DNA of 64,000 bases. It comes from Candidatus Gastranaerophilales bacterium. Lineage in GTDB: Bacteria > Cyanobacteriota > Vampirovibrionia > Gastranaerophilales > Gastranaerophilaceae. This document shows, piece after piece, positions 1 through 64,000 of this stretch; the stretch's first letter is position 1, and the number at the start of each line of letters is the position of its first letter. The notes below the pieces were generated by a model, which did no database searches, was not told where the DNA came from, and saw only the letters and a list, made by a program, of their open reading frames with translations. A program made the position numbers and the translations under genes. The stretch is taken from positions 1 to 64,000 of the forward strand of contig CALVBW010000014.1 in NCBI GenBank assembly GCA_944325945.1, given 5' to 3'.

Positions 1-1442
1 GCTTCAGAAAGGTTAGAAGAATTTGTGATTGTGATTTTTTGTTCTTTGTTAGTAGCTTTATCTTTAGCTGAAACGTTTACGATACCGTTAGCATCAATAT
101 CGAATGTAACTTCAATTTGCGGCAAACCTCTCATTGCAGGCGGAATACCGTCAAGTCTGAACATACCTAAAGATTTGTTATCTTTAGCCATCGGTCTTTC
201 ACCTTGAAGTACGTGGATATCAACTGCTGTCTGGTTATTTTCGGCTGTTGAGAATACCTGTGATTTAGAAACAGGTATTGTGGTGTTTCTCGGAACAAGA
301 GGTGTCATAACGCCGCCCAATGTTTCAATACCGAGTGTCAACGGTGTTACATCCAACAATACGATGTCTTTAACTTCACCTGCAAGTACACCTGCCTGAA
401 TTGCAGCACCGACTGCAACTACTTCATCAGGGTTTACAGACTGGTTAGGTTCTTTGCCTGTATATTCTTTTACTAACTGTTGAACTGCCGGAATTCTTGA
501 AGAACCGCCGACCAATACAACTTCGTTGATATCAGCTTTGGTAACTCCTGCATCTTTCAATGCGTTTTCAACCGGTGTTTTGCATCTGTTCAATAAATCG
601 CGGCTCAAGTCTTCAAATTTGGCTCTTGTCAAGTTCAAATCAAGGTGTTTAGGACCGTTTGCATCAGCTGTAATGAACGGAAGGTTAATATTTGTTTCCA
701 TAACTGATGACAATTCGCATTTAGCTTTTTCAGCGGCTTCTTTAACACGCTGCATAGCTTGTTTATCGTTTCTCAGGTCAATACCTTCCTGTTTTTTGAA
801 CTCATCGCACATCCAGTCCATAATCTTCTGGTCGAAGTCATCGCCGCCTAAGTGAGTATCACCTGATGTTGAAAGAACTTCGTGAACGCCGTCGCCGATT
901 TCAAGGATTGAAACATCGAATGTGCCGCCGCCCAAGTCGAATACAAGAACTTTTTCTGATTTTTCTTTTTCAAGCCCGTAAGCAAGAGCTGCTGCGGTCG
1001 GTTCGTTTACGATACGTAAAACATCCAAGCCTGCGATTTTACCTGCATCTTTTGTTGCCTGTCTTTGAGCATCATTGAAGTATGCAGGAACAGTGATTAC
1101 GGCTGATGTAACTTTTTCACCCAAATAAGCACTTGCATCATCTGCCAGTTTTCTCAAAATCATTGCAGAGATTTCTTGAGGGGTGTAATCTTTGCCGTCA
1201 ATGTTTACTTTATAATCTTCGCCCATGTGTCTTTTGATTGAAGCGATTGTTTTATCAGGGTTTAAGATAGCCTGACGTTTTGCAAGCTGACCTACAAGTC
1301 TTTCGCCTGTTTTTGAAAAACCAACGATTGAAGGGGTTGTACGTGAACCTTCAGCGTTGGCTATAACTGTCGGCTTGCCGCCTTCCATGACCGCTACAAC
1401 CGAGTTTGTTGTACCTAAGTCAATACCTATTGTTTTAGCCAT
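1..1442 (-). CDS. dnaK: Molecular chaperone DnaK (Hsp70), 3' end cut by window edge
   Basis: ATP-dependent cytoplasmic chaperone working with DnaJ and GrpE. The start ATG (1440-1442) gives [18 protein letters not shown], the Hsp70 phosphate-binding loop. Further on are [24 protein letters not shown] and the linker-like [17 protein letters not shown], followed by the start of the substrate-binding domain. About 480 codons are present; DnaK is usually 600-640, so the C-terminal lid lies outside the window. AAGGAG lies 8 nt before the ATG. No grpE, hrcA or CIRCE-like repeat is visible just upstream, so dnaK appears to start its own transcript here. Identification is secure. Confidence 0.97.
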
Positions 1443-1540
1443 AATATTATCTCCTTTTCATAAAAATATATTGCTTTTTTATATTATCGTTATAACATTA
1501 TTTTTCAGGAATTCTTAAAAAATAAACAAAAAATTAATAA

Positions 1541-1570
1541 TTTACCCGCCCGAAATTTCGAGCGGGTAAA
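1541..1570 (-). terminator. Rho-independent terminator after the 1573-1893 gene
   Basis: Near-perfect palindrome (TTTACCCGC at 1541-1549 with GCGGGTAAA at 1562-1570, inner CGAAATTTCG). It begins 2 nt beyond the stop codon of the minus-strand small gene. Read on the minus strand, the stem is followed by a T-rich stretch. It separates this gene from dnaK. Confidence 0.8.
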
Positions 1571-1572
1571 AT

Positions 1573-1893
1573 TTATTCAGTGAGTTCACCTTCCATATTG
1601 TTAGAACCCGGCAGACAGACGCCGAATTGGCAGTTTGCGTTATAATTATTACTGTTTGAAGCGGTATTAGGGGTTGTATTTATTAATTCATCATAGTAGG
1701 GTTTATGATATTGCGGCTGAAACGCGTCGGGTTCTTTTATTTCTTCAAGCGGATCCGGAATGAGCTTTTCCTGTAAAGTTTGATTTTCGTTCAGGGCTGA
1801 TGCCGTACAGGGTTCATTTGCGTCAATACTGCAGGATGCAAACGCAGGCATGGCAAAAAAGCTTATAATTAATAATGCTAAAATTTTTTTCAT
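1573..1893 (-). CDS. Small exported protein of unknown function
   Basis: 106 residues starting MKKILALLIISFFAMPAFAS, a typical Sec signal peptide with a likely signal-peptidase site after AFA. The mature part is short, polar and Asn/Pro-rich with four Cys (CSIDANEPC and CQFGVC), which could form two disulfides in the periplasm. An ATG 15 nt further upstream exists, but GGGAGG 7 nt before the chosen ATG fixes the start. It has its own terminator (1541-1570), so it is probably monocistronic. I do not recognise a family. Confidence 0.75.
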   Translation of the reverse strand: MKKILALLIISFFAMPAFASCSIDANEPCTASALNENQTLQEKLIPDPLEEIKEPDAFQPQYHKPYYDELINTTPNTASNSNNYNANCQFGVCLPGSNNMEGELTE

Positions 1894-1949
1894 ACTTATA
1901 CCTCCCATGGTTATATTCTATAGAATAAGTCATGGGGGATAGTTTTACA

Positions 1950-2378
1950 TTACCGGAAAGTCCTATAAATATGTTTTTTTGATAATTTTTTCATCACATC
2001 TTTAAAAGGAACAATAGGTTCCATTTTGTAGCCGCAGTCATCGGACAAGGCTCCGCCCATAGAGAAAAGTTCTTCCTGAGGGTAGCGGCGGCAAATTCCG
2101 GGGCGGCGTTTGTGGATTTTGCATTTACGGGTTACGGGATCAAGGTTCTGGCATTCAAAAATAAGTCCGATGTCATCTTTGCCGATTATTTTAAGGTTTG
2201 CATAAAAACTGTGGAGATATTGAAGTTTTTTGAATTCTTTTTCGTCTTGAAGAACGTGTTTATAGTGTTTGACGTAAATTTGGGTGCAGCATTTGCCGCA
2301 GGCTTTGCATTTGCCAGTGCGGTAATATTTTTTTCTTAGAATATTTGCCAAAAACCATTTTTTAAATTTTGTCCACAT
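1950..2378 (-). CDS. YkgJ-type cysteine-cluster protein
   Basis: 142 residues. CKACGKCC near the N-terminus, later CQNLDPVTRKCKIHKRRPGICRRYP, form the CxxCxxCC...C...C pattern of the YkgJ/CxxCxxCC family, thought to bind zinc or an Fe-S cluster; the biochemical role is not established. Lysine/arginine-rich N-terminus without a signal peptide suggests a cytosolic protein. The start was placed at MWTKFKK rather than 15 nt upstream because TATAAT (2385-2390) lies exactly 6 nt before that ATG and there is no Shine-Dalgarno site, which points to leaderless translation. Confidence 0.8.
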   Translation of the reverse strand: MWTKFKKWFLANILRKKYYRTGKCKACGKCCTQIYVKHYKHVLQDEKEFKKLQYLHSFYANLKIIGKDDIGLIFECQNLDPVTRKCKIHKRRPGICRRYPQEELFSMGGALSDDCGYKMEPIVPFKDVMKKLSKKHIYRTFR

Positions 2379-2416
2379 AATTATATTATACAATTTATAA
2401 TATTAATTTTTGTAAA
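2379..2416 (-). promoter_or_regulatory. Candidate promoter for a leaderless ykgJ-like mRNA
   Basis: On the minus strand TATAAT (2390-2385) is 6 nt before the ATG at 2378. The best -35 is TTTACA (2416-2411) with a long 20-nt spacer, so the -35 assignment is weak. Transcription would begin at or next to the start codon. Confidence 0.4.
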
Positions 2417-2518
2417 CTTTTTGTTTAACTGAGGCAATTACAAATCTTGAGGGTAATTAAAAAAAGTACGAAAGAGATACTGACATAATACTATATAACC
2501 TAAAAAATAACCAACCTT

Positions 2519-2544
2519 GACCTCTTAAAAAGAGGTCTTTTTTT
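2519..2544 (+). terminator. Orphan terminator hairpin, plus strand
   Basis: GACCTCTT, AAA loop, AAGAGGTC, then seven T: a textbook intrinsic terminator. No plus-strand gene precedes it in the window, so it may end a small untranslated transcript starting around 2400-2480. I could not define a convincing promoter for one. Confidence 0.6.
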
Positions 2545-2545
2545 A

Positions 2546-2650
2546 TCGTCCGAGCAGAGGCACGAGCGAAGCGAGAGACGAACAACATCAACGAAAACGT
2601 TGAGTTTTCGTTGTGTTGAGAGCGTTGCCGTTTAGTGCGAGGACGATTTT
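2546..2650. repeat. Imperfect ~100-bp palindrome with strong central hairpin
   Basis: The outer arms ATCGTCC (2546-2552) and GGACGAT (near 2641-2647) are complementary. The centre holds a perfect 10-bp stem (CAACGAAAAC 2589-2598 with GTTTTCGTTG 2604-2613), extended by CAAC/GTTG outside one bulge. Between the arms is CGAGCGAAGCGAGAGACGA. It is higher in G+C than the flanks and no gene is visible. It could be a dispersed palindromic repeat or a structured RNA. Confidence 0.5.
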
Positions 2651-2685
2651 TAGAGTAAGCGTATAGTCTTAACAAAAATTAAAAA

Positions 2686-2730
2686 TGAGAATAATTCTCA
2701 CTTTACAAATAAAATTTGCTGTGATAGAAT
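2686..2730 (+). promoter_or_regulatory. Fur/PerR-like operator and promoter of rubrerythrin
   Basis: TGAGAATAATTCTCA (2686-2700) is a perfect 7-1-7 inverted repeat, the architecture bound by Fur-family regulators. It abuts a strong promoter: TTTACA (2702-2707), 17 nt, TAGAAT (2725-2730) with a TG one base before the -10. A repressor here would block RNA polymerase. For a peroxide-detoxifying rubrerythrin, PerR is the most natural regulator, but the sequence alone cannot separate PerR from Fur. Confidence 0.75.
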
Positions 2731-2759
2731 TAAATATGTAAAAAGAAAGGCGGTTAGAT

Positions 2760-3296
2760 ATGAAATATGTATGTACGGTATGCGGTTGGTCAACGGAAGC
2801 AGATAAGGCACCTGAAAAATGTCCTTTATGCGGAGCAACAACTTTCAAGGCTGTAGGCGGCGGAGATAAAGTTTATGCTTGCGAACACAAAGTTGGCGAC
2901 GGCGTAGTGGAAGATAAAGAAGTAATGGAAGGCTTGAGAGCACACTTTACGGGTGAATGTACCGAAGTCGGCATGTATCTTGCAATGTCAAGAGTAGCAG
3001 AAAGAGAAGGTTATCCGGAAGTTGCAGAAGCTTACAAAAGATATGCATTTGAAGAAGCCGAACATGCTGCAAAATTTGCGGAATTGTTGGGCGAAGTTGT
3101 AACAGATTCAACAAAGAAAAACCTTGAACTTCGTGCAGAGGCTGAACATGGTGCTTGCGAAGGCAAACTGGCTATTGCAAGACGAGCTAAAGAATTGGGT
3201 TATGATGCAATTCATGACACAGTTCATGAAATGGCAAAAGATGAAGCTCGTCACGGTAAAGGTTTTGATGGTTTATTGAAAAGATATTTTTCATAA
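2760..3296 (+). CDS. Reverse rubrerythrin (peroxide/oxygen detoxification)
   Basis: 178 residues. A rubredoxin domain comes first (CTVCGW C5/C8 and CPLCGA C21/C24 bind one iron), followed by a ferritin-like diiron four-helix domain with Glu/His motifs ([36 protein letters not shown]). Classical rubrerythrin has the opposite order; this arrangement is the 'reverse' form known from anaerobes, where it reduces H2O2 and O2 using electrons from NADH via other redox proteins. AAGGCGG lies before the ATG. Single gene between its own operator-promoter and a terminator. Confidence 0.93.
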
Positions 3297-3310
3297 GACT
3301 TGATAATAAA

Positions 3311-3340
3311 AAATAGCCGGAACATTTGTTCCGGCTATTT
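3311..3340. terminator. Bidirectional terminator between rubrerythrin and the 3354-3641 gene
   Basis: AAATAGCCGGAAC (3311-3323), ATTT loop, GTTCCGGCTATTT (3328-3340): a 13-bp perfect stem flanked by A-run and T-run. It serves the two convergent genes. Confidence 0.9.
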
Positions 3341-3353
3341 TTATGTGAATAAA

Positions 3354-3641
3354 TTAAATTCTGTTATGCCAAACACCGCCTTTACGGTCAACGAAAGCAT
3401 CATATGCAGACCAGAATCTGAATACAACTGTAAGACCTAATACAGCGTGAGTAACGTTTTTTTCAACATGGTTGTCCAAAATTAATTGTCCCAATCCAGG
3501 CCAAATAAGTAATGATAAAGCAGCTGCACCAACGCTTTTTCCTGAGACTTCCCCGGGTTGACCTTCGGTTCCGCCAGCCAATGCCGGAGTAAATGTTCCA
3601 GCCATTGCAATTAAAATAGCCAATACTAAAATTTTTTTCAT
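3354..3641 (-). CDS. Small membrane/exported protein, unknown function
   Basis: 95 residues. Signal peptide MKKILVLAILIAMAGTFTPALAG, likely cleaved after ALA. The rest has a hydrophobic stretch (GAAALSLLIWPGLGQLIL) and a second moderately hydrophobic region (THAVLGLTVVFRFWSAYDAF), so it may stay in the membrane. AGGAAGAG lies 3-4 nt before the ATG. It sits 13 nt downstream of the acyl-CoA synthetase gene on the same strand and is probably cotranscribed. Not recognised. Confidence 0.75.
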   Translation of the reverse strand: MKKILVLAILIAMAGTFTPALAGGTEGQPGEVSGKSVGAAALSLLIWPGLGQLILDNHVEKNVTHAVLGLTVVFRFWSAYDAFVDRKGGVWHNRI

Positions 3642-3654
3642 TTTCTCTTCCTTT

Positions 3655-5328
3655 CTAAATATTCACTAATTCTTTAACTTCTTTACGTTTAACCTTTCTT
3701 GTCGTAGTTTTGGGTAAAGGTTCTTGTCTTATAATAATATTAGTTGGACGTTTATATTGAGTTAATTGCTGTGACAGTAATTTTATGTCATTACGAATCA
3801 ACGTTTCTATTGTATCACTATCATATTTTTCGTACAAGTAATCTTTTGGGACAATTACTGCAGTAATTTCTTCGGTGCCGTCTTTGGAGCCGAAGGTTCT
3901 TGAGGTGCCGAGGACACAGACTTCTGCTATGTAGTCGCTTTTTTCTATTACGGATTCGACTTCTTCGGGGAATACTTTTTTGCCTCCGGAGAGGACAATC
4001 ATATTTTTAATTCTTCCGGTAATATAAATATGTCCGTCGGGGGTAATATTTGCGATATCGCCGGTATGCAGCCAGCCGTTTTCGTCAATAACTTCAGATG
4101 TGAGTTCGGGCTGGTTATGGTAGCCTTTCATAACGGATGGACCTTTAAGGAGCAGCTCGCCTGTCTCGGGGTCGGTTTTTGCTTCATAACTTTTCAGGGG
4201 CTGCCCGACGGAGGCGAGATCTCCGCGTTTGTTTGTATTAACCGATACAACAGGGCTTGTTTCAGATAAGCCGTAGCCTTGATAAACTTTTATGCCGATT
4301 CTTTCAAAGAATTTTCCGACTGCAACATCCAGCGGTGCCCCGCCTGATATACAGCCCATAAAGTGTCCGCCGAATTTGTCATGAATTTTTTTGAACATAA
4401 GTTTTTTAATAGTATAGGACGGAATAAATTTTGCAAGGTTATACATAAATTTAAAAACTGTCTGCGTAAATTGCGACGAATTATGCAATTCTGATTCAAT
4501 CGCCGTTTTTAAAAGTTTTAAAAATGCGGGAACAACAATCATAAAGTCGACTTTTTTTTCAACCATAATGCTTAAAATATCTTTAGGTTTTAAGCTTTGT
4601 GTATAATATACGGTAAAACCGAAATTAAGAAATGTTGAAAACCCGACAGTCAATTCAAATAAATGATTCATGGGCAAAATTGATAATACCGTAACTTTCC
4701 GGTTTGGCAGGATCGCTTTTAATGCGATTTCCAGATCATCCAATTGCGTAAACATATTGGCAAAAGTTATTTCAACACCTTTTGGGGAGCCTGTTGTGCC
4801 TGAGGTGTAAATTATGAGAGCTGTTGATTTAGAGCTTCTGTGGCGCCATTTGCATTCATAAATATTTTCGAATTCGTAAATACTTGTTAAGCCGAGGTTG
4901 TATGACGGCTCATCAATTACAAAAATATTTTTAAGCGACGGGATTTCTTTTTGAAGTTCAAGCGCCATCTGGACAAAAGTTTGTGACACAAGCATAACGG
5001 TTGGTTCGCAGTCCGAAAGAATTGATACAAGTTCATATTTTGTTAATTTTATATCCAGAGGCACAACGGTCATACCTGCCATAATTGATGCAAAAACGCA
5101 TGCTCCGTATTCAGGTTTGGATTCCGATAAAATTGCCACCCGTTCGCCTTTTTTTACCTGAACTTTTATAATCAAATGGCTTGCAAGTTTTCTTGACAAA
5201 AGTCCGATGCCTTTGTAGGAAAATTCTTTCCACCCGAGAGGCGTTCTTATACCGAGCGCAATTCTGTCACTGAATTCATTGGTTTTATCTTCCAAAACCG
5301 ACAACATGTTGTGTTTTCTTAACCCCAT
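3655..5328 (-). CDS. Long-chain acyl-CoA synthetase (AMP-forming)
   Basis: 557 residues, ANL superfamily. It activates a fatty acid to acyl-AMP and then acyl-CoA. The signature P-loop IIYTSGTTGSPKG (about residues 172-184), YGLSETSPVVS (A5 motif), LHTGDIA (A7) and the C-terminal KTTTRKVKRKEV catalytic-lysine region are all present. The start at MGLRKHN is chosen because TGGAG lies 6 nt upstream; an in-frame ATG 36 nt earlier has no such site. The length fits FadD/AAS-type enzymes. It transcribes divergently from miaB. The exact chain-length preference cannot be read from sequence. Confidence 0.9.
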   Translation of the reverse strand: MGLRKHNMLSVLEDKTNEFSDRIALGIRTPLGWKEFSYKGIGLLSRKLASHLIIKVQVKKGERVAILSESKPEYGACVFASIMAGMTVVPLDIKLTKYELVSILSDCEPTVMLVSQTFVQMALELQKEIPSLKNIFVIDEPSYNLGLTSIYEFENIYECKWRHRSSKSTALIIYTSGTTGSPKGVEITFANMFTQLDDLEIALKAILPNRKVTVLSILPMNHLFELTVGFSTFLNFGFTVYYTQSLKPKDILSIMVEKKVDFMIVVPAFLKLLKTAIESELHNSSQFTQTVFKFMYNLAKFIPSYTIKKLMFKKIHDKFGGHFMGCISGGAPLDVAVGKFFERIGIKVYQGYGLSETSPVVSVNTNKRGDLASVGQPLKSYEAKTDPETGELLLKGPSVMKGYHNQPELTSEVIDENGWLHTGDIANITPDGHIYITGRIKNMIVLSGGKKVFPEEVESVIEKSDYIAEVCVLGTSRTFGSKDGTEEITAVIVPKDYLYEKYDSDTIETLIRNDIKLLSQQLTQYKRPTNIIIRQEPLPKTTTRKVKRKEVKELVNI

Positions 5329-5437
5329 ACTAACTCCATAATTCCAAACGACTAATTTCAGCATATTATTTTATATTGGAAAAGTCAAGTTATAACAATA
5401 TTTTTGTATTATAATCGTAATATATTGAAAGGAAGTT

Positions 5438-6772
5438 ATGAAAAAAGTTTATATAGAAACAATGGGATGCCAGATGAATAAATCAGATACCGAAAGAATG
5501 CTCGGTATGCTGTCGCATTTTGGTTATGAAGAAGTTGAAAACCCTAAAAGTGCTGATTTATTGATGGTTAATACCTGTTCAATAAGACAATTAAGCGAGG
5601 ATAAGGCATATAGTTTGATTGGCGTCTGGGGCAAGTGGAAGCAGGAAAATAATCCGGATTTGAAAATCGGTTTTTGCGGGTGTGTAGCCCAGCAAAAGGC
5701 TGAAAAGCTTTTTAAGCGCGCGCCTTATGTGGATTTTGTTTTAGGCACCCATAATATTTATAAACTTCCCGAGATAATTAAGGCTGTTGAAAACGGCGAA
5801 AAAGTTTGCGAATGCACGGAAACCCATAAAACCGAGGACACCCGCGGTTTCGGGATTAAACGTGTAAAATCCGTCAATGCATGGGTTAATATAACAGAAG
5901 GCTGTAACAATTTCTGCACATATTGTATAGTGCCTTATACCCGCGGCAGAGAACGTTCAAGACTTCCTGAAATTATAATTCAAGAGGCAAAAGACGCGCT
6001 GGCAGAAGGGCATAAGGAAATTACACTTCTCGGGCAGAATGTTGACAGCTACGGAAAAGATTTCAAAGATAAAAACTATAGATTGGCTGATCTTTTGCGT
6101 GATTTAAACGCGCTGGACGGAGATTTCAGGATAAGATTTGTAACCTCATATCCGACGGATATTACGGATGAACTTATCAGGACTGTTGTCGAGCTTGACA
6201 AGGTGTGTGAATATTTCCATATTCCGATGCAGTCAGGATCAACAGAGGTTTTGAAAAAAATGAACAGGCGCTATACAAGAGAAGAATACGGCGCTATTGT
6301 TAAAAAAGTCCGTGAAATGGTGCCGGATGTAACGATTACAAGCGATTTTATAGCTGGTTTTCCGGGCGAAACCGAAGAACAGTTTGAAGAAACTCTGACC
6401 GCAATTGATGAATTTGAGCTTGATTACTGCAATGTCGCTGCATATTCCCCGCGTGAAAAAACAGTTGCCGCAAAATGGGTTGATAAATTTATTCCAGAAG
6501 ATGTAAAAGACGAAAGGTTCCAGCGTTTGAACAAAAAAGTTCAGGAAAATTGTCTTAAATCTAATCTTAAATACGTGGGACGCGAGATGGAAATTCTGGT
6601 TGAAAGTTTTTACGAACGCAGAGGAAAGCTTATAAATACCGGCAAAACCAGAAATAATAAGACAGTTCATGTGCCTTATGATAAAGACTTAACCGGACAA
6701 TTTGTGAACGTAAAAATTACCGGCGCCAAAACCTGGTATCTTAATGGGGAAGTTACTACGATACTAAGCTAG
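5438..6772 (+). CDS. miaB: tRNA-2-methylthio-N6-dimethylallyladenosine synthase MiaB
   Basis: 444 residues. Radical-SAM methylthiotransferase that adds the 2-methylthio group to i6A37 of tRNAs. The N-terminal UPF0004 domain carries the auxiliary cluster cysteines (C11 in GCQMN, C47 in NTCSIR, C82 in GCVAQ). The radical-SAM triad is C156/C160/C163 in GCNNFCTYC, and the C-terminal end is a TRAM domain (RGKLINTGKTRNNKTVH). AAAGGAAG precedes the ATG. Length and motifs match MiaB rather than RimO or MtaB. Confidence 0.95.
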   Translation: MKKVYIETMGCQMNKSDTERMLGMLSHFGYEEVENPKSADLLMVNTCSIRQLSEDKAYSLIGVWGKWKQENNPDLKIGFCGCVAQQKAEKLFKRAPYVDFVLGTHNIYKLPEIIKAVENGEKVCECTETHKTEDTRGFGIKRVKSVNAWVNITEGCNNFCTYCIVPYTRGRERSRLPEIIIQEAKDALAEGHKEITLLGQNVDSYGKDFKDKNYRLADLLRDLNALDGDFRIRFVTSYPTDITDELIRTVVELDKVCEYFHIPMQSGSTEVLKKMNRRYTREEYGAIVKKVREMVPDVTITSDFIAGFPGETEEQFEETLTAIDEFELDYCNVAAYSPREKTVAAKWVDKFIPEDVKDERFQRLNKKVQENCLKSNLKYVGREMEILVESFYERRGKLINTGKTRNNKTVHVPYDKDLTGQFVNVKITGAKTWYLNGEVTTILS

Positions 6773-6792
6773 TAGGGCACTATGAATTTGCC

Positions 6793-6817
6793 GTTGGGGT
6801 GAACCCCCCAACCTGCT
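6793..6817 (+). terminator. Probable terminator after miaB
   Basis: GTTGGGG (6793-6799) pairs with CCCCAAC (6806-6812), followed after a few bases by CTTTTT. It lies 20 nt past the miaB stop. The T-run is short and offset, so efficiency is uncertain. Confidence 0.5.
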
Positions 6818-6868
6818 TTTTGAATGAAGTGAATAAGTTAATAAGGGAATAAGTAAATAAGTTTTTTC

Positions 6869-7078
6869 TGTGAGCTTCGCTCACAATTTTTGTCATTCTG
6901 AACTGCCAAAGACGGGATAACACATTCACTTTTGGTCAAATTATATACGTCATCCTGAGACTTTAGCCGAAGGGTCTCTACTGCCCCTCTCCTGTCACTA
7001 CGTGACACCCTCTCCCCCGGGTGAGAGGGTAGAATTTTTTAACAAGCATTTGCGAGTTTAAAAATTCGGGTGAGGGTT
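6869..7078. repeat. Cluster of dispersed intergenic repeats
   Basis: No gene seen. It holds a TGTGAGC/GCTCACA hairpin (6869-6885), GTCATTCTGAACTG- and GTCATCCTGAG-type units (about 6892-6980), and a CCCTCTC...GAGAGGG element (7006-7077) ending AAATTCGGGTGAGGG. The last element recurs at 8294-8362 and 25076-25145. The other units recur inside prepilin leaders near 34216-34430 and 45710-45965. Confidence 0.7.
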
Positions 7079-7121
7079 ATAAAAAAAATCTGCAACAAAA
7101 GTAGTATTTTTTGTAAATCTA

Positions 7122-7149
7122 TTGACAAAAAATGCAAAACAAATATAAT
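7122..7149 (+). promoter_or_regulatory. Consensus sigma-70 promoter upstream of an orphan poly-G locus
   Basis: TTGACA (7122-7127), 16-nt spacer, TATAAT (7144-7149): a perfect match in both boxes. An ATG follows exactly 6 nt after the -10. Confidence 0.8.
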
Positions 7150-7155
7150 AAAATC

Positions 7156-7281
7156 ATGATTAAAAAATATATGGAAAAGATTATTTTAAATATTAAAACG
7201 CCTGCAACCCTTGCCGCGACTAGCATTGAAATCGGGGGGGGTACCATACTTCAAGCATTAAGAGGCTTTTCCATAGAATAG
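7156..7281 (+). other. Short poly-G ORF, possible phase-variable or decayed locus
   Basis: From the ATG at 7156 a 41-codon frame runs through a tract of 8 G (7234-7241) and stops at 7281. The DNA before the tract (TTGAAATC then G8) resembles the leaders at 26308 and 19511, and the peptide context IEIGGG resembles LNIGGG and LKFGGG there. With 9 G the frame would instead stay open to about 7445. Neither frame joins the prepilin gene at 7488. The 7282-7487 stretch holds no gene I can support. It could be a relic of a poly-G prepilin leader or a non-coding transcript. Confidence 0.4.
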
Positions 7282-7487
7282 GTTTATCTGACATCACAAC
7301 CCTGTTGTGGCCCGTAATCGCTATGAACAAACGAAATATGACGGGTCGAACTTGTCATGTTGATACAATATTGATTTCACCTTTCGATAATTGTAACAAC
7401 CGGGGCTGCAATGGGGCTGTGATATCAGCGCGAGGTCGTGCGTAAACGGCCAAAAGATAGTTGTAAAAGAAAGAAAGGTAAAAGATT

Positions 7488-8243
7488 ATGACAAAAAGAT
7501 TTGGTTTTACTTTGGCAGAAGTATTGATCACATTAGGTATTATCGGTGTTGTAGCTGCCATGACAATTCCGACATTGATTTCCAATACAAACGGAGCACA
7601 GTTTAAGACAGCTTACAAAAAAGCATTGTCAACATTGAATCAGGCAGTATTGATGAATATTGCAATGGATGATACTGATTTTTCAGATTTAACGGCGGAT
7701 GCTGCTTCAGGAACAAATCCTACTACTGCTCGTCCATTATCTAGCATGTTATCAGAAAGATTACAGTCAGCAACTGATATTACAGAAAGTTATTTTAAAG
7801 AAGTAGGTACTGCAGCCGAAGATGATGCTAATGAAATTACAATTGATGCTATGGAATACAAAAAGACAGTAACTTGTACAGGCGCCGGTCAACCTACGGA
7901 AGCTGGAACATCGTGTACTGCACAGAATGTAGGTCAGGAAGTTGAAATTGATGCAAATATTGCTGCACCTACTAATAGTACCTGGAGAGTTTACTCATTT
8001 GCAGATGGTACAGCTTTTGCTTACGATATAACTGCTGCAGACTGCGATGCGATAAAAAATAATTGTGTAGGCTTTATTGATGTAAATGGTTCAACAGGTC
8101 CGAACACGCCGATTTCTTGTGCAGATGCTGCTAATGGCACTTGTACATCAGCAGAAATTACAGATATATTCCCTGTATTTTTCCACGGACAAACAGTAGA
8201 ACCTGCAAACGATTCAGCAAGAGCAGTATTATTCGGTAAATAA
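7488..8243 (+). CDS. Prepilin-like protein (type IV pilin/pseudopilin N-terminus), no poly-G
   Basis: 251 residues. The leader MTKRFG is followed by FTLAEVLITLGIIGVVAAM, the class III prepilin signal: prepilin peptidase would cut after Gly6 and the hydrophobic helix would anchor or polymerise the protein. The C-terminal domain is acidic and Ala/Thr-rich with four Cys, and carries FIDVNGSTGPNTP, a version of the D-x-N-G-x-x-x-P-N motif shared by the paralogues in this window. GAAAGG lies before the ATG. Unlike most of its paralogues the start needs no frameshift, so it should be constitutively translatable. Partner secretion genes are not in the window. Confidence 0.88.
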   Translation: MTKRFGFTLAEVLITLGIIGVVAAMTIPTLISNTNGAQFKTAYKKALSTLNQAVLMNIAMDDTDFSDLTADAASGTNPTTARPLSSMLSERLQSATDITESYFKEVGTAAEDDANEITIDAMEYKKTVTCTGAGQPTEAGTSCTAQNVGQEVEIDANIAAPTNSTWRVYSFADGTAFAYDITAADCDAIKNNCVGFIDVNGSTGPNTPISCADAANGTCTSAEITDIFPVFFHGQTVEPANDSARAVLFGK

Positions 8244-8268
8244 TTTATTGAATAAAAGATGAAAAGAG

Positions 8269-8291
8269 GGCGCGCAAGCGCCCTTTTTTTA
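8269..8291 (+). terminator. Terminator after the 7488-8243 prepilin gene
   Basis: GGGCGC (8269-8274), GCAA loop, GCGCCC (8279-8284) and seven T. It is 25 nt beyond the stop codon. Confidence 0.92.
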
Positions 8292-8293
8292 TG

Positions 8294-8643
8294 CCCTCTA
8301 CCTTTGGGAGAGGGCAGAATTTCTTAATGAACGCACGTGAATTTAGAAATTCGGGTGAGGGTATACAGTCAGACCCTCACCCGTAGTTGTAGTTCGCTCC
8401 GCTCACACAACTCCTCCCCTCTCCCAGAGGGAGAGGGGAAATAATTGTCGGATTAGAAAACCCGACCTACAAGTTACTGAATTTAGAAATTACCGTCATA
8501 CCGGACTTGTTCCGGTATCTTGTTGTCGGTACGATGTGAAAGCCCCTCTCCCGTCACTGCGTGCCACCCTCTCACCCGGGGGAGAGGGCAAGGAGGGGGT
8601 CTGGTTACTTAGTGCCTTACTGTCTTAGTATCTTAGTAACTTC
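8294..8643. repeat. Repeat mosaic between prepilin and TPR genes
   Basis: No gene seen. In order: a GCCCTCT...GAGAGGGC unit ending AAATTCGGGTGAGGG (8294-8362), an inverted CCCTCACCC plus CCCCTCTCCC...GGGAGAGGGG unit (about 8373-8440), a GTCGGATTAGAAAACCCGAC hairpin (8447-8466), a GTCATACCGGACTTGTTCCGGTAT hairpin (8492-8517), another CCCTCTC unit (8542-8596), and CTTAGTGCCTTACTGTCTTAG (from 8608). The last is the same arm that occurs immediately upstream of the prepilin motif in four other loci. Confidence 0.7.
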
Positions 8644-8648
8644 TACCC

Positions 8649-9383
8649 CTACACCAGCGAAAGTATTTTAGGAGTATGGTTTTGTTCTTTCAGCTTTTGC
8701 ATTCTGGTTTTTATAAAGCTTGCCTTTGAAGAATCCGGCATGTGGAGTAAAAATTTTCTGTAATATCTCTGGGCATCCGATTTTTTGCCGAGTTTGTCAA
8801 AGCAGATTCCAATTCCTGCATACGCGTTATAATACGTCGGATCTATCCGCATAATCTTATTTAAAATCACTGACGCTTCTTTGTATCTGTCCATTTTCAT
8901 TAAAAGCGAAGATTTATGGTCATAAGCTTTTACATATTCCGGCGAATTTTCAATAAGCTTCTGGTAAATCATCAGCGCCATGTCGTATTCTTCGCATAAT
9001 TCGTGTGAAATCCCTAATTGAAGTATTGCGTCGGGATTTTCAGGATTTAATTGGATTGCTTTTACAAAATTCTTTATTGCTCCGCAGGGAATGCCTTCCA
9101 AAAGGTGGCAGACGCCGAGTTCAAAATATGCATCATAGTTTTCTGCGTCAATTTCGGTTGATTTTTCAAAGTAATGTATGGCTTTGTGGTAATTTTCCAT
9201 TTGTTTGTAGCAAACCCCAAGCCCGAAATATGATTTTGCGTTATCACGTTTGAGCATTAATGCATTAAGATAGCTGGAGATAGCTTCTCTGTAAGCATTT
9301 TTTTTCAGTAATTCATCGGCTTTTTTGCATAAATCCGTTGAATTCTTAACAGGATTGCTCATATATTGTGATTTCTTAGTCAT
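8649..9383 (-). CDS. Tetratricopeptide-repeat protein
   Basis: 244 residues made almost entirely of TPR units (for example ALMLKRDNAKSYFGLGVCYK, HYFEKSTEIDAENYDAYFEL, AIQLNPENPDAILQLG, MRIDPTYYNAYAGIGICF). TPRs scaffold protein-protein contacts. There is no signal peptide, so it is probably cytoplasmic. GGGGAGGG lies just before the ATG. It stands alone, divergent from 9499, and the partner cannot be inferred. Confidence 0.85.
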   Translation of the reverse strand: MTKKSQYMSNPVKNSTDLCKKADELLKKNAYREAISSYLNALMLKRDNAKSYFGLGVCYKQMENYHKAIHYFEKSTEIDAENYDAYFELGVCHLLEGIPCGAIKNFVKAIQLNPENPDAILQLGISHELCEEYDMALMIYQKLIENSPEYVKAYDHKSSLLMKMDRYKEASVILNKIMRIDPTYYNAYAGIGICFDKLGKKSDAQRYYRKFLLHMPDSSKASFIKTRMQKLKEQNHTPKILSLV

Positions 9384-9463
9384 ACCCTCCCCTTTACTCT
9401 ATCTATTCTAAAATTTTTCTCTCCTTTGCAGTACCTCCAAAAGATGTAAAACTTAATCAATCA

Positions 9464-9492
9464 TTGGATTTATTATTTTCTTATGCTATAAC
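9464..9492 (+). promoter_or_regulatory. Promoter giving a leaderless mRNA for the 9499 gene
   Basis: TTGGAT (9464-9469), 17 nt, TATAAC (9487-9492), then exactly 6 nt to the ATG. There is no Shine-Dalgarno sequence. Confidence 0.65.
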
Positions 9493-9498
9493 TTTATT

Positions 9499-10323
9499 AT
9501 GAGAAGGGTTTTAGTATCTGTATTGTTAATAGCGCTGGGAGTTCCGTCAATTGCGGCTGACGAGATTAAACTTGACGGTGTAAAGCCGCAGCAGGTCGAA
9601 ATTCCCAAAACCGATGTCAAGCTTAAAGATTCTATGGTAATAAATGATAAAGCCGTTATGGAAGAAATCGTTAAGCGCCAGAAAGAAAAAGACCTTGAAG
9701 ATATTGAAAACCTCTGGAAAGGTACTGTCGAAAATAATCAGGTAATCGGGTTTGCCTTGAAAAAACTCTCTACCCCAGAAAGCCAGCGGCGTATTCATTC
9801 GTCTTTGATGGCAAAAACTTTATCCGCAATTGTTGCTGGGTCATCTTTTTTGCCGTATGCAATGGGGTCTGATTATATGGTCGCAACAGGTGCTTTTGCA
9901 GCGGGACGTCTTGCACAAAATCTTATTAACAGAAAAAATATCCCGCAGGAAATCCCTTTGACCGATACAGAGTTAATCGAGCTTGCAGGACTTGTTGAAA
10001 ACCTGCAGGACAGAATTATCAACGCATACTATAATTACAAAAATTCCTTAATTATGTTGAAAGAAACCCGTTCAAGACAGCTTTTATACAGTAAAAATTA
10101 CGCAAAAGCTATGGATGAGGAAGATTTTCTGGAAATTGCAATATCGTCTTCGCTTTATGACAATGTGGTTATTGAAGAATTTTATTACATGCAGACTGCA
10201 AAAAAATATCACCTTGAACTTCAGCGTCTTGCAGGGAAAAAGGTTGTGGATAAATTGAATTTGTACCAGTATAACTATAATGCTGCGCTTATAGGCGAAG
10301 GAGGTGCAAATGGTCAAAAATAG
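9499..10323 (+). CDS. Exported coiled-coil protein, first of a paralogous pair
   Basis: 274 residues. Signal peptide MRRVLVSVLLIALGVPSIAA. There is then a polar region, a short hydrophobic Gly/Ala segment (MAKTLSAIVAGSSFLPYAMG), and a long helical region (TELIELAGLVENLQDRIINA onward) resembling the helical hairpins of TolC-like efflux proteins. The family is not certain. It shares layout with the next gene (signal peptide, DxxxLWxG...NFALxKL motif, central hydrophobic patch, LxxKIEDLQ-type helix), so the two are diverged duplicates. The 3' end overlaps the next gene by 14 nt. Confidence 0.75.
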   Translation: MRRVLVSVLLIALGVPSIAADEIKLDGVKPQQVEIPKTDVKLKDSMVINDKAVMEEIVKRQKEKDLEDIENLWKGTVENNQVIGFALKKLSTPESQRRIHSSLMAKTLSAIVAGSSFLPYAMGSDYMVATGAFAAGRLAQNLINRKNIPQEIPLTDTELIELAGLVENLQDRIINAYYNYKNSLIMLKETRSRQLLYSKNYAKAMDEEDFLEIAISSSLYDNVVIEEFYYMQTAKKYHLELQRLAGKKVVDKLNLYQYNYNAALIGEGGANGQK

Positions 10324-11203
10324 TTTGATACTTCTTTCGTGTCTGGCAGTTTTTGCAAATCCTTGTTTTGCTTTGACTTATGAGGATATAAATTTCCCGA
10401 AAGATCCGGCATACAGACTCGGAATATCTGAAACTCCCGAAAATATATATGTGCAGCCCGATGTCCAGCCTGTTCAAAAAGAATACGCGGAAAAAGATAC
10501 TTCAATTGAGCATACTCCGGACGACTTGACATATGCTGATTTGAGCTTGAAAAGAATGTCAAGTGAAATTGCGTCCGAATTGAGTCTTGAAGAAAAAGAA
10601 ATGATAAGTGATTTGTCTTTGTTATGGCGCGGTGCTGCTACACAAAGCGATACAATAAATTTCGCCCTGTATAAACTCGCAAACCCTGACGCTGACAAGC
10701 CTGATGAAAAATCTGTTAAAAAAGTTCTCACAACCATAGCCAGCATGTCAACAATGGTAGGTGCAGGCATGGGGAACCCTATTCTTGCCGCAGGGTCTTT
10801 AATCGGCGGAAATGTACTGGGGATTATGTCGCAGGACACAAAGGCTTTAAATTATAAATATACAAAGGTGACTGACGCGGATATGATTATTCTTGTTCGC
10901 AAAATCGAGGACTTGCAGCAAAGAGCGGTTGATTTGTATTACGATTATATGACCGCAAGAAAACAGCTTGAAATGCTTGATAAGCTTGTCGCTCAGCGCA
11001 AGAAAAATTACGAACTGGCGCAGGATGCTTCCCGCGAAATTATTCTTGTAACCGATGCATACTACAGAACATCCCTTGATATGCAGTCAAAAGCAAAATC
11101 GGATTTTCTTGCAAAACGCGCCGCATTGGAGCAGTTTGTTGGTAATGAAGTGTTTGTACAGTTTGAAAAAGAACTAGCAGCAAGGGAAAAAAACCAAAAA
11201 TGA
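10310..11203 (+). CDS. Exported coiled-coil protein, second of a paralogous pair
   Basis: 297 residues. Signal peptide MVKNSLILLSCLAVFANPCFA. The body repeats the plan of its upstream neighbour: LLWRGAATQSDTINFALYKL, a Gly/Ala-rich hydrophobic patch (GAGMGNPILAAGSLIGGNVLG), then a long heptad-like helix pair (MIILVRKIEDLQQRAVDLYY, LAKRAALEQFVGNEVFVQF). The start is set by GGAGG 5 nt before ATG 10310; a GTG 6 nt earlier is less likely. TolC-like or a periplasmic scaffold are possible; I cannot name the family. The TGA stop overlaps the next ATG (ATGA). Confidence 0.75.
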   Translation: MVKNSLILLSCLAVFANPCFALTYEDINFPKDPAYRLGISETPENIYVQPDVQPVQKEYAEKDTSIEHTPDDLTYADLSLKRMSSEIASELSLEEKEMISDLSLLWRGAATQSDTINFALYKLANPDADKPDEKSVKKVLTTIASMSTMVGAGMGNPILAAGSLIGGNVLGIMSQDTKALNYKYTKVTDADMIILVRKIEDLQQRAVDLYYDYMTARKQLEMLDKLVAQRKKNYELAQDASREIILVTDAYYRTSLDMQSKAKSDFLAKRAALEQFVGNEVFVQFEKELAAREKNQK

Positions 11204-11850
11204 AAATAATTCCGTATGAGGTTAAATCAGGTTTTGAAAACATGCAGATTGATTCAGATTTGTTGGACAGAGCAATATCCGAAAATTTAAAAGAGCCTGT
11301 TTTTCGTCTTTACGGCTGGTCGCCTGCGTGTGTGTCTTTGGGCAGAAATCAAAAAGACGATTTTCTGGACTATGATTTTTTGAAATCCGAAAATATTGAT
11401 GTTGTCAGGCGCCTGACAGGCGGCAGAGCTTTGCTTCATGACAATGAAATAACTTACAGTTTTATTTGTCCGGTTTCTTATTTGGAACATGGCGAAAATG
11501 TCACGCAATCTTATATGGAAATTTCTCAATTTCTTATAGAAAAATTTAAAAAACTCGGTGTGGATTTGGATTTTGGCGGCGAAAACGGTGTCCATACAAA
11601 ATTTGATTATTGTATGCTTATCTCAACCGGCGCGGATTTGTGTTATCAGGGGAAAAAGCTTATAGGCTCCGCTCAATGCCGCAAACAGGGTTATATTCTC
11701 CAGCACGGCTCTATTCTCTATGATTATAATGTCGCGCTTTTAGAAAAAATTTTTAAGGAAAAAGTCGATACATCTTATATTACGTCAATCAGACAAATTC
11801 GTTCAGACTTGTCAAAAGACGATATAATTAATGTTTTTATGAATTGTTAA
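11200..11850 (+). CDS. Octanoyltransferase/lipoate ligase family protein (LipM-like)
   Basis: 216 residues, BPL/LplA catalytic fold. RRLTGGRALLH (70-80) and GKKLIGSAQCRKQGYILQHG (151-170) are the substrate- and lipoyl-binding motifs; the lysine is in GKK. Cys138 in FDYCML matches the position of the acyl-accepting Cys of LipM-type octanoyl-ACP:protein transferases, and no C-terminal LplA adenylation domain follows. The expected role is octanoylation of lipoyl domains from octanoyl-ACP. It is shorter than typical LipM (about 280). It is translationally coupled to the upstream gene. Confidence 0.82.
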   Translation: MKIIPYEVKSGFENMQIDSDLLDRAISENLKEPVFRLYGWSPACVSLGRNQKDDFLDYDFLKSENIDVVRRLTGGRALLHDNEITYSFICPVSYLEHGENVTQSYMEISQFLIEKFKKLGVDLDFGGENGVHTKFDYCMLISTGADLCYQGKKLIGSAQCRKQGYILQHGSILYDYNVALLEKIFKEKVDTSYITSIRQIRSDLSKDDIINVFMNC

Positions 11851-12001
11851 GAATTATAAACAAAGAATTTAAATACTTAAAACCCTTTAATGACGGCACT
11901 TTTGGAAATTTAATGAGACTAAAAAGCCATGATATCATGCAATTTTTGAAGATAAATTTTTTTTATATAAGTACGGGGAACAAATTAAGGGGATATTAAA
12001 A

Positions 12002-13198
12002 ATGACTTGGGGAACAATTTCAGGCGGACCAATAAATTTCTTTACTTGGAACTCATTATATCCGTATAATTATACTACCAATTACGGCGGACAATATCAG
12101 TTCAATGTTTTACCGTCATTTTTGTCACCTGCTCAGGCATTTGGTATTCAAAATGTATTTAATCCGTTTTATAACATCTCTCAGATGATGGGACGTTTTT
12201 ACGGTATGTTAAATCCGTTTGCAAATATGTCTCAGATAATGATGAATCAGTCTGCATATGCAAGCGGTTATGCTCTGGGTGAAAGTATCGGTCTTAGTAC
12301 TTCCGCACAAAGTTTAGGCGGTAATATTTCAGGTTTGAAGTCTCAATTGGAACAGGCTTTAACATCTGATAAATTAACTGCTGAACAAAAAGATGAATTA
12401 AGAGCATTGAGACGTGAAGTTGAAGCACTTGAAGATAGATTTAAAGAACTTATGGAATTACAAAAATATGGTGCTTCAAATGAACAAATGAAAGCAGGAA
12501 TTTCACAATTAACCGAACAGTATAGAGAATTAAGAGATAAAATTCAGGCAAAAGCTGAAGAAATTCAGGGTGAAATTGAATCTGCAGCTGCTGCTCAAGA
12601 AACTACAACTCCCGGTACAACACCAACTACGCCGACGACACCAACTACTCCGACAACACCGGCTACACCCGGCAGTAGTCACACAGGTGCTGCAGGTAAA
12701 TTAGGACCGTTGGATGTTCTTTCTTTCGATGAAGATATTTTAACAGCTGATATTGATGATGAATCAGTTCGTGAAATTACAAATACAATTTATAGAAAAG
12801 TTGATGGTGCCGGTTCTGGTAACATTAGAAAATATTTAAAAGAAAAGATAAATGAAGATAATGTGGTTGAAGTAATGCTTCAATGGAATAAACATTATGC
12901 GCCTCTTTATGAAAAAGCAGATCCTTTGGGCTTTACAGAAACCCTTATGGATGAAAGATTTATGACTGGTGACAGAATTGTTAAAGTTGTACTTGAAGCT
13001 CTTGAAACAAGATTGAAAGATTATCAGGGTATTGATGTTGAACTTTATAGTGTCGCAAGTACTCAATTGTCAATTGCAAGAAAAGAACTTGAATCCTGGT
13101 GGTCTAATGAAGACAAAATGTCAGCAGCAATAAACAAAGCTCACAAATGTATTGCAATTTTGATGTATATGCAAGCATCTACTCAAAATGCAGCGTAG
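12002..13198 (+). CDS. Coiled-coil protein with Thr-Pro linker, unknown
   Basis: 398 residues, no signal peptide. The N-terminus is aromatic and Asn-rich with a tandem NPFxNxSQxM unit (FNPFYNISQMM, LNPFANMSQIM). Residues about 100-195 form a charged coiled coil (ALRREVEALEDRFKELMELQ). A (TTP)n linker follows (about 200-222) and then a compact helical C-terminal domain of about 170 residues ending LMYMQASTQNAA. AAGGGGAT precedes the ATG. The modular build (aromatic head, rod, Thr-Pro hinge, helical domain) suggests an extracellular or surface structural protein exported without a Sec signal, which is inference only. Compare the 57402-62561 giant protein. Confidence 0.7.
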   Translation: MTWGTISGGPINFFTWNSLYPYNYTTNYGGQYQFNVLPSFLSPAQAFGIQNVFNPFYNISQMMGRFYGMLNPFANMSQIMMNQSAYASGYALGESIGLSTSAQSLGGNISGLKSQLEQALTSDKLTAEQKDELRALRREVEALEDRFKELMELQKYGASNEQMKAGISQLTEQYRELRDKIQAKAEEIQGEIESAAAAQETTTPGTTPTTPTTPTTPTTPATPGSSHTGAAGKLGPLDVLSFDEDILTADIDDESVREITNTIYRKVDGAGSGNIRKYLKEKINEDNVVEVMLQWNKHYAPLYEKADPLGFTETLMDERFMTGDRIVKVVLEALETRLKDYQGIDVELYSVASTQLSIARKELESWWSNEDKMSAAINKAHKCIAILMYMQASTQNAA

Positions 13199-13250
13199 AT
13201 TTATTTTAGATTCCTCATATTGGTAAAAGGTTAGGTAGTTGTATGGGTGT

Positions 13251-13277
13251 AAGGGTTCTTATTATAGAACCCTTTTT
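13251..13277. terminator. Terminator after the 12002-13198 gene
   Basis: AAGGGTTCT (13251-13259), TATTAT loop, AGAACCCTT (13266-13274) and T-run. It touches the stop codon of the convergent ispD gene, so it may act for both strands. Confidence 0.85.
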
Positions 13278-13914
13278 ATTTTAGAAATATCGCGGCAAGT
13301 TCAATGTCGCTTTGTGTTGTTATTTTAATATTTTTGTAACTTCCGTCAACAATATATACCTCATAGCCTAAAGCTTCAAGCATTCCGGCATCATCTGTAA
13401 AATTTTGCCCTTTGAGTTTTTCATGAGCCGATAAAATCCATTCATACTTAAAGGCTTGCGGGGTCTGTGTATTATAAAGTTTTGATCTGTCGATGGTTTT
13501 AATTATTCTGCCATCTTCAACTTCTTTTATTGTATCAATTGTTTTTGTCATAACACTTACGGCATTTTTTTCTTTAACAAGATCTATTGTTCTATTTATG
13601 ATTTCGGGCGTAATAACAGGTCTTGCACCGTCGTGAATTAGTACGTAGTCACATTTTTTTGCTGCTTTTAAGCCGTTATAAACTGATGCCTGACGGGATA
13701 TGCCGCCTTCAATTATTTTGTGAACGAACATATTTGAAAGATCCGGAATTATGGCTTTATTCGCGCAGATAATAATTTCATCAACGTCAGCTTTTTCAAA
13801 CGCTTCGACTGTATATTTTATTACTTCTTTTCCGTTTATTTTTTCTAAGAGTTTATTTCTGTTGCCAAATCGGCTTGAAGTACCGCCTGCTGTTATTATT
13901 GTCGTGGTTTTCAT
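13276..13914 (-). CDS. ispD: 2-C-methyl-D-erythritol 4-phosphate cytidylyltransferase IspD
   Basis: 212 residues. Third enzyme of the MEP isoprenoid pathway: CTP + MEP to CDP-ME. TAGGTSSRFGNRNKLLEKIN is the nucleotide-binding N-terminus, YVLIHDGARPVITPEII the metal/MEP-binding segment, and TPQAFKYEWI with TDDAGMLEALGYEVYIVDGS the C-terminal motifs. The first Ala of the usual AAGxGxR motif is Thr here. It overlaps thiL by 4 nt in a three-gene operon. Confidence 0.92.
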   Translation of the reverse strand: MKTTTIITAGGTSSRFGNRNKLLEKINGKEVIKYTVEAFEKADVDEIIICANKAIIPDLSNMFVHKIIEGGISRQASVYNGLKAAKKCDYVLIHDGARPVITPEIINRTIDLVKEKNAVSVMTKTIDTIKEVEDGRIIKTIDRSKLYNTQTPQAFKYEWILSAHEKLKGQNFTDDAGMLEALGYEVYIVDGSYKNIKITTQSDIELAAIFLK

Positions 13915-14804
13915 TTTTGCTCCTTAAAATGATTAAATAATTTTTCTTCTGCGTTTTTTACGTATTCGCCGTCAAGTTTAATGCCCGAGCCTTTTTTAAC
14001 TTTTCCGATTTCAAAAGAATGCGGGACATAAAAATTTTGAGGAACGCACGCTACAAGTTCGTAATCCTCTCCGCCGTATAAAATTAGATCTTTATAATTG
14101 TCAAATTTTTCAAGGTCTTTGTCATAAGGAATTTTTTCAAAATTTATATCAAGTAACACATTACTTGATCGGGAAATTTGTAACAGTGCATCCATAAGCC
14201 CATCAGATGTATCCATCATTGCATAATCATATTTTATATTTTTAGAAATGTATTTTGAGAATGATACCTGGGCATTTGGCATAAGATGTTGTTGTGTGAA
14301 TTTGCTTTTTTGTCCGGTTGATAATTCTTTTAATCCGGCTGCGCTTGAGCCGTGATTCCCTGAGACTATAATTTTGTAACCTTCTTTTGCATTTTTACGG
14401 GATGAAATTTTTCGACCTTCGGTTGTCCCGATTATTGTTATTGATATAAAAATTCTATCATTGCCTGTTATATCTCCGCCTATTATTTCAATGTCGTCGG
14501 AGGCATCTTTTATTCCTTTATAAAAATCTCTGACAAAATCCGTGTTAATTTTGTCAGGCAGAGATAAACCAACGGTTAAATATTTCGGTTCCGCTCCGCT
14601 TGCCGCAATATCCGAAATATTTACCATGGCGGATTTGTAACCGAGTTTATATGCATCGGTAAATTCCATTGAAAAGTGCACATTTTCAACCAGATTATCC
14701 TGAGAAACTACAATCCCCAAATCTTTTAAATACGCACAATCATCTCCTATGTAACCGGATTTTGTGATATCTTTTATTATATTTATAAATTCTTTTTCTT
14801 TCAT
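13911..14804 (-). CDS. thiL: Thiamine-monophosphate kinase ThiL
   Basis: 297 residues. Phosphorylates thiamine monophosphate to thiamine pyrophosphate. The GIVVSQDNLVENVHF, NISDIAASGAEPKYLTVGLS, EIIGGDITGN and AMMDTSDGLMDALLQI motifs of the PurM/ThiL fold are present, with metal-binding Asps in each. It starts 1 nt inside the stop of the GGDEF/HD gene (TAATG) and overlaps ispD by 4 nt, so the three are translationally coupled. Confidence 0.93.
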   Translation of the reverse strand: MKEKEFINIIKDITKSGYIGDDCAYLKDLGIVVSQDNLVENVHFSMEFTDAYKLGYKSAMVNISDIAASGAEPKYLTVGLSLPDKINTDFVRDFYKGIKDASDDIEIIGGDITGNDRIFISITIIGTTEGRKISSRKNAKEGYKIIVSGNHGSSAAGLKELSTGQKSKFTQQHLMPNAQVSFSKYISKNIKYDYAMMDTSDGLMDALLQISRSSNVLLDINFEKIPYDKDLEKFDNYKDLILYGGEDYELVACVPQNFYVPHSFEIGKVKKGSGIKLDGEYVKNAEEKLFNHFKEQK

Positions 14805-16708
14805 TACACTAAATCAAGTTCGGTGAGTGTTACAAATTCCTGCACAAGTGCTTCGTTCCATTTTTTGCCTGCGTCTTTTTTGATAATTTCAAGCGCTTCC
14901 TGCGGTGTCATTTTAGCTCTGTATGGTCTGTGTTCAATAAGTGCAAAATATGCATCTATAATCAGAATGATTTGTGACGTTAAAGGAATGTCATTGTGGG
15001 ACAATTTTTGAGGATAACCTGTGCCGTCCCAGTTTTCGTGGTGATGTTCAATAATAGGAATAACATCCTGTATGTATGATATCGGCTTTAAAATTTCTTG
15101 TGCGGCAATCATAGGATGTTCTTTTATATGCTGTTTTTCTTCCTCCGTCAAAGGTGTTGTCTTTTGTAAAAGTTCAGGAGGCAGCATTAAGTTTCCTATA
15201 TCATACAAAAGCATTGCAATACGCAGGTTATCAATTTCATCTTTTGAAAGATCAAAACGTTTTGCGAGGTTTGTAGCCATAAACACTTTTGATTTCATAA
15301 CGCCTTTGGTGTGCATAGGGTTATAAGTTGAGGTGAGAATATCTGCGACATTAAAGAGAGTCTCTTTAGACATTTCTTTTTTGTCTTCGGCATTTTTAAG
15401 GCGTGTTTGTAAATCTTTAGATATTTCCTGAGGTATAGGAATATTATGTTTTGAAAGTATTTCAAGGAATGTATTAACGGCGATTTCCTGCCATGATGTT
15501 TCGGAAATCGGTTTTGCGAGCGTAACTTGATTACGTCCGTTGCGTTTTGATTGGTACATTGCCTGATCCGTCAGCTCAAGCAGTTCTTCAATGTTATCTG
15601 AATGTTCCAAAAATGTTGCAACTCCTACACTTGCAGTGACATGCCCTATAACGTCGAGTTCTTTATCGGCGATAGCTTTTCTAATTCTTTCCGCAGCTTT
15701 CATTGCGCCGTTTGAATCAATACCCGGCAAAAGCACATTGAATTCTTCTCCGCCCATTCTCGCCGGTATATCAATTGATCTTGCGTTGCTTTTTAAAACT
15801 TTTGCAACGGTTTTTATTGCCAGATCTCCATAGGCATGACCGTATTTATCGTTAATTTTTTTCAAATAATCCAGATCAATTCCGATAATTGAAAACGGCT
15901 GATGTTGACGTTGTGCACGTGTGACTTCACGTTTCAGTGTCTCTTCAAAATGGCGTCTGTTATATAAACCGGTTAAACTATCCGTTACGGCTTGTTCTTT
16001 TACCGCTAAAAACAGGTCTGTAATCGTAATGGACATTTCGATTTGTTGTGCAAATAATGACAAGAAGTCTGTTTCGGATTCTGCGAGGTCATCTCTGGAG
16101 GTGAATACGCAGAACCAGCCAAATTCAATATTCATCGGGCAAAGCGGTATAATTATTAAAGATTTGCAAGGTTGATTTGTTACTGCTGCGAGTGCAACCT
16201 CGTCCGGCAAATCCGGCATGACATATTTTAATGTGCCGCCAAGATCCTTTGTTTGAACTATCTTTCTATTTTTTATTGTATCTGCGTAAATCCCGTCAGG
16301 ATCATAATTAAGCCTTCTTGCTTCAATAGGAATTCCGATGATTTTATTTACTCTTGCAATGGCTGAATCTTTTGATTGTGCGGCAATTTGCATGTAATCA
16401 CCGTTTTCGTCATGAAGCTTCCGAATAATTGCGCAGTGAAGATATCCAAGTTCACCATGAATACTGTTTACAACTTTTTCTAAAACGTTTTCAAGCGGGG
16501 TTGACGAATTCATCATATCCCAGATGTGCTGTAATGTCAGCATACGTTTGTTGGCAACATTTAATTCGTTAGTCCTTGTTTCAATTTCTTTTTCTAACTG
16601 CAGGTTGCGTTCGTATATTTCCAGATAGTCTTGCTTCTCGCCGTATATAGTTCTTTCTACCTGCGAAAGCATCCGTCTGTATTCTTTTATTTTATCTAAA
16701 AAGCCCAT
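14804..16708 (-). CDS. GAF-like/GGDEF/degenerate HD-GYP signalling protein
   Basis: 634 residues. Coiled coil (about 8-55), GAF-like sensor domain (about 55-235), GGDEF diguanylate cyclase (VTDSLTGLYNRRHF at 241-254, active-site GGEEF at 319-323), and a C-terminal HD-GYP-like domain (about 450-630). The HD pair is YD (LLYDIGNLMLP, 501-510) instead of HD, and the following Lys is Asn, while HHENWDGTGYP (556-566) is kept. The cyclase looks active; the phosphodiesterase half probably has altered or lost metal binding. It sits at the head of an operon with thiL and ispD. Confidence 0.9.
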   Translation of the reverse strand: MGFLDKIKEYRRMLSQVERTIYGEKQDYLEIYERNLQLEKEIETRTNELNVANKRMLTLQHIWDMMNSSTPLENVLEKVVNSIHGELGYLHCAIIRKLHDENGDYMQIAAQSKDSAIARVNKIIGIPIEARRLNYDPDGIYADTIKNRKIVQTKDLGGTLKYVMPDLPDEVALAAVTNQPCKSLIIIPLCPMNIEFGWFCVFTSRDDLAESETDFLSLFAQQIEMSITITDLFLAVKEQAVTDSLTGLYNRRHFEETLKREVTRAQRQHQPFSIIGIDLDYLKKINDKYGHAYGDLAIKTVAKVLKSNARSIDIPARMGGEEFNVLLPGIDSNGAMKAAERIRKAIADKELDVIGHVTASVGVATFLEHSDNIEELLELTDQAMYQSKRNGRNQVTLAKPISETSWQEIAVNTFLEILSKHNIPIPQEISKDLQTRLKNAEDKKEMSKETLFNVADILTSTYNPMHTKGVMKSKVFMATNLAKRFDLSKDEIDNLRIAMLLYDIGNLMLPPELLQKTTPLTEEEKQHIKEHPMIAAQEILKPISYIQDVIPIIEHHHENWDGTGYPQKLSHNDIPLTSQIILIIDAYFALIEHRPYRAKMTPQEALEIIKKDAGKKWNEALVQEFVTLTELDLV

Positions 16709-16731
16709 TAAATACCTATTTTACTCTATTA

Positions 16732-17772
16732 TTATACAACATTTTTTCTATTTTCTAACAGTTTGTAAACAATATTTATAATTTCTTCAGGTTCAGGCAA
16801 ATTTGTACATGCATTTGTTCCTAATTTACATTTGCGTTTAAAGCACGGCTGGCAGGGCAAATCACCGCTTAAAGCTATATATTTATTGCTATCACCTGGT
16901 GGTGCAAGGTATTTTAAAGGAGTGCAGGTGAAAATTGTTATGACCGCCGGTTTTTGTGTTGCCCAGGCAAGGTGAGCGCTTCCTGAATCAGGTGCCATTA
17001 CAATATCGGCACGTGAAAAAATTTCTGCAAGTTCTAAAACATCGGTTTTTCCGGCAAGATTTAAAAATTCATCGTCGCCTATGTATGATATAAGTTCATT
17101 ATCTTTTGGTCCGCCTGTAAAAACAATTGAGCAGCTATCTTTTATTCCTTCAACTACTTTTTTCCAGTGGTCTTTATTCCAGTGTTTAGGCGCCCAGGTT
17201 GTAGCAGGTGCAATTACAACAAGAGGCTTTTTAATATTTTTTAAAAGATTATTAACCTTGTCTTTGATTTCATCGGAACGTTCCGGAAGTGTTACCTTGA
17301 TTTCGTCTGTATTTACACCGAGGTAATCGGCGTATTTCATATAATTTCGGATAACAGGGGCGTTAAGGTTTTCTGTAATTCTCGGGATAACTTCATTTGC
17401 GCCGAGAATTGACAGTTCCCTTGCCTGTTTGGAAATTATTTTTCTTTTTGCACCGCAAAATGCCATCCAATAAAGGCTTTTTAACATCATCTGGACATCT
17501 ATTGCAATATCAAAGTGTTCTGCACGAATTTGTTTTAAAATTGTTAAATATTCTTTGAAACTTTTAATGGACGGACCGCGTTTTTTCCACAATTGTACAG
17601 GTGCAAGTATTACTTTATCTACACAAGGATTACCTTCAAGCACCTGAATACCTTTTTCAGATACTAACCATGTGATTTCATAGCCCGCAGATTTTAAAGA
17701 ATTCGCAAGCGGTATTGTATGAATGACGTCTCCAAGTGAGGATAATCTTATTAAAAGAATTTTTTTGCTCAT
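16732..17772 (-). CDS. Glycosyltransferase family 9 (heptosyltransferase-like)
   Basis: 346 residues. MSKKILLIRLSSLGDVIHTI is the GT9 N-terminal motif; IFTGGPKDNELISYI, NLAGKTDVLELAEIFSRADI and MAPDSGSAHLAWA are the C-terminal nucleotide-sugar-binding motifs seen in WaaC/WaaF/RfaQ proteins. It probably transfers a heptose or similar sugar to lipopolysaccharide core on the cytoplasmic membrane face. A Cys-rich tail (CQPCFKRKCKLGTNAC) is typical of WaaF-like members. AAGGG precedes the ATG, 3 nt after the ROK gene stop. Confidence 0.88.
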   Translation of the reverse strand: MSKKILLIRLSSLGDVIHTIPLANSLKSAGYEITWLVSEKGIQVLEGNPCVDKVILAPVQLWKKRGPSIKSFKEYLTILKQIRAEHFDIAIDVQMMLKSLYWMAFCGAKRKIISKQARELSILGANEVIPRITENLNAPVIRNYMKYADYLGVNTDEIKVTLPERSDEIKDKVNNLLKNIKKPLVVIAPATTWAPKHWNKDHWKKVVEGIKDSCSIVFTGGPKDNELISYIGDDEFLNLAGKTDVLELAEIFSRADIVMAPDSGSAHLAWATQKPAVITIFTCTPLKYLAPPGDSNKYIALSGDLPCQPCFKRKCKLGTNACTNLPEPEEIINIVYKLLENRKNVV

Positions 17773-17775
17773 TTG

Positions 17776-18726
17776 TTACCCTTCTAAAAACGCAGCTCCG
17801 ACGACTCCCGAAAAATCGCCTAAAGCAGCTTTTTTGAATTCGATTTTTGTCGCAGGGACAGGAAGTGATTTTGCTTTTGCTTTTTTAATTACTTTTTGAT
17901 AGAAATAGTCTACTGCCTCAATAAGTCCGCCGCCTAAAACAATTAATTGAGGATTTATAAAATTAATTACGCTTGCAATTCCGCCGGATAAATATTCTGC
18001 CGCTTCATCTACACATTGTGTTACAAGTTCATCGCCACGTTCAATTGAATCATGTATCATATGTGATGTTATGGATTTGCCGTTTTCCATGTAGTCCAAA
18101 ATGACTGAATGTCTGCCTTTTTTAAGTGCACCTTCAATTCTTTTTTCAATGGCGGAACGTGATGCATATGCTTCCAGACATCCGTGTGCTCCGCATGCAC
18201 ATGGTCTGCCGTTTAAGTCAACTATTATATGTCCGATTTCGCCGGCAGTTCCAGTGGCTCCTCGGAGTATTTTACCGTCTTTTACTATTGCCGATCCTAC
18301 ACCGGTTCCGACAAATATACAGACTACATCTTTATAACCCCTTGCCGCTCCGAATTTGAGTTCCCCAATTGCGGCTATCTCAACGTCATTGCCTACATAT
18401 ACTGGAATGTCATAGTGTTCGTTAATTTTTTCTTTTATATTTAAATCATAACAGTCCAGATTTGCCGCGGCAATTAAAATTCCATGTTCTCTATCAACCT
18501 GACCTGCTGCACCTACTCCTATTGATGAAATTTCCTCAAGCGGAATTTTGCTTTCTTCAAGAAGTTCTTCAATTCCGTCAATCATTTTGCGGATTATATT
18601 TTTTGGACCTTTATCTTTTTTAGTTTTCTTTTTTACCCAGTGAATAACTTCACCTGTCTCTTTATTTACAAGTGCTATTAAGACTTTTGTTCCGCCTAAA
18701 TCAATTCCGATTGAATACTTTTTCAT
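17776..18726 (-). CDS. ROK-family sugar kinase (glucokinase-like)
   Basis: 316 residues. YSIGIDLGGTKVLIALV is the ATP-binding phosphate-1 loop, VGNDVEIAAIGELKFGAARG holds the catalytic Asp, and CACGAHGCLEAYAS is the ROK zinc-binding motif (CxCGxxGCxE). It probably phosphorylates glucose or an amino sugar; substrate not resolvable. The start at MKKYSIGIDLGG fits the family; an in-frame GTG 42 nt upstream gives an atypical extension. TATAAT lies 9 nt before the ATG, implying a very short 5' leader. Same strand and spacing suggest an operon with the GT9 gene. Confidence 0.88.
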   Translation of the reverse strand: MKKYSIGIDLGGTKVLIALVNKETGEVIHWVKKKTKKDKGPKNIIRKMIDGIEELLEESKIPLEEISSIGVGAAGQVDREHGILIAAANLDCYDLNIKEKINEHYDIPVYVGNDVEIAAIGELKFGAARGYKDVVCIFVGTGVGSAIVKDGKILRGATGTAGEIGHIIVDLNGRPCACGAHGCLEAYASRSAIEKRIEGALKKGRHSVILDYMENGKSITSHMIHDSIERGDELVTQCVDEAAEYLSGGIASVINFINPQLIVLGGGLIEAVDYFYQKVIKKAKAKSLPVPATKIEFKKAALGDFSGVVGAAFLEG

Positions 18727-18893
18727 ATACTTTAAATTATATATAAAAAATTCCTTTTCGTCCAGCACAGAAATTTGAGTCTTATATAAATCCCGGAAAT
18801 TTTCTAAAAATTTACAAATACTTGAATTTAAAAAAATATCGTGTTAGCATTCTATTACTAAGAACAATTTTAAGGGATAGTGAGGTCCGAATT

Positions 18894-19418
18894 ATGAAAA
18901 GCTCAACTTTAAGAAGATCTAACCTTTCAAAGGAAAAAATGGCTGTTTTGGAGGCGCTTTCCAAATATAAACAGGATTCATCTTATGATAATTCGCCGAA
19001 TGTTTATGTTCGTCCGAATAAAGAAAAAGAATTGGATCTTTTGTGGCAGAATTTTAAAATCAGCCAGAAATCCGAAAAATCACCGAGTGTTTATCTCGCA
19101 ACAGGATTTATTGCCGGTGCGATTACCATGCTTATGCTTACAACAATTATCAGCTTTTCTTTAAAAGGAAATGATGTTAAGGTTCCTGCTAAAACCAAGG
19201 TTCAAAATGAAAATGTTAATTTTTTACCTGCCGGTGAAACTTCTGCTAAAGAATCAGAGGTCTATACCGTTCAAAGCGGTGATACCGTTGAAAGTATTTT
19301 GATTAGATTCTACGGTTCATATAGTCCTGAAAAAGCTAATGCTGTGCAGCAGGCAAATAACCTGAAAAATCTTAATAAACTTCAAATTGGTCAGAAATTG
19401 ACAATTCCTATGGAATAA
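18894..19418 (+). CDS. Membrane-anchored LysM-domain protein
   Basis: 174 residues. The charged cytoplasmic N-terminus is followed by one transmembrane segment (YLATGFIAGAITMLMLTTII, about 67-86), a linker, and a C-terminal LysM domain (VYTVQSGDTVESILIRFYG ... NNLKNLNKLQIGQKLTIP), which binds peptidoglycan. It is a single-pass protein with the LysM in the periplasm. GAGG lies 9 nt before the ATG; an upstream in-frame ATG at 18822 lacks a ribosome site. Followed by its own terminator. Confidence 0.85.
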   Translation: MKSSTLRRSNLSKEKMAVLEALSKYKQDSSYDNSPNVYVRPNKEKELDLLWQNFKISQKSEKSPSVYLATGFIAGAITMLMLTTIISFSLKGNDVKVPAKTKVQNENVNFLPAGETSAKESEVYTVQSGDTVESILIRFYGSYSPEKANAVQQANNLKNLNKLQIGQKLTIPME

Positions 19419-19425
19419 AGATATG

Positions 19426-19456
19426 AAAAAAGCACCCTTTAAAAGGGTGCTTTTTT
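19426..19456. terminator. Terminator after the LysM gene
   Basis: AAAAAAGCACCCTTT pairs with AAAGGGTGCTTTTTT: a strong stem with A-run and T-run, 7 nt beyond the stop codon. Confidence 0.93.
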
Positions 19457-19457
19457 A

Positions 19458-19486
19458 TTGTCAAAATTTAAAATATTTGATATAAT
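19458..19486 (+). promoter_or_regulatory. Promoter of poly-G prepilin locus 1
   Basis: TTGTCA (19458-19463), 17 nt, TATAAT (19481-19486), followed by AAGGAG and the ATG at 19511. The locus is therefore transcribed and translation-ready whatever the tract length. Confidence 0.75.
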
Positions 19487-19510
19487 AAACATAAAAAGAA
19501 GGAGAGCTAG

Positions 19511-20613
19511 ATGAAAGATATAACTAATTTGAATATCGGGGGGGGGCGACTCCTCTAAGCCAGCGTGCTGCTGGACCCGTCCAACAGGAAGTTGGAGAAA
19601 ATTTAACGGGTCATGAAATTAACAAGGGTTTTGACGGTATATTCTGGGAAAAGTTACTAAGATACTATGGCACTAAGATACTAAGAAGTAACGGTCGGCA
19701 TTACAAACCCGACAGAAAATATACCGTCGGGTTAGTAAACCCGACTTACAAGAAATTCAAGAGATTTTACGCCGGTGCTCAGAATGACAAAAATATTTTC
19801 TTAGTGCCATACTGCCTTAGTAACTTAGTATCTTTAAAGAAAGCCGCCTTCACCTTAGCAGAGGTCTTAATCACCCTTGGCATAATCGGCGTTGTAGCAG
19901 CAATGACAATCCCGACAATTTCGCATAACATTCAGCAGGCAGTATTAAAAAATCAATTTAAAAAATTTTACAGTACATTCTGGCAGGCAGTAATAGGTAT
20001 ACAAACAAAAGAAGGGCGACCAATACAATGTTATTATTGGGCGAATGGTTATCCGGGTGATTGCAAGGCTGTTTGCGCGGAGCGTAATGAATACGGCAGT
20101 TGTTTAAAATGGCGCTGTGAAAATGGTGATAAATATCCTGATAATTATAATGGTCCAATGTCGGAATGCCATTCTTTTACAGAAGAGTTGTTTTCAAATA
20201 CATTAAAGACAACAAAAATATGTAAAGATAAGGCCTATGAACAAGGGTGTTTGCCTGAAGATTTCAGAGGTGCTGATATAGTTAGGTCAGAACAAAATCC
20301 TGATAAGGAACAAGATCCTAACGGAATATTTTCCGATTCAAAAATAAAAAATAATTATCCTGTATTTGTTCTTGCGGATGGGAGTTATGTTATTGCTTAT
20401 GGTAAATATCCTGTAGGCATGCCTGTTTTTGTAGCGGATATAAACGGACAAAAAGGACCAAATAAATGGGGATATGATTTATTTGCATTTCAAATTGAAG
20501 GAGATTTAAAAAATGGTATAACCAGATTAGATGAACAACATTATGCAACTGAAACTGGCGGAAAAAGATTTCAACAAATGTATAATGAAGCTTTCAATAT
20601 TAATGCACAATAA
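19511..20613 (+). CDS. Poly-G phase-variable prepilin-like gene 1 (OFF as sequenced)
   Basis: ATG 19511 follows AAGGAG. Through G9 (19538-19546) it reads MKDITNLNIGGGRLL and stops at 19558. The +1 frame is open from the tract (GATPLSQRAAGPVQQEVGEN) to the prepilin motif AAFTLAEVLITLGIIGVVA (Phe at 19849) and on to 20613. One extra G gives a 367-residue protein with a 113-residue leader. The mature part carries VADINGQKGPNKWGYDLF, the family C-terminal motif, and many Cys. An alternative start is the GTG at 19804 (15-residue leader), but it has no ribosome site. Leader DNA after about 19651 is a repeat element translated in frame. ON requires G10 (or G7/G13). Confidence 0.85.
19538..19546 (+). 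repeat. Poly-G tract, 9 G (prepilin locus 1)
   Basis: Nine consecutive G between ATC and CGACTCCTCT. Homopolymeric G tracts of this length are classic slipped-strand mutation sites. Length 9 leaves the prepilin out of frame. Confidence 0.9.
19651..19838. repeat. Inverted-repeat-ended element inside prepilin leader 1
   Basis: The left arm AGTTACTAAGATACTATGG (from 19652) and the right arm CTTAGTGCCATACTGCCTTAG (from 19800) are imperfect inverted copies. Between them is a GTCGGGTTAGTAAACCCGAC hairpin (19727-19746) and a TCAGAATGACA unit, both found intergenically elsewhere. It carries no stop in the prepilin frame. Similar elements lie at 24206-24404 and 34144-34474. Confidence 0.7.
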
Positions 20614-20636
20614 AGCATGATGTTGACCTTTACATC

Positions 20637-20665
20637 TTGCACAAATAGCTTTTTTCTTTTATAAT
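20637..20665 (+). promoter_or_regulatory. Promoter of the yceD-rpmF-plsX-fabH operon
   Basis: TTGCAC (20637-20642), 17 nt, TATAAT (20660-20665), 25 nt before the ATG at 20691, which has AAGGAGAG. Confidence 0.75.
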
Positions 20666-20690
20666 TGGATATACAAAAAAGGAGAGAAAA

Positions 20691-20939
20691 ATGGCACAAC
20701 AATTTAATCCTCAAAATGTTAAAACAAGAACTTCAGTTCTGGTTTTTATTAAAGGTTCAACAGCACCGCTGGTGTTGTACGTTGAAAATCCTCAGGATTT
20801 ATACAATGAATTGACGCAGGCGATGAAGTCTTCTACAGTAACTTTTATTGAAAAAGAAACTTCAGGTCCTTTGAAAAAAGTTTGTTTTATATCTAATCAG
20901 ATTGCGGCACTTGCTATGCAAGAGGAGCAGTACGTTTAA
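20691..20939 (+). CDS. Small conserved-looking protein, unknown function
   Basis: 82 residues, soluble, no signal peptide: MAQQFNPQNVKTRTSVLVFI at the start, then KGSTAPLVLYVENPQDLYNE and a beta-rich remainder (SSTVTFIEKETSGPLKKVCF). First gene of the operon; its TAA overlaps the next ATG (TAATG), so it is translationally coupled to the YceD-family gene. I do not recognise it. The fold looks like a small alpha/beta domain that might bind a ligand or nucleic acid, which is a guess. Confidence 0.7.
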   Translation: MAQQFNPQNVKTRTSVLVFIKGSTAPLVLYVENPQDLYNELTQAMKSSTVTFIEKETSGPLKKVCFISNQIAALAMQEEQYV

Positions 20940-21436
20940 TGCATAAATCTTTATCAATAGAAGATCTTGAGGGTGCTAAAAACAAAACCCTTCACTGTAA
21001 AGTTGAGGAAAATATTGATGGCATTAATGCGGTGACACCAATTTCTGCTGATTTAACATTTTCATCTCTTGGTGATTTTATAGAAGTTAAAGGAAATGTT
21101 AAGGGAATTGTTAAGCTGGAATGTGATTTATGCCTTAAAGAATTTGAATATAATTTGGATTTTAATATAGATGAACTTTATGCAAAACGCGCGCTTATTG
21201 AGGGTTCTGAGGAATCCGGACAGGAAATTGAAATTAAAGACGGTCAATTTGTTACTGATTTGAACGGTCAAGATGAAATTGATATTTATGACTTATTGTA
21301 TCAATCTGTAATATTAAATTTACCAAATAAGAAAGTTTGTGGTATAAATTGTAATGGAGAGGATAAATTTTTGAAAGAAGAACAAATGTCTGATCCGAGA
21401 ATGGATGTTTTTAAAAACATCAAAATTGATAGGTAG
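20939..21436 (+). CDS. YceD/DUF177 family protein
   Basis: 165 residues. VKGIVKLECDLCLKEFEY and the acidic C-terminal half, ending with CGINCNGEDKF, fit the YceD/DUF177 family, whose gene is typically encoded directly before rpmF, as it is here. Members in other bacteria are linked to 23S rRNA accumulation or ribosome assembly. The two CxxC-type pairs (CDLC, CGINC) could bind zinc. 36 nt separate it from rpmF. Confidence 0.85.
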   Translation: MHKSLSIEDLEGAKNKTLHCKVEENIDGINAVTPISADLTFSSLGDFIEVKGNVKGIVKLECDLCLKEFEYNLDFNIDELYAKRALIEGSEESGQEIEIKDGQFVTDLNGQDEIDIYDLLYQSVILNLPNKKVCGINCNGEDKFLKEEQMSDPRMDVFKNIKIDR

Positions 21437-21472
21437 AAATATAAGTAGTAAAAATAAAAAGGAAAAAGAAAA

Positions 21473-21835
21473 ATGGCAGTACCAAAGAAAAGAACAGGAC
21501 ATTCCGCACAGGGACACAGAAGAAGCAACTGGAAGGCTACAAAGCCGGAAACTACAAAATGCCCGAATTGCGGTGAAACAAAATTAACTCATACAGTTTG
21601 CACAGCATGCGGTTACTACAAAGGTAAAGCAGTAAGCATCAAATCACCTGATTATGTAGAAACCGTTGCAGAAAAGAAAAAACCTGCAAAAAAAGCAGCA
21701 CCGAAAGCTAAAAAAGCAGAAAAAGTTGAAGAAGTTGTAGAAGAAGTAAAAGCTGAAAAAACTTTGGAAGCTGAAGAAGCTAAAGCTGAAGTCGTCGATG
21801 AAGAAAAAGTAATCGAAGAAAAAGAAGCTGAATAA
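21473..21835 (+). CDS. rpmF: Ribosomal protein L32 with a long charged C-terminal tail
   Basis: 120 residues. Residues 1-60 are canonical L32: MAVPKKRTGHSAQGHRRSNW, then the zinc-ribbon CPNCGETKLTHTVCTACG (four Cys), ending near YYKGKAV. The remaining 60 residues are nearly all Lys, Glu, Ala and Val (KKKPAKKAAPKAKKAEKVEE and on), first basic and then acidic. Bacterial L32 is normally about 55-65 residues, so the tail doubles the protein. It ends at a normal TAA and codon use is unchanged, so it is not a frameshift artefact. Operon with yceD and plsX. Confidence 0.95.
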   Translation: MAVPKKRTGHSAQGHRRSNWKATKPETTKCPNCGETKLTHTVCTACGYYKGKAVSIKSPDYVETVAEKKKPAKKAAPKAKKAEKVEEVVEEVKAEKTLEAEEAKAEVVDEEKVIEEKEAE

Positions 21836-21912
21836 GTTTATAGCCTTGAAACGTCATCCCCGATTAGGGGATTGACGTAAAAAGGGAAGATAGTTGGCTT
21901 AGGAGAGGGAAA

Positions 21913-22968
21913 ATGACTAGAATAGCAATAGATGCAATGGGCGGCGATCATGCCCCGCACGAAATAGTAGCGGGTGCTGTTTGGGCTGCACAAGACTACG
22001 GCGTAGCACTTGAATTGGTCGGGAAACAGGATAGAATTGAACAGGAACTCGACAGAATTTCTCATGAAGGTTTTTATTCCGATTGCGGAAAGGCCGGTAA
22101 GCAGCATCGAATAAAAATTGACACTTCTAAGCTGGATATAAAAATTACTCATGCCTCTGAAATTATTGAAATGGGCGAGGCTCCGGGGCAAGCTATCAGA
22201 AAGAAGAAAAAATCTTCAATAGTTTTAGCTGTTGATGCTGTTGCAACAGGCAGTTCCGATGCGGTTGTTGCTGCCGGTTCTACAGGTGCGGCTATGGCCT
22301 CAAGCTTATTTGGTCTGGGTAGAATAGCAGGAATTGACAGACCTGCAATTGCCGTAACTTTACCGACCATTAAAAAACCTATTGTTGTAATTGATGCCGG
22401 TGCAAACAGTAATTGTACTCCTGAAATGTTGTATCAGTTTGCGGTTATGGGAACAACTTTTTCTAAAAACGTTTTGGGCATTGAACATCCGCGTGTAGGT
22501 GTTTTGAATATCGGGGAAGAAGCCGGAAAAGGTAATGAACTTGCACAACATACTTATAAATTATTGGAAGAACATCAGGAAAGAATTAACTTTGTAGGAA
22601 ATATTGAAGGCAAAGAAATTTTCTTGAGCGTTTGTGATGTTGTTGTGTGCGATGGTTTTGTCGGAAACGTTGCGTTGAAAGTAACTGAAGGCACTTCTCA
22701 AATGTTATTCAGAATGTTGAAGCAGGAATTCAAAGCGGATTTATTGGGTAAAGTTATCGGACTTCTTGCAAAACCGTTTATGAAGAGAATTTACACCAAA
22801 ATCAACTATGAAGAATTCGGCGGCGCATTACTTTTAGGCGTCAAAGGCATTACCGTAATCTCACATGGCAGAAGTAAAGCCTATGCGATTAAAAACGCCG
22901 TAAGAGTCGCAAAAGAAGCGGTAGAAACCGGCGTTAATGAGAAAATAGCAAAATTTTATGAGGAATAA
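21913..22968 (+). CDS. plsX: Phosphate acyltransferase PlsX
   Basis: 351 residues. Converts acyl-ACP to acyl-phosphate for phospholipid synthesis by PlsY/PlsC. TRIAIDAMGGDHAPHEIVAG is the family N-terminus; VAAGSTGAAMASSLFGLGRI, GVLNIGEEAGKGNELA and VCDGFVGNVALKVTEG are its other signatures. GGAGAGGG precedes the ATG. The stop lies 4 nt before fabH, and fabH uses GAGGAA inside the plsX end as its ribosome site. Confidence 0.96.
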   Translation: MTRIAIDAMGGDHAPHEIVAGAVWAAQDYGVALELVGKQDRIEQELDRISHEGFYSDCGKAGKQHRIKIDTSKLDIKITHASEIIEMGEAPGQAIRKKKKSSIVLAVDAVATGSSDAVVAAGSTGAAMASSLFGLGRIAGIDRPAIAVTLPTIKKPIVVIDAGANSNCTPEMLYQFAVMGTTFSKNVLGIEHPRVGVLNIGEEAGKGNELAQHTYKLLEEHQERINFVGNIEGKEIFLSVCDVVVCDGFVGNVALKVTEGTSQMLFRMLKQEFKADLLGKVIGLLAKPFMKRIYTKINYEEFGGALLLGVKGITVISHGRSKAYAIKNAVRVAKEAVETGVNEKIAKFYEE

Positions 22969-22972
22969 TAAT

Positions 22973-23989
22973 ATGGCAGATAAATATATCCCTGTTAAAA
23001 TTGCAGGTGTTGGTTACAGTTTACCGGAAGCGGTTGTTACAAACGATGATTTGACAAAATTATACGAAACATCCGATGAATGGATTTATACACGTACGGG
23101 GATTAAGGAAAGACGTCTTGTTTCAGGCGATGAAGATGCGATTGATCTCGGGTTTGATGCTGCAAAAAAAGCACTGGAAAAATCAGGTGTTAAACCGGAA
23201 GAATTAGATTTGATTATTGCTGCATCATCTGCTCCTCCGCAGTTGTATCCGGCCATTGCATGCCATATTCAATCAAGATTGGGAATTGAAACAGATATTC
23301 CGGCATTTGATATTACCGCGGCATGCTCAGGTTTAATCTATGGCATGCAGGTTGCCAAAGGCTTTATTAATTCAGGAATTTACAAAAATATTTTGATAGT
23401 TGCAACTGACAACAACTCAAGATATTTGGACTGGTCAGACAGAGGAACATCAATTCTGTTCGGTGACGGCGCCGGTGCCATGGTAATGACAGCGTCCGAT
23501 GACGGTTTGGATGATATTTTGTCAATTGATATTAAGGCAAAAGGTTCAATTGGTGAATTGATTTACAAAGACAATGTTGGCAAAAACTGTCCGCTTGTTG
23601 CGCCTTGTACAGAAAAAGACGGCTTTATCCATATGAACGGAAAAGAAGTTTACAAATTTGTTGTAAGAATTTTGCCGCCTTATATTGATGAAGTTATTGA
23701 AAAATCCGGTTTGAAAGCCGAAGATATTGACTATTTAATTCCGCACCAGGCAAACTTGAGAATTATTCAGGCGGTTCAGGAAAGACTTCAATATTCGGAC
23801 GAAAAAGTTATAACAAATATCAAATATTACGGCAACACATCAGCCGCATCAGTTCCGATTGCACTGGCAGAAGGTGTTGAAAAAGGTACTGTTAAATTAG
23901 GCAGAGATAAAACAGCAATTCTTTGCGGTTTTGGTGCAGGCATGACTTGGGGCGCCGCAATCGTAAGACTTCGTGAAGGTATTTGCTAG
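22973..23989 (+). CDS. fabH: 3-oxoacyl-ACP synthase III FabH
   Basis: 338 residues. Starts fatty-acid synthesis by condensing acetyl-CoA with malonyl-ACP. Catalytic triad motifs: DITAACSGLIYGMQ (Cys), LIPHQANLRII (His) and YYGNTSAASVPIAL (Asn). The start is MADKYIPVKI, with GAGGAA 7 nt upstream; an ATG 15 nt earlier overlaps plsX. Last gene of the operon, ending before an AT-rich hairpin. Confidence 0.96.
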   Translation: MADKYIPVKIAGVGYSLPEAVVTNDDLTKLYETSDEWIYTRTGIKERRLVSGDEDAIDLGFDAAKKALEKSGVKPEELDLIIAASSAPPQLYPAIACHIQSRLGIETDIPAFDITAACSGLIYGMQVAKGFINSGIYKNILIVATDNNSRYLDWSDRGTSILFGDGAGAMVMTASDDGLDDILSIDIKAKGSIGELIYKDNVGKNCPLVAPCTEKDGFIHMNGKEVYKFVVRILPPYIDEVIEKSGLKAEDIDYLIPHQANLRIIQAVQERLQYSDEKVITNIKYYGNTSAASVPIALAEGVEKGTVKLGRDKTAILCGFGAGMTWGAAIVRLREGIC

Positions 23990-23997
23990 TTTATTCG

Positions 23998-24038
23998 TAT
24001 AATATACAAGCACCATTATTGTGTGCTTGTATATTATA
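23998..24038 (+). terminator. AT-rich hairpin after fabH
   Basis: TATAATATACAAGCAC (23998-24013) pairs perfectly with GTGCTTGTATATTATA (24023-24038). The stem is 16 bp but largely A-T, and the T-run after it is broken, so termination may be partial. It lies directly upstream of prepilin locus 2. Confidence 0.6.
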
Positions 24039-24094
24039 TAATTTTATAAAAAAGAAGGAGAAATGCCATGAAAAAAAGTAAGCTTAGAAATGTC

Positions 24095-24103
24095 GGGGGG
24101 GGG
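24095..24103 (+). repeat. Poly-G tract, 9 G (prepilin locus 2)
   Basis: Nine G between GTC and CGACTCCTCT. The region from AAAAGAAGGAG through CTCTAGG is base-for-base the same as at locus 4 (33995-34003). Confidence 0.9.
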
Positions 24104-24205
24104 CGACTCCTCTAGGCCAGCGTGCTGCTGGACCCGTCCAACAGGAAGTTGGAGAAAATATATCGGGGCATGAAATTAGTAAGGGTTTTGACGGTATTGG
24201 TTTAG

Positions 24206-24404
24206 TAAAGATACTAAGATACTATGATACTAAGGCAGTAAGAAGTAACAGAAAAGTAGGTCGGTATTACTATGCCGACAGAAAATATACCGTCGGGTTA
24301 TTAAACCCGACCTACAAGAAACTCAAGAGATTCTTCGCCGGAGCTCAGAATTACAAAAATACTTTCTTAGTGCCATACTGCCTTAGTAACTTAGTATCTT
24401 TAAA
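24206..24404. repeat. Inverted-repeat-ended element inside prepilin leader 2
   Basis: Left arm AAGATACTAAGATACTATGA (from 24207), right arm CTTAGTGCCATACTGCCTTAG (from 24366). The interior has TCGGGTTATTAAACCCGACC and CTCAGAATTACA units. Open throughout in the prepilin frame. Confidence 0.7.
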
Positions 24405-25075
24405 AAAAGCCGCCTTCACTCTCGCTGAAGTCTTAATAACCCTTGGCATAATCGGCGTTGTAGCGGCAATGACCATTCCGACGCTCGTCGCGAATTATCA
24501 CAAGAAACAAATTCTTGTACAATTAAAAAATTCGTATTCTGTAGTGTCAAATGCAATACGACTTTCGGAAGTTGACAACGGTCCAATGTCAATATGGCCA
24601 ACAGGTAAGGAGATGGATATTAATGCATATTGGTTAAAGTATTTAAAGCCGTATTTTTCAAATCCAATATTATGTAAAAACGCAAGCGATTGTGGTTATG
24701 ATAACAGCTTTGATAACGTGAAATGGAGCTGCGGCAGCCATTGGGATGTAAAGACGAGTGAAACAAGATTGCTCTTCATGTTGAAAAATGGTACAGTAGT
24801 ATTTTTACCTAAAAATACAAACGACGCTGATGGTAGACCAATGTAGGCTGTTGAAGTGTATATTGATGTTAATGGCGCAGCTTCGCCAAATGAATGCGGA
24901 AAAGATGTATTTTTGTTTGCAAGAACAGACAAGGGAATTGTACCGTTTTCGGCTCCGGGCAAAGATTGTTGGACATCTTCGGAGTTTTGCGCGGACACTA
25001 TTATGAAAAGCGGCTGGGAATATCCAGAGAATTATCCGTATTAAAACAATCATTTAGGTTTGTAATTTTGCGTGT

Positions 25076-25180
25076 CACCCTCTCATATTGGGAGAGGGTA
25101 GAATTTTTTAACGGGCATCGCGAGTTTAGAAATTCGGGTGAGGGTTTCCGTCATACCGGACTTGTTCCGGTATCTTTTTT
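25076..25180. repeat. Intergenic repeat plus terminator-like hairpin before fabD
   Basis: CACCCTCTC...GAGAGGG unit ending AAATTCGGGTGAGGG (25076-25145), third copy of the element at 7006 and 8294. Next comes ATACCGGA (25153-25160), CTTGT, TCCGGTAT (25166-25173) and CTTTTTT, which would terminate transcription of prepilin locus 2. No gene in 25045-25335 otherwise. Confidence 0.75.
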
Positions 25181-25277
25181 ATATTAGATCCCGTAACAAT
25201 TGCGGGATGACGTAGCCTGTAGGTTGAGCTTTCAGCCCAACAAGATATTTTATCCTGCAATAAATTTAACATAAAGG

Positions 25278-25305
25278 TTTACTTTTGGCGTGTTTACTGT
25301 ATAAT
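25278..25305 (+). promoter_or_regulatory. Promoter of fabD
   Basis: TTTACT (25278-25283), 16 nt, TATAAT (25300-25305), about 30 nt before the start codon. Confidence 0.6.
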
Positions 25306-25335
25306 AAGTTTAATGGAAGTGAGAGGGATATGAAT

Positions 25336-26286
25336 ATGGCAAAAAAGATAGCGTTTTTATTTCCGGGACAGGGTTCTCAATCTGTTGGTATGGGAAAAGA
25401 TTTGTACGAAAATTTTGAAAGTGCAAAAACGGTTTTTGACACTGCAGACAGTGTTTTAAACAAAAGCATTTCAACAATTTGTTTTGAAGGGCCTGAAGAA
25501 GATTTAAAACAAACAATTAACACCCAGCCCGCAATTGTTACGATGTCAATTGCGGCAATGAAGGCTTTGACCTCTCAAATTGATATCAAACCGGATTACG
25601 TTGCCGGTCACAGCTTGGGCGAATATTGCGCTATGTATACTGCAGGTGTTATGTCCTTGGAAAATACTTTAAAATCTATCCAAAAAAGAGCTGACCTTAT
25701 GGGTGCGACCAAAGGCGGAAGTATGGCTGCTGTTTTGAATGCATCTGAAGAGCAGTTGAAAGCGGGCTTGGCTGAAGGTTCAAAAGTCGGCTATGTTGAT
25801 GTCGCAAACTATAATTCACCTGCGCAGGTGGTTATTACGGGTGACGAAAATGCGGTTAAAGCCGCAGGCGATTATATGCTTGCAAACGGCGTAAGACGTG
25901 TTGTTCCTCTTGCGGTTTCCGGCGCTTTCCATTCTAAATTTATGGAAAATGCAGGGCATGAATTTGCATCATTTATTTCAAATGTTGAATTAAATGACGC
26001 TTCAATTCCCGTAATTACAAACGTTGACGCGGAACCTACCGTAAACAGCGCTGATTTTAGAGAAAAAATGCCTAAACAGATTTATTCATCAGTACACTGG
26101 ACACAAACTATTGAAAAAATGGTGTCTGATGGCGTCGAAATTTTTATAGAAATCGGGCCGGGCAAGGTTCTTGCAGGTTTGAACAAAAAAATCGCACCTG
26201 ATGCGGTTGTATATAATGTTTATGACAAAGCATCTCTGGATGCAACGGTTTCGGCGATTAATGATATGCTTGTTAGTAATGTTTAA
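25336..26286 (+). CDS. fabD: Malonyl-CoA:ACP transacylase FabD
   Basis: 316 residues. Loads malonyl onto ACP. AFLFPGQGSQSVGMGKDLYE is the N-terminal motif, VAGHSLGEYCAMYTAG holds the nucleophilic Ser, and GAFHSKFM the catalytic His. Two ATGs (25330, 25336) are possible; 25336 is chosen for the better distance to GAGAGGG. It has its own promoter and lies between prepilin loci 2 and 3; locus 3 begins 22 nt after the stop and may be cotranscribed. Confidence 0.95.
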   Translation: MAKKIAFLFPGQGSQSVGMGKDLYENFESAKTVFDTADSVLNKSISTICFEGPEEDLKQTINTQPAIVTMSIAAMKALTSQIDIKPDYVAGHSLGEYCAMYTAGVMSLENTLKSIQKRADLMGATKGGSMAAVLNASEEQLKAGLAEGSKVGYVDVANYNSPAQVVITGDENAVKAAGDYMLANGVRRVVPLAVSGAFHSKFMENAGHEFASFISNVELNDASIPVITNVDAEPTVNSADFREKMPKQIYSSVHWTQTIEKMVSDGVEIFIEIGPGKVLAGLNKKIAPDAVVYNVYDKASLDATVSAINDMLVSNV

Positions 26287-26307
26287 AAAACAAAAAGGAG
26301 GTATTTT

Positions 26308-27065
26308 ATGTTAAGTAGTTTGAAATTCGGGGGGGGGCGACTCCTCTAGGTAGACAGGACAAGGGTTTTACGCTTGCCGAAGTTTTGATTACACTCGGCA
26401 TTATAGGCGTGGTGGCTGCCATGACGATTCCCACGCTTGTGCAGTCGTTTAAAAAGAAAGAAGTAGAAACAAAGTTAGTAAGATTTAATTCAATAATTAA
26501 TCAAGCAATTCAACTTGCGGATGTTGAACAGGGCTCACATGCTTGGGCTAAAGATACATATGTTTTTGCAGCTCCTGATGATCCGGTTGTTAATACGTCT
26601 CAGGATACTGTAAACTGGTTTAATACATATCTTGCACCTCATTTGAAAGCTACGTGCAATGAAGATACTATATCCGGCGGCAGTGGCGGCAGGGAGTTTC
26701 TTATTTGTACAATGAATAACGGTGATAAGTTTGGAATTGATTACGGCTCAAACAGAGAATGGATATATTTTATAGGAGATCCGGAAAAATGTCTTAAAAA
26801 AGAAAATTATGCAGGATCTTGCGGATTTTATTTTTTGTTTAGAATGAATGATGTTCAGGCTGGTAATGAAGGTTGGAAGTATCATGTAAATACGCCTTTT
26901 GCACCCTATATGTACAATTGGGATGGCGAGATTGAAACATTAAAAACGGATTCGACATTCGGTTGTAATGATTCCACTGAAACTGAAAATTCGGGTAGAT
27001 ATTGCACGGCATTAATCCAGCAAAACAACTGGAAAGTGCCGGAAGATTATACTTTTAAATTCTAA
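26308..27065 (+). CDS. Poly-G phase-variable prepilin-like gene 3 (OFF as sequenced, canonical leader)
   Basis: AAGGAGG precedes ATG 26308. With G9 (26329-26337) it reads MLSSLKFGGGRLL and stops at 26349. The +1 frame gives GATPLGRQDKG then FTLAEVLITLGIIGVVAAM with no interruption, so a G10 tract yields a 252-residue prepilin with a perfect 20-residue leader and the usual Gly just before Phe. This is the cleanest case: no repeat is inserted, and nothing except the tract prevents expression. The mature domain has paired Cys and ends CTALIQQNNWKVPEDY, matching the C-termini of loci 2 and 4. It follows fabD by 22 nt. Confidence 0.88.
26329..26337 (+). repeat. Poly-G tract, 9 G (prepilin locus 3)
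   Basis: Nine G between TTC and CGACTCCTCTAGG. Adding one G fuses the SD-led ATG to the prepilin frame. Confidence 0.9.
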
Positions 27066-27138
27066 AAAGTTACAAAATTGGCATTAAATTCTTGTTTATG
27101 GTACAATTATACAGGGACATTAAATAAGGAGAAAGTTA

Positions 27139-27870
27139 ATGACAGAAAGAAAAATTGCTTTGGTAACAGGCGGATCCCGCGGTATTGGTTTGGCTTGTGC
27201 TATTGAACTTGCAAAAGCAGGCTGCGACATTATTATTAATGATATTTGTGATGCTGAAAAAGCTCAGCCGGCTTTGGATGAAATTAAAGCTTGCGGTGTG
27301 AATGCATATTTTTATAGCTTTGATGTTTCAAATGATCAGGCTGTTCAGGAAAATGTTGATAAAATGATTGCTGAACACGGAAAAATTGATATTTTGTTGA
27401 ACAATGCAGGTATTACAAAAGACGGTTTGTTCATAAGAATGGATATGGAACAGTGGGAAAGAGTTATCAAGATTAACCTCACAAGCGCTTATTGTGTAAC
27501 CCATGCCGTAATCAAACACATGATGAAAGCACGTCAGGGTTCTATTATCAATATGTCAAGTATTGTCGGCCGTCATGGTAATGCAGGTCAGGCAAACTAT
27601 TCAGCTTCTAAAGCAGGTTTGATTGGTTTGACTCAAACTCTTGCAAAAGAATTTGGCTCAAGAAACATCAGAGTTAATGCTGTTTGCCCAGGGTTTATCC
27701 AAACAGCTATGACTCACGATTTGGCAAATATTGATGAGTACTTGAAAGCTATTCCGATGAAAAGACTCGGTACTCCGGAAGATATTGCAAAAGTTGTTAA
27801 ATTCCTTGCACTTGATACTGATTACGTAACAGGTCAGGCTATCGAAGTTGCAGGCGGTTTGATGTTATAA
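27139..27870 (+). CDS. fabG: 3-oxoacyl-ACP reductase FabG
   Basis: 243 residues. NADPH-dependent SDR that reduces 3-ketoacyl-ACP. ALVTGGSRGIGLACAIELAK (cofactor loop), LLNNAGITKDGLF, INMSSIVGRHGNAGQANYSA with YSASKAG (catalytic Tyr/Lys), and VAGGLML at the end. AAGGAG precedes the ATG. TTGGCA (27078-27083), 18 nt, TACAAT (27102-27107) is a plausible promoter. Followed by a strong terminator. Confidence 0.95.
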   Translation: MTERKIALVTGGSRGIGLACAIELAKAGCDIIINDICDAEKAQPALDEIKACGVNAYFYSFDVSNDQAVQENVDKMIAEHGKIDILLNNAGITKDGLFIRMDMEQWERVIKINLTSAYCVTHAVIKHMMKARQGSIINMSSIVGRHGNAGQANYSASKAGLIGLTQTLAKEFGSRNIRVNAVCPGFIQTAMTHDLANIDEYLKAIPMKRLGTPEDIAKVVKFLALDTDYVTGQAIEVAGGLML

Positions 27871-27887
27871 TAAATTTTATAAATATT

Positions 27888-27911
27888 AAGGCGGGCTTTG
27901 CCCGCCTTTTT
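27888..27911 (+). terminator. Terminator after fabG
   Basis: AAGGCGGGC, TTT loop, GCCCGCC and TTTTT. GC-rich stem, textbook intrinsic terminator. Confidence 0.93.
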
Positions 27912-27978
27912 ATGTAATTATAAGGTTTTGGACAAAATCGTAACTTCACTTAAAGAATGTAACAATTTTTTAAATCAG

Positions 27979-28006
27979 TTGCAAATTTATCTTTAAATAG
28001 TATAAT
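27979..28006 (+). promoter_or_regulatory. Promoter of acpP-fabF
   Basis: TTGCAA (27979-27984), 16 nt, TATAAT (28001-28006), about 44 nt before the acpP ATG. Confidence 0.65.
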
Positions 28007-28049
28007 GTTTATGACATATAGTGATACACTAATTTATGAGGAAGAAGAA

Positions 28050-28280
28050 ATGAGTACATTTGAAAAAGTTAAAAAAGTTGTAGTAGATCAGTTAAGCGTA
28101 GATGAAGCATTGGTTACTCCGCAAGCAAGCTTCACAGCTGATTTGGGTGCTGATTCATTAGATACAGTTGAATTGGTTATGGCATTTGAAGAAGAATTCG
28201 GCTGTGAAATCCCTGATGAAGAAGCTGAAAAAATTCAAACAGTTCAAGACGCTGTAAACTATATTGACTCACATTCATAA
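28050..28280 (+). CDS. acpP: Acyl carrier protein AcpP
   Basis: 76 residues, acidic four-helix [23 protein letters not shown] contains Ser36, the 4'-phosphopantetheine site, and [20 protein letters not shown] is the usual C-terminal part. The start is ATGAGT with GAGGAAG upstream; an in-frame ATG 45 nt earlier would add a non-family extension. An imperfect hairpin (TGCGAGAG...CTCTCATTCTCGCA, about 28311-28345) lies between acpP and fabF and may modulate the abundant acpP message. Confidence 0.96.
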
Positions 28281-28368
28281 TCTGAATAATAAATTTATTC
28301 GTTGAAAAAGTTTGCGAGAGTGAGAAATATTCTCTCATTCTCGCATATTTATTGTAAAGGAATAGGAG

Positions 28369-29619
28369 ATGACAAAAAGAAGAGTAGTAATTACAGGGTT
28401 GGGTGCAGTATCGCCGTTTGGTGTCGGCGTTGATAAGTTATGGAACAGCCTTGTAGAAGGAAAAAGCGGAATCAGTATTTCCGAATCCATTGATATATCA
28501 AAACACGTTGTAAAAATTTCAGGTGAAGTCAAAGACTTTGACCCCGAACAATATTTGGATCCTAAAGAATCCAAAAGAATGGATAGATTTATTCAATTTG
28601 CAATGGTGGCTGCTGATGAAGCTATCTGCGATGCAAAATTAGAGGAAGTACATGACGTAGATCCTTATAGAATAGGTGTTATGGTAAGTTCTGCCGCCGG
28701 CGGTTTCAGAACTTTTGAAGAAAACCACAAACGTATTTTGGAAAAAGGACCGAACAAATGTTCACCGTTTACTATTCCGATGATGATTGTAAACATGCCC
28801 TCCGGCAGAATTTCCATAAAATACGGTTACAAAGGCGTAAATAAAGTTGTGGTTTCCGCATGTGCAACAGGTACCCACACAATCGGCGACGCGTTCAGAA
28901 CAATCCAATACGGCGACGCTGATATAGTAATTGCAGGCGGTACGGAAGCAACGATTTGTGATGTCGGTATCGGTGCATTTGCAAGCGCAAGAACCCTTTC
29001 ACACAGAAACGACGAGCCTGAAAAAGCTTCACGTCCGTTTGACAAAGACAGAGACGGATTTGTAATGTCAGAAGGCGCAGGCGTTTTAGTTTTGGAAGAA
29101 TATGAGCATGCCAAAAAACGCGGTGCAAAAATTTACGCTGAAATCGTTGGTTACGGTCAAACAGCTGACGCTTATGATGTTGTTGCCCCGTGCCCTGACG
29201 GTAAAGGTGCAACTAAATCAATGGAATTTGCATTGCAGGATGCAGGTTTAAAAACCGGCGATATCCAGTATATTAACGCACACGGTACAAGCACCGGGCT
29301 CGGCGATGTTGCGGAATCCAATGCTATCGCAAAATTGTTCGGCGACAAGCAGCAAAATCCCAACCTTCGCGTAAGTTCAACCAAATCAATGCACGGGCAC
29401 GTTTTGGGTGCAACGGGTGCTATTGAGGCTATTGCCTGCATAAAAACAATTAATGAAAACATTGTTCCTCCGACAATTAACCTTGATAATCAGGACGAAA
29501 ACGTCGGTGATTTGAATTATGTTCCTCATAAAGCCCAAAAAGCTGAGGTGCATGCCGCCCTTTCAAATTCTTTTGGATTTGGCGGGCAAAACGCTTCTTT
29601 GATATTTAAAGAAGTTTAA
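28369..29619 (+). CDS. fabF: 3-oxoacyl-ACP synthase II FabF
   Basis: 416 residues. Elongating condensing enzyme. VVVSACATGTHTIGDAFRTI carries the catalytic Cys; NAHGTSTGLGDVAES and STKSMHGHVLGATGAIEAIA carry the two His; SNSFGFGGQNASLIFK is the C-terminal signature. TAGGAG precedes the ATG. Downstream of acpP, ending at a terminator. Confidence 0.96.
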   Translation: MTKRRVVITGLGAVSPFGVGVDKLWNSLVEGKSGISISESIDISKHVVKISGEVKDFDPEQYLDPKESKRMDRFIQFAMVAADEAICDAKLEEVHDVDPYRIGVMVSSAAGGFRTFEENHKRILEKGPNKCSPFTIPMMIVNMPSGRISIKYGYKGVNKVVVSACATGTHTIGDAFRTIQYGDADIVIAGGTEATICDVGIGAFASARTLSHRNDEPEKASRPFDKDRDGFVMSEGAGVLVLEEYEHAKKRGAKIYAEIVGYGQTADAYDVVAPCPDGKGATKSMEFALQDAGLKTGDIQYINAHGTSTGLGDVAESNAIAKLFGDKQQNPNLRVSSTKSMHGHVLGATGAIEAIACIKTINENIVPPTINLDNQDENVGDLNYVPHKAQKAEVHAALSNSFGFGGQNASLIFKEV

Positions 29620-29640
29620 GTAGTTATTATAAAATATATT

Positions 29641-29666
29641 AAAAAAGCCCTGAACAGGGCTTTTTT
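29641..29666. terminator. Bidirectional terminator between fabF and the helicase gene
   Basis: AAAAAAGCCCTG, AA, CAGGGCTTTTTT: symmetrical with runs on both sides, lying between convergent stops at 29619 and 29672. Confidence 0.93.
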
Positions 29667-29671
29667 AATAT

Positions 29672-32600
29672 TTAATTTTCAATCAAAACTCTGTCGAGGC
29701 AGACTTTTGGCGAGTATTTCCATTCGCGGTAGGTTATACGTTTGACCTTAAACCCGCAGCGTTCAAGGATTGCCTGTTTTTTCATATTGGAAACGGTTTG
29801 TTTTACGTTGTCTTCAACCCCGTCGATTTCCACTATGAATTTTTTATCAACCAATAAGTCAGCTTTCAAGCCTGCAATTTCGCTTCCCGCAAGAACTTCA
29901 TGTCCGAGTTCGCGCATTTCAGATGCTATTTCGCGTTCAAGATTGTTTTTGTATTCGTTTTCGTCGATTTGTAAGTTTTCAAGCGCTGCTTGTTTATTCT
30001 GATATTCTTTTATGTATGAAATATAGTTTCTGAAATGACCTTCCGGAAGGTTTGTTATGTCGCGCGAAACAAAGTTTACAACCTTGTATCTCGCACGGGT
30101 AATCGCAACGTTAAAGAGGTTTGGTTTTTGTAAAAATGTTGCGCTTTGTGCGTGGCTGTTGTTTGCAAAAGCCCATGACATAAGGATTATGTCGCGTTCA
30201 TCTCCCTGGAATGTATGAGCTGTACCGATTTCCACCTGATGTTTTCTGAGCATATGATCTGACAGAACTTTTGAAACAGAGGTTTTCAACTGTTCCACCT
30301 GCGCTCTGAACGGTGAAATTATACCGATAGATACAGGGTAATCGGGGTTTTTGCGTTCATCTTCTATAATTATTTCGTGTAACTTTTTGATTACGGCTTC
30401 GACTTCGGGAAGGTTGCGTGTTGCGTCATAATCAACTTTTCCTTCCGGCACTTCGACAAGCTCAAGAACCTTTTGACCGCCAAAGTCTTTTCTCATAACC
30501 CTTATTCTGTCGCCGTAAAATTCATGGTTTGAAAATTCTATAATCGGCGGCAGGCTTCTGAAATGTTCGTCAAGCATTACGGAATTCATTGAATAGTAAT
30601 CCGCAAGGTCGAACATGGAATTTGTTCTGAAACGCCACATTAACTGGTATTTGTCAGGAATTCCGTATTGATTTAAGAAAGACTGTTCTTTTGCTTTTTC
30701 TAAGAATGACAAATGCGGTAATTGTTTGTCGTCGCCCACAATTACTGCGCGTTTTGCGCGGAACATTATCGGGAAGCAGCTTGCAATATCGCATTGTGAC
30801 GCTTCATCAATAATTGCAACGTCAAACATTCCGGGTTTCATAGGCAATGATCCTGAAACCGCATAAGTTGTTACGCACCAGCAGGGGAATGCCTCCAGAA
30901 GCGGTCTGAAATCTTCTTCTTCCAAAATGCGGTTTTGGAGATTTTTTTTGCGTTCAACAAGTGATTTTGCGTGAACTTTTAATCTCTGGCATTTTATCTG
31001 GTCGCGCAAAAGCCCTTTCAAAGCTTCGCGGCGTTTGTTTTTCAAGATATTTACCGCAAGATTTTTTTGTTTTTTCTTCATCTGGCGGATTTGTTCCATA
31101 AGCACATGGAGGTTGCCTGTTTTTTGAATATCAGCTTCGATTTTTCTTAAATTACAGTTCATAAGCGCAACTTCAAGCTCTGCGCTCAGTCTTGAAAGAT
31201 TTTCGTAATTTACGTCGAATTCGTTCAGTTTGAGAATTTTTTTAAGATGTCTAAGGCTTGTAAAATTCGCGATATTGGCGAAAAATCCGGCTTTTTCCAT
31301 ATTGTTATGCAGAATTTTTATGATTCCTGACACCATATCAATTTCGCTTTTTTTGAGCTGGGTTGTTATGAATTGCATTTGTCCGATTGATTTTTCGTGT
31401 TCGGTTGTTTCTAAAGACAGGTCATGCCATTCACGTTCAAGCTTTATAATTTGTTCGCATTTTTTTTCTGTCTGGTTAAGCAAATTCAAATGCTCTTTCA
31501 TATCTTTTGTATCTACAAGGAGGCTGTCTTCATAGTCGCTGTCAATGTCAACCTTGCCTGACAACAAATCCTGCAGTTGGTAGCTCAATTGTTTTTGATA
31601 ATTCAAACGTCCTGCACGCAGAGCCAAAAACGGCGCGCCGAGTTCATTCAAACGTTCCGCAACAACGTCGACGGCTTTGTCCATGCGGGAAGCCACAAGA
31701 ACTGTTTTTCCGTTTGCAATTAAGTGTGCGACAAGGTTTACGATTGTTTGAGATTTCCCTGTTCCCGGAGGACCTTGTACGGCTATGAATTTGCTGTTAT
31801 CAATATTTTTGATAACTTTTTCCTGTGAATCGCTTAATGATAAAGGAGTTATCGGGTAAAAATCAGTAATTTCATTCAAATCCTTTATCGGTACGGATTT
31901 TTCTTTTGCCTGAATATATTCGTCGTTAATTATGCTCAAAGCTGTTTCGCGGTAAATTCCGCTCGGTTTTTCCGCAATCTGGGTTAATTCGTGCAGCACA
32001 CCTGCGGTGACTGACGGACGTTTTGTCAAAATTATTGCGCTTTGATAGGTTACAACAACTTTATCAACTTTTATTGAGGATTTTTGCGCTGTTTCGCGTT
32101 CTTCTTCTTCGATTAATTCGTCAATATTTTCAGAATCTATTTTTTCTTTGTAAAAATCTTTTGCTTCGTCTTTGGAAATATTATCTTCTGTTTCGTTGTC
32201 ATTTGAGGTTTGGCTGATTTCAATTTCAGGAACAACTGACTGTAAGGTTGTCAGAAATATGTCTAACTTTTCCTGTGTAATAGGCAAATCCGGCACTACA
32301 TCAAGAATGCCTTCCAAAAGCAGATCGACTTCATCTTCGTCATCGTTTTTTTTCATTAAAGCTGCAAGCGCGCCTGTATTCAGAGAAAGCATTTCATCCT
32401 GCGGTATACAGTTTATGTTTACCCCGTTTCTTTCAAGCCGGCATGGGACGTACAAAAGCGGAGTCAAAAATTCGTTTTGTTTTTTGGATTTATTGTTTTT
32501 ACCTACAAGAAACAAGTAGCCATAGATAAGGTATTTATCTTTAGTGCTTAATTCACTTTGAATCATGAGTTCCGTCAGTTTGCTGTCAGAACCGTCAAGT

Positions 32601-32800
32601 TTAAGGTATTCTTCGCCGGTTGTGAATAATTTTTCTTCCCCCGGAAGAAAAATCCATTTGTTATCTTTATCCGCTTTAAGGTTGCGGAAGGTGGAGCTTT
32701 TAACCTCTTCTCTTACGCAATCGTGAAGATACTGGCTTAATTTCTTAATAAAACTGTTATTGAATGCCGAATTGATGGCTTTGGTTGCTTCTTGTAACAT
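29672..32800 (-). CDS. Superfamily 1 helicase (Upf1/DNA2-like) with a C-terminal nuclease-like domain
   Basis: 1042 residues. Walker A FIAVQGPPGTGKSQTIVNLV (338-357), Walker B VAIIDEASQCDIA, motif III VGDDKQLPHLSF, and C-terminal AHTFQGDERDIILMSWAF plus FNVAITRARYKVVNFV define an SF1B helicase of the AAA_11/AAA_12 type. A coiled coil is inserted in the middle. The last about 90 residues (LEREIASEMRELGHEVLAGS, LKADLLVDKKFIVEIDGVED) look like a Vsr/DUF559-type restriction-endonuclease fold with a D...ExD arrangement. Helicase-nuclease fusions of this kind occur in defence or repair loci. AGGAGAAA precedes the ATG. Divergent from the CCA enzyme. Confidence 0.88.
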   Translation of the reverse strand: MLQEATKAINSAFNNSFIKKLSQYLHDCVREEVKSSTFRNLKADKDNKWIFLPGEEKLFTTGEEYLKLDGSDSKLTELMIQSELSTKDKYLIYGYLFLVGKNNKSKKQNEFLTPLLYVPCRLERNGVNINCIPQDEMLSLNTGALAALMKKNDDEDEVDLLLEGILDVVPDLPITQEKLDIFLTTLQSVVPEIEISQTSNDNETEDNISKDEAKDFYKEKIDSENIDELIEEEERETAQKSSIKVDKVVVTYQSAIILTKRPSVTAGVLHELTQIAEKPSGIYRETALSIINDEYIQAKEKSVPIKDLNEITDFYPITPLSLSDSQEKVIKNIDNSKFIAVQGPPGTGKSQTIVNLVAHLIANGKTVLVASRMDKAVDVVAERLNELGAPFLALRAGRLNYQKQLSYQLQDLLSGKVDIDSDYEDSLLVDTKDMKEHLNLLNQTEKKCEQIIKLEREWHDLSLETTEHEKSIGQMQFITTQLKKSEIDMVSGIIKILHNNMEKAGFFANIANFTSLRHLKKILKLNEFDVNYENLSRLSAELEVALMNCNLRKIEADIQKTGNLHVLMEQIRQMKKKQKNLAVNILKNKRREALKGLLRDQIKCQRLKVHAKSLVERKKNLQNRILEEEDFRPLLEAFPCWCVTTYAVSGSLPMKPGMFDVAIIDEASQCDIASCFPIMFRAKRAVIVGDDKQLPHLSFLEKAKEQSFLNQYGIPDKYQLMWRFRTNSMFDLADYYSMNSVMLDEHFRSLPPIIEFSNHEFYGDRIRVMRKDFGGQKVLELVEVPEGKVDYDATRNLPEVEAVIKKLHEIIIEDERKNPDYPVSIGIISPFRAQVEQLKTSVSKVLSDHMLRKHQVEIGTAHTFQGDERDIILMSWAFANNSHAQSATFLQKPNLFNVAITRARYKVVNFVSRDITNLPEGHFRNYISYIKEYQNKQAALENLQIDENEYKNNLEREIASEMRELGHEVLAGSEIAGLKADLLVDKKFIVEIDGVEDNVKQTVSNMKKQAILERCGFKVKRITYREWKYSPKVCLDRVLIEN

Positions 32801-32812
32801 ACTTTCTCCTGC

Positions 32813-32841
32813 TTGTTTATTATATCATTTTACGCTAAAAT
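32813..32841 (+). promoter_or_regulatory. Promoter giving a leaderless mRNA for the CCA-adding enzyme
   Basis: TTGTTT (32813-32818), 17 nt, TAAAAT (32836-32841), then 7 nt to the ATG at 32849. No ribosome binding site fits. Confidence 0.6.
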
Positions 32842-32848
32842 ATGGAAG

Positions 32849-33937
32849 ATGGACATCATCAGAATAAATGATAATTCAGATAAATTGTATTATATCGGGG
32901 GCATTGTCCGCGATAAACTTCTTGGCGTCCAAAGTTTGGATGTTGATATTACGTATGTTGGCAATGCTATTGATTACTGCTCAAAATTCGGCGAAGTTAT
33001 TCAGGAAAATCCTGATTTCGGTACGGTGCGTGTAAATGTCGGCGGGCGTGCAGTCGATTTTGCATCTACGCGTGCGGAAGTTTATGAGAAAAAAGGGCAT
33101 CTGCCGGTTGTAACTAAAATCGGTTGTTCTTTAAAAGAAGATGTTTTGCGTCGCGATTTTACCGTGAACGCCCTTGCAATGAATGTTTCTACTGGTGAAA
33201 TCGTGGATTATGTCGGCGGGCGTGAGGATTTGAAAAATAAACTTCTCAGGGTTTTGCATGATGAAAGTTTTATTGATGACCCCACAAGAATTATCCGCGC
33301 TTTGAAATTTCGCGTGCGGTTCGGGTTTGAATTGGAAGAACATACAAGACGCCTTCAAGAGGACTATCTGGCACATATAAATTATGATATGTCTTATAAG
33401 CGAGTTAAAAAAGAGCTTATTGAAACTTTTAATCTTAATTCACAGCGTGCGTTTGAGATTTTTGTAAATGAAAGAATTTATAAGCTTGTTTCGCCTGAAA
33501 ATTTTGAACTGCCAAAGATTAATATTGAAGAGCTTATAAAAAAATATCCGGTAAACAATATCTGGCTTGTTTATATCGGGCTTATGCCTGATTTATCGCG
33601 GTTTGAATTTACAAAAGAAGAGAAAAAGATTATTGAAGACTTTCGTGCAATTGGCGACTTGAAAAATGATTTCGAGATTTACAAAGCCTTTGACGGGCTT
33701 GCTGTGGAAAGCATTTTGCTTTACGGAATTTCAAAGGATATGACGGCTGTTGTCAGGTATCTTGATGCGCTCGTTAATATAAAAATTTCCATAACCGGTG
33801 AAGATTTGAAGCGTTTAGGCATTGAACCGTCGCCTGTATATCAGGAAATTTTTGATTATGTTTTAAAAGCAAAATTGGAAAATCCTCAAATTACTTTTGA
33901 AGATGAGATTCAGCTTGCTAAAAATTATAAAAATTGA
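32849..33937 (+). CDS. CCA-adding/poly(A) polymerase family nucleotidyltransferase
   Basis: 362 residues, class II tRNA nucleotidyltransferase family. YYIGGIVRDKLLGVQSLDVD is the GG(x)nDxD catalytic motif (GG then DVDI). RRDFTVNALAMNVSTGEIVD and LLRVLHDESFIDDPTRIIRA are the RRD and ERxxxE-like template motifs. It matures tRNA 3' ends (CCA) or tails RNA; bacterial A-adding versus CCA-adding types are hard to separate by eye. There is no extended HD domain. The 3' end overlaps the promoter of prepilin locus 4. Confidence 0.9.
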   Translation: MDIIRINDNSDKLYYIGGIVRDKLLGVQSLDVDITYVGNAIDYCSKFGEVIQENPDFGTVRVNVGGRAVDFASTRAEVYEKKGHLPVVTKIGCSLKEDVLRRDFTVNALAMNVSTGEIVDYVGGREDLKNKLLRVLHDESFIDDPTRIIRALKFRVRFGFELEEHTRRLQEDYLAHINYDMSYKRVKKELIETFNLNSQRAFEIFVNERIYKLVSPENFELPKINIEELIKKYPVNNIWLVYIGLMPDLSRFEFTKEEKKIIEDFRAIGDLKNDFEIYKAFDGLAVESILLYGISKDMTAVVRYLDALVNIKISITGEDLKRLGIEPSPVYQEIFDYVLKAKLENPQITFEDEIQLAKNYKN

Positions 33938-33943
33938 TATAAT
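33915..33943 (+). promoter_or_regulatory. Promoter of poly-G prepilin locus 4
   Basis: TTGCTA (33915-33920), 17 nt, TATAAT (33938-33943), overlapping the end of the upstream gene, then AAGGAG and the ATG at 33968. Confidence 0.65.
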
Positions 33944-33967
33944 ATTTCCAAAAGAAGGAGAAATGCC

Positions 33968-35181
33968 ATGAAAAAAAGTAAGCTTAGAAATGTCGGGGGG
34001 GGGCGACTCCTCTAGGTAGTTGTAGCAAGGGTTTTGATAGTCAAGCAGGGGGAATGTGTCTTTTCGACGACGCTCTCACCTCCGGCTCCGCTATAGTCTC
34101 AAAGACACATTCCCCTTGCTCTCAATCATGTGACTTTTTGGAAAAGATACTAAGATACTATGATACTAAGGCAGTAAGAGGTAACAGTCGGATTAGTAAA
34201 TCCGACCTACAATATGTCATCCTGAACTGCCTGAGGCAGGACAACACACTGAACATTGGTGGGACTTACGATGTCATTCTGAACTTGTTTCAGAATCTCA
34301 AAAAAATTCCCCGCACCCTAACCCTCCCACCTTCACTACGTTCCGGAAACAGGGTCGCACAACTCGTACCTCGTTGGCTCCCTTTGTTCCTCAAGGGCGG
34401 GAGGGAAGAATTAGTGAACGAAGCTCACAGTAAACACTTAGTGCCTTACTGTCTTAGTAACTTAGTATCTTCTAAAAAAGCCGCCTTCACCCTCGCTGAA
34501 GTCTTGATAACCCTTGGCATAATCGGCGTTGTGGCAGCAATGACAATTCCGACATTGATTAGTAATTATGAGAAAAAATTTACATCAACTGGAGTGAGAA
34601 ATTTTCATTCACTTATGGCACAGGCATATCAGCTCTCTATGGTGGAGAATGGTAATATGGAAACGTGGAGTTTTCCGTTAAATAAATCTGATAAAGAACA
34701 GGCAAAGCAATTTTTTGACAAATATTTTAGTCCATATTTGCATGTTTTGAATGAGTGCAGTGATGAAGATAGTATTCAGGAAAAATTTACAAATGCAAGA
34801 ACTAGTCCTGTATATACTTTAAAAAACGGAATGCAGTTTGTATTTATACCAAATGCTGCTGATAATGATTATGAAGGGAAATACGTTTATTTAATTCTTG
34901 ATATAAATGGAAACAAAGGACCAAACAGGGATGGCAGAGATATATTTTATTTGGATATTTTCCCTAATAACGGTATTGTGTGGGTTGGACGGGTTTCTGT
35001 TTCGGATGAAATAAATTCTGTAACACGGGATGATCTAATTAACGGTGTTTTGATTAATGAAGGTGAAGATACGGCGTGTTGTACAAATCAGACCTGCGCA
35101 ACTCCACGATATCAATATTACGCTTGCGGAGCATTAATCCAATTTGACGGCTGGCAGATTAAAGAGGATTATCCCTGGTAA
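33968..35181 (+). CDS. Poly-G phase-variable prepilin-like gene 4 (OFF as sequenced, longest leader)
   Basis: Same 5' end as locus 2: MKKSKLRNVGGGRLL with G9 (33995-34003), stop at 34015. The +1 frame is open from GATPLGSCSKGFDSQ without a stop to AAFTLAEVLITLGIIGVVA (Phe at 34486) and on to 35181. G10 would give 404 residues with a 173-residue leader made largely of translated repeats (VILNLFQNLKK, CLRQDN, KILRYYDTKAV). An internal ATG at 34054 could start a truncated-leader form but lacks a ribosome site. The mature part carries LILDINGNKGPNRDGRDIFY and ends YACGALIQFDGWQIKEDYPW. It overlaps the convergent nagZ by 13 nt. Confidence 0.83.
33995..34003 (+). repeat. Poly-G tract, 9 G (prepilin locus 4)
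   Basis: Nine G between GTC and CGACTCCTCTAGG, in a block identical to locus 2. Out of frame by one base. Confidence 0.9.
34144..34474. repeat. Composite repeat element inside prepilin leader 4
   Basis: Left arm AAGATACTAAGATACTATGA (34145 on), right arm CTTAGTGCCTTACTGTCTTAG (34437 on). Inside are TCGGATTAGTAAATCCGACC (34192-34211), GTCATCCTGAACTGCCTGAG, GTCATTCTGAACTTGTTTCA and an inverted CCCTAACCCTCCCACC unit. The whole stretch reads through in the prepilin frame. Confidence 0.7.
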
Positions 35182-36134
35182 GTATTTTTTAATTGCATAA
35201 TTTTTTCAAAGGATTTTTCGATATTTTCGGAAAGTTCTTTGTCTTTATTGGCTTTTATGGCTACAAGTTCAATTGCGTCAATTGTTTCAGGATTTGAATT
35301 CCTGTAAATAAACATATTTAATCCGGCACGTATGCCCATCTCTATAGCGTCAGTCGTTCCGAATTTTGCAACTCCTTTCATTATCATGTCATCGGAAATT
35401 ATTACGCCTTTAAATCCGAGTCTATTCCTTAGGTAGTCCAGTGCGTTTTTGCTTAAACTTGTCGGAATTTGTTTTTTTTCAAAGCATGTGCAGTGAAGAT
35501 GTGCAGCCATTATCATTTCAATATCTTTTGCGCAGGTTTTGAAAGGTTTAATATGTGTTTTTTCCATTTCTTCAATTGATAAATTAATTTCGGGTAATGT
35601 CAGGTGGCTGTCCGTATTTGCATCACCATGACCCGGAAAATGTTTGGCGCATGGTATTATTCCGTTTGCGCGGTATACTGCCGATACAATTTTTTCAGCA
35701 GCTATAACCTCGTCAGGATTTGGTGAAAATGAACGTTCCCCTATTATCGGGTTGTCGGGGTTTGTGTTTACGTCAATACAGGGTGCAAAATTTAAATTTA
35801 TTCCGTAATTTTTTAATTCTTTTGCAATTTCATAAGTTTGTTTTTCCAGAAAATCCAATCCTTTTTCAAAAGCGTATTTAGCAGATAAATATTTTTTTCC
35901 GTTATGAATATTTTCAGTTCTCTCGACCCTTCCGCCTTCTTGATCAATTGATAAAAACGGCGGGGTAGCGGCTAATGATTTACATTTTTTAATTAGTGAT
36001 TTGAATTGTTCTTCGTTTTGAATATCCGGCGTAAAAAAGATTATGCCGCCTAAATTATTTTCAAGCGCTTTTTTATAACCTTCGCCTGAGGTTCCGAGTA
36101 TAAACATCTGGTAAAGTTTTGAACGTATATCCAT
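35169..36134 (-). CDS. nagZ: Beta-N-acetylhexosaminidase, GH3 family (NagZ-like)
   Basis: 321 residues. Cleaves GlcNAc from anhydro-muropeptides in peptidoglycan recycling. PFLSIDQEGGRVERTE, NLNFAPCIDVNTNPDNPIIG, CAKHFPGHGDANTDSHLTLP (catalytic His-Asp loop) and GVIISDDMIMKGVAKFG (nucleophile Asp in SDDM) are the GH3/NagZ motifs. No signal peptide, consistent with the cytoplasmic NagZ. The 3' end overlaps the convergent prepilin locus 4. Confidence 0.92.
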   Translation of the reverse strand: MDIRSKLYQMFILGTSGEGYKKALENNLGGIIFFTPDIQNEEQFKSLIKKCKSLAATPPFLSIDQEGGRVERTENIHNGKKYLSAKYAFEKGLDFLEKQTYEIAKELKNYGINLNFAPCIDVNTNPDNPIIGERSFSPNPDEVIAAEKIVSAVYRANGIIPCAKHFPGHGDANTDSHLTLPEINLSIEEMEKTHIKPFKTCAKDIEMIMAAHLHCTCFEKKQIPTSLSKNALDYLRNRLGFKGVIISDDMIMKGVAKFGTTDAIEMGIRAGLNMFIYRNSNPETIDAIELVAIKANKDKELSENIEKSFEKIMQLKNTYQG

Positions 36135-36194
36135 AGATATTATTTTAGCACATATTTTATATTAGAACTCAAATTTTTGTTGTATATTATTGTT

Positions 36195-36911
36195 ATGTTT
36201 TATTTTGATAAAATTTCCGGCAAAAGTATTTTAAAATCCGATCTTATATCGGATATAAAAAATTTTTTTACGACACGTGAAAGTGTTATAAAATCATCAG
36301 AACCCGATATGGAAGAAGCGGTCAAAACGAATAAGGAGTTAATTTGTGAATATTTAGGAGTTGATGAGCTTATTTCTCCTGTTCAAACGCATAGCAGCAA
36401 TGTTCAATATGCAGAAATCGGAAAAACAGAATACCCTGATACAGATGCGTTAATTTTGACAAATAACAAACAGGCGGTGTTCTTGAATTTTGCGGATTGT
36501 ACGCCTGTTATTTTGTATGATAAAAAACAGCATATTGCCTCTGTTGCACACGCAGGCTGGCGCGGAACAGTTCAAAAAATTGCGGTTAAAACAATTGAAA
36601 TCATGAAATCAAATCCTGAAAATATTCAGGCTGTAATAGGTCCTGCAATTTCAATGTGCTGTTATAATGTCGGACAAGAGGTTTTTGACGGTCTAAGGTC
36701 AACCGTAGAAAATTTTGACGGGTTATATAAATTGAAAAATAATGAAATTTTTGTTGATTTAAAAGGTATTAATGCACAGCAGCTCAAAGAATTTGGAGTT
36801 AAAGAAATTGATGTTTGCCCGTATTGTACATATTGCGATAATGACATGTTTTTTTCTTACAGAAAAGAAAATGCTACAACGAGCAGGCATAGTGCAGTTA
36901 TAAAGTTTTAG
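36195..36911 (+). CDS. Laccase-domain protein (YfiH/PgeF family)
   Basis: 238 residues. VQTHSSNVQYAE, DALILTNNKQAVFLNFADCT, VAHAGWRGTVQKIAVKTIEI and GPAISMCCYNVGQEVF are the conserved His/Cys motifs of the YfiH family, known as purine nucleoside phosphorylase/adenosine deaminase or peptidoglycan-editing enzymes. The ending CPYCTYCDNDMFFSYRKENA is also standard. The chosen ATG (36195) has TATATT ending 6 nt upstream and no Shine-Dalgarno site, hinting at a leaderless message, although the -35 is weak. Confidence 0.9.
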   Translation: MFYFDKISGKSILKSDLISDIKNFFTTRESVIKSSEPDMEEAVKTNKELICEYLGVDELISPVQTHSSNVQYAEIGKTEYPDTDALILTNNKQAVFLNFADCTPVILYDKKQHIASVAHAGWRGTVQKIAVKTIEIMKSNPENIQAVIGPAISMCCYNVGQEVFDGLRSTVENFDGLYKLKNNEIFVDLKGINAQQLKEFGVKEIDVCPYCTYCDNDMFFSYRKENATTSRHSAVIKF

Positions 36912-36917
36912 TTTTAT

Positions 36918-36946
36918 TTGACACCCCGATTTGCTTTGGTTAGAAT
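36918..36946 (+). promoter_or_regulatory. Promoter of the cobalamin uptake operon
   Basis: TTGACA (36918-36923), 17 nt, TAGAAT (36941-36946). The transcript would start near 36953, leaving a leader of about 168 nt that holds the riboswitch. Confidence 0.8.
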
Positions 36947-36952
36947 AAAAAA

Positions 36953-37120
36953 AGAATTAAGGAAAGCTGGGTGAAAATCCCTCACCGGTCCGCGGCCGTT
37001 ACAGTCGGAATGCTTAATATTGTTAGCCTCGAGACAGGAGTATTGTGATGATAAAATTTATTAGCAGGAATATTCCCTTCGATAATTATAAAATGTTCAA
37101 ATTTTAGTGAAGGGAAAGAG
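36953..37120 (+). promoter_or_regulatory. Cobalamin riboswitch with a Shine-Dalgarno-sequestering hairpin
   Basis: GGTGAAAATCC (36970-36980) with CTCACCGGTCCGCGGCCGTTAC matches the conserved core of B12 riboswitches, and AGCCTCGAGACAGGAG (37025-37040) resembles the B12 box. Downstream, TTCCCTTC (37073-37080) is complementary to GAAGGGAA (37109-37116), the ribosome binding site of the receptor gene. This is a plausible translational expression platform. The genes that follow encode a complete B12-type uptake route, which supports the call. Confidence 0.85.
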
Positions 37121-39145
37121 ATGAAATTAAAAAATCTTATTTTACTTGCTTTATTTGTATTTAATCCGGCAGTTGTGTTTGCAATACAGGATAGCAGCAG
37201 TCCGTTATTATACGGCGGATTGACGGAAAAAGAAGTATATTCACTCGGAAATTATGCTGAAGATATACAAACTGCAGGGGCAAGTGTTGATGTAATAACT
37301 TTGGATGATATAAAAAATCAAGGGTCTCCGGTTCTTTCACAATTATTAAATCAGGCAGCGGGTTTGACTGTTCAAACTGAATCTTCAATCGGATCACCTT
37401 CGTCAATCAGAATGCGCGGTACTGACAGAGTAAGATTTACTCTTGACGGCATAAGAATGGACAGACCTTCCATGACAAGCCCGGGCATGGATTTGCAGTA
37501 TCTTTTAAGTGATGATCTGGAGAGAATTGAAGTAATACGCGGTCCTCAAGGTAATGTCGGCGGTGTTAATGCATCCGGCGGACTTATTGCTCTGCAAACA
37601 AGACGCGGCAGGGGACCTTTGTCTATTGAGATGGGCTCTGAAATGGGAAGTTATAGTACTTTTAAAGAAAGATTTGCCGTTATGGGCGGTGATGAAAAAA
37701 AAGATTTTTATATGGGCTTAACCTGGTTAAAATCCGCCGGAGGTATGGATACATCTAATCTTGGACGTATTTATAACAATGGTTATAATAATTTGAGTGT
37801 CGTTACAAATACAGGTGTCAGAGTTTTGGGTGGAAAAGCTGAAATCAGAGATATTTTCAGATTTTCACGCGCAAGAAAAGATATAGGTATTGGTTTTCAT
37901 AATGATTGGCCGTATGGTATTTATCAGGCTCCGGACGGTAATTACGGGACAAATACTGATGTAATGAATGTTTTGTCTTTTGACCATACCCCGAATGAAG
38001 TTTACAATTACAATACAAAGTTTGGCATATATCACAATCAGTCGAATAATTATATTTTCCCTGACCATATCAATTCTGATCCCACCATGGAATCTTTTTC
38101 CAGAATTGGCAGCACCAGATTGAACTTTATGACACAGCATAATTTAAATTATCATGACTGGAATACTTTTTCTGTTGGTTATAATTTGGAGACGGAATTT
38201 ATTGACAGTAAATCCTCAACAATAAATTTTGGTATGCAAGATATAAATAATTTTACCGGAAGTACTATTCAAAATGATGTTTTTGTTAATGACTCTATAA
38301 ATATTAAAGATAAACTGTTTATCAGAGGCGGTGCCAGATTGGTAAATAATTCGGCATATGGAACATACGTTCTTCCGAATGCTTCTGCTGCATTGGTTCT
38401 ACCGACTTTTAAAATCGCAGGTGCAAAAACGAAGTTCAGGGGTTCATGGGGACAGAGTGTGAATACGCCTACTTTGTATCAAAGATTTGCAAGGATGCGT
38501 CTTATGGGATATGATATGATTCCTAATCCAAATCTTGAGGCGGAAAAAATGACAGGTTGGGATGTCGGTATTGAACAAAGCTTTTTTGATGACAAATTGA
38601 AATTTGATTTCGGATATTTCAATAACGATTACAGAGATTATATAAATTTTGAATACGGTGTTGCAAGTTATATGTACACAAACATTGACAGCGCACGTAT
38701 TCAGGGTTATGAAGCCCGTATGACCTGGACTCCTAATGAAAAATTTAAAACTGTGGTAAACTATACATATACGGATTCTGAAGACAAAACAACAGGCATG
38801 GATCTTGCAGCTTGTCCGCAAAACAGGTTAAATACAACTCTTTATTGGACTCCGCATGCAAAATTTAATACTTTTGTTAGTGTTGAGGCAGCCTCAAGCA
38901 GGGCAATGAGTTCTGCAGCGAATGCCGTCAGAACTCCCGGATATGTTGATGTCAGAATAGGTGCAAATGTGGAATTGTTCAGCATAAAAGATGCTCATGT
39001 TTACTTAAAAGCGATGATTTATAACTTATTAGATCAGAGAATTTCTATGTACAGAAGCGGTGATGTTCAATATTACGCACCGGGAATACAATTTATGGCA
39101 GGTATATTTGTTAAATATAATCTGCCGGAGAAAGAAAATATATGA
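37121..39145 (+). CDS. TonB-dependent outer-membrane receptor (BtuB-like)
   Basis: 674 residues. Signal peptide MKLKNLILLALFVFNPAVVFA. Plug domain about 50-165 (VDVITLDDIKNQGSPVLSQL, SIRMRGTDRVRFTLDGIRMD, LERIEVIRGPQGNVGGVNAS, GGLIALQTR), then a 22-strand-type beta barrel (RGSWGQSVNTPTLYQRFARM, NYTYTDSEDK, VDVRIGANVE). The substrate is inferred as cobalamin from the riboswitch and the downstream BtuCDF-like genes. No TonB/ExbBD in the window. It overlaps the permease gene by 4 nt (ATGA). Confidence 0.93.
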   Translation: MKLKNLILLALFVFNPAVVFAIQDSSSPLLYGGLTEKEVYSLGNYAEDIQTAGASVDVITLDDIKNQGSPVLSQLLNQAAGLTVQTESSIGSPSSIRMRGTDRVRFTLDGIRMDRPSMTSPGMDLQYLLSDDLERIEVIRGPQGNVGGVNASGGLIALQTRRGRGPLSIEMGSEMGSYSTFKERFAVMGGDEKKDFYMGLTWLKSAGGMDTSNLGRIYNNGYNNLSVVTNTGVRVLGGKAEIRDIFRFSRARKDIGIGFHNDWPYGIYQAPDGNYGTNTDVMNVLSFDHTPNEVYNYNTKFGIYHNQSNNYIFPDHINSDPTMESFSRIGSTRLNFMTQHNLNYHDWNTFSVGYNLETEFIDSKSSTINFGMQDINNFTGSTIQNDVFVNDSINIKDKLFIRGGARLVNNSAYGTYVLPNASAALVLPTFKIAGAKTKFRGSWGQSVNTPTLYQRFARMRLMGYDMIPNPNLEAEKMTGWDVGIEQSFFDDKLKFDFGYFNNDYRDYINFEYGVASYMYTNIDSARIQGYEARMTWTPNEKFKTVVNYTYTDSEDKTTGMDLAACPQNRLNTTLYWTPHAKFNTFVSVEAASSRAMSSAANAVRTPGYVDVRIGANVELFSIKDAHVYLKAMIYNLLDQRISMYRSGDVQYYAPGIQFMAGIFVKYNLPEKENI

Positions 39146-40128
39146 CAAAATCAAGAAAAATTTATGTGATTTTAATTTTATGCATAATATTTTTTGTAAC
39201 CTTTTATCTGGCTTTATTTGCTGGATATAATGATGCTGGAACAGGATTGTTTTTTAAAACTTTTCATCTGACGGATGATGCGGATAGTATTATTTTAGAA
39301 GTGTTAAGGTTTCCAAGGGTTGTAAAAGCCATTGTTGCCGGCAGTTGTCTTGCTCTTGCAGGGCTTATTATGCAGGCGGTTTCAAAAAATTCTCTTGCAG
39401 AGCCTTATTTAACGGGTGTGTCTTCCGGCGCCGGATTAGGTATTGTTTTATCAATATTATATTTTAACGGTGCTGCGTATTCAGTGTTCGGATTTGCAGG
39501 TGCACTTGTTTCATCGTTACTTGTTATATCTTTTGCAGGACTTAGCAGGTTCTCAATTGCAAAGCTTATTCTTACGGGGTTATCCGTGAATTTGTTTGTC
39601 GGATCTTTGATTTCTTTATTTATATTAACTAATGCGGATAAGGCTCAATCTATGATGTTTATTTTATCAGGCGGTTTTAGTGATGTGATTTCAAACAGAA
39701 ATTTAATTATTTTGTTTTTAGCCGGAGTTATAATCTGCGGACTGCTTATACCAAAATTGAATTTTTTACGTTTGGATAGTAATATTATTTCATCATTTAA
39801 AAAAGAAAAAGATATTTATAATATATTAATGATATTGATTTCAGCGTTTTTAACATCAGTCAGTGTATTTGCGGCAGGAATTCTGGGATTTATAGGGATA
39901 ATTGTTCCGCAGATATCCAAAATGCTTGTAGGTAACGACTATAGATATTTATTTATTACAAATATTTTATTAGGTTCAGCATTTATATTATTTGCAGACT
40001 ATATAGCAAGAACGGTTGTTTATCCTTTGCAAATTCCATTAGGGCTTGTAATTGCGTTTATAGGCGCACCGGTATTTATATTTTTCCTGACAAAGAAAGG
40101 AGATATTTTCAACAATGATAGAAGTTAG
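39142..40128 (+). CDS. FecCD-family ABC permease (BtuC-like)
   Basis: 328 residues with about ten hydrophobic helices. LEVLRFPRVVKAIVAGSCLA, LAGLIMQAVSKNSLAEPYLT, GVSSGAGLGIVLSI and FIGIIVPQISKMLVGNDYRY are the FecCD/BtuC signatures, including the cytoplasmic loop contacting the ATPase. Forms the inner-membrane channel for vitamin B12. Overlaps the receptor gene and, by 14 nt, the ATPase gene. Confidence 0.93.
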   Translation: MTKSRKIYVILILCIIFFVTFYLALFAGYNDAGTGLFFKTFHLTDDADSIILEVLRFPRVVKAIVAGSCLALAGLIMQAVSKNSLAEPYLTGVSSGAGLGIVLSILYFNGAAYSVFGFAGALVSSLLVISFAGLSRFSIAKLILTGLSVNLFVGSLISLFILTNADKAQSMMFILSGGFSDVISNRNLIILFLAGVIICGLLIPKLNFLRLDSNIISSFKKEKDIYNILMILISAFLTSVSVFAAGILGFIGIIVPQISKMLVGNDYRYLFITNILLGSAFILFADYIARTVVYPLQIPLGLVIAFIGAPVFIFFLTKKGDIFNNDRS

Positions 40129-40837
40129 AAATTTATCCTTTTCTTTTGATAATAATAAATTTTTTGATAATGTAAGTTTTAATTTGCCGGAAAATAAAAT
40201 TAATGTAATCGTAGGTCCTAATGGCGCCGGAAAAACGACTTTATTAAAACTTTTAACAAAAGCTTTTTTACCGGATAAAGGATTTATAGGACTTAATAAT
40301 TTGACGACTTTTTATCTCCCGCAAAGAATTAATTATATATCGGGTATAACTTTATACGAATATCTTGCATCAATATTTTTTAGAAATTCATGGAAATGGT
40401 TTCTGGAAAATAGCGAAAAAGAACAAATCAATAATATTTTAAATTGTTTGGAAATATTTGATAAAAAAGATATTTTGATAGAGAATTTAAGCGCGGGAGA
40501 ACTGCAAAAAGCTAATATCGGTCTGGGGCTTTTGTCCGGTGCCAGGTTATTTTTGTTAGATGAACCTACATCTAATATGGATTTAATTAATCAGGTTAAA
40601 ACACTTAATATTATAAAAAAATTAACTATGGAGAATGTGACAAGTTTAATTATTTTGCATGATTTGAATTTAGCATCTTGTTATGGTGATTATTTTATCG
40701 GTATAGACAAAACCAGAAAGATTTTTTGTGCGGACAAATTGAATTTTTTTGATGAGCAGGTTTTGAAAAATATTTATAATATGCCGTTTAAGGTTATAAA
40801 AAACAAAGAGGATATTCATGTACAAATTCTTAATTAG
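40115..40837 (+). CDS. ABC transporter ATPase (BtuD-like)
   Basis: 240 residues. Walker A VGPNGAGKTTLLKLL (33-47), signature LSAGELQKANIGLGLL, Walker B ARLFLLDEPTSNMD, and the H-loop ILHDLNLASCYGD. It powers the permease encoded just upstream. It overlaps the binding-protein gene by 20 nt. Confidence 0.93.
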   Translation: MIEVRNLSFSFDNNKFFDNVSFNLPENKINVIVGPNGAGKTTLLKLLTKAFLPDKGFIGLNNLTTFYLPQRINYISGITLYEYLASIFFRNSWKWFLENSEKEQINNILNCLEIFDKKDILIENLSAGELQKANIGLGLLSGARLFLLDEPTSNMDLINQVKTLNIIKKLTMENVTSLIILHDLNLASCYGDYFIGIDKTRKIFCADKLNFFDEQVLKNIYNMPFKVIKNKEDIHVQILN

Positions 40838-41597
40838 ATTATTGTTGATAATAGTGTTTTTGAATCAGGCATATGTTCACGCAAATGAAAATCCGAGAAT
40901 TATTAGTCTTATGCCGTCAATAACAGAGATTGTTTATGCAATTGGTGCAGATAGTGAACTGATAGCTGTATCTACAATGTGTGACTATCCGCAAGCGGCT
41001 AAAAATAAAGAAAAAGTCGGAGATAGTTACTTCATTAACAAAGAAAAAATTATAAGGCTTAATCCTGATTATGTTTTTGCAGCTGATAATTCAGATGTTT
41101 TGATGAGCGAGTTTAGGCAGACAAAAATCAAGCCTGTATTTTTCAGATTTGAATCAATAAATGATATTTATCAAAACACGATATTGATAGGGCAATTAAC
41201 ACAAAAAGAAGCCGGTGCCAAAAAGGTTGTTTCGGATATCAAAAATAAGATAGCTCTATTGCGGACTTCAACCCCTAAGAGAATACTTTATGTTTTGCAG
41301 GCAGAACCAATGATTACAATAGGCAAAAAAAGTTTTATAACAGATGTAATAAATAAATCCGGCAATCATTCGGTTACTGAAAATTTAACTTTACAATATC
41401 CTGTTATATCATCTGAATATGCTGTAAAATTGAAACCTGATATAGTTATTACAGGGATGGCATCAGATATTTTAAGTTTGAAGAAAATATTCCCGCATAC
41501 AAAAATAGTTGTATTATCCGACAGCCAGAAAGATATAATTAACAGACCAGGACCTCGAATTTATAAGGCTGTGGAATTTTTTGCAAAAGATTTATAA
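40818..41597 (+). CDS. Periplasmic cobalamin-binding protein (BtuF-like)
   Basis: 259 residues. Signal peptide MYKFLIRLLLIIVFLNQAYVHA, then the BtuF/FhuD fold: PRIISLMPSITEIVYAIGAD, LIAVSTMCDYPQAAKN and KVGDSYFINKEKIIRLNPDY. There is no lipobox Cys, so it is a soluble periplasmic protein. It delivers B12 to the BtuCD-like transporter. Last gene of the operon; no clear terminator follows. Confidence 0.92.
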   Translation: MYKFLIRLLLIIVFLNQAYVHANENPRIISLMPSITEIVYAIGADSELIAVSTMCDYPQAAKNKEKVGDSYFINKEKIIRLNPDYVFAADNSDVLMSEFRQTKIKPVFFRFESINDIYQNTILIGQLTQKEAGAKKVVSDIKNKIALLRTSTPKRILYVLQAEPMITIGKKSFITDVINKSGNHSVTENLTLQYPVISSEYAVKLKPDIVITGMASDILSLKKIFPHTKIVVLSDSQKDIINRPGPRIYKAVEFFAKDL

Positions 41598-41664
41598 GCG
41601 CCGTGATGTATAAGCTAAAATAGATTAATTAATGTAAATATTCTTAAAATTTTTTTGCTATTTC

Positions 41665-41693
41665 TTGCGTTATTATGAACTTTTTTATATAAT
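41665..41693 (+). promoter_or_regulatory. Promoter giving a leaderless mRNA for the XRE regulator
   Basis: TTGCGT (41665-41670), 17 nt, TATAAT (41688-41693), exactly 6 nt before the ATG at 41700. No Shine-Dalgarno sequence exists between them. Confidence 0.75.
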
Positions 41694-41699
41694 TTAGTT

Positions 41700-41975
41700 A
41701 TGGAACAAAAGACAGAAAAATCCAGATATCTTAACAAAAAATTAGGTGCGATTCTTAAAACTTTCAGACGTGAGAATACCAATTGTACTGCTGCACAATT
41801 TGCTGATGATTATAATTTGGACAAAGGTAATCTTTGCAGAATGGAAAATGGTATCATTGACAGCAGAATTTCTAATATATGGCGTGTTACAGAAGCTATG
41901 GGCGTTAAATTATCTGATGTTATTATAGCTCTGGAAAAAGAATTGGGTAAGGATTTTAAGATAAATAACAGATAA
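41700..41975 (+). CDS. XRE-family helix-turn-helix regulator
   Basis: 91 residues. LNKKLGAILKTFRRENTNCT, AAQFADDYNLDKGNLCRMEN and GIIDSRISNIWRVTEAMGVK form a Cro/CI-type HTH (about 12-75), with the usual Ser of the recognition helix region replaced. It is a DNA-binding protein with no sensory domain; targets unknown. Stands alone, convergent with 41998-42660. Confidence 0.85.
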   Translation: MEQKTEKSRYLNKKLGAILKTFRRENTNCTAAQFADDYNLDKGNLCRMENGIIDSRISNIWRVTEAMGVKLSDVIIALEKELGKDFKINNR

Positions 41976-41997
41976 TTTTCATATTTTGCGATTTTGT

Positions 41998-42660
41998 TCA
42001 TCTGTGTTTTTGTGGAGCATTCATATTCTCTATAGTTTTTGAAATCCGGGAGTGAAGCTGATTTGCCTGATATAGATATTCTGTAAGTTTTTCGTAATTA
42101 TCGTTTTTTTCTCCATACGGAACTTTCATCTCAATCAGCTCATCAACGCTTTTGTTTATAGCTGATAATTTTTCCAGAGAATCGCCTAAAAATACAATAG
42201 AATTGAATTTTTTGGAGACTTTTGCCAGCACTTTTCTGGAAAAAAATGTCTGAGCTTTTTTTATCCATGGAAATTTAATTAGTTCGCCTGCAGGGGTTTG
42301 AATTTTTTTATTAGCATATTCGCGGTTAAGCTCGAATAGTTCCTGTTCAAGCCGTTGTTTACGGACTCTCAGGCTTAACATTTCTGTTTGTGTGCCGTAA
42401 AGCTCTGCATTTTTTATTTTGCCGTTAAGCTCGGTTATTGCTTTTTGTTTCTCGGAAATTTTATATTCAAGTTTAAGCTTTTCGCTGTCACCTTGAGGGA
42501 GAGTTTTATCATTTAAAATTGCGGAATCGTAACCGTTAAGTCTGATAGGATTAGACGCTGCTGATTTCGGTTCTTCCATAAGATTATCAGAACCGTTAAA
42601 CGGATTTTGTTTAACCGAATTTATAGGGCTTACATTAAAAAAGTTAAGATTATTGTCCAT
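41998..42660 (-). CDS. Coiled-coil protein of unknown function
   Basis: 220 residues, no signal peptide or membrane segment. The N-terminal 55 residues are Asn/Ser-rich and probably disordered. About 60-120 is a coiled coil (LEYKISEKQKAITELNGKIK, RVRKQRLEQELFELNREYAN). The C-terminal part is basic and helical (FFSRKVLAKVSKKFNSIVFL). It lies 53 nt downstream of the LptF/G-like permease gene on the same strand and may be cotranscribed. Not recognised. Confidence 0.7.
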   Translation of the reverse strand: MDNNLNFFNVSPINSVKQNPFNGSDNLMEEPKSAASNPIRLNGYDSAILNDKTLPQGDSEKLKLEYKISEKQKAITELNGKIKNAELYGTQTEMLSLRVRKQRLEQELFELNREYANKKIQTPAGELIKFPWIKKAQTFFSRKVLAKVSKKFNSIVFLGDSLEKLSAINKSVDELIEMKVPYGEKNDNYEKLTEYLYQANQLHSRISKTIENMNAPQKHR

Positions 42661-42713
42661 AATCTTATTTTACGATAAAAAAAACGATATTTTTACCTGC
42701 AAAAAGAGGAATT

Positions 42714-43838
42714 TTATTCAATCGTGAACACTTTTTTGTAATATAAAATCACGCCCCATATTGTGAGGACAATATTCGGCATCCACGCTGCCAAAAAAGG
42801 CTCAAGTTTGCCGGATTCTCCGAATGATATTGAAAGCGCCCTGATTAGATAGTATATGAAAATTATTAAAATACTAAATAAGAATCCGCGGTTATATCTT
42901 ACTCTTGGCGGTGTAATTGCAAGCGGTACACCGATTAAGACAAGTACAACTGTTGTCACGGGCAGAGCAATTTTATCAAAAAGTTCAATAACAAGTTCAC
43001 GTTTTTGTCTGGCTTCCACTTTGGTAGTTGCCAGATATTTAACAAGTTTTGGGAAATTCATTTCTTTCGCAACATTTTTGTTTAATTCTTTTGACATATC
43101 AACGCCGAATTGTGCGTTCAAATCATCAAAAAGAGTTGTATTTAAAACTTTTCCTTCTCTGTCTACTGTATATATCGCGCCTTTTTCGAATTCCCAGCCT
43201 TTGGGAGATGTTTTACCTTCTCTTGCCTGTAAAACTTGAATAGTCCCTTCTTTTGAGGTGTCTAAAACTGTTATGTTGTGGAGTGTTTTATCTTCACAAT
43301 AACCTACATAAAATAATCTTTTCAAAAATCCCTTGTCGTTTAATTCTTTAAAAACAAAGTTTTGTTTACCGTTGGGAATATTTTTTTGACCGAGAGCCCA
43401 AAGCGCCAGATCTTTTGATTGTTTTGTCATAACGGGCACGATACTTTCATTGATAAAGAAACTGAAAATTGCCATAACAATCGCAAATATAAAAATCGGT
43501 TTTGCTATTCTGTTCAAACCAATTCCGCAAGCCCGCATAACTGTGATTTCTGATTTTAAACTTAAATCATTAAGCGTCATAACCGTTGCCAGAAGTACAC
43601 CCATAGGTATTGTCATAACAACAACTGACGGAAGATTCAGGATAATCATCATTAATGCGACTTTAAACGGAATTCCGAATAATGATATTTGTTTGATAAG
43701 CGTGATGAATGTATCTGATGCAAATATGATTGATGTGAATACGCAAACTCCCATCAAAAACATTTCAATAACCTGTTTGAGAATATATTTGTCAAGCAGT
43801 GTTATACTTTTTAATTTAATTATCAGATTATCAAACAT
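42714..43838 (-). CDS. LptF/LptG-family permease (lipopolysaccharide export)
   Basis: 374 residues. Six predicted membrane helices in two groups of three flank a periplasmic beta-jellyroll (about 150-285), the YjgP/YjgQ architecture. ASDTFITLIKQISLFGIPFK, MTIPMGVLLATVMTLNDLSL, SEITVMRACGIGLNRIAKPI (the coupling-helix motif) and LPVTTVVLVLIGVPLAITPP are typical. It moves LPS from the inner membrane into the Lpt bridge. One copy is seen here; a partner would be elsewhere. Supports a diderm envelope. Confidence 0.9.
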   Translation of the reverse strand: MFDNLIIKLKSITLLDKYILKQVIEMFLMGVCVFTSIIFASDTFITLIKQISLFGIPFKVALMMIILNLPSVVVMTIPMGVLLATVMTLNDLSLKSEITVMRACGIGLNRIAKPIFIFAIVMAIFSFFINESIVPVMTKQSKDLALWALGQKNIPNGKQNFVFKELNDKGFLKRLFYVGYCEDKTLHNITVLDTSKEGTIQVLQAREGKTSPKGWEFEKGAIYTVDREGKVLNTTLFDDLNAQFGVDMSKELNKNVAKEMNFPKLVKYLATTKVEARQKRELVIELFDKIALPVTTVVLVLIGVPLAITPPRVRYNRGFLFSILIIFIYYLIRALSISFGESGKLEPFLAAWMPNIVLTIWGVILYYKKVFTIE

Positions 43839-43874
43839 ATATTTATTTTATTCTAAAAAATTGATTTAAGCAAA

Positions 43875-44840
43875 TCAGAATTTAATTAAAACTTTTAAAG
43901 TATCTTTTTCTTTATTTTTTTCAAACGCTTCAATTGCGTCATCAACAGGATATGTTGCGGAAATAAGCGGAGAAAAATCAATTTTTTCAGATTTCAAAAG
44001 TCTTAATGCCGCTCCGAATTGACCGCACCGTGAGCCTAAAACGGTAATCTCATCAATTACAATCGGTGCAAGATTGAATTCTTTAGAGGCGGCAACAGTG
44101 CTTTTCAAAACAAGAGTTCCGCGGGGTTTGGTGAGCGCAAGTGCTGTTTCAAAACCTGAAATTGATCCTGTTGCCTCAACTACAACGTCATATTTCTTCT
44201 CTATCGCAAAATCATTCAGCAAATGTGTTTCAACCCCTTGAGCTTTTGCAATATCAAGTTTATTCTGGTGTTTGCCGACCAGAATTACGTCAATATTTTG
44301 GGCATTCAAAGTAAGTGCTGTAATAAGTCCCAATTTGCCGTCGCCTAGAACTACAACTTTTTCAAAAGGTTTTATATGTAATTGCTCTGTAATCTCGCAT
44401 GCTGCAGCAAGGGGTTCCACAAATACAGCCTGCTCATCCGGAACATTATCAGGTACTTCAAAGAGAACTTCCAAAGGCATGGTGAAATATTCCGCAAAGC
44501 AGCCGTCTTTTCTCCATATTCCGAGAGTGTGGCGACCGGGGCAGTGGCGGTAAAGTTTTTCCGCACAATACGGGCAGTCAGGCTCTTTGCAGCCGTAGCT
44601 TATTTCTGACACAACGCGTTTGCCTAAAAGTGATTGATCAGGATCATTAATTTCTTCAACAATCCCGACGGCTTCATGCCCTAAAACGCCTACATAACCC
44701 ATATACCCTTTTGTGATTTCGTAATCCGTATTGCAAATTCCGCCTAAAGTAACGCGGATTAGGGCTTCACCTTTTTGCGGCACGGGTTTTTTGTAATCTT
44801 TTACTAACTTTAATTCTTTATCAAATACTACAGCTTTCAT
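43875..44840 (-). CDS. Zinc-dependent medium-chain alcohol dehydrogenase family
   Basis: 321 residues. GGICNTDYEITKGYMGYVGV plus LGHEAVGIVEEI give the catalytic zinc ligands (Cys, His-Glu). Structural zinc Cys: CKEPDCPYCAEKLYRHC. Rossmann loop VVLGDGKLGLITALTLNAQN. The closest relatives by eye are L-threonine 3-dehydrogenase/sorbitol-type MDR enzymes; substrate not determined. The gene stands alone with an ATG preceded by AAGGAG. Confidence 0.88.
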   Translation of the reverse strand: MKAVVFDKELKLVKDYKKPVPQKGEALIRVTLGGICNTDYEITKGYMGYVGVLGHEAVGIVEEINDPDQSLLGKRVVSEISYGCKEPDCPYCAEKLYRHCPGRHTLGIWRKDGCFAEYFTMPLEVLFEVPDNVPDEQAVFVEPLAAACEITEQLHIKPFEKVVVLGDGKLGLITALTLNAQNIDVILVGKHQNKLDIAKAQGVETHLLNDFAIEKKYDVVVEATGSISGFETALALTKPRGTLVLKSTVAASKEFNLAPIVIDEITVLGSRCGQFGAALRLLKSEKIDFSPLISATYPVDDAIEAFEKNKEKDTLKVLIKF

Positions 44841-44947
44841 AATTTTTACTCCTTATAGAGTAAATCTTAACACAAAAAAATGATATTTACCTCCGGTGAT
44901 GTTATGCTGTTGTAGTAAATTAAAACATCTGACCCGATTTATATCTA

Positions 44948-46024
44948 TTAATCAACCGGATCACCAATATTATAGTCTACTACGGTATTAAGCTTTCCGG
45001 TTCTGACTACACTATGCAAGTCACCTTCCCAGGCGGAATTATGTGAGTAGGTATTATCTTTGCGAACTTCAAGTTGAAAAATATCTCTGCCAACCTGATT
45101 TGGTTTGTTTTTGCCGTTTGTATCTATCAATATAGATGCACAATGTATTCTGTGTGATTGATAAGTTACAGGATTACCTTCTTCGTCTTTTACTACAACA
45201 CCATTTTCGTATTTGGTATATGTATCTATTCTATCGCAGTTGTCATATTGTTTAACACCTATTAAAATCCCGTCCATAGTCAAAAATCTTGGCCAGGTGT
45301 ACATACCAGCACCTGAATAAGTTTCGCCGTCAGAAGACATAGGTTTTGTCGTTTTGTATGTATAGTTCTTACAACTGCCGCTGGCAGTATTGACGCAAAT
45401 TTCCTGAACTTTAAAATATTTAGCAAAAGCTCTCATGGATTCTTCGCTGGTGTTATTAGTATTAAACAAAACAGAAGTATCTCCGTAGCCATTTTCAGCC
45501 CGTGCAAGATCTATAGCGTTATTAACTTGAGCTAACGCCTTTTTAGCGCGTGTAACGAGTTCTTTTTCCTGATAATTACTAATCAATGTCGGGATTGTCA
45601 TAGCGGCAACAACGCCGATTATGCCGAGGGTGATTAAGACTTCTGCCAGAGTAAACGCGACTTTTTTAGAAGATACTAAGTTACTAAGGCAGTAAGGCAT
45701 TAAGAATTTACTGTGAGCTTCGATCACGTTTTTATTTTCCGAACTATAATTCTTCATATTAGAATTATAATTTGTTTTATGTATTGTGTCAATTATTTTA
45801 GCAACTTGTAGGTCATGTTTACTAACCCGACTGTAAATTTTTCTGTCGGCTTGGTAAAGCCGACCTACTATTAATTTGTCATCTTCGTTCACATATTTGT
45901 CATTCCGAACTAGTTTCGGAATCTCTTTATTATGAGATGCTGAAACTAGTTCAGCATGACCGGAGGTTAAGCTACTGCCCCCCCCCCTGCGTGAAAAGTA
46001 GTCGTGATGCGTGTTTGCGTCCAT
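44948..46024 (-). CDS. Poly-G phase-variable prepilin-like gene 5 (ON as sequenced)
   Basis: 358 residues from ATG 46024 with GGAG 7 nt upstream. It reads MDANTHHDYFSRRGGGSSLT straight through a 10-G tract (45978-45987 as C on plus) and continues to AFTLAEVLITLGIIGVVAAM (Phe is residue 124). With 9 G it would end RGGAVA-stop, with 11 G RGGGQ-stop, so only 10 (or 7, 13) is ON. The 123-residue leader holds translated repeats (GHAELVSASHNKEIPKLVRN and MPYCLSNLVSSKK). The C-terminal domain carries ILIDTNGKNKPNQVGRDIFQ. An internal ATG at 45700 could also start a 14-15-residue leader but has no ribosome site. Confidence 0.87.
   Translation of the reverse strand: MDANTHHDYFSRRGGGSSLTSGHAELVSASHNKEIPKLVRNDKYVNEDDKLIVGRLYQADRKIYSRVSKHDLQVAKIIDTIHKTNYNSNMKNYSSENKNVIEAHSKFLMPYCLSNLVSSKKVAFTLAEVLITLGIIGVVAAMTIPTLISNYQEKELVTRAKKALAQVNNAIDLARAENGYGDTSVLFNTNNTSEESMRAFAKYFKVQEICVNTASGSCKNYTYKTTKPMSSDGETYSGAGMYTWPRFLTMDGILIGVKQYDNCDRIDTYTKYENGVVVKDEEGNPVTYQSHRIHCASILIDTNGKNKPNQVGRDIFQLEVRKDNTYSHNSAWEGDLHSVVRTGKLNTVVDYNIGDPVD
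45668..45970. repeat. Translated dispersed repeats inside prepilin leader 5
   Basis: From the 3' side: arm AGATACTAAGTTACTAAGGC (45671 on), TGTGAGCTTCGATCAC, a GTCGG...CCGAC unit (about 45810-45870), and GTCATTCCGAACTAGTTTCG with its inverted partner GAAACTAGTTCAGCATGAC (45899-45961). All are also found between genes elsewhere in the window, yet the minus-strand frame passes through them without a stop. Confidence 0.65.
45978..45987 (-). repeat. Poly-G tract, 10 G (prepilin locus 5, in frame)
   Basis: Ten C on the plus strand, i.e. ten G in the coding strand, between CACGCA and CAGTAGC. It is the only tract of length 10 in the window and the only one whose gene is in frame. Confidence 0.92.
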
Positions 46025-46052
46025 TTTAATCTCCAATAATTCTATATCTGTT

Positions 46053-46081
46053 ATTATATCAATTTATTCAGGGTTAGTCAA
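46053..46081 (-). promoter_or_regulatory. Promoter of poly-G prepilin locus 5
   Basis: On the minus strand TTGACT (46081-46076), 17 nt, TATAAT (46058-46053), about 29 nt before the ATG. It overlaps the last codons of cysE. Confidence 0.75.
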
Positions 46082-46733
46082 TGCAGAGTTTTTGAAGCTT
46101 TTCTTTAAGTTCCTGAACTTCATATTTAAGCCTGTTAAGTTCGCATCTGACGGGGTCTGGAATTCTGTTGTGCATTAAAACACCGTTTTTGTCACGGATT
46201 TTGCGATGCACAATTCTTCCAGGGATACCTACGACCGTTGAATATTCCGGAACATCTTCCACAACAACGGAACCTGCTCCGACTCTTACATAATCTCCGA
46301 TGGAAATGTTGCCTAAAATTTTTGCGCCTGCGCCGACTATAACGTTATTTCCCAAACTCGGATGGCGCTTGCCGTGTTCTTTACCCGTGCCGCCAAGTGT
46401 TACCTGCTGGTAAATTAATACGTCATCGCCTATGGTGGTTGTTTCGCCGATTACAACACCTTCTCCGTGGTCTATAAAAAATCTTCTGCCGATTTTTGCT
46501 CCTGGATGGATTTCAATACCTGTTATAATTCTTGTGATATAAGAGATTATTCTCGGTATTAAAGGAATATGCCATTTGTATAATCTGTGTGCAAATCTGT
46601 AGGCAATAAGCGCATGAAGCCCCGGATAGCACAACAAAACTTCCAAAATATTTCTTGCTGCAGGGTCTTTGTCGTAAATTACCTGTATATCTTCTTTTAC
46701 TTTTATTATTCCGCGTTTTAAGAGTTTGAACAT
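46074..46733 (-). CDS. cysE: Serine O-acetyltransferase CysE
   Basis: 219 residues. Acetylates serine to O-acetylserine for cysteine synthesis. The C-terminal left-handed beta-helix of hexapeptide repeats starts at [20 protein letters not shown], continues [40 protein letters not shown] and [20 protein letters not shown], and ends in a short basic tail. The start at MFKLLKRGI lies 1 nt past the tyrS stop, so translation is coupled. An earlier in-frame ATG sits inside tyrS. Confidence 0.93.
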
Positions 46734-46734
46734 T

Positions 46735-47955
46735 TTATTTAACCAGTTTGGCAAATTTTCTTTTACCTGCCTGCAATATTACACTTTCATCAAAGTTCAG
46801 GGTATAAGCCATATCGGTAATCTTTTCACCGTTAATTTTTACCCCGCCGCCTTGAATTAAGCGTTTTGCTTCACCTTTTGACTGTACAAAGTTAAGCTCA
46901 ACCAACAAGTCCAAAATCCCTTTGCCGTTTTCTGTTTTAACTTCGGGGATGTCTTCCGGAATTCCTTTATTGGAAACCACATTTATAAATTCTGTCTGAG
47001 CATGGTCTGCGCCTTCTTTGCCGTGGTATTCTTCCGTAATCATATAGGCGAGTTTAAGTTTTAGATCACGCGGGTTGACCTCAGGATTTTTCAGGCTTTC
47101 TTCAATATTTTTAAGCTCAGTATCGGAAACGTCTGTTAAAAGCGTAAAGTATTTAAGTATTAATGTATCAGGAATACTCATTAATTTGCCGAACATATCT
47201 TTTGCACTGTCAGTCAGTGAAATACAATGTTCCGGATATGTTTTTGACATCTTAACCAGTCCGTCAGTACCTTCAATTAAAGGCAAAAGCATAACCATTT
47301 GTGGGTATTTTTTGCCGTAAGCTTCTTGAATCTGGCGTCCCAAAAGGGTATTGAATCTCTGGTCTGTTCCGCCGAGCTCAATATCCGCGTCAATTACAAC
47401 GGAATCGTATGCCTGCATAAGCGGATAGAAAAATTCATGAACTGAAATCGGTCTGCCTTCCGCATAACGTTTTGCAAAATCGTCGCGGGTCATCATCTGC
47501 GCAACCGTCATTTGGGCAGCGAGTTTCAAAAGATCCGTAAAACTCATTTTGTGGAGCCAGTCAGCATTATTTACAACTTCGGCTTTTTCAACGTCAACAA
47601 CTTTTGACATCTGTTCAAAATAAGATTTGGCATTCTCTTCAACCTGTTCTTTTGTCAATGAAGGTCTTGTTTCGGATTTTCCTGAAGGGTCTCCGACCAT
47701 TGCCGTTGCACCGCCAACGACTAAAACAACTTTGTGACCGAGTTTTTGAAACTCTCTTAATTTCCGCATTACAACGGTATGCCCGAGATGCAAATCAGGT
47801 CTTGTCGGATCCATACCGAGTTTTACCCTCAAAGGTGTATTTGTATCTTTTGCATGCTGTAATTTTACAGCTAATTCTTCAATTCCGCCGGGTAAAATCT
47901 CTGCCCCGCGTGATAATTTTTTTGCCTGTTCTATAAATTCTTCTCTTATTTCCAT
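46735..47955 (-). CDS. tyrS: Tyrosyl-tRNA synthetase TyrS
   Basis: 406 residues. Class I synthetase. [20 protein letters not shown] holds the HIGH motif, [13 protein letters not shown] the KMSKS loop, [20 protein letters not shown] the tRNA/Tyr-binding part, and the end ([20 protein letters not shown]) is an S4 RNA-binding domain. This is the TyrZ-like longer type. Upstream of cysE in a two-gene unit. Confidence 0.95.
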
Positions 47956-47995
47956 AATTTTCCCTCTTGTTTAATTATAACAAAAAAATCGAAAA

Positions 47996-48850
47996 TTATG
48001 CCTGACTTTTTTCATAAGAACCTAAAAATCTGTAAAATATTGTTCTGGATTTGATTGAATTTAAGACGTCGGCTATATTTCTTTCTTTTATATGACCGTT
48101 AAAATTCACTACAAAAATGTATTCTTCCATGTCATCTTTTGAAGGCTGAGAAGAAATGTAGGTTAAATTTATGTCATTTTCCAAAAATATTTTCAAAACT
48201 TCCAGTAATGCACCGGGGGTATTGTTGGTTGCAAAAGCTATTGTGGTTTTGTCATTTCCGGTAACAGGTGTATCATAGTTTCCTATTAAAATATATCTTG
48301 TCCGGTTTGTTTTATCGTCATTTATGTTTTCTTTTAAGATATTCAGCCTGTAGGTTTCGGCGGTTTTCCGGTTTCCTATGGAGCCGTATGTAAGGTTGTA
48401 GTTCGCAAGATTTCTTGCGCATTCAGACATTGTGGTGTTTTCAATAATATTCAAATGCAGCGGAAGCTCGTGTTTTATGAACTCCTGACATTTGCCGAGA
48501 AGATAAGGCGTTCCGATTATTCCGGTTATGCTGTAAAATTCTGTTGTTCTTGACAAAAGGCAGTATTCAATAGGCAAAACAACTTCGGATAGAATTTTTA
48601 TATTTGAGTTTTTTGTCATCATAAGACTGTCAAGTGATGCTCTGAGCGTACCGTCTATTGAGTTTTCGGCAGGGATAACCCCGAGTGTAAACGGATTTTT
48701 GTCCACAAATTCAACTACATCCGGAATAGTTTTTAACGGAGTTGAAAATGTATTTATATTGTATTTTTGGCAGAAAACGTCACGCGCCATCTCTGAAAAT
48801 GATGCTTCCGGACCAAGGTATGCAATATTTAATACGTTTTTAAATTCCAT
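47996..48850 (-). CDS. pheA: Prephenate dehydratase PheA
   Basis: 284 residues. Converts prephenate to phenylpyruvate in phenylalanine synthesis. Catalytic domain NIAYLGPEASFSEMARDVFC, LGVIPAENSIDGTLRASLDS, and KTNRTRYILIGNYDTPVTGN; C-terminal ACT regulatory domain (AFATNNTPGALLEVLKIFLE, INLTYISSQPSKDDMEEYIF) that senses Phe. The start is MEFKNVLN, with GGAG 10 nt upstream; a longer frame begins inside the divergent gene and is not credible. Divergent from the phosphohexomutase. Confidence 0.93.
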   Translation of the reverse strand: MEFKNVLNIAYLGPEASFSEMARDVFCQKYNINTFSTPLKTIPDVVEFVDKNPFTLGVIPAENSIDGTLRASLDSLMMTKNSNIKILSEVVLPIEYCLLSRTTEFYSITGIIGTPYLLGKCQEFIKHELPLHLNIIENTTMSECARNLANYNLTYGSIGNRKTAETYRLNILKENINDDKTNRTRYILIGNYDTPVTGNDKTTIAFATNNTPGALLEVLKIFLENDINLTYISSQPSKDDMEEYIFVVNFNGHIKERNIADVLNSIKSRTIFYRFLGSYEKSQA

Positions 48851-48911
48851 ATTTACTAAACTCCGTATTTCAGTTAAAATTATAACATAATAAAGAAAAA
48901 GGGCAAGACAA

Positions 48912-50276
48912 ATGGCTAATATTAAATTTGGAACAGACGGCTGGAGAGCTGTTGTGGGAAAAGATTTTACCGCAGGAAATGTGGAAATTGTTACAAAAGC
49001 GATTGCAAAGTATGTTTTTGAAAATTTCGGGATATATAAAAAAATTCTTGTCGGGTATGATCCGAGAAACATGGCAAAAGAATTTGCAAAACAATGCGCG
49101 GATAGTCTTGCCGGATTTGGCTTTAGAGTTTTATTAAGTAATAAAGTTATTCCGACGCCGGTTCTTGCTTATAATGCCAGAATTAAAGACGCATGTGCGG
49201 TTATGTTTACGGCATCACATAACCCGCCCGAGTATTTGGGAATAAAATTTATTCCCGATTATGCCGGTCCTGCGACAAGTGATATTACTGATGAAATTGT
49301 GGCAAATCTTGAGGCGGAATTTGAGCCGAAAATAAAAGGAAGCGTTAAAGAGGTTGATTTTGCGCCGAAATATTTTGAGCATATAAAATCATTAATAAAT
49401 TTTGATAAAATCCGCGAACTTAATAAAAATATTATTTTTGACGGGTTGTATTCTGCGACGATAGGGTATTTCGACAAAATACTTTCAAATGAAGATATAA
49501 AATTTGACGCAATAAATATGCGTCATGATCCTCAATTTGGTGGCGGAATGCCTGAACCGAAACCTCAATATATGCAGGATTTAATAGAAATGGTTAAAAA
49601 AACGCCTAATGCTGTCGGGTTTGCAAATGACGGTGACGGCGACAGATTCGGGGTTATTAATGAAAACGGCGAATATGTTACGCCCAATGAGATTATTGCG
49701 ATATTGCTTTTACATTTGAAAAAACATAAAAATATGGAAGGCAGTCTTGTAAAAACAGTCGGTGCAAGCCTTATGCTGGACAAAATTGCCGAAAAATGCG
49801 GGGTGGAAGTTATTGAAACTGCTGTCGGGTTCAAACATGTAGGCGATGCCATGCGAAAATTCAACCCGATTATTGGCGGGGAAGAATCAGGCGGTTTGAG
49901 TATCAGAGGGCATATTCCCGAAAAAGACGGAATTCTTGCTAATCTTCTTGTGTTAGAAGCAATGGCTTATGAAAATAAAACTCTTATTGAATTGCAAGAG
50001 GAAATACAGCAGCTTGCCGGATGTAAATTCTATAATGACAGGGTTGATTTGAAGCTTGAAACCCGTGAAGAAATCGAAAAAGTTCTTGATAAATTCAAAA
50101 CAACCGATGAATTTGCAGGCATGAAAGTTTTGCGAAAAGATTTTAAAGACGGAGTTAAGCTCTATCTTGACGATAACGCAAGCTGGGTGCTTGTCCGTCC
50201 GAGCGGAACAGAACCGTTATTGAGAATTTATTTTGAAAGCGACAGTTTGGATAAAATTGAAAAGTTTAAAAAGTAA
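48912..50276 (+). CDS. Phosphoglucomutase/phosphomannomutase family enzyme
   Basis: 454 residues, alpha-D-phosphohexomutase. KFGTDGWRAVVGKDFTAGNV start, TASHNPPEYLGIKF with phosphoserine Ser102, metal loop NDGDGDRFGVI (Asp240/242/244), sugar loop GGEESGGLSIRGH, phosphate loop VRPSGTEPLLRIYF. It interconverts hexose-1- and hexose-6-phosphates. Specificity among glucose, mannose and glucosamine is not clear; the start resembles archaeal/cyanobacterial-type PGM rather than GlmM. AAGGG precedes the ATG. Confidence 0.92.
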   Translation: MANIKFGTDGWRAVVGKDFTAGNVEIVTKAIAKYVFENFGIYKKILVGYDPRNMAKEFAKQCADSLAGFGFRVLLSNKVIPTPVLAYNARIKDACAVMFTASHNPPEYLGIKFIPDYAGPATSDITDEIVANLEAEFEPKIKGSVKEVDFAPKYFEHIKSLINFDKIRELNKNIIFDGLYSATIGYFDKILSNEDIKFDAINMRHDPQFGGGMPEPKPQYMQDLIEMVKKTPNAVGFANDGDGDRFGVINENGEYVTPNEIIAILLLHLKKHKNMEGSLVKTVGASLMLDKIAEKCGVEVIETAVGFKHVGDAMRKFNPIIGGEESGGLSIRGHIPEKDGILANLLVLEAMAYENKTLIELQEEIQQLAGCKFYNDRVDLKLETREEIEKVLDKFKTTDEFAGMKVLRKDFKDGVKLYLDDNASWVLVRPSGTEPLLRIYFESDSLDKIEKFKK

Positions 50277-50309
50277 TTTTTTTCAACAAACTGGATATCG
50301 TTTTCAAAA

Positions 50310-51359
50310 TTAAACTTTGGTAGTTAAAATTTCATCAACTTTATGTTTTATTTGTTCCGCAAATCCGAAAATATCATTAACAGAATTAATCGGTTGTTTA
50401 TTCTCTTTTGTGCCCACAAGAAAAGCAATATATTTTTGTGAACGATTAAAATATAATCGGCAAACGGTTTTTCTGATATTGTCATCAAGCAATACATTAA
50501 AATAGCTTGCATTATCTCTGTATGTAACTCTTGAAATGTCAATTATATCGTTCAAGATGCTTTTTACAATGGCATATCCCTCAAGTTCTTCAAGAGTTGT
50601 TACAACTTCATTTTTGCTTGATTTTTCTTCTTGTTTTGCCGTCAAACTAAAATCAAGCGATGTTTTCATAACTTTTGACATAAAAAGGTTGAATGCTTCA
50701 ACGGTTGTGCTTTTGTGTTTTTCGATAACTTTATCTGTTATTCTGCCGTCACATACCCCTGATTTGCTGATTAAATACCGTACAAAATCATCAGACGGAG
50801 TACGGTATTCATTTTCAATTACTTCTTCAAATTGTTTGATATACTTCAAATCTCCTGCATTTGAATAGGCTTTTTCAAGATCAAAGTTTTCTTTGCAAAA
50901 TTCTGAAAGGGTTTCAAGTTGATTTTCTTTATATTCAAGTAAATTAAAAGTAAAGTATGGATCTTTATCAAGAATATTTGTTTCTTCAATATCAGAAAAG
51001 AATTTGTAAACAATGCCATTTGTGAGAATAATAAATTTTGCTTTACTTGCAGTAAAATATTTGAAAAGCTGACCGGCGTGTTTTTTGATATCGAGTTTGT
51101 CATTTTCAACCTTTTTACATTCGATTAAAATAATTGGTTTACCGTCTTTCATTATCGCATAATCAACTTTTTCATCTTTCTTGAGTCTGCTGTCGGCGAC
51201 AAATTCAGGAACAACTTCAAGCGGGTTAAAAACGTCATAACCGAGTGTGTTTAAAAACGGCATTACAAGAGCATTTTTTGTCGCTTCTTCCGTTTGCACA
51301 TTATCTTTTAAATTTAAAACACGTTCTTTTAACTGTTCAATCTTTTCTGAAAATTCCAT
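50310..51359 (-). CDS. Stand-alone type I restriction HsdR N-terminal-like protein
   Basis: 349 residues. Residues about 20-150 match the HSDR_N nuclease fold: TEEATKNALVMPFLNTLGYD, EKVDYAIMKDGKPIILIECK (PD-(D/E)xK: Asp then Glu-x-Lys), KFIILTNGIVYKFF. The rest is helical with a C-terminal domain (FNVLLDDNIRKTVCRLYFNR) seen in other orphan HsdR_N proteins. There is no helicase, HsdM or HsdS nearby, so it is not a complete restriction system. It could be a solitary nuclease or a nucleic-acid-binding relative. AAGGG precedes the ATG. Downstream of the zinc-ribbon miniprotein by 12 nt. Confidence 0.82.
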   Translation of the reverse strand: MEFSEKIEQLKERVLNLKDNVQTEEATKNALVMPFLNTLGYDVFNPLEVVPEFVADSRLKKDEKVDYAIMKDGKPIILIECKKVENDKLDIKKHAGQLFKYFTASKAKFIILTNGIVYKFFSDIEETNILDKDPYFTFNLLEYKENQLETLSEFCKENFDLEKAYSNAGDLKYIKQFEEVIENEYRTPSDDFVRYLISKSGVCDGRITDKVIEKHKSTTVEAFNLFMSKVMKTSLDFSLTAKQEEKSSKNEVVTTLEELEGYAIVKSILNDIIDISRVTYRDNASYFNVLLDDNIRKTVCRLYFNRSQKYIAFLVGTKENKQPINSVNDIFGFAEQIKHKVDEILTTKV

Positions 51360-51371
51360 TTTTAACCCTTT

Positions 51372-51539
51372 CTAAAAAATATTCCATAAAATTATAAATA
51401 AAATAATGCAGATAACTAATAAGCAGCCACAACCACCTAAAAAATTTTTACCGAGCTTTTGTTCGATAAAACTATATCCGCATTCCGGACAGATATTAGC
51501 ATTATCCGCTAATTCTTTTTTACAATTAGGACATTCCAT
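51372..51539 (-). CDS. 55-residue zinc-ribbon membrane miniprotein
   Basis: Starts MECPNCKKELADNANICPEC, a four-Cys zinc ribbon (CPNC, CPEC), then GYSFIEQKLGKNFLGGCGC and one hydrophobic tail helix (LLVICIILFIILW). AAGGGG lies 6 nt before the ATG. Similar zinc-ribbon plus TM miniproteins occur in many bacteria, usually uncharacterised. It precedes the HsdR_N-like gene by 12 nt on the same strand and may be cotranscribed. The 51540-51657 gap shows nothing further. Confidence 0.8.
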   Translation of the reverse strand: MECPNCKKELADNANICPECGYSFIEQKLGKNFLGGCGCLLVICIILFIILWNIF

Positions 51540-51657
51540 GACTTACCCCTTTTGTGTAATTTATATCATGGGTTAATATAAAAGTCAATTAGACCATAAT
51601 GATTAAAAATGCCATGTTATTAAATAGCATTCTCTTAATCAAGTTTAAAATTAAGTT

Positions 51658-52173
51658 TTATCCGTAAATCATTTTGTCAAACAGTTTTTTCATCCAGGAG
51701 CGGTTTGCACGGAGCTGTTCGTTTTCTGCCTCAAGCCGTTTGATTTCCACACCGACAGTGCTGTATACTTCTTTCATTATGTCGGCGCTTCTGTCTTCTT
51801 CCGTTGCATATTGCGCTCTGATTTTTTCCAATTCGCCGTGGTCTAAAAATTTCCCGCCGCAGGCATAGCATTCGTCTATTTTAATTTCTTTTTTGACGCT
51901 TGCGTAATTTTTTACCATTCTGGCGCCGCAAACGGGACAGGTTCTTGGAAGATTTTCGTTCACCGGCTGAAAGGTTTTACCTTCAGCTGCTTTTACTATT
52001 TCTTCTATATTTTCATCCTGTTCGTCAAAGTATTTGAATTCTCTTGTGTCAAAATATATTCCGCCGCATCCGTCCAAACAGATGTCAACATTTACACCTT
52101 CTGACGGCACAAAAACTTTTGTCATTTCTTTCTGACATGCAGGACATTTTAATGTTTTGAAGTTATCTGACAT
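51658..52173 (-). CDS. Double zinc-finger protein (zf-TFIIB type)
   Basis: 171 residues. Two zf-TFIIB modules: CPACQKEMTKVFVPSEGVNV with CLDGCGGIYFDTREF, and CPVCGARMVKNY with IDECYACGGKFLDHGELEKI. A C-terminal coiled coil (VGVEIKRLEAENEQLRANRS) follows, then a basic end. No signal peptide. Family members are widespread and of unclear role, possibly nucleic-acid binding. AAGGAG precedes the ATG. Single gene. Confidence 0.85.
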   Translation of the reverse strand: MSDNFKTLKCPACQKEMTKVFVPSEGVNVDICLDGCGGIYFDTREFKYFDEQDENIEEIVKAAEGKTFQPVNENLPRTCPVCGARMVKNYASVKKEIKIDECYACGGKFLDHGELEKIRAQYATEEDRSADIMKEVYSTVGVEIKRLEAENEQLRANRSWMKKLFDKMIYG

Positions 52174-52266
52174 ATTTTCTCCTTATATTTACCCTTCAAG
52201 ATTATCATATTTTGCGGAATTTTCCTCATATAATTAAATTATTTTTTTGAAAAAATGTAACTATTT

Positions 52267-52295
52267 TTGAAAAATTTATGGAAATATTGTACAAT
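52267..52295 (+). promoter_or_regulatory. Promoter of the signalling operon
   Basis: TTGAAA (52267-52272), 17 nt, TACAAT (52290-52295), then GAGAGG and the ATG at 52316. Confidence 0.7.
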
Positions 52296-52315
52296 GATTA
52301 AAGAGAGGTTATTAG

Positions 52316-54028
52316 ATGACAGAAGTTTTAGATACTCAATTAGAAGGAAAAGATCTTATCAGAAAAGGTATAAGCGAGCTTAATGATAAGAATTATGAGG
52401 GCGCAAAATACAGATTTTTGGAAGCTCAGAAAAAGTTCACGGCAATGAAATCGCCCGAATATATTTCTGTTTGCATGAGTCTGGCGGCTATAACAACCTA
52501 TTTTTTGGATAAAAATTCATATAAAAAGGTTTTAGAAACGATTAATGATGCTGTTTATATGGCTCAATATTCAAAAAGTAATACCGCAAAACTTATTGCT
52601 GAAATGGTTTTAGGTAATATAAATTTCGATGAAAAAAATAACGATGTTGCGCTTTTGCATTACAATAACGCAAAAGAATTTGCTCAAGAAAACGATGAAT
52701 TTTTAATGCTTGACTACATTAACGCAAGAATCAATCAGTTGCAAAGCGGTATGGAATTTTCGCTTCCGATGAAAAGCGACCCGCTTGTATCATTGGTAAA
52801 AATCGGGCGCTCCATCACTGCTTTGACTGACATAAATGTTTTGTTAAAAGTTATCGCTGAGGAAACAAAAAATGCAATTCAGGCTGACAGATGCACGGTT
52901 TTTCTTTTTGATAAAGAAAAAAATGAACTCTGGTCAAAGGTGGCTCTCGGGATGGAAAGTCAGGAAATTCGGTTTCCTGCGGATAAAGGGCTTGCGGGTT
53001 ATGTCGTTCAGACCGGCGAGAGTGTAAATATCGCTGATGCTTACAGTGATCCGAGATTTAACAAAGATGTGGACAGCAAATCCGGCTATCACACAAAATC
53101 CATTCTCTGTATGCCGATTAAAAATAATAATCAGGAAATTATAGGCGCTTTCCAGGTTTTGAATAAACTGGACGGTGTGTTTACAAAAAATGATGAAGAT
53201 CTTCTTGTTGCAATCGGCGGCAGTGCAAGCATAGCTTTAGAAAATGCACAACTATTTGAACAGCAAAAAGAACTTTATAAAGAACAAAAAGAACTTTTTG
53301 AAAGTTTTATTGATACGCTTGCAACCTCTATTGATGCGCGTGATAAGATTACATCAGGTCATTCAAGCAGAGTTAAATTATATGCTATGCTTATTGTGGA
53401 TGCTTTGAATATGGCACCGCATGATAAAGAAATTATTGAAAAAGCCGCAATTTTACATGACATCGGTAAAATTGGTATTCGTGATGCGGTTTTGCAAAAA
53501 GAAGGGAAATTGACACCGGATGAATATGCACATATTCAGCAGCATGTTAAAATTACACACGACATCTTAGAAAAAATTCATATGTCCGACGATTTTAAGC
53601 TTATAACGGATATTGCATGCTCACACCATGAAAAATGGGATGGCTCCGGTTATTACAGACATTTGAAAGGTGAAGAAATTCCATACGGCGGACGAATTCT
53701 TGCGGTATCCGATGTTTTTGACGCCATTACTTCAAAACGTCATTACCGTGACAAGATGCCTATCGAAAATGTTATCAGAATTTTGATTAATGATTCCGGT
53801 ACTCATTTTGATAAAAATATTGTCGATGTGTTCTTGTCAATTTCGGTCGATAAGATAATTAACGTATTTTTGACTGAAAGTCATAGTATTTTTAAAGATG
53901 ATGACAGAGAGCTATTGAGTCATTATAATCTTTTGGATATATATAATTTTATTAATGATGAGAATTCAAATAACAAACATATTGTTGAGTTGTTTAATTA
54001 TTACTATTCAGGCAGCGGGGTTCAATGA
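52316..54028 (+). CDS. TPR-like/GAF/HD-GYP cyclic-di-GMP phosphodiesterase-type protein
   Basis: 570 residues. N-terminal helical repeats (about 10-150, TPR-like), GAF domain (about 155-318: DRCTVFLFDKEKNELWSKVA, FPADKGLAGYVVQTGESVNI), a short coiled coil (EQQKELYKEQKELFE), then HD-GYP (about 330-540) with intact ILHDIGKIGI (HD at 381-382) and HHEKWDGSGYY (437-447, GYY for GYP). Probably hydrolyses c-di-GMP in response to a GAF ligand. First gene of a tightly overlapping operon; its stop overlaps the next ATG by 4 nt. Confidence 0.9.
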   Translation: MTEVLDTQLEGKDLIRKGISELNDKNYEGAKYRFLEAQKKFTAMKSPEYISVCMSLAAITTYFLDKNSYKKVLETINDAVYMAQYSKSNTAKLIAEMVLGNINFDEKNNDVALLHYNNAKEFAQENDEFLMLDYINARINQLQSGMEFSLPMKSDPLVSLVKIGRSITALTDINVLLKVIAEETKNAIQADRCTVFLFDKEKNELWSKVALGMESQEIRFPADKGLAGYVVQTGESVNIADAYSDPRFNKDVDSKSGYHTKSILCMPIKNNNQEIIGAFQVLNKLDGVFTKNDEDLLVAIGGSASIALENAQLFEQQKELYKEQKELFESFIDTLATSIDARDKITSGHSSRVKLYAMLIVDALNMAPHDKEIIEKAAILHDIGKIGIRDAVLQKEGKLTPDEYAHIQQHVKITHDILEKIHMSDDFKLITDIACSHHEKWDGSGYYRHLKGEEIPYGGRILAVSDVFDAITSKRHYRDKMPIENVIRILINDSGTHFDKNIVDVFLSISVDKIINVFLTESHSIFKDDDRELLSHYNLLDIYNFINDENSNNKHIVELFNYYYSGSGVQ

Positions 54029-55563
54029 TAAAAAAATTAGTCAGCTTAATATTAATATTTTCGGCATGTGCATTAAATGCTTTTGCTATAAATATTAACG
54101 ATCTGATTAAACCGGTAAATCCTCTTGAAACCAGATTTCCTGTAGATCAAGATATCATATCAGTACCACAGAAAGCAACGCTGACAAAAAATGATATTCA
54201 TAATCAATATGCAATTGCTTTGAATAAGTATATTCAAAGCAATGCGAAATCTTCTTATTCGGATTTTCAGGTTTTAATAGAGAGTGTCTCTCCGCTTGAT
54301 TATGTTTATCTTCAAATGGCTGAAAAAATGGCAGACCTTGGCTTTTTTAATTTGTCGGAGCTTTCTATGTCAAAACTTTCCGATGAAGATATTTCGTATA
54401 TGTTATCTGAGGATGTAAGACATTTTTATTTTCCGGCAGTAAAACTTTCTGAAAATGATGAAATATATCTTGCAGAAATGTATTCAAATATAGTTTATAA
54501 TGATCAAAGCAGGGAAGTTACAAATGAATTAGTCAAAAATACGGCTCTTCTCGGAAAATATGATTATGCAAATTATATTGCCGCATTGGGTTTTTTGAAA
54601 TCAAATAATATTTTGGATGCGGAAAAATATATAGATATTGCGATTGTTAAAAATCCTAAGAATTTGAATTATAAAAAATTAAAAGCCGAAATCCTTGCTC
54701 AATCTAAAAAACCTCAAAATGCCCTTAAAGTAGTTGAAGAGATTAAGAAACAAAATCTTTTAACAACAGAGTTTCAGCGAAAAGTTAATTCTATTGAAGA
54801 ATATACCCTTTATAAAACTAAGAAAAATGAGTTTGAAAAGAAATACCATCTTGCATATTACTTTTATTATGAGAATGAATTGAATAAGTCTATGCGTACT
54901 TTGCAAACAGCATTTAACACCAAAAAAAGCAATAACAAAAATGTTTATGCATTACTGGCACGCGTTTATTATGATTTAAAAGAATTTGAAAAAGCTGAAG
55001 ATAACGCAACAAAGGCTTATAAGCTCGATAAATCAAATGCAATAGCTTTGCTGGTATTGGGAGATCTCGCGTATAGAGAGAATAATTATGAAACCGCATT
55101 AAAATATTATGAAAATGCTGCTTCAAATGAAAAACATTCTTATATTCCTCAAATCCGTGTGGCTGATGTTTATTTGAAATTGGGTAAAGATAAAAAAGCG
55201 GTTGATATATATTCTAAAATATTACGTACACGTTCAGATTGTTATGAAGCTTATTATAATATGGCATTGCTTGATAAAAGCCGTGAGACGTCATATCTTA
55301 AAAAATCCGTTGCAATTAATTTACAATTCAAAGACGGTTGGATCGATCTGGCGAGAGTCGCAATTGGTAATAACAAACTTAATCAGGCTTCTAATTATCT
55401 TGCAATTGCAAAATATATTGACGAAAATGATTTTAGATATTATTATTATCAAGGACTTGTTTATAAAAATAAAGGTTTGGCAGGCGATGCCAAAAGAAGT
55501 TTTAGAAAAAGTATTATGTTGAATCCCGATTATGCACCTGCAAAAGAGGAATTGAGTATATGA
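54025..55563 (+). CDS. Exported tetratricopeptide-repeat protein
   Basis: 512 residues. Signal peptide MIKKLVSLILIFSACALNAFA. The body is many TPRs (NLNYKKLKAEILAQSKKPQN, ARVYYDLKEFEKAEDNATKA, LLVLGDLAYRENNYETALKY, YYYYQGLVYKNKGLAGDAKR). It would act as a periplasmic or cell-surface scaffold. Overlaps both neighbours by 4 nt (ATGA-type), so it is translated with the HD-GYP sensor and the response regulator, hinting that envelope status feeds the signalling unit. Confidence 0.88.
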   Translation: MIKKLVSLILIFSACALNAFAININDLIKPVNPLETRFPVDQDIISVPQKATLTKNDIHNQYAIALNKYIQSNAKSSYSDFQVLIESVSPLDYVYLQMAEKMADLGFFNLSELSMSKLSDEDISYMLSEDVRHFYFPAVKLSENDEIYLAEMYSNIVYNDQSREVTNELVKNTALLGKYDYANYIAALGFLKSNNILDAEKYIDIAIVKNPKNLNYKKLKAEILAQSKKPQNALKVVEEIKKQNLLTTEFQRKVNSIEEYTLYKTKKNEFEKKYHLAYYFYYENELNKSMRTLQTAFNTKKSNNKNVYALLARVYYDLKEFEKAEDNATKAYKLDKSNAIALLVLGDLAYRENNYETALKYYENAASNEKHSYIPQIRVADVYLKLGKDKKAVDIYSKILRTRSDCYEAYYNMALLDKSRETSYLKKSVAINLQFKDGWIDLARVAIGNNKLNQASNYLAIAKYIDENDFRYYYYQGLVYKNKGLAGDAKRSFRKSIMLNPDYAPAKEELSI

Positions 55564-56207
55564 AGCAAAACATACTTATTGTAGAAGATCATGAACTTAC
55601 AAGATTTGGTTTAAAAACAACGTTTGAAGGCGTTGATTATGTAGACAAGATTTTTGAAGCTGATTCTGCAGAAGCGGCTATAGATATTTTTAATAATAAT
55701 CATGTTGACATGATTATTATGGATCTTGGCTTGCCAAAGATGAACGGTATTGATGCAACTAAACAAATTAAGGCATCTAATAAAGATGTAAAAGTCATAA
55801 TGCTTACATCTCATAATGATGAAAAAGAGGTTCTGAACAGTTTAAAAGCCGGAGCTAATGCATATTGTTCAAAAGAGATCAATCCTCAAAGACTTGTTCA
55901 GGTGGTTCAATCGGTTGCTGACGGAGCCGCCTGGTTTGATCCGAGTGTTGCACATATTGTTTTGAAAGCAAGTGCGAATTCGCCGAGTTTTGATACCGAT
56001 AATAACCGTAAAGATTATGATTTGACAACACGTGAAGCTCAGATACTTAAACTTATGACAGAAGGTTACAGTAATATGGAAATAGCTCAAATGCTTGTTA
56101 TAAGTATCAATACTACAAAAGCTCATGTCGCAAATATTTTGCAGAAACTTGAAGTTGACGACAGACTTCAGGCAGCTTTAAAGGCACTAAAAAATAAAAT
56201 TGTATAA
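55560..56207 (+). CDS. NarL/LuxR-type response regulator
   Basis: 215 residues. Receiver domain with acidic pair Glu-Asp near 9-10 (LIVEDHELTR), phospho-acceptor Asp55 (MIIMDLGLPKMNG) and Lys-containing SKEINPQR; C-terminal LuxR HTH (LTTREAQILKLMTEGYSNME, MLVISINTTKAHVANILQKL). A DNA-binding two-component output. No histidine kinase lies in the operon. Confidence 0.93.
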   Translation: MKQNILIVEDHELTRFGLKTTFEGVDYVDKIFEADSAEAAIDIFNNNHVDMIIMDLGLPKMNGIDATKQIKASNKDVKVIMLTSHNDEKEVLNSLKAGANAYCSKEINPQRLVQVVQSVADGAAWFDPSVAHIVLKASANSPSFDTDNNRKDYDLTTREAQILKLMTEGYSNMEIAQMLVISINTTKAHVANILQKLEVDDRLQAALKALKNKIV

Positions 56208-56216
56208 AAGGATTAT

Positions 56217-56828
56217 ATGACAACTGTATTATTAGTTGACGACAACCCTAAATATCTTAAAGATGCTCTTCCGCATTACGGGTATGATGTATTTACTGCT
56301 GCGGACGGTATTCAGGCACTGAAAATTCTGGCAGAGAATAAATTTGATATTATACTACTGGATGTTATGATGCCTAATATGAACGGGTGGGATACGTTAA
56401 GAGAAATAAGAAAAAATCTTGAAACCAAAAATGTTCCTGTTATAATGATTACAGCGGTAAATGAAGAAGAAAAAATGGTATCAGGACTTCGCAACGGTGC
56501 TGATGATTATATAATAAAACCATTTATACTGCAAAACCTTTTAGCCCGTATGGAGGCTGTTTTAAGACGTACTAGACGCCAGGAAAATTTACCCAAAGAG
56601 TTACCTTTTAATTCCGGTGACAAAACGTTAAAGTCTTTAACATCAAGAGAAAAAGATGTCTTGACAATGGCTGCTAAAGGCGCTAATAATAAAGAAATAG
56701 CTGAAAGATTGGTGTTAAGTGAAGTGACTGTCAAAAGTCATATGAATAGTATCTTTAAGAAACTAAAGGTGACTAACAGAACTCAAGCGGTTTTACTGGC
56801 AATTCAAATGAATTTAATAGAAAATTAA
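56217..56828 (+). CDS. Response regulator with a LuxR-type HTH (second)
   Basis: 203 residues. Receiver domain with DD at 8-9 (VLLVDDNPKY), Asp49 (IILLDVMMPNMNG), Lys in DDYIIKPF, closer to the OmpR/CheY-type consensus than the upstream regulator. The C-terminal HTH is LuxR-type (LTSREKDVLTMAAKGANNKE, LVLSEVTVKSHMNSIFKKLK). It lies 9 nt after the first regulator, so two cognate-less regulators are made together. Probably a receiver swapped onto a LuxR output. Confidence 0.92.
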   Translation: MTTVLLVDDNPKYLKDALPHYGYDVFTAADGIQALKILAENKFDIILLDVMMPNMNGWDTLREIRKNLETKNVPVIMITAVNEEEKMVSGLRNGADDYIIKPFILQNLLARMEAVLRRTRRQENLPKELPFNSGDKTLKSLTSREKDVLTMAAKGANNKEIAERLVLSEVTVKSHMNSIFKKLKVTNRTQAVLLAIQMNLIEN

Positions 56829-56838
56829 GGAGAATAGA

Positions 56839-57369
56839 ATGATAGATTATACAAAGGAAGAATTAGTTGATTTGTTGAGAAGAAATCCTGAAAAATTCAA
56901 TGAATGGAAACTTGATCAGGAGGAAATTGATTTAAGTGAAACGGATTTTTCGGGTATTGTTTTAAGAGAAATTGATTTTTCCGATGTGGATTTAAATTCA
57001 AGCTCATTTGCGGATTGCAGTTTATCTTTTGTGAATTTTACGAATGCTGATTTGACATCTGTTGATTTCACAAGAGCGCGGGTATTGGAATGTGATTTTT
57101 CAGAAAGTTTAATGACCGGTGCGGATTGCAGTTATGCGGAAATGACTTATTGTAATTTTACGGATTGTGATCTCGCAGGATGTATATTTTCAGAATCTGA
57201 CTTGAGTAATTCTGATTTTACCGCATCATATAATTTGAACGCATCAAGATACGACTCAGATACTATTTGGCCGGATGATGAGTTGCTGCCGGAAGATTTT
57301 GATGTAACAAGCCATGATGATTTATCGGCGTTAAAAGATGACGATGATGTTCAAATAAGTGATTATTAA
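56839..57369 (+). CDS. Pentapeptide-repeat protein
   Basis: 176 residues. About 30-125 is a run of A(D/N)LxF-type pentapeptides (LSETDFSGIVLREIDFSDVD, ADLTSVDFTRARVLECDFSE, CDLAGCIFSESDLSNSDFTA), which fold into a square right-handed beta helix. The end is very acidic (DDLSALKDDDDVQISDY). Pentapeptide proteins often bind other proteins or mimic DNA; the role here is unknown. Last gene of the signalling operon, with AAGGAG before the ATG. Confidence 0.88.
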   Translation: MIDYTKEELVDLLRRNPEKFNEWKLDQEEIDLSETDFSGIVLREIDFSDVDLNSSSFADCSLSFVNFTNADLTSVDFTRARVLECDFSESLMTGADCSYAEMTYCNFTDCDLAGCIFSESDLSNSDFTASYNLNASRYDSDTIWPDDELLPEDFDVTSHDDLSALKDDDDVQISDY

Positions 57370-57375
57370 AAAAAG

Positions 57376-57402
57376 AAACGGGTTTTTAACCCGTTTTTTT
57401 TT
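57376..57402. terminator. Terminator between pentapeptide and giant-protein genes
   Basis: AAACGGGTT, TTT, AACCCGTTT with a long T-run. Convergent genes end on both sides. Confidence 0.92.
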
Positions 57403-60400
57403 TATTTTATTGCATATCCGTATAAAGCGGCTCTGCGTTTTTTAATTTTTCTTATTAAGGATTTGCCTTTTTTCATATTGGATAAGTGAAGAACGTTTCT
57501 TGAAGCTTCCTGTTCCGGTTGTTCACCAAGACTTTTGATTGCTGAATATGCCTGTAAGCCCTGGCTGCCGGCTTCAAGAACTGTACTTCCGATGTCCATT
57601 GCTTTATCCATTTTTTGTTGTCTTTCGAATTTAATTTGAGCTTCACTTTTCTGACGTTCCGGTTGAATAATTTCGCCATTATCAGCAGTGAGTGCTCTTT
57701 GCATTTCTTCGTCAAGAATATCTTGGAGGTCTTTCGGCTCATCTTCAGTTGCTGCTTGTTCAGCATCCTGGTCATTCAAGATTACCTCTTGCGGATCTTC
57801 TGAAGCTTCTGCCATAGTTTCAGCTTGTTCAGGTTTAATGATGTCACCTTCATCAGCAGAGAGTGCTCTTTGTACTTCTTCATCAAGTACTTCATTAAGA
57901 TTATTTTCAGGTCTTTCAAGTTTTTCGATGCTTTCATTTTCGGAATCCTGATTAGCCAAAACAGTTTCTTGCGGATCTTGAGAAGCTGCTGCTTCTATTT
58001 CAGCTGCTGCTTGATCAAGATTAGCTGCCTCAGTATTTTCGTCTAATTCGGTTACAATTTCATCAACAGCTGCTAAATCAGAATTTTCTTCTGCGCCCGG
58101 TGTTTCTGTGGCAGGTATATTTTCAGGATTGGCGGATGCTGTTTCTTGAGAGTTATTTTCATTATTTTCAGATGCTGCATCATTTGCGTCCTGTGCTTCA
58201 ACAACACCTTCCGGTTGTTCTGTAACTGCTTCAAGGTTATCGGTATTTTTTGCTGTTTTAATTTCAGTCATGAAGTTATCCATACCGACTCTTTTGCCGT
58301 TTACAAGATATTGTCCGTCAGAAGTGATTTCAAATGAATTTTCACCAATAACTTGAGGTTTACCAACTTTTAAGCCCTCAGTTTTTGCTATTGTCTTTCC
58401 GATTATTCTTTCTTGCCATTTTGCAAGTTTATTTTCGTTGTTGATTTCATCATTTGTTTCAGTTGTTTGTGCATTTTTCAGTTCTTGTTTTGTTTCAGAA
58501 TCAATTTTTGCGTCTGTTTCGTCGATTGTTTCTATTATTTCTTCTGTTTTTTGTTCGGCTTCGGTTTTAGTGTTTTCTGTTCCGAGAGTATCAGAAGCGT
58601 TTGCATCTGCAGGTTGTGATGCAATTTCATCGGCTTCGGTATTAGATTTTTTATCTTCTTCTTTTACTTTTTTGTCTGTTTTATCTGTTTTTTCTATGTT
58701 ATCTTTATCTTTCTTGTCAACTTTTTCATTTTTATTTTCTTGTTCTTTTTCAGCTGTATTGTTGCTATCAGTATTTTCTTTACCTTTGCTTGCGCTTTCT
58801 TGAATTTTTAGACCTATTTGACCTAATGATGCAGCTGTTGAAATAGAAAATCCTGCAGTATTCAAGATTTTTTCTAATTGTCCGGGATCTTTTCCGTTTG
58901 CCTGTTTGATAATAGTGCTGATTTGTGCAGACATAGAAAGACCGGTACCTGTAGCCTGTGCAACTTGCATAACTTTTCCGAAAGTATTTGCAGAAGCAAA
59001 TGCTGAAGGTGTTTTGGAAGCAGTCATTTTCATCAGACCGCTAGCTGAATCTTTTTCAAATGTCGGACCGCCGTTTACAAAGCCGCTGGCAACACTTGTA
59101 GCAGTTGATACTAATCCTGCTATCTGAGAAATCGCAGTCAGGCTTTTACTTTTTTCTTTACCTGCCAGAGTTTGACCGGCGCCAACAGCATTTGCCGTTG
59201 AGCTAACCATACTTGATGTTGCGGAAGTAATTTGTAAAGCTGCTTGTGCGATGCTTCCGCCATCGCCACCGCCACCGCCGGCCATTGATGTGGCAATAGA
59301 AATGATTGTAGTACCAAGTGTAACTAATGCACCTTTAATATCTCCGGTAGCTGCTGCTACGACTGCTTTTGCAATTCCGCAAGCTGCTGTACCGATTGTA
59401 CCAATTTTATTAACTAATTTTCCTATAGGTTTCAGTATGTTACTTGTAATTTCAAGGGCAATACCTGCTGCAAGTGTATAAGGGTTAGTTTGTAAGGTTT
59501 TAGCTACTATACCCATAATTTTAGCAACCATTGAGATTATTGTACCTACAGCTGTAACAACTGAAAATACACTGTTACACATATCAAGTGTAGCGTTAGC
59601 TACCGCCATTTTTCTTTGTTTTTGTTTTTCTTTTTTCTCGGCTGCTTTTTGCAGTTTAAGTTTTTGTTTTGCAAGTTTTTGGAATTTTCTTGTACGGGTG
59701 TTTATAGAACTTGTTTTTTGAGTTATTTTAGTTCTGTTAGTGGTAATTTTGGCATCTAAAACTGTAAATCTTGAAGCAATGCTTTGAATTCTTGTATTGT
59801 TTGCATCAAGAGTAGCTTGATCACCATTATCAGTGCTTGAAGTTATTTGTTGATTGCTTAAAAGTCCGCCTTGTTCAGCATTGGTAGGTGCTGCAGCAGG
59901 TGCAGCTGCCTGATTTTGTTTTGATTGTTGATTAGCAATAATTTCTTCATTTTGTGTATTTAAGACTTCAAATTCTGCAGCAAGAGCAATTTGTTCCTGT
60001 TGTGCCTTTTCTGAATCTTTAGCTAATTTTTCTATATCTTTTGTATCTTTTTCATTTTGTTTATCAAGGTTTTTCATTTGGCGCTCAATTTCTTTTTCTG
60101 TTTTGGCGCTGTCTTTATTAACTTTTTGTGATTCTTTTTGTGCGTCTTTTGCTTCTGTATTTGCGTCTTTAACTTGTTTATTACTTTTATCGGCTTCACT
60201 CATTTGGGTTTTGCTTTGAGAAAGAGCTTCATCTTTAGACATATCTTCAGCATCTTTAGATTTAGAGCTGCTGCTTGATGTATTGTTTTTAGAAGTTTTA
60301 GAAGTTTTGGTGTTTTCGGTTTTATCTTCTATTGTAGAAGCTAAGTCAGTCGCATCTTTCAGAGTTGTTTCACCGGCTGTTGGAATATTAGTTGCAGCTT

Positions 60401-64000: not shown

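Follow-up and report, generated by a model that had tools for sequence, protein, structure and literature searches.

The G10 tract at positions 45978-45987 of the window, the 64,000-nucleotide stretch of DNA analysed here, most probably makes a type IV pilin gene phase-variable at the translational level, by slipped-strand changes of the reading frame. This gene is one of at least 56 switchable genes of its kind in the genome. Judged from the sequence, the surface fibres of this bacterium are probably changed by random slippage of such G runs.

The pilin-like gene at position 45978

The locus is read from the minus strand and comprises the following features:

46053-46058, minus strand: TATAAT, a promoter -10-like element, read in the sequence
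46022-46034, minus strand: SD sequence GGAG (46031-46034) and ATG start codon (46022-46024), read in the sequence
45978-45987, minus strand (C10 on the plus strand): G10 tract, in frame (ON)
45899-45960, minus strand: palindromic repeat, translated in frame (HAELVSASHNKEIPKLVRND); hairpin of -31.2 kcal/mol, z -6.0 for 45880-45966
45806-45870, minus strand: second palindromic repeat, translated in frame; hairpin of -25.1 kcal/mol, z -5.6
45656-45977, minus strand: leader with an open pilin frame, about 107 codons long and partly made of palindromic repeats
44948-45655, minus strand: predicted mature pilin, from the F of FTLAEVLITLGIIGVVAAM to the stop codon (TIGR02532 frame search; structure model)

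A serine acetyltransferase gene (46074-46754, minus strand) ends about 50 bases before the start codon, and ATTGATATAATAA is found also 5' of the orthologous switch in another species. With ten G, the reading from the ATG at 46024 begins with MDANTHHDYFSRRGGGSSLTS and continues through an ORF of 358 codons; the tract is thus real and in frame, as an earlier sequence-only reading had stated. Its translations of the neighbouring lengths proved exact: nine G yield ...RRGGAVA-stop and eleven G ...RRGGGQ-stop, both ending at most four codons on, and a single-base change of the tract decides between a full-length and a truncated product. That only length 10 works holds for single-base steps, since 8 and 12 G also lead to an immediate stop, but not beyond them, since the frame is open again at 7 and 13 G. 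The frame rule and these translations at 7-13 G support the proposed ON state and the frame-switch design of the locus. The stops close to the tract, which had been described as expected of a true switch, are present, but two nearby stops at a single locus are weak evidence, because in the window's ordinary genes both alternative frames are closed within five codons at 8.2% of codon positions, and within three codons at 2.2%. The tract itself is far beyond chance: a first-order Markov model predicts about 0.2 G/C runs of at least 8 bases per 64 kb, and six are observed in the window.

According to its sequence features, the gene encodes a predicted type IV pilin- or pseudopilin-like protein. 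The prepilin model TIGR02532 scores above its cut-off in the open frame (18.5 versus 16.3 bits in the genome frame search) and below it, at 15.1 bits, when the product is scanned as a leaderless mature protein. PF07963 matches weakly (14.5 versus a cut-off of 21.2), and the N-terminus resembles GspG and ComGE, with scores below the cut-offs of those models. An AlphaFold2 model (mean pLDDT 87) comprises an N-terminal helix of 55 residues (2-56) and a beta-rich head. A Foldseek comparison of this model with the PDB gave no significant match, and therefore no function is read from the fold; a search for relatives with the mature pilin found no named one. The leader of a type IV pilin is usually shorter than about 30 residues. 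Here the junction between leader and pilin reads KKVA/FTLAEVLITLGIIGVVAAMTIPTL, and about 120 residues precede FTLAEVL; since the leader is far longer than usual, the product is termed "pilin-like". The genome contains one match to the prepilin peptidase family PF01478 and four matches to the PilB/PilT-type assembly ATPase family PF00437.

A genome-wide set of poly-G and poly-C loci

The window harbours four further pilin-associated tracts, all of them out of frame:

19538-19546, plus strand: family A tract G9 (OFF), followed by a pilin gene
24095-24103, plus strand: family A tract G9 (OFF)
26329-26337, plus strand: family A tract G9 (OFF) with the shortest leader; G10 would give MLSSLKFGGGATPLGRQDKG/FTLAEVL
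33995-34003, plus strand: family A tract G9 (OFF); its leader is about 160 codons long

The flanks of the tract at 45978 are indeed unlike those of these four loci, as had been pointed out, and among the tract-bearing pilins of the window it is the only one in the ON state. The pilin that follows the 24095 tract (24094-24850) contains an in-frame TAG in its mature part and therefore may be a decaying gene. The mature pilin at 26361-27065 matches PF20318 (DUF6613) with an E value of 3.6e-22, a match implying that the DUF6613 family includes pilin-like proteins of this lineage. A pilin gene at 7488-8243, whose product has a canonical short leader, is preceded by a short ORF (MIKKYMEKIILNIKTPATLAATSIEIGGG...) that contains a G8 run at 7234-7241. 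This run was rejected as a switch of the 45978 kind, since the downstream pilin has its own ATG at 7488. A further copy of the left arm of the 45899-45960 repeat occurs at 34274, and an AdoCbl-II cobalamin riboswitch (Rfam RF01689) is located at 36942-37023, upstream of a 674-residue ORF at 37121.

In the genome (1.63 Mb, 32 contigs), tracts were located by a pattern search and the surrounding stretches were analysed. There are 65 G/C runs of at least 8 bases and 85 prepilin-type genes with TIGR02532 matches, 56 of which carry such a run just inside the ORF. Nine runs are not paired with such a gene, and seven of these are found no more than about 500 bases from the end of a contig. At least seven contigs (C9, C11, C13, C14, C20, C26 and C32; L028-L089) end directly behind the poly-G start of a pilin gene. 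The repeat-rich leaders have probably hampered assembly there, and more than 56 switch loci may in fact exist. Neither switch type is present in the viral contigs.

The earlier suggestion that the poly-G design is kept despite different flanks extends to dozens of loci and to three unrelated leader types, which share one layout. A promoter-like element, an SD sequence and an ATG lie upstream of the homopolymer, which sits about 13-16 codons into the ORF. In family A, the commonest, the ATG is followed by MKNKEFKNV-like codons, G9 and CGACTC(C/T)(C/T)CTA(G/A). Family B, which includes the locus at 45978, consists of MGANTHHDYFSL, A, G11 and CAGTAGCTTAACC, and family C carries a poly-C run on the coding strand (...AVQIVA, then C9). 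In all three, 10 is the length that usually gives ON; OFF tracts have 9 bases in two of them and 11 in one. About 90% of the switch loci of these types are OFF. Nearly all A loci of the genome are G9 (35 G9 versus two G10 among the pure tracts), C loci are C9 or, in two cases, C8, and every B locus but 45978 is one base too long. Clear ON loci besides 45978 are a minus-strand family A locus with G10 (L079) and a family A locus with an extra A upstream of G9 (L043). Two loci with doubtful start calls, owing to two ATGs near the SD sequence, were not used as evidence (L075, scored ON, and L088, scored OFF). A second ATG at -5, in frame at G8 or G11, occurs in many family A loci and was set aside, since it is not conserved.

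Reading frame, tract length and rival explanations

The leaders between tract and pilin range from 7 to 195 codons across loci and differ from each other by large indels, yet they are open in one frame. Where the leader has 20 codons or more (129 loci), 2 stops per 10,553 codons occur in the pilin frame as against 924 and 1,124 in the other frames, and stops in the other two frames are present in the leader of every locus; 118 of 139 scored loci are, in the assemblies, out of frame with their own start, and since the scored loci are mutually related, none of these counts represents independent events. Open leaders at loci that are mostly out of frame suggest that the sequence downstream of the tract is translated in this frame at least sometimes.

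Tract lengths vary between species assemblies, which is the level at which variation is seen here, rather than inside one population. A locus of the genome (C30:83827) and its counterpart in the assembly of a sister species (L168) do not differ over about 1.1 kb, in and around the gene, except for G9 versus G10A. Identical family B flanks (ACTACTTTTCACTCA...CAGTAGCTTAACC) enclose G10, G11 or G12 across genomes, and both G10 and G11 within one. The nearest relatives of the 5' end at 45978 are OFF and one base longer (G11 or AG10). A comparison with orthologues, which had been proposed as a check, speaks for the switch: at several loci, the reciprocal-best orthologue in a second species is in the opposite state, ON as against OFF. 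The site after the acetyltransferase gene cysE harbours, in one relative, a B switch with G10 and a different leader, in frame to the contig end; in further relatives it has a B-type G8 (one genome) or C runs (four), and none was seen in the rest. Among the 150 family A matches listed for the genus, 123 have G9, 16 G10, three G11, two G7 and one G8, and five are interrupted. Many genomes of this genus and of its family are rich in runs of 9 or more G, which are rare in the other families of the order. Three genomes from other genera of the family (G024, G029 and G018) contain even more such runs, about 90-115 each, often preceded by A and not by C.

Slipped-strand phase variation would account for these patterns as follows. 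During replication, a tract would gain or lose one G and thereby flip the lineage between OFF and ON; only lengths equal to 10 modulo 3 join the start to leader and pilin. ON cells would produce a prepilin with a long leader, the single prepilin peptidase would cut this leader off before FTLAEVL, and the released pilin would become part of a pilus or pseudopilus. With most copies a single base away from ON, any one cell would express a small and changing subset. A leader that is translated and then removed would tolerate repeat insertions but not stops, which would explain its anatomy.

Two observations count against phase variation in its simple form. In Campylobacter jejuni, the length of G9 and G10 tracts shifts at a rate of about 1e-3 per division (PMC8224891). 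The family A lengths are more uniform than such rates predict; moreover, family B sits at 11, whereas A and C sit at 9. Slippage drift alone is insufficient to account for lengths in which G9 is so dominant and family B prefers 11; selection favouring OFF, or a mutation bias that depends on context, must act as well.

The main rival is programmed slippage at the RNA level, by which the usual "OFF" length would be functional because RNA polymerase or the ribosome slips on the tract and thereby yields a minority of in-frame product, and the G10 loci would be constitutive exceptions. This would fit the open leaders of mostly out-of-frame loci, as well as the strong preference for one OFF frame within each leader family, to which several interrupted tracts also conform (AAG10, GGAG8, G8A). 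However, families A and C need one base more and B one base less, which does not agree with a single ribosomal shift; tract length and ON/OFF state differ between orthologues, and relatives carry short tracts locked ON (G7, C6, C7). As the whole explanation RNA-level slippage is therefore unlikely, but it could add leaky expression to phase variation.

It is very improbable that the OFF copies are a silent archive that feeds a few expressed pilins by recombination, the tract merely keeping them quiet. An archive would suit the many, mostly OFF paralogues, the A, B or C leaders found on relatives of a given mature pilin, and the cysE site with its B or C switch depending on the species. Yet every examined copy has its own SD sequence and start, most look complete, and silent donors would not need open leaders. 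We give equally little credence to an assembly or consensus artefact, for although the assembly is probably metagenome-derived, homopolymers are error-prone and several contigs end in switch loci, the same tracts recur with a sharp mode in numerous genomes that were assembled independently, the frame is preserved in interrupted tracts, and the syntenic locus of another species is also G10.

Returning to phase variation, the set may tentatively be described as a default-OFF repertoire one base from ON, in which lengths are kept by selection (or used by leaky RNA-level slippage) and not determined by mutation bias, few of the at least 56 pilins are made per cell and the 5' switch is exchangeable; we regard this fuller account as possible rather than probable.

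Relation to known switches and biological meaning

In Neisseria, promoterless and partial pilS copies act on pilE by gene conversion. The present set would likewise form a large reserve of pilin variants of which few are expressed, but unlike pilS each examined copy has its own SD sequence, start and frame switch. Rickettsia palindromic elements are palindromic repeats that lie in frame inside coding sequences; compared by description, the in-frame palindromes reported here are similar, but they reside in a prepilin leader, which should be cut off. Neisseria pilC, which encodes the tip adhesin PilC, undergoes poly-G phase variation. Poly-G switching has also been described for the sortase pili of Bifidobacterium (PMC9187656). 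Both systems resemble ours in that the length of a 5'-end poly-G tract turns a pilus gene ON or OFF. They involve one or two genes, with other pilus classes and proteins, whereas a large family of prepilin-type subunits is concerned here.

A further close parallel is the poly-G/C phasome of C. jejuni, where intragenic G/C runs of 7-13 bases, mostly 9 and 10, set the frame of surface-related genes (PMC6321876, PMC8224891); in Campylobacter genomes, 9G and 10G account for 52% and 30% of the tracts, respectively (PMC6321876). A C. jejuni genome possesses about 20 such loci, the majority being sugar or surface-modification genes, as opposed to at least 56 loci in one pilin-like superfamily here, and the skew towards OFF is much stronger in the present set.

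In the literature searched, a scope that left most subscription papers outside, there was no report of phase variation for Gastranaerophilales or Melainabacteria. Poly-G switching of pili is known in kind, while its scale, host lineage and leader anatomy appear to be unreported. What appears new here is how many members of a single family are switchable in a genome of 1.6 Mb, together with the ON length of 10 common to three leaders of unrelated sequence, the nearly uniform OFF state and prepilin leaders filled with repeats. The findings point to an unusually dense set of poly-G switches in a single gene family of the Gastranaerophilales, which are common in the gut but have hardly been cultured. 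Such switches would account for the ease with which these pilin genes are mis-annotated, either as truncated or with false internal starts, and they predict that surface fibres vary from cell to cell.
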